From Fidelibacterota bacterium (GTDB taxonomy: Bacteria > Fidelibacterota > UBA8477): a DNA stretch of 28,539 bases. Location of the stretch: positions 1 through 28,539 of the forward strand of contig JAIPJR010000037.1 of NCBI GenBank assembly GCA_021734045.1. The letters run 5' to 3'. A model generated the notes under the pieces. The model was not told where the DNA came from, did no database searches, and saw only the letters and a list, made by a program, of their open reading frames with translations. The position numbers and the translations under genes were made by a program. Shown one piece after another: positions 1 to 28,539 of this stretch (within the stretch, counting starts at the first letter, position 1; the number at the start of each line of letters is the position of its first letter).

Positions 1-1982
1 GTGATGTCCAGCGCTAGCCCGGTGACGCCAATGATTGCTCCATCGGCAGTTTTCATCGGAGAAATAATGGTCGAGAATGTGGTGTCTCCGTGGGTGGATT
101 CCAGAGTTATTTCTTCCCCTTCCAGGGCGCGGAGATGATGTTTTATCATGGGATGATCCGGGTTATCCGTATCGTAAAATTCGTATATGGTTTTCCCAAC
201 TACATCATCTTCCTGCAACCCGAGGACATCCAACCGTTGCCCCTTGGACAGCGTGAATCGTAATTCAATATCAAGAATATAGATAATACCATTGAAATTT
301 CTGGCAGCAACCCGGAGACTCTCCTCGCTCTTCCATAACTCCTCTGTCCGCCTTGCCACCTGTTTTCGGAGGGACCAGACCCAGAGAAATGCCAATCCGG
401 CGATGAGGAGCAATGGAACGATGATAAACGCCATCGTGCGCAATATCTGTGTTATGGAACGATCCGGTGGTTCGTATATACCATACCATTTTTCGATCAG
501 GTCACGGAATTCCCCACTGTTTTTAAGCACATGCAAACCATCGCTGAAAATAGACAACAACGCCCGATTGTCATTATTAACGGCAAATGCGTATTCGCGA
601 GAGACAAATGATTCCCTACCAACGATGAGATTCTCCCAGCCCTTTTTGTCAATCCAATAGAGAGCAGTGAGTCGTGAGCCCAGGGCACAGTCAAATTCAC
701 CCTTCGCAAGCCGGGAAAGCGCCTCTTCCTGTGTCTCCACTGCTGTGACCTGATCACTCAGGTTATGCTCTAAAACGAAGTCGTGCATAATATCGCCTCG
801 CTGCACCACGATCTGTTTGTCAGCGAGGTCGTCAATCGTTCCCGGAGCTGGTGCGTCGCCTTCCCTTACCACGCTAACCTGGTGATTGACCGAGTGCGCC
901 GGGGTAAAATCAAACGTTTTATCGCGTGCTTCTGAATAAAACATGCCCTGGATGACGTCAATTTCACCATGTGCCAACGCCTGACGTATGTCCGCCCACG
1001 GTCCCAGGCGTATTTTGATATCCAGGTTCATTTCCCGGGCAATAACGCGGGTCAATTCCACATTAAATCCGGTGGGATGTCCCTGTTCGTCCAGAAATTC
1101 AAATGGAGGAAAATTGTGGTCACCACCAACAATAATGGGTCGGTTACCCGGCAGTTGCAGCGTCGCAAACCATTTGGCGTGAAGTTGACGGTATGTACCG
1201 TCCGCCATGACAAGAGACAGCCCTTCATTCAGCAGCGCCAGCGTCTCCCGGTCGCCCTCCTGAACGGCAAAACAGAAATCCTGCCGGAAGCCGGACACCG
1301 GCTTGTCGATTACCCGCAGATTTGACAATCCCATTTCTTGGATGAGCCTGATTGCCACCAATCGTTGGATGACGACCGCATCATACTGGCCGGAAGCGAG
1401 GTTGTGCAACGCAATTTCGAAGGTGGGAGTGGTTTGAATCGCAATGCCGCGATCCTCACGGCGGAGAAACTCCTCAGCATTGTCGCCCTGCATGACGCCG
1501 ACAATTTTCCCGTGCAAATCGCGAAGATCCGTAATGCCCATAGTAGTATCCCGGACGACAATCGCGCCGTGTAACGACATATAGGCAAAGGTGAAATCAA
1601 AAATATCCTCCCGTTCCGGTGTCCGACCGACCAGAGGCAGCGCTTGGACTTCGCCCCGGGCTAACCATGTACGGACTTCCGGCCAGGTGCCGGTGCGGAA
1701 GGTCACTTCCCGGTCCATTGCGGCGAGCGCTGCACGGAGTAGTTCATTTGAAAACCCGGTGACCCTCCCATCCGGTTCCACGATACAAAATGGCGGATAA
1801 TCAACTTCAGAAGCGCTATGGATTGGAGCGGACGCAGCAACTGCAGCTTGCTGTGACAGAAAGAGAAAAGCAACAGCAACCAGAAATGTGACGGTATGAG
1901 TAAGGAATCCTGCCCAGTGTCTGAGCACCCGGTAAATCCGAGATGGAAGGTGAACCGTTATTATCACTAAGACCCCCCGCAT
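1..1982 (-). CDS. Tandem periplasmic solute-binding-domain sensor with PAS domain (3' end outside window)
   Basis: The frame is open from an ATG at 1982 to the window edge, giving 660 residues with no stop. An N-terminal membrane or signal segment (about 27-52) is followed by two bacterial type-3 solute-binding (Venus-flytrap) domains, about 58-275 and 282-505. The second begins with the typical DHNFPPFEF strand and ends with FRDLIEKWYG. A transmembrane helix lies at about 514-537, then a short charged linker and a PAS fold from about 555 that continues to the edge. This order resembles BvgS-type unorthodox sensors, in which the flytrap domains sense small molecules in the periplasm. The output module (histidine kinase, GGDEF or other) lies outside the window and cannot be named. 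A GTG at 1967, preceded by a G-run, is an alternative start. Neither start has a strong ribosome-binding site. Confidence 0.85.
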   Translation of the reverse strand, partial: MRGVLVIITVHLPSRIYRVLRHWAGFLTHTVTFLVAVAFLFLSQQAAVAASAPIHSASEVDYPPFCIVEPDGRVTGFSNELLRAALAAMDREVTFRTGTWPEVRTWLARGEVQALPLVGRTPEREDIFDFTFAYMSLHGAIVVRDTTMGITDLRDLHGKIVGVMQGDNAEEFLRREDRGIAIQTTPTFEIALHNLASGQYDAVVIQRLVAIRLIQEMGLSNLRVIDKPVSGFRQDFCFAVQEGDRETLALLNEGLSLVMADGTYRQLHAKWFATLQLPGNRPIIVGGDHNFPPFEFLDEQGHPTGFNVELTRVIAREMNLDIKIRLGPWADIRQALAHGEIDVIQGMFYSEARDKTFDFTPAHSVNHQVSVVREGDAPAPGTIDDLADKQIVVQRGDIMHDFVLEHNLSDQVTAVETQEEALSRLAKGEFDCALGSRLTALYWIDKKGWENLIVGRESFVSREYAFAVNNDNRALLSIFSDGLHVLKNSGEFRDLIEKWYGIYEPPDRSITQILRTMAFIIVPLLLIAGLAFLWVWSLRKQVARRTEELWKSEESLRVAARNFNGIIYILDIELRFTLSKGQRLDVLGLQEDDVVGKTIYEFYDTDNPDHPMIKHHLRALEGEEITLESTHGDTTFSTIISPMKTADGAIIGVTGLALDI

Positions 1983-2472
1983 TAAAGAATTGTTGCGAGT
2001 GGTAAGTTAATTCAAACCAAGAAACTAAACCAAGCCAAAAGACACGAAACCTTGAATTATTCAACGCTTTTACAAAATATATGGATAACTAGCTGCCTCA
2101 TTGTTGGAAATCGTTTCTGAGACATGTTTTCATTGAGATAGGTTTGAATGGGCCGATTGTATAATAGAGAAGCTTTGCTATATCCGCCGAAACGCTTGTG
2201 AAACGGGGGTTCTATCGATTTTTATCACCAACTGCTGCTCAAACTGAATTTTGAGTCGCGTGACTTGAAAAACACCGGGTTTACGCCCTTGGGAGTGTCT
2301 CAGGTTTGTGTACTAATCATTAAGTTTAGGTTTCAATAAACCAGTATAAATACGCTCGGTTATAACCGCATATCCCGGTAGAATTTACCCGAATGACCCG
2401 CCCCTATTCCGGAGCGATAAGCCCTGACTGTTAGTGATTGATAAAATAGATTCAGCTGGCTATCAGCTGGTT
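1983..2472. other. 490-bp intergenic region, no gene recognised
   Basis: It separates the end of the rfbD-to-transporter operon from the sensor gene. It is AT-rich, with no convincing reading frame, tRNA or long repeat on either strand. The promoter of the sensor gene should lie in its left part (about 1985-2200), but no -35/-10 pair with good spacing could be chosen. A possible weak terminator for the upstream operon is listed separately at its right end. Confidence 0.6.
2441..2469 (-). terminator. Weak hairpin after the transporter gene
   Basis: Read on the minus strand, two CAGCTG hexamers (2464-2469 and 2453-2458) can pair across a five-base loop. They are followed by AATCTATTTTAT. The hairpin starts four bases after the TAA of the transporter gene, where a terminator would be expected. 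The stem is only six pairs and the T-run is interrupted, so it would be weak. A third CAGCTG lies just upstream, inside the coding region. Confidence 0.3.
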
Positions 2473-3201
2473 TTAAACTGAGAGCGTAGAATCTTTTACT
2501 AAATCAGCTGGGCTAAACCGCCGACTGAGGTAAATAAAAGGCGTGTCGATTACTGCCACGAATACTTTAAGAAGATAGGTAGTTATAATAATTTCAAATA
2601 TCACATCAATCGGCAGGATAAATTCAACTGTTTTAAACCAGGTGGGGAAAATCAGGAAGGCGAAGACCGAGAAAGTGACCGAGTCCAGTAACTGGCTTAC
2701 CAGGGTTGACAAATTATTTCTTAGCCACAGGTGCTTGCCTTTGAACAATGTCTTCCAATAATGAAAAGCCCAAACATCATGAAGCTGTGAAATGAAATAG
2801 GCAACCACGCTCCCCAATACAATCGATGGCGCGAATGAAAAGATGGTTTGTAAGGCCGGCGCGCCCACGTCACCTTCACTGGGTGTGTAGAGCAATATTA
2901 GCTGCGACATTATCAGATAAATCATCACCGCAGCAAAACCGATAAGGACACCTTTCCTTGCGGCCGGTTTTCCATAGTATTCCGATAGAAGGTCAGTAAT
3001 TAAAAAAATCGCACCGTAGACCACGTTCCCACCGGTTGCTTCCAGTCCGAAAAGCTCGAATCTTTTGGTAACAAAGATATTCGCGAGGATGATAAAAGCG
3101 GCTATTAAGCCATAGAGCCAATTGGGTCCCATTCGGAAGGCCACCAGTACCAGTATAAGCCCGACAATGGTCTGGAGTATGTAAAGAAGCTCATTATTCA
3201 A
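2473..3201 (-). CDS. yhhQ: Queuosine precursor transporter, YhhQ/VUT family
   Basis: This is an integral membrane protein of the VUT_1/YhhQ family, whose E. coli member imports the queuosine precursors preQ0/preQ1. Six hydrophobic segments are visible. Family-typical stretches include ANIFVTKRFELFG, TDLLSEYYGK, SQLHDVWAFHYWK and the C-terminal DTPFIYLSRRF. I take a TTG at 3201 as start (242 residues, near the usual 220-240). It follows a GGGGAA ribosome-binding site at about six bases and overlaps the end of the thioesterase gene by eight bases. The frame is open further upstream (GTG at 3222, longest form from 3303), but that part lies inside the thioesterase gene and reads as non-membrane sequence. 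It is the last gene of the operon. Import would feed tRNA queuosine modification; no other queuosine gene is in the window. Confidence 0.85.
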   Translation of the reverse strand: MNNELLYILQTIVGLILVLVAFRMGPNWLYGLIAAFIILANIFVTKRFELFGLEATGGNVVYGAIFLITDLLSEYYGKPAARKGVLIGFAAVMIYLIMSQLILLYTPSEGDVGAPALQTIFSFAPSIVLGSVVAYFISQLHDVWAFHYWKTLFKGKHLWLRNNLSTLVSQLLDSVTFSVFAFLIFPTWFKTVEFILPIDVIFEIIITTYLLKVFVAVIDTPFIYLSRRFSPADLVKDSTLSV

Positions 3202-3619
3202 ATGCGTTTCCCCAATGTTCACGGATGACAGTCTCCATATCCGGGGGTAACTTGGTGGTTTTTCCACCGGTACTGGCAAAAATATGGCGGGTCTTACCGG
3301 CAACGATTTCAGACTCTTTGTCCTCGTCTAACCGGATGGAATAAAAGAATTCGAAACGATTATGCAAGATGTCCCGTATTTCGGTGACACATTGCAACTC
3401 CTGTCCTGCTTTTGCCCCGGCTATATAGCTTACTGAAATCTTAATAATGGGCATTATCAGACCCTGTTCAGCCTCAAGTTGTTCAAAGGGCAATCCAATT
3501 TTCCGCATTAATTCATTTCTGGCTATTTCAAACCAATCCAGGTATTTGGCATAATGCATAATGTCATTGGCATCGGTATCAGCAGCATCGACCGTAAATT
3601 TTGTGCGATATTTAATCAT
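3194..3619 (-). CDS. Acyl-CoA thioesterase, hotdog fold (4HBT/YbgC-like)
   Basis: This 141-residue protein matches the size of single-domain 4-hydroxybenzoyl-CoA thioesterase/YbgC proteins. The N-terminal catalytic signature TDANDIMHYAKYLDWFEIAR includes the expected aspartate D16, followed by the long hotdog helix. The rest alternates strands as in the family. The reaction is hydrolysis of an acyl-CoA thioester; chain length and physiological substrate cannot be read from the sequence. ATG at 3619 is preceded by AGGA eight bases upstream. The gene starts 10 bases after accA and overlaps the transporter gene, so it is probably translated from the same message. Its place after accA suggests a role in fatty-acid or CoA-thioester turnover, which is inference only. 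Confidence 0.85.
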   Translation of the reverse strand: MIKYRTKFTVDAADTDANDIMHYAKYLDWFEIARNELMRKIGLPFEQLEAEQGLIMPIIKISVSYIAGAKAGQELQCVTEIRDILHNRFEFFYSIRLDEDKESEIVAGKTRHIFASTGGKTTKLPPDMETVIREHWGNAFE

Positions 3620-3629
3620 AAATCAGTTC

Positions 3630-4586
3630 CTATTCCTCCCAAACGCCGATCCGACTAAGCTTTTCGATGCGGGTGTTCACCAGTTCATCTTCATCCAGAA
3701 CAGCAAGTTTTTTAATTTCTTCCGTGAGTACTATTTCCAGGGATTTTGCAGCAGCATCATAATCCCGATGAGCCCCGCCTAATGGTTCATGGATAATTTT
3801 ATCTGCGATTTTCATGTCCAATAAATCCTGTGCACTCAATTTCATGGCTTCAGCGGCTTTCTCCTTCTGATTGGCGTCACGGTACAAAATGGAGGCGCAG
3901 CCTTCTGGTGTAATCACCGAATACCAGGTATTTTCCATCATGAGCAGCCTATCCCCCACACCAATCCCCAGTGCGCCTCCTGATGCTCCTTCTCCAATGA
4001 CTACGCAGATAATGGGAACCCGTAATTTGCTCATTATCAGCAGGTTTCGGGCAATTGCCTCAGCCTGCCCCCGCTCTTCTGCTTCCAAGCCAGGATAGGC
4101 ACCTTGCGTGTCAATTAGTGAAATGACAGGCAGATGAAATTTCTCCGCCATTTGCATGGTACGCATGGCTTTACGGTAGCCTTCCGGATTGGGCATTCCA
4201 AAGTTATGGTACAATTTTTCCTTCGTTGAGCGCCCTTTCTCCTGGGCTACAATCACAACCCTTTGGTCACCGATCATGGCCAGACCGGTGAGAATCGCGT
4301 GATCATCACGAAAAAGGCGATCCCCGTGTAATTCGGTCCACCGGGTGGCAATACGATCGATATAGTCTTTTGAATGGGGGCGGTCCGGATGCCGGGCAAG
4401 CTCCACTCGCTGCCATCGTGTCAGGTTTTTATTGGTCTTATGCGCCAATTCCGTGAGTTTTTCCTTCAATTTTTCAATTTCCGGTGTCATATCCACCTCG
4501 GTCTGGGTGGACATGATTTCCATTTCACGGATTTTTTGTTCTAACGCAAAAATCGGTTTTTCAAAATCCAGAACGGCTTTAGCCAT
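3630..4586 (-). CDS. accA: Acetyl-CoA carboxylase carboxyltransferase subunit alpha
   Basis: AccA pairs with AccD to move the carboxyl group from carboxybiotin to acetyl-CoA, making malonyl-CoA for fatty-acid synthesis in the cytoplasm. The 318-residue length is the usual one. Clear family signatures are the N-terminal helical part with LDFEKPI, RHPDRPHSKDYI (about 66-77), GDRLFRDDHA (88-97), LIDTQGAYPGLEAEERGQ (157-174), and the glycine-rich IGEGASGGALGIGVGD (197-212) that forms the oxyanion and acetyl-CoA site. It starts two bases after the stop of the glycosyltransferase fusion gene, which indicates an operon. accD, accB and accC are not in the window. Confidence 0.98.
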   Translation of the reverse strand: MAKAVLDFEKPIFALEQKIREMEIMSTQTEVDMTPEIEKLKEKLTELAHKTNKNLTRWQRVELARHPDRPHSKDYIDRIATRWTELHGDRLFRDDHAILTGLAMIGDQRVVIVAQEKGRSTKEKLYHNFGMPNPEGYRKAMRTMQMAEKFHLPVISLIDTQGAYPGLEAEERGQAEAIARNLLIMSKLRVPIICVVIGEGASGGALGIGVGDRLLMMENTWYSVITPEGCASILYRDANQKEKAAEAMKLSAQDLLDMKIADKIIHEPLGGAHRDYDAAAKSLEIVLTEEIKKLAVLDEDELVNTRIEKLSRIGVWEE

Positions 4587-4587
4587 A

Positions 4588-6594
4588 TTATTGCCCTGAT
4601 ATTGCTTTCAGTAAAATTTCTAAATCAAAAAGAAACGATTGATTATGCAGATAATAGTTTAGCAGTTTTATCCTCTCATTTTCTTCTAATTGATTGGACT
4701 GGCGAATATCCTCCAGCGATACGATTCCGGGCTTCACCATATCGTTATCCAGTGTCAAATCAATTGGTGCCCCCACCAGACTCATTTTACCCTGCCAGAC
4801 CTCTCTGAGCATGGGCAGGCGCTCTTTTACGACCCCCCACTGCTTTCCTGAATCCCATAAAAAAGCGCTGGAGAGGGTTGAGTGCTTATCGAATTTTTTC
4901 AATCTCGCCTGAATCGCTGTAATCGGCCACCAACTAAGCGAAAGAAGCAGTGTGAGCGCTAAATCCCCAAGCCGTTTCATCACACGATTCCAGGGTCGAA
5001 AATAATCAAATCGCATGTCAACAAGCTGAATATCCCGGATATCTTCCACCGAGGATTTACCAATGATAAAGGTTAAATTGCCGGGCACAAGCCTAAAATT
5101 CACACCCATTTTGCCTAACTGGGGAATGTAGCGGAATAATTGCTTCAGATTAATCTGCTCAGAGGCAAAAATGACCTCCCGGATATTGTGAATTAAAATC
5201 AAATCCGGCAAATCACTTAAATCACCCAGTACCTTACTGTCTTCCTCACCAGTTCCCCGTTTCTCCATCACAATTCCCACCGGTTGGTAGCCGTACTCCA
5301 GATGGGTATTCAATCGGGAATAGATATGCCGTGCATTTTCCAGGTCACCCACGATAAGTGTCTTACGAAAATCCAGTGGCGACGACCCCCGTCTTCGGGT
5401 CCTCCGGCCAGCTAAAATTCGCCACCCGGGTACCCAGATCATAATACCCACAAATACCAGAATCAGAACCTGCCTTGAGAAGGCAAATTGTTTGAAAAAG
5501 AAAGTTAGTGTGACATTGAATAAAAAGCCCAGACCCACTGCCACAATCGCCCGACTAATGGAATACCGGTAACGATTATAAAGTCCCACCGACCGGAAAG
5601 AGAGCAGCCAGACAAGCAAATACACACTGGCAATGATGACATAGGCCGTGAACGCATCCTGCTTGTAAAACTTAACCAGAATACTCAATGCCATCATACC
5701 TAAGATACCTACTACATCTACCACAACCGGCCAGGCATCCTGACTAAAACGCCCAATCACAGACCCCATATATCGCACAAATATTCCCAGACGCAGCATC
5801 CAGTGAAGCGGCCGCCAAAACAGTCCCCTAAAATGCTTCCGTGCAAAAATATCCATGGCACGATAAAAATTCCCCAGTGCGTCCCATCCGGCGTATTTAC
5901 TGGATTCGCCCTTGTAATGCACGATGCTGGTAATGGGTGTGTAACGCACCTCCCAATCAGCCGCATGGAAACGGTAAGCCCAATCCAAATCCTCCCCGTA
6001 CATGAAAAAATCCTCGTCCAGGAATCCTACAGCATCCACTGCGTCCCGACGGGCGAACATGCAACTGCCACTCACCGCATCCACTACCGTTTCCTCATCC
6101 GGATCCAGATAGGTAAGGTTGTATTGACCGAAGAGTTTGGATTTGGGGAAGAGCTTCGCCAAATCGGAAAGCTTGGTAAATGAAACCCAGGGTGTGGGAA
6201 ATTTCCGCCTGCAGGCTAACTGCAAACTGCCGTCGGCATTGAGGATCTTACAGCCACACAAACCCACTTTGGGATGCGTCTCCATGTACGCAATCAATTT
6301 GGCCGGTGTATCTTCCTGTACCAGCGTATCCGGATTCAACAACCACACATACTGCCCACGGGAGATTTTCAACGCTTGGTTATTCGCTTTCGCGAACCCC
6401 AAATTTTTGTCATTGGAAATTACTTTCACATCCGGAAATGTACTGGCCAACATCTGCAGACTGCCATCCACAGAGTTATTATCCACCACAATAATTTCAG
6501 CCGATATTCCAGTAAGGCTGTTGTACAGACTGTGTAGCGCCTGCTGTAGGAAGGCTTTTACATTGTAATTAACAATGATGATGGTGAGTTGCAT
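4588..6594 (-). CDS. GT2 rhamnosyltransferase-like / degenerate WbaP-type phosphoglycosyltransferase fusion
   Basis: The 668 residues hold two enzyme architectures. Residues 1 to about 250 are a family-2 glycosyltransferase of WbbL/rhamnosyltransferase type: VVDNNSVDGS (36-45), the LNPDT nucleotide-sugar motif (86-90) and GEDLDWAYR (200-208). Residues about 289-395 form four membrane helices, about 405-530 a Rossmann-like CoA_binding_3 domain, and about 537-668 a domain matching the C-terminal core of polyisoprenyl-phosphate hexose-1-phosphate transferases (WGVVKERLPMLREVWQGKMSLVGAP read in pieces, then KPGI). The phosphoglycosyltransferase part looks inactive: the usual Asp-Glu dyad in the DELPQL-like motif reads ERLPML (591-596), and the preceding KFRSM-type region is missing. 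The neighbouring rfbD makes dTDP-L-rhamnose, a plausible donor for the GT2 half. The product probably belongs to a lipid-linked surface glycan. Activity is inferred, not shown. Confidence 0.8.
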   Translation of the reverse strand: MQLTIIIVNYNVKAFLQQALHSLYNSLTGISAEIIVVDNNSVDGSLQMLASTFPDVKVISNDKNLGFAKANNQALKISRGQYVWLLNPDTLVQEDTPAKLIAYMETHPKVGLCGCKILNADGSLQLACRRKFPTPWVSFTKLSDLAKLFPKSKLFGQYNLTYLDPDEETVVDAVSGSCMFARRDAVDAVGFLDEDFFMYGEDLDWAYRFHAADWEVRYTPITSIVHYKGESSKYAGWDALGNFYRAMDIFARKHFRGLFWRPLHWMLRLGIFVRYMGSVIGRFSQDAWPVVVDVVGILGMMALSILVKFYKQDAFTAYVIIASVYLLVWLLSFRSVGLYNRYRYSISRAIVAVGLGFLFNVTLTFFFKQFAFSRQVLILVFVGIMIWVPGWRILAGRRTRRRGSSPLDFRKTLIVGDLENARHIYSRLNTHLEYGYQPVGIVMEKRGTGEEDSKVLGDLSDLPDLILIHNIREVIFASEQINLKQLFRYIPQLGKMGVNFRLVPGNLTFIIGKSSVEDIRDIQLVDMRFDYFRPWNRVMKRLGDLALTLLLSLSWWPITAIQARLKKFDKHSTLSSAFLWDSGKQWGVVKERLPMLREVWQGKMSLVGAPIDLTLDNDMVKPGIVSLEDIRQSNQLEENERIKLLNYYLHNQSFLFDLEILLKAISGQ

Positions 6595-6620
6595 AGGTAG
6601 GTTGCCGGCTGGCTGTAGAA

Positions 6621-7340
6621 CTACAATTTCCCAAACAGAGCCTGGAGCCGTAGTTGCCAGACCCGGTAAATAGCCTCGTACACAATCGCCCGGGACATTT
6701 TGCTCTGCCCCACCGTCCGGTCCACAAAAATAATGGGGATTTCCTTTACCTTTTCCGGCCGTTTACGCCAGGCGCGGAAATTCATTTCCACCTGAAAGGA
6801 GTACCCGTTACTCCGCACCGTATCCAGATTAAGCTCTTTCAGAAAATCCACCCGCCAGCACTTAAAACCACCGGTGCCGTCGCGCACGGGCATTCCTGTA
6901 ATCACCCGGATATACACGCTGGCAAAATAGCTGAGCATCAACCGTGACAAGGGCCAGTTAATCACGCTAATCCCCTGGATATACCGTGACCCAATAACCA
7001 GATCATACGATTCAATCTCCCTGAGAAAATTGACCAGTTCAGTGGGGTCATGAGAAAAGTCCCCGTCCATCTGTACGACCGTATCATAGCTATGCGCAAT
7101 GGCATATTTGAATCCGGCAACATAAGCCGTACCCAGTCCCAGTTTTCCGGGGCGTTCCATTAACTTGATTTGGTGGTGGTCCCGTTGAGCTTCGCGCACC
7201 AAGTCAGCCGTTCCATCCGGAGAATTGTCATCTATGATGAGAATATCCGTTTCTACTGGCAACTGGAGAATGCGGTCAACAACCTTCAAGATGTTCTCTT
7301 TTTCGTTGTACGTGGGAATAATGGTGAGATTACCTGGCAT
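6621..7340 (-). CDS. Polyprenol monophosphomannose synthase-like GT2
   Basis: This 239-residue family-2 glycosyltransferase resembles dolichol/polyprenol-phosphate mannose synthase (DPM1). Visible motifs are IPTYNEKENI (8-17), IIDDNSPDGT (35-44), PGKLGLGTAYVAGF, and the metal-binding MDGDFSHDP (91-99). The C-terminal part has DGTGGFKCWR and SNGYSFQVEM, both typical of this family. It lacks the C-terminal membrane domain of the longer forms, and no membrane helix is evident. The expected reaction moves mannose (or glucose) from a nucleotide sugar to polyprenyl phosphate at the inner face of the cytoplasmic membrane, giving a donor for periplasmic glycosylation. ATG at 7340 overlaps the end of rfbD by 11 bases. 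The sugar used cannot be fixed from the sequence. Confidence 0.85.
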   Translation of the reverse strand: MPGNLTIIPTYNEKENILKVVDRILQLPVETDILIIDDNSPDGTADLVREAQRDHHQIKLMERPGKLGLGTAYVAGFKYAIAHSYDTVVQMDGDFSHDPTELVNFLREIESYDLVIGSRYIQGISVINWPLSRLMLSYFASVYIRVITGMPVRDGTGGFKCWRVDFLKELNLDTVRSNGYSFQVEMNFRAWRKRPEKVKEIPIIFVDRTVGQSKMSRAIVYEAIYRVWQLRLQALFGKL

Positions 7341-8226
7341 ACATTTCCTCTCTTAGCATTTCTAACTCTGCATGTATCGGTAAAATGCTGTAATTCAGTT
7401 CACCTGCCAACTTATCACAGACCAAGCCACTTTTCATGGGGCGAGGTGCCCGCTGCCCCAACTTTGTGGTGGAAATGGGCCGGATTAATGTCGCATCCAG
7501 CATAAACACATCGGCAATTTTTAACGCAAAAGTGTAGCGACTCACCACCTCACGGCTCCCGAAGTGCCACGTTCCCAAAGCGCGCTTCGAAATGAGCAGA
7601 TCGGTGACCTCCGCCAATCGCTTCGCATAGGTGGGATTGTTAAACTGGTCGTCAACGATATTCACCTGCCGTCCAGCGCTTAATTCACCAACCAGCCAGG
7701 CAACGAAACTGCTGGTCAGCCTCTCGCCATTCCCGTAAAGAACATTAGGGCGGATAACAATGGTTGGATGGCCTGAGTCCAGCAGCAGTTTTTCTCCAGC
7801 CCATTTTGATTGGGCGTAAACACCTTGCGGATCAATAGGATCGGCCTCCCGGTATGGCCCGGCGCTGCCATTGAAAATATAATCAGTAGAAACATGCACC
7901 AATGGAACATCATCCGGCATGACTTCAAGGAGATTCTGTATCGCGTCGCGATTGAGTTTATACGCCAATTCCGGGTTATCCTCGGCACCATCCACATTGG
8001 TGTAGGCAGCTGCATTAATCACCGCGGCACAGTCTGCGTTCATTTTAATCGATTTGAGTTGGTCAATATCTGTTATATCACACCTATCATATTCCATCAC
8101 CCTATCGATGGCGAATTGTCCGGCCGGCTCAATACCAAATCCATAAATGTTATAAGATTTGGACAGTTGTCTTACCAGGTTCTGCCCCAGCAGGCCGTGT
8201 GCTCCAAGTATGATTATTTTTGACAA
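7330..8226 (-). CDS. rfbD: dTDP-4-dehydrorhamnose reductase
   Basis: RfbD/RmlD reduces dTDP-4-dehydro-L-rhamnose to dTDP-L-rhamnose with NAD(P)H, the last step of donor synthesis. The 298 residues match the family length. The short-chain dehydrogenase features are present: GAHGLLG cofactor loop (8-14), NAAAYTNVD, STD (113-115), and Y137xxxK141. The start is TTG at 8226: the codon just before it in frame is TAA and the Rossmann strand begins at residue 3, so no other start fits. AGGAAAG lies upstream at rather long spacing. It is the first gene of the six-gene operon behind a good promoter. rfbA, rfbB and rfbC are not in this window and must be elsewhere. Confidence 0.93.
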   Translation of the reverse strand: MSKIIILGAHGLLGQNLVRQLSKSYNIYGFGIEPAGQFAIDRVMEYDRCDITDIDQLKSIKMNADCAAVINAAAYTNVDGAEDNPELAYKLNRDAIQNLLEVMPDDVPLVHVSTDYIFNGSAGPYREADPIDPQGVYAQSKWAGEKLLLDSGHPTIVIRPNVLYGNGERLTSSFVAWLVGELSAGRQVNIVDDQFNNPTYAKRLAEVTDLLISKRALGTWHFGSREVVSRYTFALKIADVFMLDATLIRPISTTKLGQRAPRPMKSGLVCDKLAGELNYSILPIHAELEMLREEMYAR

Positions 8227-8283
8227 TTATTTGAAATCTTTCCTGATGTTCTGATTTGGATTATCGCGTTGTCAGTCGCTTTT

Positions 8284-8313
8284 AGTATAGTTGCCTAAAG
8301 CAATAAATGCCAA
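8284..8313 (-). promoter_or_regulatory. Sigma-70-like promoter for the rfbD operon
   Basis: On the minus strand TTGGCA (8313-8308) and TATACT (8289-8284) are separated by 18 bases. Each differs from consensus at one position. The pair lies in the 103-bp gap between the DUF4837 gene and rfbD, about 60 bases before the rfbD start, and would drive rfbD and the five genes behind it. Confidence 0.6.
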
Positions 8314-8329
8314 CGGGAATACACCGCAA

Positions 8330-9352
8330 TTAATCCAACTCCGGACGCGCAAAACCAAAGGTTTTTACCATCATTTCAATTTGACGAATATAAGGTAATT
8401 TCTCCCTGTCCGGCGCCCAGACTATGCCCGTCAGAACGAATACTATATCCTGCTCTGGTGCGTAAAATGTGTACGCGATGAAGGGGCCACCCTTTATCTC
8501 AGTTTTATGTTCCCACAAGCCGCGGAACTCAACTGCACTATGACTGTTTAGCCAGGTCTCCTGATTGGAAAAATATTTTTCCGTAATCCATACATCCGGA
8601 ATAAGCGTGCCATAAACCTTCTTTATTAGCTCCTCACCAATTGCCTGAAGCTCGAAAGATTCCGGTGCATCCATCCAGTGAACCACAATCCACCGGAAGG
8701 GAAAATCTCGACCCAGCCAGACAAACTGTCTGTCCGGTGCGTTCCTGATTTCCACATAATCATGCATGATACGCAGGTACCAGCCGTACTGGTGAAAATA
8801 GTCATCCGCCAATTCGGTCTGTTCACCGATACGATAGATAAATTGTGTCAACCGCTTTTGGGTCTGCTGGTCCATCATGTCGAACAGATCCTGTCGGTTT
8901 AGACGAATCCGTGCCTGCAAATCACCGTCAGACTTCCCCAGGATTATCATGAGCGTCTGACCGTCTGCGTAAGCATTTCGCCGGCTGTAAAAGCGCCGGG
9001 AAGCATTGCGAATGCCATTTAAAGTGGTGTCCGGTAACATCGTTTTTAAAACCGGCGTTAACAGACTGCTTACTTCCAATTGACTTATGAGGATAAGGTT
9101 TTTATGCAATCTGAACTTCTCAAAATCTTCCGGTTGCACCCATCTTAACTGGTAAAATGTCTCCACCTGCGGTGTATAAATGACTTTTTCAAATGTCTCT
9201 TCCAGGTAGGGACGAGCGATTTCCCAATTGGATTCGTCAGCCACCACAATGATTTCATAATCACTACCTTCGGCTGGTTGCTGTCGCCTGGTAGCACACC
9301 CGGTAATAATAAAAATTGCCAGCAGGGATATGGCGATACGATTCAAAAGCAT
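8330..9352 (-). CDS. DUF4837 family lipoprotein
   Basis: This 340-residue protein is probably lipid-anchored: MLLNRIAISLLAIFIITGC gives a positively charged start, a hydrophobic core and a lipobox ending ITGC at residue 19. The mature part begins with a short linker, then YEIIVVADESNWE, and resembles the DUF4837 proteins of Bacteroidota and relatives as I remember them, including a WIVVHW stretch and a C-terminal segment around the sequence HKTEIKGGPFIAYTF. No function is known. ATG at 9352 is chosen because GGGGGAG lies five bases upstream and the signal peptide starts there; the frame is open further upstream but inside RNase R. One base separates it from the rnr stop, so the two are probably co-transcribed. 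Confidence 0.75.
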   Translation of the reverse strand: MLLNRIAISLLAIFIITGCATRRQQPAEGSDYEIIVVADESNWEIARPYLEETFEKVIYTPQVETFYQLRWVQPEDFEKFRLHKNLILISQLEVSSLLTPVLKTMLPDTTLNGIRNASRRFYSRRNAYADGQTLMIILGKSDGDLQARIRLNRQDLFDMMDQQTQKRLTQFIYRIGEQTELADDYFHQYGWYLRIMHDYVEIRNAPDRQFVWLGRDFPFRWIVVHWMDAPESFELQAIGEELIKKVYGTLIPDVWITEKYFSNQETWLNSHSAVEFRGLWEHKTEIKGGPFIAYTFYAPEQDIVFVLTGIVWAPDREKLPYIRQIEMMVKTFGFARPELD

Positions 9353-9353
9353 T

Positions 9354-11549
9354 TTATCTCCCCCTGTTCTTTGTGGATCGGCCCCGTCTGCGACCCCGCC
9401 TTTCACGGTCATCGCGGGCTGGCTGCTGCTTTTGATGTGATTGCTCAGCATGCTCCAAAAGCTCAAAATCAGCCATGCGTTCCTCCACGGACACGGCAGC
9501 AACCCGAATGGTTACCGGATCGCCCAACTGAAAACGCTTTCGGGTTCGTCGTCCCACCAGTGCAAACTCATTCTCCTTGAATTCATACCAATCCTCATCC
9601 AGCGTCCGGATGTGTACCAGACCCTCCACGAAGGTATCCGCCAACTCAATGAACAGACCGAAATGCATGACGCCGGAAATAATACCCTTATGAGTCTCGC
9701 CTACCCGTTTGCTCAAATACTGCAGCTGCTTGATTTTGATGTGTTCCCGCTCCGCTTCCACAGCCACCCGCTCCCGGGCTGAACAATGTTTTGCCACCTT
9801 CTCCAGGGCCGTAACCTGGGGCGCATTTTTCAAGGCATCGGGTGACGCATAGCGTTTTAACAAGCGATGAACCATCAAATCAGGGTAGCGTCGGATGGGT
9901 GAGGTAAAATGGGTATAATTTTGAAACGCCAGACCAAAATGACCGCGGTTTTGGGTGGTGTAAATGGCTTTGGTCATAGAGCGCAAGGCCACCTTTTCAA
10001 TGAAGTGTCGATAAGGACTTTCCCTTACCAATTCCACCACCTTTTGAAAGTCCATAGAACGCACCGTGTGACCCAATTGGTAACGAATGCCGACCCGGGT
10101 GAGAATTTCCCTGAAACGATTCAAATCCTCATCCTGCGGGGGATCATGGACTCGAAATATGAACGGTGGCGGCACCTGGCGCATATTTTCAATATGAGTT
10201 GCGACTGTTTGATTCGCCAGAAGCATGAACTCCTCCACCAGCCGATGACTGTCCAGGCGCTCAGAAGCTTTTATCTCCACGGGAAAACCGCGTTCATCCA
10301 GCTCGAATTTTGCCTCAGGCAAATCAATATCCACAGACCCCAGCGCTTTGCGTTTTTTGTGAAGGATACGCCATAGTTGATTCATCTCCTGTAGCACAGA
10401 ACTATATTCATCCGTAACCTCACCACTGAGAATTTGATGCACAGCCGTATAGGTATAGCGCTTCCGGGACCGAATCACCACTTGTTCTATACTGTATTTT
10501 CTTACCTCTCCTTTTTCATCCAAATCCATTACACACGCCATGGCGAGCCTGTCAGTGTCCGGTTTCAAAGAACATAGATCGCCAGCAAGCTCCTCCGGTA
10601 ACATGTGAATCGCACGGTCGACCAAGTACACACTGGTCCCACGCTCCCGGGCACCCCGGTCTATGGGACTTCCCGGGGTCACATAGTGGGATACATCCGC
10701 GATAAAAACCCCGAGACGCCAGCCATTTTTTAATTTTTCCACACTCACGGCGTCATCAAAATCAGCCGCTGTTGCCGGATCAATGGTAAAACATTCCACA
10801 TGACGCATGTCGATTCGCTGTTGAAGCTCTTCCTGAATCGACTTCTCACTGAACGATTTAGCTTGAGCGATTGCGGCTTTGGTCCATTTCACCGGCAGAT
10901 TGAATGTGCGGATTATCGATACTGCATCCAGCCCCGGATCACCCGGTGTGCCCAATACTTCGCGAACATGACCGACTGGTTCCAGATCCGGAGACTCCCA
11001 GGAAACCAGCTCCACCACCACCAATTGCCCTTCTTGAGCATCGCGGGTATTGTCGTAGGGAATCAGAAATCGGCGGTGGAATGATTTATCTTCCGGTGTC
11101 ACCCAACAACCAAAACGATCCATGGTATAAATACCCACGAATTCTGTCCGGTTGCGTCGAATAACCTCCACGATCCGACCTTCACGATTCTCCCCTGATT
11201 TGCCAGCCAGCACCTCGGCTCTTACCACATCTCCGTCTAATGCCAAATATAGATTCCGCGCACTGACAAATATGTCCTCGCTCCCGGGTGTCTCAATGAA
11301 TCCGAATCCGCGACTGGTTACCGATAACGCGCCGGTGATAGTCTCCTGCTTCGGTCGCATGCCAAACTGATGACGACCGGTCTTTTGGATACGTCCCTCC
11401 TGAAATAATTGCCCTATGACGGATTTGAATAAGCCATAATCCGGTTCGCGTAATTTTAAATGCTTAAAAAGAGTACGCTGCTTATACGCCCGGTTGGCGT
11501 TTTTCTTTAGATAATCCAGAATTTTTTTACGGATTAATTCTCTATCCAT
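9354..11549 (-). CDS. rnr: Ribonuclease R
   Basis: RNase R is a processive 3'-to-5' exoribonuclease that degrades structured RNA, including mRNA and defective rRNA. The 731 residues show the full domain order: N-terminal helix-turn-helix-like segment (1-65), cold-shock domains (about 70-200), RNB catalytic domain (about 245-570), S1 domain (about 618-695) and a basic Arg/Lys-rich tail (705-731). The RNB metal-binding residues are present in TIDPATAADFDDA: D257, D263, D265 and D266. TSPIRRYPDLMVHR (549-562) is the other RNB hallmark. The ATG at 11549 lies inside the end of the Omp85-like gene (16-base overlap), suggesting coupled translation in a long operon. Confidence 0.97.
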   Translation of the reverse strand: MDRELIRKKILDYLKKNANRAYKQRTLFKHLKLREPDYGLFKSVIGQLFQEGRIQKTGRHQFGMRPKQETITGALSVTSRGFGFIETPGSEDIFVSARNLYLALDGDVVRAEVLAGKSGENREGRIVEVIRRNRTEFVGIYTMDRFGCWVTPEDKSFHRRFLIPYDNTRDAQEGQLVVVELVSWESPDLEPVGHVREVLGTPGDPGLDAVSIIRTFNLPVKWTKAAIAQAKSFSEKSIQEELQQRIDMRHVECFTIDPATAADFDDAVSVEKLKNGWRLGVFIADVSHYVTPGSPIDRGARERGTSVYLVDRAIHMLPEELAGDLCSLKPDTDRLAMACVMDLDEKGEVRKYSIEQVVIRSRKRYTYTAVHQILSGEVTDEYSSVLQEMNQLWRILHKKRKALGSVDIDLPEAKFELDERGFPVEIKASERLDSHRLVEEFMLLANQTVATHIENMRQVPPPFIFRVHDPPQDEDLNRFREILTRVGIRYQLGHTVRSMDFQKVVELVRESPYRHFIEKVALRSMTKAIYTTQNRGHFGLAFQNYTHFTSPIRRYPDLMVHRLLKRYASPDALKNAPQVTALEKVAKHCSARERVAVEAEREHIKIKQLQYLSKRVGETHKGIISGVMHFGLFIELADTFVEGLVHIRTLDEDWYEFKENEFALVGRRTRKRFQLGDPVTIRVAAVSVEERMADFELLEHAEQSHQKQQPARDDRERRGRRRGRSTKNRGR

Positions 11550-12952
11550 CGTCGGTCTATTCCAGTGAGTTGAATGTGAATAAGCGCATTACGCCACGTG
11601 AGCGCGGGGTTCTTGCCCAAAGAGATGACCAAAGGTCCAATATTCGTAACGACACGGGCGCCAAAGCCGTACCCTATCATGGTCTGCGTGTTATTGGATG
11701 AGGTGAGCCAGCCATAGTCATTGAAGATAAACATCCTTGAATTTTTTCCTATATCAATTGCCAAATCATTTTGTAACGCAGTGGTTGTAACGCCCCGATA
11801 TTGGTCCTCAAAATAGCCTCTCACGGAGCGACTCCCACCAAGTGGCTGGAGCAATGACGGATCCGTCTCTACATCACCCTGTTGGTAATGGGAAAACGCC
11901 AAACGGCTGGTATAGTGGCAAGATTTAATAAGCGGTACACGCCCAATGGTGCGAACCGAGAGAGCTTTTACCGCATCATTCCCCTGGGCTAATTCCATTT
12001 TATACAGGGTGTTAATGGCAAAATATGGCGCCCCTTTTTTATCCGGTGGTGAATATGTAAAACCCAGTCCCAGAGAATTTCGTAGCACATCCCGCCAATT
12101 CTCATCAACCGTTTGACCAGTGAATGTGAGCGTATTTCGCAGCCGTTCATATACCGCACGAACGCTCTGCCACGAACTCACCCGCCAGTCAATATTCAGC
12201 GTGAATCGCTGAGTGATATAGTTACCATTCACCACCTCACGCCAAAAACCAAGTGTGCCGTTTACCGGAAAATTCAGTATCCAGGGTTCTGTGTAGGTAA
12301 AATTAAACTTTTCTGCATCCGCCCGACTGCGCTCCCAATCCAAGCGTAATCTGCGTCCGGTGCCCATTACATTGGGTATATCCACATGAAAACTCCCAAC
12401 CCACCGGATAGAATCAGCGCCCGGATCGCGCTCCGCACCAACCACACCATCAAACTGGATTGTGGTTGCTTCACGGGCATTATACACCAGAATATTCCGC
12501 TCTTTAAGTGTGTCCCTGAATACTCCAACCCGCTCCAGCGTCACCAGATCCAGTTGATTGATACGCGCTTCAGCAGACGGAATTGCATTGGGGGTAATAA
12601 TTGAGTCCATTCCAAAATAGAATTCCCTTGTCAGAATATGGGGGTCAGTTTGCGCTAATTTCCGGAATTCGATTGCATCTATCTGAGCGCTTGGACCCTT
12701 TACCAGCTTTACCATAATGAGCGGAGGAGCGACTGTCGTATCCCAACTTAAAACCTCCCATTTTACATGAAAATAGCCGGATTTGACTGAATGGTTCACC
12801 AGACTATCCAGGAATGATGAAATATCTGCCGGGGAGAGTGTCTCCTGTAATGTGAGGCTATCACTTTCTATGATTCGTAGCTGGACCAAACCATCCCCGG
12901 CATTTACCGGAATGGCAAATAAGGTCATTATCATCAGCAGTCTGAGAGACAC
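11534..12952 (-). CDS. Omp85-superfamily outer-membrane barrel (BamA/TamA-like)
   Basis: The 472-residue protein starts at GTG 12952, one base after the stop of the preceding gene, with a short signal peptide (VSLRLLMIMTLFAIPVNA). Residues about 20-145 look like one or two POTRA-type modules. From about 160 the sequence alternates as a beta-barrel. GGSRSVRGYFED (372-383) carries the conserved VRGY/RGF motif of loop 6 in Omp85 proteins, and FNFTYTEPWIL resembles their early barrel strands. It is shorter than BamA, nearer to TamA or two-partner-secretion transporters. Omp85 proteins insert or translocate outer-membrane and secreted proteins; the client here is unknown, but the giant barrel encoded just before it is the obvious candidate. 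A start at 12934 or 12928 (ATG) is possible but would shorten the signal peptide. Confidence 0.8.
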   Translation of the reverse strand: MSLRLLMIMTLFAIPVNAGDGLVQLRIIESDSLTLQETLSPADISSFLDSLVNHSVKSGYFHVKWEVLSWDTTVAPPLIMVKLVKGPSAQIDAIEFRKLAQTDPHILTREFYFGMDSIITPNAIPSAEARINQLDLVTLERVGVFRDTLKERNILVYNAREATTIQFDGVVGAERDPGADSIRWVGSFHVDIPNVMGTGRRLRLDWERSRADAEKFNFTYTEPWILNFPVNGTLGFWREVVNGNYITQRFTLNIDWRVSSWQSVRAVYERLRNTLTFTGQTVDENWRDVLRNSLGLGFTYSPPDKKGAPYFAINTLYKMELAQGNDAVKALSVRTIGRVPLIKSCHYTSRLAFSHYQQGDVETDPSLLQPLGGSRSVRGYFEDQYRGVTTTALQNDLAIDIGKNSRMFIFNDYGWLTSSNNTQTMIGYGFGARVVTNIGPLVISLGKNPALTWRNALIHIQLTGIDRRWIEN

Positions 12953-12953
12953 C

Positions 12954-15900
12954 TTAGAAATAGGCCCGTCCCTCCATCCGGAAATACTGTTCCACACCCC
13001 GCGTGCCCCGTTTTCTTAGGCTGAAATTGCTCTGCAATTGAAAAGTATTGGAAAAACGGTAACTGGCATTAATCCGGTACTCCCAGTTTTTTCCCGGCTG
13101 GCGGCCCTCGAACAGGGCATACGGAAGATTATTCTGGCGGGAACGCACGGTTCCGAACTCAGCGGTTTGGTCAAGCCGTCCGCGTCGTAAAATATGCCAT
13201 TGATGGGCCAGTGAAATTTTCCAAGCATCATCAGCAGCTGAAACCCCCGATTGCTCTGCTCGCTGGAAAAGTACCGACGATTCAAAATCCTGGTCACGCC
13301 CTACAGAGAGTGGCACGTTAAGATTGACACCATACCGGTTCCAATCCTCGTTCTGGATGGGGTTGTAGCTTAGGGATCGTTTTTGGCGCTCACTGGAGAA
13401 GGCAGTGGAAATTTTCCTGTTCGCCACCACCCAGTCCAGCCCTAATTCCTGTCCTACCGCTTCAAACGATTCGCCGCCATAATAATGAAGGTTGTTATCA
13501 TTGCGGGATATGCGCAGACGATAACTCACTGATTCCCAAAGAGTATGAGGATTTACTTGAATCTCTGACAGGCTGGTAAACCGGTCGAATAATACCCAAC
13601 TCGTATCGGTGCGCGTCTTCTTTTCCACATTTAATGTGGAATATATTTTAAGCGGCAAACCCGATAAAATGCCGGGCATTTTTTGTGATAATTGATGTGA
13701 AAAGCGTGCGGTGCTGTGGCTGGTCAGACTCCTTACCCGCTCCTCCACTTCCGTATAGCTGCGTTGCTGGAGCCAGCGTCCCCCGGGCGTGGGAATGTAT
13801 CCATACACCGGATCGTAGCTATAATTGCCATATCCCGTATCCACCGGGATGTAATAATATTCGAACCGGGGAATGCGCTCTTCATTCAGATCAAAGCTCG
13901 TCTGATAGCGCAATTTTTCCTTGAATAACTGTCCCTGCACATCAGCATTGGACAGGATAAATCCTTGTGATACTGATGGATTGCTCGGTGAATTGTACTG
14001 TTGGCGATAGGCTACGCTGATTTCTCCATTCATCCATCTATTTTGTTGGTGAGTGAACCGGATACCGTAATCATCCCGTGACACCGTCCAGTCCTGATTT
14101 CTCACAGCCAGAAACACCGGTGCTGCCACAGAATCCTGCGCCAACTCATTCCGCCGCTGGAATGTCAGGTCCACAGTTGAATTCTCACCGAAGGCATAAC
14201 CAGCGGTCACCCGATTTAAAACATGGTTGTTGTTCCTGAAAAATGATGTATCCTGCCGACCTGATTCAGATTCGATGCTCCCACTCAACCGCCATTTCCC
14301 AGGGTGCCAATTTCCAGCCCAGGCATGTCGCTGCCAACTTTGCTCACTGGAAAAGCTTATCCAATCATCTGTCCAGCGAAATTGAGACTTTTCGTAAGTC
14401 CCCAAAAACCCTTGGGTACTGGTGCGAGAAGCTATTTTTAAACTATCGCGGTCGAATTCATCCAGTGAGATATTCACATTCATTCGATCTGATTTTTGGA
14501 CTCCCAGGGTTAAACGCTGATACCGGTCCTCCTCAGTACTACGGGGGCGGACTTGCCAGGTGCGGTAGAATTCCTCATTATGAACCGATTCGTAGACGCG
14601 AAAGTCTTTTCCCAGATTTTCATCGTTGAGTTCAAGTTCAACAACAGCCTGCTCACCCAGGGGAATTTTAACCCGGGCACCACCTCGCCAGGCGGGCTGA
14701 CGAATCCGTCGCTCCTGCAGCGCATAGGAATTTCCATTAAAACCCGACATCGCACCATCAAACCAAGTATCCAGGTATTTCCCATTGTAATTAATGCGTG
14801 CGTTTGCCATGGTGTGCTGTTGCGGTGCGCGGTATGCACGCCGAGGCGTATAGGCACCCGTCAATGGTGCGTATTGGTAATAAACGACCCCTGTAATATC
14901 CTGCACCTTTTCATATTCACCACGCCCGGCACCCATAAATGTAAATGTTGCCGAATACAATCCTGCCCCACTCCCTACATACGTCAGAATACTATCTGGG
15001 CTGAGCAGATAGGCACCGGCAGAATCAGCTTTGATTGTACTCGTCCAAATTGGTCCGGAGACATCTGCGTAATCGTCCAAAACCTCCCGGAGCGCATCAA
15101 CACTCACAGTTCCCAGCGGATTGCGGGCATCATCCTGGATGAGGTTACCAGATATTTGCCAGAACCATTGCTGGGTGGTGTCACCGTAACCCACATTCAT
15201 TTTTAATAACTGTTTACCAAAACTGTAATCGGCCAGGTAAGCATCAGCAGCATATTCAAATTCCACCACAATTCGGTTCTGACTGGAAATCATGTGTTGA
15301 CCGGTGAAATTGATTTCAGCGCTATTGTAATCAATTATATAATCTGCATTCTCACCACGGGTCATCACCTCCCCATCGAGCCATACTGTTTCCGTGCCCG
15401 CCAAAATCAGGATAAAGTGCTCGCCATTTTGCCCCTTTAGGACATAGGGACCCTGTTTTCCGTCCTGCCCCTGGAAGCTCTGGCGATGATAGGTACCGTA
15501 TGAAAAACCACCGCCCATGTAAGAGTGCCATTTCCCTTGTCGCCCCGCTACCCATAACCCGTTTGTCTTTCTCTGGAACCTGGCAAACCCGCCATTTTCA
15601 AACTCACCCAATTCAATATCACCGATCTGGCTGACTAAATTTTCGCTCTCCAATTTGATGTAAACTTTATCCAGTTCACTGAGTGTCTGCGAGTTACCCA
15701 AGGGTTGTAAGGGAGAGTTCTGATCCGTTAAGACACCGGAAACTTTAATTCCCGTACCCAATGAGCCATTTAATCGCAGATGCATGCTGGATTGTAGGGA
15801 TAGACCCTGAGCCGATCCCAACTGCAATCCGCGGGTTATGTAACCGTGTGCTGCTAAATTTTGGTTCTCTGGCTGTAATATCCCCGAAACGGGAGCTCGC

Positions 15901-16118
15901 TGCGTGCTGTCCATTTCAGATTCAGGTGTGTAGAAGGGTAATTCAAATCCGCCCTTCCGGGGAATGGCAATGGCAGAATCGGTTCCGGCAAAAATTATCA
16001 AACTATCCGTCCCCAATTGGACAGGCTCTGTCAGAATTTTCGTGCTTAAGGAATCCTGACCGCGCGCACCAAGCACGCCCAGAATCAGTAACAGAATTGT
16101 GTGGACGCGAAAAGTCAC
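12954..16118 (-). CDS. Very large predicted outer-membrane beta-barrel protein, function unknown
   Basis: The 1054-residue protein begins with a signal peptide (VTFRVHTILLLILGVLGARG). From about residue 90 it is rich in Tyr, Trp, Gln, Asn and Ser with alternating hydrophobic strands, as in outer-membrane barrels. The N-terminal third has a distinctive conserved-looking block: GYITRGLQLGSAQGL, then LTDQNSPLQPLGNSQTL, then GDIELGEFENGGFARFQRK, then ILAGTETVWLDGE and YIIDYNSAEINFT. I remember similar blocks in unnamed large proteins of FCB bacteria, but cannot name a family. The last residues (RMEGRAYF) end in Phe, as barrels recognised by BAM often do. The GTG at 16118 overlaps the TGA of the propeller gene (GTGA), implying coupled translation. 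The next gene is an Omp85-like barrel. Confidence 0.7.
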   Translation of the reverse strand: MTFRVHTILLLILGVLGARGQDSLSTKILTEPVQLGTDSLIIFAGTDSAIAIPRKGGFELPFYTPESEMDSTQRAPVSGILQPENQNLAAHGYITRGLQLGSAQGLSLQSSMHLRLNGSLGTGIKVSGVLTDQNSPLQPLGNSQTLSELDKVYIKLESENLVSQIGDIELGEFENGGFARFQRKTNGLWVAGRQGKWHSYMGGGFSYGTYHRQSFQGQDGKQGPYVLKGQNGEHFILILAGTETVWLDGEVMTRGENADYIIDYNSAEINFTGQHMISSQNRIVVEFEYAADAYLADYSFGKQLLKMNVGYGDTTQQWFWQISGNLIQDDARNPLGTVSVDALREVLDDYADVSGPIWTSTIKADSAGAYLLSPDSILTYVGSGAGLYSATFTFMGAGRGEYEKVQDITGVVYYQYAPLTGAYTPRRAYRAPQQHTMANARINYNGKYLDTWFDGAMSGFNGNSYALQERRIRQPAWRGGARVKIPLGEQAVVELELNDENLGKDFRVYESVHNEEFYRTWQVRPRSTEEDRYQRLTLGVQKSDRMNVNISLDEFDRDSLKIASRTSTQGFLGTYEKSQFRWTDDWISFSSEQSWQRHAWAGNWHPGKWRLSGSIESESGRQDTSFFRNNNHVLNRVTAGYAFGENSTVDLTFQRRNELAQDSVAAPVFLAVRNQDWTVSRDDYGIRFTHQQNRWMNGEISVAYRQQYNSPSNPSVSQGFILSNADVQGQLFKEKLRYQTSFDLNEERIPRFEYYYIPVDTGYGNYSYDPVYGYIPTPGGRWLQQRSYTEVEERVRSLTSHSTARFSHQLSQKMPGILSGLPLKIYSTLNVEKKTRTDTSWVLFDRFTSLSEIQVNPHTLWESVSYRLRISRNDNNLHYYGGESFEAVGQELGLDWVVANRKISTAFSSERQKRSLSYNPIQNEDWNRYGVNLNVPLSVGRDQDFESSVLFQRAEQSGVSAADDAWKISLAHQWHILRRGRLDQTAEFGTVRSRQNNLPYALFEGRQPGKNWEYRINASYRFSNTFQLQSNFSLRKRGTRGVEQYFRMEGRAYF

Positions 16119-16912
16119 TTCGTGTCTTGAATTGGGGTGAGTACTGAATGTCCAGCCGCGGGTGACCAAATCCTAACCGTGTTGGATTTGTCGTCCGAAA
16201 TAACGATGGCGCTGCTATCCGGTAGTTGAAATTCGCGTGGACTACCCGGACGAAGGTCAATCGCGATGAGTCGGCTTGGCGATACCTGTTTAAATATCAT
16301 GGTTTGGCGGGTAAATCCCGCATAATCTGCCGAAATCGATGGTTTTGAAAAGGTGAAAAGTCGGTTCCCAAAAAGATCATATATCGTGATTTGGACCTCA
16401 GAAATAACCACCATACTACCGGGAATCGCTACAATATTATCTGGACGTCCGACCTCTGGTAACCGGAAGGGAATGTTGGAAGTACCATTGGTAGGCACAA
16501 TGATTCCATCGCCGTCACTGGTAATGAACCAAAAATCCCCCCATTCACTCACATTCCAGGCTGCAATCACACCGTAGATTTTGAGCGCACTCAGGGGAAT
16601 GGTTTCAAGTGCATTTATCCTTTTATCATAAGTCGTAATTACCTGTCTGTCTGGCTGATAGCGGTAGATGGATAATCCGCGTTGGACGATAATATCCTCA
16701 GGTTTAACGCGTAATTCTGCGACCGGTTTGATGCCCGGTTGATCCCATTCACCCGGTTTATTCCATATCGCAATTCGCGTAGCAGAGCGGGTAAAGTATT
16801 GGTCAGTTTCCAGATGTATGATTTGGGTAATATTTTGATTTGATTGCGAAAATACCGTCACCGACAACAGCAGGGTGAATAAAATAGTGGGTAGCTTTTT
16901 ACACATGAACAT
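16115..16912 (-). CDS. Secreted propeller-like protein of unknown function
   Basis: The 265-residue protein has a signal peptide (KKLPTILFTLLLSVTVFSQS, cleaved by signal peptidase I; no lipobox). The rest consists of short repeated strand patterns ending in aspartate or glycine turns (IAIWNKPGEWDQ, SIYRYQPDRQVIT, FWFITSDGDGIIV, ITIYDLFGNRLFTF, VRIWSPAAG), which suggests a beta-propeller of about five or six blades. No catalytic motif is visible. ATG codons at 16912 and 16906 are both possible; GGCTGGA lies just upstream. Its stop overlaps the start of the giant barrel gene, so the proteins are probably made together and may interact at the periplasmic side of the outer membrane, which is inference. 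The 121-bp gap before it may hold a promoter, but none was convincing. Confidence 0.65.
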   Translation of the reverse strand: MFMCKKLPTILFTLLLSVTVFSQSNQNITQIIHLETDQYFTRSATRIAIWNKPGEWDQPGIKPVAELRVKPEDIIVQRGLSIYRYQPDRQVITTYDKRINALETIPLSALKIYGVIAAWNVSEWGDFWFITSDGDGIIVPTNGTSNIPFRLPEVGRPDNIVAIPGSMVVISEVQITIYDLFGNRLFTFSKPSISADYAGFTRQTMIFKQVSPSRLIAIDLRPGSPREFQLPDSSAIVISDDKSNTVRIWSPAAGHSVLTPIQDTK

Positions 16913-17033
16913 TCCAGCCTGTGATAATGCCCTATGGACGCCGGAGATTGTGACTGGTTCCCATTAAGGTTTCTGGCCGACCCTTTCGGAATAAATCATT
17001 TCTTTCTCAATTGGTTTGATGACAGCTGGTTTT

Positions 17034-17600
17034 CTACCGGGATTTCTCATGAAATACGATGGCTTCGAACCAGTATATTCTGGTATCCGAATCCTGCCAG
17101 GCGGTTTTATCCAGACCCGCTTTTTCACATGTGTAACCCAAAAATTCTTCCCGGCTCCAGCCCCATTCTACCGGCACCTGCGGTAGCAATAATCCTCGAT
17201 GCCAATCCTTCTCAACGATAAGTCCGTGACGGCCGAGTTCGATTAAGTCAATATCCGGCACCATCTCCGGCTGTGTAAGTACAGATATTTCTATTGTTAA
17301 ATCGGGTAATTTCTGTGCAGTCACCGGCGGAAAACGGGGGTCCCTCTCGGCAGCAGAAATAGCGGCTTCCTGAATAACGGCAGGCAGGGGATCGTCACTC
17401 GCTGTAAAACCGATACAACCTCGCAATTTTCCGTCTTGGTTCAGCGTGACAAATGCTCCCGTGTGCACGTGTGACAGGCGCACCAATGCTTCCGTATCCT
17501 GCCATCGCGGAATGTCACGATGAGTCAAATGCGCTTGCAGTGTCCGACGCGCCAGGTCCAGGAGAAATTTCTTTTCTGTGGTACTTATTTCGAATTTCAA
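17034..17600 (-). CDS. AMMECR1-domain protein (AmmeMemoRadiSam system protein A)
   Basis: This 188-residue protein consists almost wholly of an AMMECR1 domain. The strictly conserved LRGCIG motif is at 59-64, followed by SAAERDPRFPPV and LTIEISVL. The C-terminal half has GLLLPQVPVEWGWSREEFL and the terminal ARG/TRIYWFEA-type strand expected in the family. In bacteria and archaea this domain commonly occurs with Memo-like and radical-SAM proteins in the so-called AmmeMemoRadiSam set, whose biochemical role is unsettled. The ATG at 17600 overlaps the stop of the Memo gene as ATGA, so the two are translationally coupled. The radical-SAM partner is not in the window. Downstream, 121 bp separate it from the propeller gene. 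Confidence 0.93.
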   Translation of the reverse strand: MKFEISTTEKKFLLDLARRTLQAHLTHRDIPRWQDTEALVRLSHVHTGAFVTLNQDGKLRGCIGFTASDDPLPAVIQEAAISAAERDPRFPPVTAQKLPDLTIEISVLTQPEMVPDIDLIELGRHGLIVEKDWHRGLLLPQVPVEWGWSREEFLGYTCEKAGLDKTAWQDSDTRIYWFEAIVFHEKSR

Positions 17601-18430
17601 TGCACGAAAATCCCAGCTGACAGATATCCTACCACCTGATTACGGTCACCGGCCGTATCACCGGAATTCCGACGATCAAGAATGCAGATTTCCCGCTTGC
17701 CCGGCAAATCAGCAGTTACCTCTAAAATGGTCATCACTGGACCATACCCACACGCCTCAAATTCCCGGGTCCGGATACCCTCCCAGAGCCGCGAAGTATC
17801 ACCAGTAGTCAGCACAGTGGTAAATTTCTGATCCAGCACATTCGCGTTTTGATAAGCATGATAGTGCGATAGATCCGAGCTGGCGACCAATAATACGCGT
17901 TCATTTATTAGTGGTTTGAGGATTTCAGCAAGTTGTTGCGCCAGCGAGAGGGTCTGCTCTCCCATCACCAGTGGCACCAATTGAAATTCATTCCCTAAAA
18001 AATACTGCAGGAATGGTAACTGAACTTCCAACCCGTGCTCCTGACCATGTCCCAATTTGCTTGCTTCAACCAGATTTGAGCCCGTTAGCACTTCCACCAT
18101 TTTTGTATTGATTGAGATGTCCCCCAAGGGTGTTGAGTAGCCCTGCCCGGGATAAACGGACACTCCCTCAAACCCATCGAAGTGTGATGGTCCGATAAGA
18201 ACCACAGTATCAAACTCACCCTGCCTGATCAAATGATACCCGCTATGGGCAATGGGGCCGGAATAAATGTAGCCGGCATGCGGGGCGATTAATGCCCGTA
18301 ATTTACCGGTATTTGGTGCGGGATGTGCGTTGGCATCCCATTGATGAAACATTTTCTGAATGACACGAGGATTATCGGGATAAAATGTTCCTGCCACCCG
18401 CGCTGATCGAAATTGTTCAATGAATTGCAT
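17597..18430 (-). CDS. Memo-like protein (AmmeMemoRadiSam system protein B)
   Basis: Memo proteins share a fold with non-haem-iron extradiol dioxygenases (LigB). In this 277-residue protein the Memo signatures are clear: REARVAGTFYP-like start (SARVAGTFYPDNP), APHAGYIYSG (49-58), IGPSHF (79-84), EHGLEVQLPFL, SSDLSHYH (184-191) and EACGYGPV (225-232). H51, H83, H189 and C227 correspond to the metal-site residues known from human MEMO1, so the site appears intact. I chose ATG at 18430; a TTG at 18445 only adds five residues. No ribosome-binding site is evident. Its last codons overlap the AMMECR1 start. Reported activities of the family relate to copper binding or redox chemistry; the bacterial role is not established. 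Confidence 0.93.
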   Translation of the reverse strand: MQFIEQFRSARVAGTFYPDNPRVIQKMFHQWDANAHPAPNTGKLRALIAPHAGYIYSGPIAHSGYHLIRQGEFDTVVLIGPSHFDGFEGVSVYPGQGYSTPLGDISINTKMVEVLTGSNLVEASKLGHGQEHGLEVQLPFLQYFLGNEFQLVPLVMGEQTLSLAQQLAEILKPLINERVLLVASSDLSHYHAYQNANVLDQKFTTVLTTGDTSRLWEGIRTREFEACGYGPVMTILEVTADLPGKREICILDRRNSGDTAGDRNQVVGYLSAGIFVH

Positions 18431-18480
18431 GGTATGAATATACAAATAAATCGTCTTGAATTAGAAGGATTCAGAAAAAT

Positions 18481-19194
18481 TCAGGGTAAAAAGAGAATCA
18501 TCAAATTGTAAAAAATATGGCTGTAAACCGTGATTCCATATCCCCGTTTCAAATAAAGAATCCCCAGAAGCACGCCTCCGGTGAAACGCTGGATAAACAC
18601 GCTCCAAACGAATGTTTCTGTAAAAAGATGAAATCCTGCAAAAATAACGGCCGCTCCCAAAAGACTTGCCCAGCCAGATGCGGAATATTTCCAGCGAAAT
18701 CCGCTTTGGAAAATGAATCCCAACACCGCGATAAGAATGACCCGGAATATCATCTCCTCATATAAGCCTGCCCCCACCGCCAGATTTACTTGAACCAACC
18801 AGCCGCGGGTAGCGGTCATCCCCAGTACCAATTGTGCCATTTGCTGCAAAATGAGATACAGTCCCATTCCCCAAATCAGGCTCTCCACCAACATCATGGG
18901 AAAAATGACAGAATTCAGATGGTAGCGTCTTTCTTCCCGCCAGACACCCAACCCCAGCGTTATAACCAGTGCTGATGCAAAAATGATCGAGAAGTAGTAC
19001 CCCGGCTGCGCACCGATTTGCTCCAGGATGAATCGCAAAAGAGCATCGGCGGCATTTCGCAATTCGTAAGGTTGATTGGAAAAAAGCCAGATCGTCCCCG
19101 CCTCATAAACAACCATCAGGGGTAGAATCAGAAAAAGACTGTAGTAAAAGCTCTGCGATTCCTTGTGATAAGTTCGCCAGCCCGGGAGAATCAT
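18481..19194 (-). CDS. CPBP family intramembrane glutamic endopeptidase
   Basis: This 237-residue membrane protein has about six to seven hydrophobic segments. The CPBP (CAAX protease and bacteriocin-processing) motifs are all present: motif 1 YEEMIFR with E146, E147 and R151; motif 2 FAGFH with H189; motif 3 YSHIFYN with H226 and N230. The family includes Rce1, which cleaves prenylated CAAX proteins in eukaryotes; bacterial members process peptides or act in immunity or quality control, and the substrate here is unknown. It begins 27 bases after the lepA stop and ends 50 bases before Memo, so it is probably co-transcribed with both. The start is an ATG (19194) opening straight into a basic-then-hydrophobic stretch. 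Confidence 0.9.
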   Translation of the reverse strand: MILPGWRTYHKESQSFYYSLFLILPLMVVYEAGTIWLFSNQPYELRNAADALLRFILEQIGAQPGYYFSIIFASALVITLGLGVWREERRYHLNSVIFPMMLVESLIWGMGLYLILQQMAQLVLGMTATRGWLVQVNLAVGAGLYEEMIFRVILIAVLGFIFQSGFRWKYSASGWASLLGAAVIFAGFHLFTETFVWSVFIQRFTGGVLLGILYLKRGYGITVYSHIFYNLMILFLP

Positions 19195-19221
19195 TTCAAT
19201 GAATAGCGTAAATAAAGTGGA

Positions 19222-21021
19222 TTAATCGTCCAGTTTCAGGACTGCCAGAAATGCTTCCTGGGGAATTTCCACTGTGCCGATTTGTTTCATGCGCTTTTTC
19301 CCCTCCTTTTGCTTTTCCAGCAATTTGCGTTTACGGGATATATCGCCGCCGTAACACTTGGCGGTTACATTTTTCCGCAATGCCTTCACAGTTTCGCGGC
19401 TGATAATTTTCGTACCAATTGCACCCTGTATAGGCACATCATATAACTGACGAGGAATTAATTCTTTCAATTTTGCACAAAGCCGGCGTCCCTGATCATA
19501 AGCCCTGTCCCGGTGAACAATCATGGAGAGGGCGTCCACTTTCTCCTGCTGAATCAGAATATCCAGGCGTACCAAATCACCATCGCGGAATCCGATGGGA
19601 TCATAATCAAAAGAAGCGTAACCACGGGAAGTGGACTTCAATTTGTCGTAAAAATCAAAAATAATTTCACTTAACGGGATGTCGAAGTGTAATTGAACCT
19701 TGGTTGTGTCCAAGTAATGGGTCGTCTTGTAAACACCTCGCTTGTCAATGACCAGCTTCATCAAATTCCCTATATATTCAGTGGGCGTGATGATCTCGGC
19801 CGCCACATAAGGCTCTTCAATTTTCTCAATATCCCCAACCTGAGGTAGATCGCTGGGTTTATCTACCAGTATTTTTTCACCATTTTTAAGCGTAACCCGA
19901 AATTCCACATTGGGCTGGGTGGTGATGAGATTCAGATTGAATTCCCGCTCCAGACGTTCCTGCACAATTTCCATGTGCAACAACCCCAGGTAGCCGACCC
20001 GGAAGCCAAACCCCAGCGCGGTGGATGTTTCCGGCTCCCATTTTAAGGCGGCATCGTTGAGCTGTAATTTTTCAAGAGAAAGCCTTAAATCCTCATAATC
20101 ATCCGCATCAATGGGGAAAATACCTGAAAAGACCATGGGCTTCACCTCCCGGTACCCCGGTAATGGCGAGGGTGAAGCGTTTTTCACGGTGGTAATGGTG
20201 TCGCCGACCTTCACATCTCCAATATCTTTGATACTGCCGATGATATATCCCACATCTCCGGCCTGGAGCGTTTTAGTGGGAATACGGGTAAGCTGAAAAT
20301 GGCCAACTTCCGTTACTTCATACTCTTCGTGGTGGGCGAAAAACTTAATTTTTTCCCCGACTGTTACTGTGCCCTCCATAATACGAACATAGGCGATAGC
20401 ACCGCGAAACGCGTCGTATGTGCTGTCAAAAATCAGCGCTCGCAAAGGCTTGTCCGCGTCGTAATCAGGCTCAGGAACCCTGGCAACTACCGTTTCCAGA
20501 ATTTCCTCCACCCCCACGCCCGATTTGGCACTGGTCAGGATGATATCATCCTCATCCACACCCAGTAAATCCACCAGTTGGGCTTTAACATGCTCCGGCT
20601 GGGCTGCGGGTAGATCGATTTTATTTATAACGGGAATAATTTCCAGATTACTATCCAGGGCCAGCATCGTATTGCTCACCGTTTGGGCTTCAATCCCCTG
20701 TGCCGCATCCACCAATAGCAGGGCGCCCTCACACGCTGCCAAACTGCGAGACACTTCGTATGTGAAATCCACATGACCCGGCGTGTCAATCAGATTGAGT
20801 GTGTATTCCTGGCTATCCTTAGCCTTGTATTTCATTTGAATGGGATGGGATTTAATCGTAATCCCCCGCTCCCGCTCCAGGTCCATAGAATCCAGCACCT
20901 GGGCTTTCATCGCCTTCCCTTCCACCGTATGGGTCACTTCCAGAAGGCGATCCGCCAGCGTAGATTTCCCATGGTCGATATGGGCAATAATACAAAAATT
21001 ACGAATGTTCTTGTTATGCAT
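19222..21021 (-). CDS. lepA: Elongation factor 4 (LepA), ribosomal back-translocase GTPase
   Basis: LepA/EF4 is a translational GTPase that acts on the ribosome, in back-translocation and in 30S biogenesis. The 599 residues match the family length. The GTPase motifs are clear: [13 protein letters not shown] (13-25), [18 protein letters not shown] and NKID. Then come domains II and III, the EF-G-like domain V and the LepA-specific C-terminal domain with [20 protein letters not shown] read as two parts, ending in [17 protein letters not shown] at 21021 has no clear ribosome-binding site, with ATTTGCGGCG just upstream. It heads a probable operon with the CPBP protease, Memo and AMMECR1. The receptor gene upstream ends 285 bases away and is separated by a likely terminator. 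Confidence 0.98.
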
Positions 21022-21167
21022 CGCCGCAAATATAACCGGAATCTACCCGCTTCAAATGGGAATGCATTTTACATACCTATGTGAGTGTAAGCGTAATCTG
21101 ATTAACGAGAATCAAAATCGGTAACCATCTCCATACTTCAAGTATCAATAACCGATGGAATCATGGT

Positions 21168-21194
21168 AAAACGACCGGAGCTCCCGAGCGTTTT
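21168..21194 (-). terminator. Possible intrinsic terminator after the thiamine-regulated receptor gene
   Basis: On the minus strand AAAACG pairs with CGTTTT around an inner CGG/CCG stem with a GAGCT loop, leaving one mismatch and one G-U pair. The 3' arm provides a four-T run. It lies about 110 bases after the receptor stop and about 145 bases before lepA. Because the arms are A-rich and T-rich, it could work in both directions. Confidence 0.45.
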
Positions 21195-21306
21195 GTTTAC
21201 TTAATCACCCTCGTGACAGAGTTATCTGACGAAACGCATGTTAAACCGAACCGGGGTGGTCTCATTGTTGATTTCCCCCGCTACTGATGATTGATTAAAA
21301 TCTCTT

Positions 21307-23850
21307 TTAAAGCTGAATCGACACTTCAGCGAACCAGTTTCGTGTGGCAGCAGGCCAGTAAACATCAACGCGCTCATCAGGTGAGTTGAAATAATTGTAA
21401 CCAAAGGTCTCGTACAATTCATCCGTCAGATTATTCACCCAAATCGCAACTGTTAGCGGATATTCGGCACCTAGAGGAACCTGAATAGTATAACTCAATC
21501 CTGCATTAAAAACGGTATAGCCCGGAATTGCAGCTTCATCTCGGTTCATAAAATCAATATACTGTTTGCCTACAGTTCGGGAAGCCAGCCAAACAGTACC
21601 ACGGGGAAATTGTTCTTTCAATTTCAGGTTCAACATGGTCGCTGGTGACCCGGGAATTTTCTTATCGCTGTAATCGGCGATACCACCCCAGCCGCCCCAG
21701 CCCAGAGAATCTGCCCTGAACGCTTTGAAATAATTGTCACTTAGCGTGGCATTTCCGGAGAGCGACAGCCCCAAGGGTAATGTCATCTGTGTACTGAGTT
21801 CGATTCCTCGATGAATGGTACCCGTGGCATTGGCATGCAGGATTTGATCTGACCCTTCGCGGTAACGATAATCCACGGGAATCAATTCATTCTTAAAATC
21901 CATCCAATACAGACTTGCCTTAAGTGAATTACCAGGCCCGGACCACTCTAAGCCTAATTCGTAATCAATCACCTGCTCAGGTTCAACCAGAGGTGTGGCA
22001 TACTCGCTACCTGGTTGGACGGAAACAGCCGGTGGCGTATCCGGTTCATCATGCTCAAAAATGTCACTATCGGAGGGCTCTCGCTGGTTGGTGGAGACAC
22101 TTGCGTACCCACCAAAGTGCCTTGAGAGTTGAAAATGGAATCCCGCCTGCCAGTCAAAGAAGTCATATTTTAGTTGAAAGTCATGACTCCCATCGAAGGC
22201 GCCCAATATCCCCTGATCCAGCGTATAGCGGTGCCCATGCAGGCGCAGATTAACCTGGGTATTCAGATAATCATTAAACGCATAGATATTTTGCTGGAAG
22301 AGTGAATAACTCTTTTTCCAGGTTCGATCATCGTAATAGCGGAGTTTTTTCACCGACGAGATGCCAGGCGAGAGTCCTTCATAAACCTGACCATAATGAC
22401 GCGAACCATAATCCCGGTAATTAAATCCTGTGGCACTAGTAAAATCGCCAATTTTCAATGTGTACTGGCTGATTACGCCGGTGTACGCATTGTCCAGCCA
22501 TTTCCTGCGAATGATTTCCGCAGAATTCACGGACCCAGTGTCTGCGACGGTTAACAAATTATACAAGCGCAAAAAATCATACAGGTCATCCTGATTATCT
22601 TCACCCTTGTACTGTTCGTAATAACCATCGCCATTCACATAATAAATTGTGGTACTCCAAAAACCGGTCCCCAGCCTTTGAAGGTGTTTCAGTGAAGCAA
22701 TCCATTGTGTAAAGACATCCTTATTGGCTGAATCGAATCCACCGTTATAGGCAGGATCGGTATAAAAATTATAGCGACGCTCCTCACGGTCCTTCAAATC
22801 ATAACCATAGGCAGGAGCGATTCCATCCCAGGCAAATGCGGTAGTCTGATCACCAGTCAACAGTTCAAAACGCGTCGAACTCTTGACGCGATTTTGTTCC
22901 AGAGCCAGATGCCATGAGAGCTGTTCCGTTCCTGATCCATTCCGGTATCCTCCAGAATTCAGACTGCTCACCCGGGTGTATAGATTGGTTGCTGCCTGGA
23001 ATATGCTCAGTTTTTTATTGAGACTGACTGATAGTTTACGACTGGGATTGGTGAGTGCGACGCCACCGGATTGGATGAAATCACCGTACCCGGATTTAAT
23101 CGTCAACCCCTCGGTAAGATCGTTGAACTGCGTTACCAAATTAATCGATCCACCAAATGTCGCTGCGCCATAGAGGGCATTTCCAACACCCCGCTGGATT
23201 TGCAGGCCACCGGAGGAGGCCAAAACATCGCCATGATCCACCCAGTAAACCGAGTGAGCTTCCGGGTCATTCAGCGGAATCCCGTTCAGCATTACCCCAA
23301 TCCGGTCCTGCTTAAAACCACGAATGGTTACGTAGGAATACCCGACACCATTCCCAGCGTCTGAATAGGCATACACACCGGGCTGATCATTCAGCACCAT
23401 GGGCACATCCTGATTGCTGTAACTATCCGCAATGTCACTTCGGGACACTTCACTGAAAGCCACCGGTGATTGACCGGTAATAGCACGATTTGCAGTGACC
23501 AGAACTTCTTCACCGCTCAGCACTTTGGGTGTTAAACGCAAATCATTCTGTCCCGCCATCACGACGTGAGCTGTATGAGAATTAAACGCAATGTGCGTGA
23601 TTTTTAGTGTTACCGGTAATGCGGGTACTGTGAGGCTATAATAGCCGTTCTCGCCACTCATGGTTCCCGTATCAGTACCTTCAATAATGATGTTGGCACC
23701 GGGAACCGGTGACCGGCTATATGTCGAAATAACCCGGCCTTCGATGACGAACTGAGCTTGTAATGGTATGGACAAACATACCATAGCAAGTATGGCAATC
23801 TTCCCGTGCATTTTTCCCACCAGAAATCGAGAAAATCGATAAAAGGTCAT
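21307..23850 (-). CDS. TonB-dependent outer-membrane receptor, TPP-riboswitch controlled (probable thiamine uptake)
   Basis: The 847-residue protein starts at ATG 23850 with AGGGAG eight bases upstream. It has a signal peptide (about 14-33, ending LQAQ), a carboxypeptidase-regulatory-like domain typical of Bacteroidota receptors (about 34-115, VIEGRVISTYSRSPVPGANI), a TonB-box-like stretch GEEVLVTANR, a plug domain (VTIRGFKQDRIGVMLNGIPLNDPEA, GVGNALYGAATFGGSINLV) and a 22-strand barrel to the end. A TPP riboswitch and terminator stand directly in the leader, so expression should rise when thiamine pyrophosphate is scarce. This predicts transport of thiamine or a precursor across the outer membrane. 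Comparable thiamine-regulated receptors are known in the Bacteroidota. Unlike those loci, no inner-membrane PnuT-type transporter or thiamine kinase follows; the gene appears monocistronic. The longer reading frame from 23922 starts inside the terminator and is not the true start. Confidence 0.92.
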   Translation of the reverse strand: MTFYRFSRFLVGKMHGKIAILAMVCLSIPLQAQFVIEGRVISTYSRSPVPGANIIIEGTDTGTMSGENGYYSLTVPALPVTLKITHIAFNSHTAHVVMAGQNDLRLTPKVLSGEEVLVTANRAITGQSPVAFSEVSRSDIADSYSNQDVPMVLNDQPGVYAYSDAGNGVGYSYVTIRGFKQDRIGVMLNGIPLNDPEAHSVYWVDHGDVLASSGGLQIQRGVGNALYGAATFGGSINLVTQFNDLTEGLTIKSGYGDFIQSGGVALTNPSRKLSVSLNKKLSIFQAATNLYTRVSSLNSGGYRNGSGTEQLSWHLALEQNRVKSSTRFELLTGDQTTAFAWDGIAPAYGYDLKDREERRYNFYTDPAYNGGFDSANKDVFTQWIASLKHLQRLGTGFWSTTIYYVNGDGYYEQYKGEDNQDDLYDFLRLYNLLTVADTGSVNSAEIIRRKWLDNAYTGVISQYTLKIGDFTSATGFNYRDYGSRHYGQVYEGLSPGISSVKKLRYYDDRTWKKSYSLFQQNIYAFNDYLNTQVNLRLHGHRYTLDQGILGAFDGSHDFQLKYDFFDWQAGFHFQLSRHFGGYASVSTNQREPSDSDIFEHDEPDTPPAVSVQPGSEYATPLVEPEQVIDYELGLEWSGPGNSLKASLYWMDFKNELIPVDYRYREGSDQILHANATGTIHRGIELSTQMTLPLGLSLSGNATLSDNYFKAFRADSLGWGGWGGIADYSDKKIPGSPATMLNLKLKEQFPRGTVWLASRTVGKQYIDFMNRDEAAIPGYTVFNAGLSYTIQVPLGAEYPLTVAIWVNNLTDELYETFGYNYFNSPDERVDVYWPAATRNWFAEVSIQL

Positions 23851-23887
23851 GGTTCTTACTCCCTTCGTTGGGCGTAAGGCACCTGGA

Positions 23888-23922
23888 AACAAAAAATGCC
23901 TCCCAAAATCACCTGGAGGCAT
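23888..23922 (-). terminator. Riboswitch expression platform: intrinsic terminator
   Basis: Immediately after the TPP aptamer, ATGCCTCC (23922-23915) pairs perfectly with GGAGGCAT (23903-23896) across an 11-base loop. It is followed on the minus strand by TTTTTTG and further Ts. It sits between aptamer and receptor start (ATG 23850), so TPP binding probably favours premature termination. The competing antiterminator was not resolved by eye. Confidence 0.9.
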
Positions 23923-23936
23923 CCATTGTTTGAAGA

Positions 23937-24027
23937 TGTTCCCTACGCTGGTATTACCCAGATCAGGTTTTCGGGTCTACTCTCAGCCCGTTGTACGCTT
24001 GGCCAGCATAACTCAGAGCACCCCAGA
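23937..24027 (-). promoter_or_regulatory. TPP riboswitch (THI element)
   Basis: The minus strand carries the conserved THI-box order: CTGGGGTGC (from 24026), a P3 arm, GGCTGAGAG (around 23988-23980), GACCCGAAAACCTGATCTGG and GGTAATACCAGCGTAGGGA. The last two blocks match the thiamine-pyrophosphate aptamer almost base for base, including CTGAGA (pyrimidine sensor) and the P4/P5 pyrophosphate-sensing arm. The P1 stem is less clear. It precedes the TonB receptor and is followed at once by an intrinsic terminator. Confidence 0.97.
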
Positions 24028-24037
24028 TTTCGTCGGA

Positions 24038-24066
24038 AGCATACAAAAACAACCCTGTCATATCAA
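24038..24066 (-). promoter_or_regulatory. Sigma-70-like promoter for the riboswitch-receptor transcript
   Basis: On the minus strand TTGATA (24066-24061) and TATGCT (24043-24038) are separated by exactly 17 bases. Transcription would start near 24031, just before the aptamer begins at about 24027, which is the expected arrangement. Confidence 0.65.
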
Positions 24067-24126
24067 GATGATTGTGACGCAGGTGTAGTATTTTGGGATT
24101 AAGGATGGGTCTTAAAAGCAGGTATA

Positions 24127-24741
24127 TCAGGGATTACCCAGTGAGTACTTCTCTTCGCTAACCTTGGTCATGAGTGGCTTGCGACCGAAATAGCGCGCCG
24201 TCTCTTCCTGGTAATGGCTGTATTTTTCCTTGAAAATTCGAGTCAGGTGCTCCTCCTCAATGAGTACCCATCGGTGGGCAACTGGCGCGTACAGAATAAC
24301 TGCAATCAATGCATAATCCGTGAACCAAATAAACGGAATACCCAGCAAAATCAGCCCATATCCAACAACCTGTGGATTCCGGCTCCAGCGATAGGGTCCC
24401 TCTTTTTTCAATACCGTGACACGCCTGCCTATTATTCGATCTATCGTTCCAAATGTTTTACAAGCGCTAAATAAGATGAATCCGCCGGAAATCATCAAAA
24501 TAAACCCCAAAATCCAAGCCCAATATGCCGCTGACAATGCCGGCCAGCCAAAAGGCCAATCAGGGTTTTTAAAAGAAAGCAGAACAAACAGTAAATGAAG
24601 AACAAATATCCCCAACTGCAACACTGCCGTTAAATCGCTTAACACACCGTAATTGGCATAATCACGCTGAACCCGCCGCATGACCAGGTGTGATCCGTAT
24701 AAATAGGTAAACCCCAATCCAAAATAAACGATGCTAAACAA
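24127..24741 (-). CDS. Isoprenylcysteine carboxyl methyltransferase-like (PEMT/ICMT family) membrane protein
   Basis: This 204-residue membrane protein has about five hydrophobic helices. The C-terminal half carries the ICMT/PEMT S-adenosylmethionine-binding signature: GPYRWSRNPQVVGYGLILLG (about 116-135) followed by EEEHLTRIFKEKYSHYQEETARYFG (about 165-189, given here in outline), in which the Glu-Glu-x-x-Leu pattern and Y-x-x-Y are diagnostic. Such bacterial proteins methylate lipids, isoprenoids or unknown small molecules; the substrate is not known. The start is TTG at 24741, with GGAG nine bases upstream and no ATG in the preceding frame. A later ATG at residue 21 would remove the first helix. 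It lies 60 bases before the receptor promoter and about 210 bases after dnaE2. Confidence 0.8.
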   Translation of the reverse strand: MFSIVYFGLGFTYLYGSHLVMRRVQRDYANYGVLSDLTAVLQLGIFVLHLLFVLLSFKNPDWPFGWPALSAAYWAWILGFILMISGGFILFSACKTFGTIDRIIGRRVTVLKKEGPYRWSRNPQVVGYGLILLGIPFIWFTDYALIAVILYAPVAHRWVLIEEEHLTRIFKEKYSHYQEETARYFGRKPLMTKVSEEKYSLGNP

Positions 24742-24900
24742 TTGCGACAGCTCCGGTATGTTTTATTTCTGCCGAAATATAGGTGCGAATAGCATCAAAT
24801 CTATAGGATACACCCATGCTGATTTTTTCTATCTGCCAATTCATGTCGGCGCATTAATCCTTGGATTTTAATCCACACGCGTATCGTCGAAACCGCGAAT

Positions 24901-24936
24901 CTCGCACTCAACCTCATTCTCGTACTCGTACTCGAT
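24901..24936. repeat. Degenerate hexamer tandem repeat (CTCNNN)
   Basis: Six consecutive six-base units each beginning with CTC fill this stretch: CTCGCA, CTCAAC, CTCATT, CTCGTA, CTCGTA, CTCGAT. It lies between the dnaE2 stop (24951) and the methyltransferase gene, followed by a T-run. It does not form a hairpin. Similar GAGTACGAG-type strings occur between genes in many uncultured bacterial genomes, as far as I remember. Confidence 0.7.
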
Positions 24937-24950
24937 TTTTTTCTTCTATT

Positions 24951-27900
24951 CTAGTACGCTCCCGCCTGCATAATCTTCCCACTGAATGTCCGCGGATTGA
25001 TTTTATCCAGAAACTCAATGGCAGAAACAGTCACCGTAATCGCAGAAAAATCCTCCTCCACGATTCCCTGGATCAAATACGGCCGCACTTTGCTGAGCAT
25101 GTGACAAAACCGGCGATAAGTCTCCGGGAAAAATGTGGTCTCATAAATAGCCGTAGTGTCTTCAAAACTGATAAATTCCATGGGTTCGTCCGATTTGGTA
25201 TGCACCACCTTGCCCGTAATCATCCACCCCACCAGCAACACCTCTTCCCCCACGTGCTTATGCAGTTCAGAAGCCCTGATTACCGGCAAATGTCGCAATA
25301 GTGCTCTGTAAAGGGTGAGCGGATGCCGCGAGACCAAAAATCCCAGCACCTCGATCTCGTGTTTTAAAATTGTACGATTGGTATACTCGGGGGTGGCCGG
25401 CAGATAAAAATTATTATTCTCATACAATGTGAGCTCTCTTTTCTGCTGTAAAGCCCGGGAATGGCGTTTTTGGTGTAATTCCCACATGAGCTGTGGCCGG
25501 GTTTTCCCACCCGCAATACCGTCAAAACAACCGGCTTTAATCAGAATACGAATGTCCGCCATATCCAGTTCACTTCGTTGGAGGAAATTCTCAAATGAAT
25601 CAAATTCACCACCGGTTTCTCGCTCTGCGATAATGGATTCCAACGCCTCCCGCTGAATGCCCTTAAGCTGCATAAGCCCTACCCGTAAAACATTATTCAT
25701 CCCTGTGTAACGGATTTCTGAGGCATTGATATCAGGTAGCAGGATATTCAGACCCATGCGCCGCGCCTCCGAGATATAACCAAAGGGTGAATAATAACCG
25801 CCCATGTTGGAAATAACCGACGCCATGAATTCCGCCGGATAATGCGCCCGGATATAAGCAGATTTGAATGAAACCAGCGCATAAGAGGCCGAATGGGGCT
25901 TACAAAAAGAATAACCGGCGAAGGACATGATCATTTCCCAGATAATTTCGATGACGCTGTCCGCCACACCATTTTTCCGGGCACCCTGGTAGAATTGCTG
26001 TTTGAAATCGCGCAATTTCGCCTGTTTGTGTTTTTTAGACATGACCTTCCGCAATTGATCACCTTCATCGGCCGTGAAGTTGGCCAGCGCCATGGCCGCT
26101 TTTGTCACATCCTCCTGATAGACCATAATGCCGTATGTCTCCTGCAAAGTCTCATGCAATAACGGATGCAGTGGATCATACGTCCCACCATGCAGTCGCC
26201 GCACAAACTCCCGAATCCACTTGTTGGCCGCAGGTCGGATAATGCTGGAAGCAATGACCAGATGCTCATATTCCCCGCTCTGCATTTTCCGGAGCAATTG
26301 TCGGGTAGCTGGCGATTCCACATAAAAACATCCCATGGTGTTCCCATTGCGAATTAGTTCCCGGGTACGCACATCTTCCAACGGATTAAAGCGCCAGTAG
26401 GGAATCCCCACGCCATAATGAGCCTCAATTGCCTGTAACGCATCACGGATTACCGCCAGCGACCGGTTTCCCAGCAGGTCAATTTTTACCAGACCGAAAT
26501 CTTCCGCCTGATCCTTCTCCCACTGGATGATTTTCACGCCCTTTGGGGCGGTTTGTACCGGCACATAATTAGCCGTTGGTCCGGGTGTAAGTACCACACC
26601 GCCAGGATGTACGCTCAAGTGACGCGGAAAACCGCTGAGGTAAAATCCATATTTGATGATCTCCGGCCAGGGATCGCGCAAATCCAGGTCTTTCAGCAAC
26701 GGATTCCGGGCCAATTCATCATAGGGGTTGCTCAGATACCACAATCCGCCTAACCGCTTGGTTACCAGTGTGATTTCCGCTTCAGTTAATCCATAAACTT
26801 TGGCAATTTCGTGAATGGCCGCCCGGGCTTTGAAGGTCACATGATTGGAAATCATAGCGGAATGGGTCGCGCCATATTTTTCAAACACATACGCCAGCAC
26901 ATCATCCCGCTGGTCCCAGGGAAAATCCACATCAATATCCGGCGGGTCTTTGCGCCCCGGTGTGAGGAACCGCTCGAAAAACAGATTGTGCTGCATGGGA
27001 TCCACATGGGTGATTTCCAATGCATATGAAACAATACTTGCCGCCGCACTCCCCCGACCACAGGTAATTGGGCACTCCTTCACAATATCCTGTACAATCA
27101 AAAAGTATTTGGCAAAATGCTTCTCCCGAATGACCCGTAATTCGTGATCCATTCGCCTGCGAATATCCGGTGTCATTTTCCCGTACCGTTTTTTAATACC
27201 CGTCAAAACCTGTTGATAGAGGAGCTGGTAGTCCTGGCTCGCCTCACTCTCGGGGAAAATGAAATCATGTAGCACAGGCCGCCATGTGCATTTATCCGCC
27301 ACCTCTACGGTACGTTCAATGGCCTCCAGTGCGTAGGGAAAGCGTCGCTGGATTTGCTCCGGGGTATGAATCGCGTACTCACGGGGTAAAATCTCCTCCT
27401 GTGGTAAACGGGAAAGCTTGGTGTTCAGATCAATCGCCCGCAGGATTTGGTGAAGGTGATGCCCTTTTTCAGTGCCGTAGTAGATCGGCAGATTGACCAC
27501 GGCCGGGATTTGGTTTCCCTGCGCCCATTTGTAGAGACCGTAAGCATCCAGCTCCAGAGAAGCGTAAGTATCCGCTGCGTGAAATGCCTCCAGAAGCGCC
27601 TGATGGGGCGAAAGCAGAACCAACCCCTCCAGGCGCTCTAACAAGGCGTTTTTCAGGTCAAATGCGGCCATATCATCCTGTTTCTGCGTAATGAGTTGGG
27701 TCAAATTACTATAACCAGTGGCATCTTTTACCAGCAATACCGCTTTCCGACCGTGCTTATCAAACAGCGTGGTACCGGCGATCATCTCCATACCCCGCTC
27801 CTCCGCCATCTGATTCAGTAGAATCAGGCCGTAGATGCCATTCGTATCAGCCAGAGCAAATCGCTCATGACCCGCTTTCAGCAGCAATTCGGGTAAATAT

Positions 27901-27965
27901 TGATGCGATAGGGTTCCCCGCAGCATAGAGTAGTGGGAGTGGCATTCCAGCGGGACGTAATTCAC
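24951..27965 (-). CDS. dnaE2: DNA polymerase III alpha-subunit-like, DnaE2/ImuC type
   Basis: The 1004-residue protein is a C-family DNA polymerase. The N-terminal PHP domain (about 1-235) opens with LECHSHYSMLRGT (H9-S-H11), which is closer to DnaE2/ImuC than to DnaE1. The later PHP element reads VVNLPIYY in place of the ATxDVHY found in active PHP domains, so the metal site is probably incomplete. The polymerase core has CGRGSAAASIVSYALEITHVD (302-322), the catalytic PPDIDVDF with D345 and D347, and KIDLLG with D496. A helix-hairpin-helix part and a C-terminal OB fold (about 900-985) follow. It is shorter than the replicative DnaE1 (about 1160) and lacks the tau-binding C-terminus. DnaE2 proteins usually perform error-prone translesion synthesis with ImuB. 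GTG at 27965 has GGAGAGGAG six bases upstream. No LexA-like site was seen. Confidence 0.85.
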   Translation of the reverse strand: MNYVPLECHSHYSMLRGTLSHQYLPELLLKAGHERFALADTNGIYGLILLNQMAEERGMEMIAGTTLFDKHGRKAVLLVKDATGYSNLTQLITQKQDDMAAFDLKNALLERLEGLVLLSPHQALLEAFHAADTYASLELDAYGLYKWAQGNQIPAVVNLPIYYGTEKGHHLHQILRAIDLNTKLSRLPQEEILPREYAIHTPEQIQRRFPYALEAIERTVEVADKCTWRPVLHDFIFPESEASQDYQLLYQQVLTGIKKRYGKMTPDIRRRMDHELRVIREKHFAKYFLIVQDIVKECPITCGRGSAAASIVSYALEITHVDPMQHNLFFERFLTPGRKDPPDIDVDFPWDQRDDVLAYVFEKYGATHSAMISNHVTFKARAAIHEIAKVYGLTEAEITLVTKRLGGLWYLSNPYDELARNPLLKDLDLRDPWPEIIKYGFYLSGFPRHLSVHPGGVVLTPGPTANYVPVQTAPKGVKIIQWEKDQAEDFGLVKIDLLGNRSLAVIRDALQAIEAHYGVGIPYWRFNPLEDVRTRELIRNGNTMGCFYVESPATRQLLRKMQSGEYEHLVIASSIIRPAANKWIREFVRRLHGGTYDPLHPLLHETLQETYGIMVYQEDVTKAAMALANFTADEGDQLRKVMSKKHKQAKLRDFKQQFYQGARKNGVADSVIEIIWEMIMSFAGYSFCKPHSASYALVSFKSAYIRAHYPAEFMASVISNMGGYYSPFGYISEARRMGLNILLPDINASEIRYTGMNNVLRVGLMQLKGIQREALESIIAERETGGEFDSFENFLQRSELDMADIRILIKAGCFDGIAGGKTRPQLMWELHQKRHSRALQQKRELTLYENNNFYLPATPEYTNRTILKHEIEVLGFLVSRHPLTLYRALLRHLPVIRASELHKHVGEEVLLVGWMITGKVVHTKSDEPMEFISFEDTTAIYETTFFPETYRRFCHMLSKVRPYLIQGIVEEDFSAITVTVSAIEFLDKINPRTFSGKIMQAGAY

Positions 27966-28115
27966 TGCGCGCTCCTCTCCACGAGACGGTAGCGAAATGC
28001 AGAATTTTCAGAGTGATCCCGGTAAAATGTCATGGATGATTGCGACCTTATCACCCATCAGCCGCTGCGAAGCTAAAAAATGGTGATGGTGTAAGTCAAG
28101 GTGGATTGGGATGAT
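27966..28115. other. Spacer upstream of dnaE2
   Basis: This holds the dnaE2 ribosome-binding site (GGAGAGGAG near 27972-27980) and otherwise no recognisable gene. On the minus strand an open frame of about 37 codons ends at 28008 and reads HHHHFLASQRLMGDKV then AIIHDILPGSL. It has no start codon in a sensible place and is interrupted by a TAA in the 8-bp repeats, so it may be a gene remnant or chance. No promoter pair was convincing. Confidence 0.5.
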
Positions 28116-28147
28116 CGGATTGGCGGATTAGCGGATTGGCGGATTGA
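28116..28147. repeat. Four tandem 8-bp units (CGGATTGG-like)
   Basis: The units are CGGATTGG, CGGATTAG, CGGATTGG and CGGATTGA without gaps. The last two overlap the start of the long direct repeat that follows. A decayed two-unit version stands before the second long copy (28386-28401). Confidence 0.85.
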
Positions 28148-28284
28148 CTTCACTTCGTTCGTCTTACTCCGCTCTGCTCCGTTTGACGGATTCGGAAATC
28201 CCAAATCACAAGCATCAAAAATCAAACAAATTCCAAATCGCAAATTTTAATGATTAAAACGGAAATCCAGTCCCGGCAGAAGTC
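28131..28284. repeat. Long direct repeat, copy 1 (154 bp)
   Basis: It matches 28386-28539 at an offset of exactly 255 bases with four substitutions (28137, 28145 and an adjacent pair near 28175) and no gap. Within it are CTTCACTTCGTTCG, CTTACTCCGCTCTGCTCCG, a small hairpin TCCGT-TTG-ACGGA, and an A-rich tail containing AAATCCCAAATCACAAGC and ATTCCAAATCGCAAAT. No long open frame with protein-like composition crosses it. The 101 bases between the two copies hold CCTCTGCGTCTACTCAGTACC and TTAATTCGTGGTTCC, strings I recall from intergenic repeats of many uncultured bacteria. Confidence 0.95.
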
Positions 28285-28385
28285 TGATTTATCTCCCGCT
28301 CCTCTGCGTCTACTCAGTACCTTTGCAGTTTCTGCCTTTTTAATTCGTGGTTCCGAAAATAACTATCACCGAATGAACCGAGTTT

Positions 28386-28539
28386 GCGGATGGGCGGATG
28401 GACTTCACTTCGTTCGTCTTACTCCGCTTCGCTCCGTTTGACGGATTCGGAAATCCCAAATCACAAGCATCAAAAATCAAACAAATTCCAAATCGCAAAT
28501 TTTAATGATTAAAACGGAAATCCAGTCCCGGCAGAAGTC
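28386..28539. repeat. Long direct repeat, copy 2 (154 bp, reaches window end)
   Basis: This is the second copy of the repeat at 28131-28284, still identical at the last base of the window. The repeat may therefore extend further and the unit may be larger than 154 bp. The four differences from copy 1 include GCTTCGCTCCG in place of GCTCTGCTCCG. The copies could belong to a longer 255-bp-period array outside the window. Confidence 0.95.

Follow-up and report, generated by a model that had tools for sequence, protein, structure and literature searches.

The window, that is, the whole stretch of DNA that was analysed, comprises an entire contig (C119; 28,539 bases) of a 2.54-Mb MAG that is 92% complete. 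At its centre lies a tightly packed series of minus-strand genes:

16115-16912, minus strand: propeller gene, an open reading frame of 265 amino acids with a signal peptide
12954-16118, minus strand: predicted giant outer-membrane barrel, 1054 amino acids read from a GTG at 16118, with a TAA stop at 12956-12954
15192-15464, minus strand: small domain of the giant shared with SprA, residues ~219-309 (bounds approximate), located by hhalign against a SprA profile
11534-12952, minus strand: dedicated Omp85-family protein, 472 amino acids from a GTG start at 12952, assigned by PF01103, AlphaFold2 and a tree
9354-11549, minus strand: RNase R gene with an ATG at 11549, named from its own sequence

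The TGA stop of the propeller gene (16117-16115) and the GTG start of the giant (16118-16116) overlap by 4 bases (GTGA), and a 1-base gap separates the stop of the giant from the Omp85 start codon at 12952. These tight junctions, all on the minus strand, amount to translational coupling of propeller, giant and Omp85, in agreement with the initial annotation, which described the three genes as overlapping or abutting by a few bases. The motifs quoted there were also recovered, LTDQNSPLQPLG, GDIELGEF and LAGTETVWLDGE in the giant, and VRGY in the Omp85 protein. The arrangement of the trio is not due to chance, as dozens of genomes repeat this gene order and strand with equally tight junctions. 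Promoter- or terminator-like sites did not exceed the chance count anywhere in the stretch. The Omp85 stop (11534) falls inside the start of RNase R, with an overlap of 16 bases; in Neomarinimicrobiota, few loci have RNase R two genes behind the giant, and this gene, although it runs downstream in the same direction, probably lies outside the module.

Further along, a DUF4837 protein (8330-9502; E 3e-35) follows RNase R in the same direction, and putative DUF4837-like genes, linked by sequence clustering only, are found in the vicinity of the giant at a small number of Neomarinimicrobiota loci (L054, L069, L087 and L103). Two adjoining genes just upstream of the propeller (17034-18445) look AMMECR1- and MEMO1-like from their sequence, and at 4588-6594 a single 668-residue protein combines a GT2 glycosyltransferase and a WcaJ-type polyprenyl sugar-phosphate transferase.

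The giant is predicted to be an outer-membrane barrel and not a soluble protein, as first annotated. Its AlphaFold2 model, based on 77 sequences (pLDDT 80, pTM 0.73), is a barrel with about 36 long strands between residue 89 and the last residue (34-39 depending on the cut, by our own count from the DSSP string), and 109 of 113 homologous ORFs end in a C-terminal phenylalanine, as do outer-membrane proteins. No Pfam match reached cut-off for the giant or for 12 of its relatives, NCBIfam and PHROG likewise gave no match for the window protein, a comparison with PDB sequences, profile search included, returned no credible relative, and the family is not named in any paper found by literature search. 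The N-terminal block that had been singled out as distinct corresponds to the first barrel strands together with the small domain shared with SprA. A phage origin was rejected in view of the missing PHROG match, as was identity with BamG of Bacteroidota, given the lack of a FadL Pfam match and the far larger number of strands.

Members of the giant family are ~1050-1200 residues long and occur in one copy per genome where counted. They were found in 50 of 60 relatives within or close to the phylum Neomarinimicrobiota, and one scan of GTDB genomes yielded at least 569 confirmed loci, with titles that name Neomarinimicrobiota, KSB1, Calditrichota, LCP-89, Zixibacteria, Ignavibacteria, Kryptonium, Balneolia and Bacteroidota; the Bacteroidota genera include Pedobacter, Rufibacter and Phaeodactylibacter. 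Judged by these matches, the family spans the FCB superphylum. It is unusual that a protein of this size, present in ~59% of the Bacteroidota-phylum sample described below and in most Neomarinimicrobiota, has no family entry.

Within Neomarinimicrobiota, all 49 assessable genomes have the Omp85 gene as the next gene behind the giant, one of them across a gap of ~0.5 kb; one further giant, at a contig end, was left out of this count. The propeller directly precedes the giant in 28/28 assessable genomes outside family f2 and in 0/17 within it, where a CAAX protease gene is found instead, and since it is missing from the locus in this whole family, the propeller is not indispensable. In a wider scan, an adjoining Omp85 was seen at 18 loci (Neomarinimicrobiota, KSB1, Calditrichota, LCP-89, Zixibacteria and other relatives), and the full trio recurs in KSB1, Calditrichota, LCP-89 and Zixibacteria. 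At the Ignavibacteria and Bacteroidota loci the Omp85 gene does not adjoin the giant, which usually stands alone, and in some Bacteroidota-phylum genomes propeller and giant still overlap, the Omp85 gene lying ~6 kb away. Rare adjacency in relatives would have counted against the initial interpretation, but the genes do stay together: in Neomarinimicrobiota, the phylum of the window, and in no fewer than four further groups of phylum rank, giant and Omp85 gene are neighbours. Adjacency is lost in most Bacteroidota, where co-occurrence is kept, and one family lacks the propeller at the locus.

At locus L050, the last ORF (14120-15364) ends in EEHTSELQSH, which looks like a translated sequencing adapter; the end of this contig is thus probably artefactual, which makes the lack of an Omp85 there uninformative. 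In four Bacteroidota-phylum genomes (L140-L143), the giant's Omp85 gene lies divergent beside that of a ~1175-residue secreted protein, which carries Ig/cadherin-like repeats at L140, the one searched.

The Omp85 protein matches PF01103 with 35 bits (cut-off 24). Its AlphaFold2 model (pLDDT 81) consists of two POTRA-like domains and a 16-strand barrel, with BamA, TamA, CdiB and FhaC as fold neighbours (Z 23-28 for BamA, TamA and FhaC), and the combination of POTRA domains, 16-strand barrel and an RGY/F-type motif (VRGY) places it in the Omp85 superfamily. BamA, the essential assembly factor, has five POTRA domains; the BamA model TIGR03303 gives the window protein 36 bits, against a cut-off of 297. 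In a maximum-likelihood tree the window Omp85, whose branch is long, belongs to a clade (support 100/99) that contains all trio Omp85s as well as those Bacteroidota and Ignavibacteria partners that are not linked to the giant. Outside this clade fall the BamA-length proteins, with which the genome's own C69 protein groups, other paralogues, including the genome's own C82, and the E. coli proteins, among them TamA, itself on a long branch. The tree and the TIGR03303 score, far under cut-off, reject BamA as an identity for the window protein, and the tree speaks against the genome's ordinary TamA as well, the TamA-like paralogue being C82. What is encoded next to the giant is, as had been supposed, an Omp85 protein separate from C69 and C82 and tied to the giant.

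This tie was quantified in 296 Bacteroidota-phylum genomes, with the giant-linked Omp85 type called at E<=1e-40. The giant is present in 175 of them, in 164 together with the Omp85 type and in 11 on its own; no genome has the Omp85 type only, and 121 have neither, so that the type occurs in 164/175 giant-bearing and 0/121 giant-negative genomes. SprA, the translocon of the type IX secretion system (T9SS), was found in 228/296 genomes, and within these the corresponding numbers are 163 with both, 11 with the giant only, 0 with the Omp85 only and 54 with neither; the pairing is therefore not a by-product of the T9SS. Of the 11 giant-only genomes, seven have an Omp85 of 540-585 residues that just misses the threshold; in two others there are pieces at contig edges, and the remaining two give weak matches only. 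The Fisher values for the pairing (8e-71 and 9e-42) overstate certainty, since the genomes are related and not independent. In nine giant-bearing genomes with no adjoining Omp85, each has one full-length strong match to the trio-Omp85 profile elsewhere. The coupling of giant and Omp85 is strongly supported.

Foldseek placed SprA entries (6h3j and 8gl8) at the top of the matches to the giant model, and SprA (8gl6) also occupies the top row of a second structural aligner, with the longest alignment (Z 17.0, 593 residues, model 82-1054). The likeness is low in absolute terms (TM-score ~0.24; a porin reaches Z 16.5, SprA 17.0), and porins tie with SprA in Z, but over far shorter alignments; part of it is expected for any big barrel. 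At the level of profiles, a domain of ~80 columns in the giant matches the SprA profile in hhalign with E 1.3e-7, whereas reversed and six block-shuffled SprA controls gave E 0.017-0.6 (best 0.017). This domain carries LAGTETVWLDGE...DYIIDY; a second, weaker copy lies near the N-terminus (E 4e-5), and two further collinear giant/SprA barrel stretches have marginal scores of 0.003-0.008. The DY-IDY motif, which we take to be a common hairpin motif, also gives a weak match to Pfam DUF2460 (E 5e-4, below cut-off), and the SprA domain match alone is therefore not proof of whole-protein homology. SprA_N (PF14349) is unmatched by the window giant and by the 12 relatives, and a separate SprA of 2006 residues, with an SprA_N match of E 1e-38, is encoded elsewhere in the same genome, which led us to reject the giant as SprA itself. 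Because of this separate SprA, the lacking SprA_N match and the half length, we refer to the giant as SprA-like and not as SprA.

The window propeller has no Pfam match of its own. It matches a profile of trio propellers that does not contain it (E 1.5e-7; hhalign E 7e-7), as does the propeller of a congener, also not included (E 5e-7), and NHL repeats (PF01436) are present in 18 of 19 positional relatives. By these matches it is probably a divergent NHL-type secreted beta-propeller. In the alignment, two of its relatives (L070 and L080) have lipobox-like N-termini.

The reading towards which we lean, if by no wide measure, is that the trio constitutes one module, made up of an SprA-like large-bore barrel, an Omp85 protein dedicated to assembling it and a propeller in an accessory role. 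The giant would be a single-chain beta barrel in which a few N-terminal strands are followed by an inserted domain region with the SprA-like motif and then by the remaining barrel, which would close with a phenylalanine beta-signal. The Omp85 protein would fold and insert this oversized client alongside the general BAM machine. Since its presence depends on the giant and the operon coupling is tight, the simplest reading of the Omp85 protein is that of a dedicated assembly factor, for which the TAM-dependent assembly of fimbrial ushers provides a precedent (PMC5717340). The propeller would act as an accessory periplasmic subunit, apparently lipid-anchored in some lineages, and might either hand the client to the Omp85 protein or gate the periplasmic mouth of the giant. 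BamB-type propellers serve BamA. The assembled giant would most likely form a wide conduit for protein or polymer, the export role of SprA being an analogy only. The initial proposal of a stand-alone outer-membrane assembly or secretion module, with a function that we infer, fits this reading, except that adjacency is lost in most Bacteroidota and that one family lacks the propeller. A bolder version, which we put forward tentatively as possible, is that the trio represents a second, FCB-wide family of SprA-type giant translocons, distinct from the T9SS and equipped with its own Omp85 insertase and periplasmic propeller, and hence an unrecognised export system.

The main rival, which we consider rather unlikely, holds that giant and Omp85 form one standing machine in which the Omp85 protein is a working subunit and not an assembly factor. 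Such a machine could be a complex for secretion or for the export of surface lipoproteins, with the propeller as periplasmic substrate receptor. A constant giant-Omp85 pairing over the superphylum and the SprA-like fold of the giant would suit such a machine, and Omp85 proteins also secrete (FhaC is a fold match with Z 24); however, no cargo or substrate gene is conserved among the neighbours of the giant, where only the propeller and the Omp85 gene recur. We regard it as distinctly improbable that the module is an accessory of the T9SS, either a second SprA-like translocon or a helper in SprA assembly. The domain common to giant and SprA and the presence of SprA in 174 of the 175 giant-bearing Bacteroidota-phylum genomes are consistent with such a role, but SprA is so widespread that this overlap is expected, and the 54 SprA-bearing genomes with neither giant nor Omp85 argue against it. 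The same holds for three small Neomarinimicrobiota genomes of family f7 (G027, G045 and G051; ~0.9-1.0 Mb, 96-98% complete), which keep SprA and have no match to giant or Omp85, and no T9SS gene was seen at the giant locus. That the Omp85 protein secretes the propeller, or part of it, in a two-partner-like manner, with the giant as an unrelated porin in the same operon, is hardly credible: the ShlB/FhaC-type Pfam match just above cut-off (27.4 against 22.7) and the small POTRA number would agree with it, but the Omp85 tracks the giant and not the propeller, f2 genomes having giant and Omp85 with no propeller at the locus, and a Pfam search detected no TPS domain in propeller or giant, so that the Omp85 was rejected as a TpsB for want of a TPS-domain exoprotein.

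Given the strict tie of the giant to one Omp85 clade, a barrel of very large size may require an insertase to itself; this is relevant to a question still open, namely why several Omp85 proteins are maintained in bacteria. The data point to a conserved, so far uncharacterised outer-membrane machine across a large bacterial group.

Among known systems, SprA/Sov, the 36-strand T9SS translocon (PF14349), is, like the giant, a very large single-chain FCB outer-membrane barrel, and among solved structures it comes closest in terms of aligned length; the common domain of ~80 residues occupies the same relative order in both. The giant differs from SprA in its length (~1050-1200 versus 2000-2700 residues, i.e., half), in its terminal phenylalanine, where the aligned SprAs end in IRG, IKG or ISG, and in having an Omp85 partner of its own. 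SprA is a protein-export channel whose partners are PorV or Plug, PPI, SprE and SkpA (PMC10994853). The BAM complex of Bacteroidota (BamA, BamD, BamG and BamH; PMC12611786) resembles the trio as FCB-wide assembly machinery with extra subunits; however, BamG is a 14-strand FadL-type barrel, which the giant is not, and the window Omp85 is not BamA. BamB-type and NHL propellers share with the trio propeller that they are secreted or lipid-anchored and encoded with an Omp85 protein; the trio propeller has NHL-type repeats in its relatives and is encoded with both giant and Omp85, any relation to BamB being putative. Fjoh_0402, the Flavobacterium 'TamA', is a non-lipoprotein Omp85 present in 11 of 30 Bacteroidota (PMC12045153) and, as we guess from its description, may belong to the giant-linked Omp85 family. 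Like the window Omp85, TamA-type proteins have few POTRA domains and occur beside BamA, whereas the window protein appears to be set apart from TamA by its separate clade, its strict tie to the giant and the absence of a TamB gene adjoining it within the window. For the giant-linked Omp85 lineage, of which the Flavobacterium protein may be a member, the giant is a candidate client that can be put to the test.
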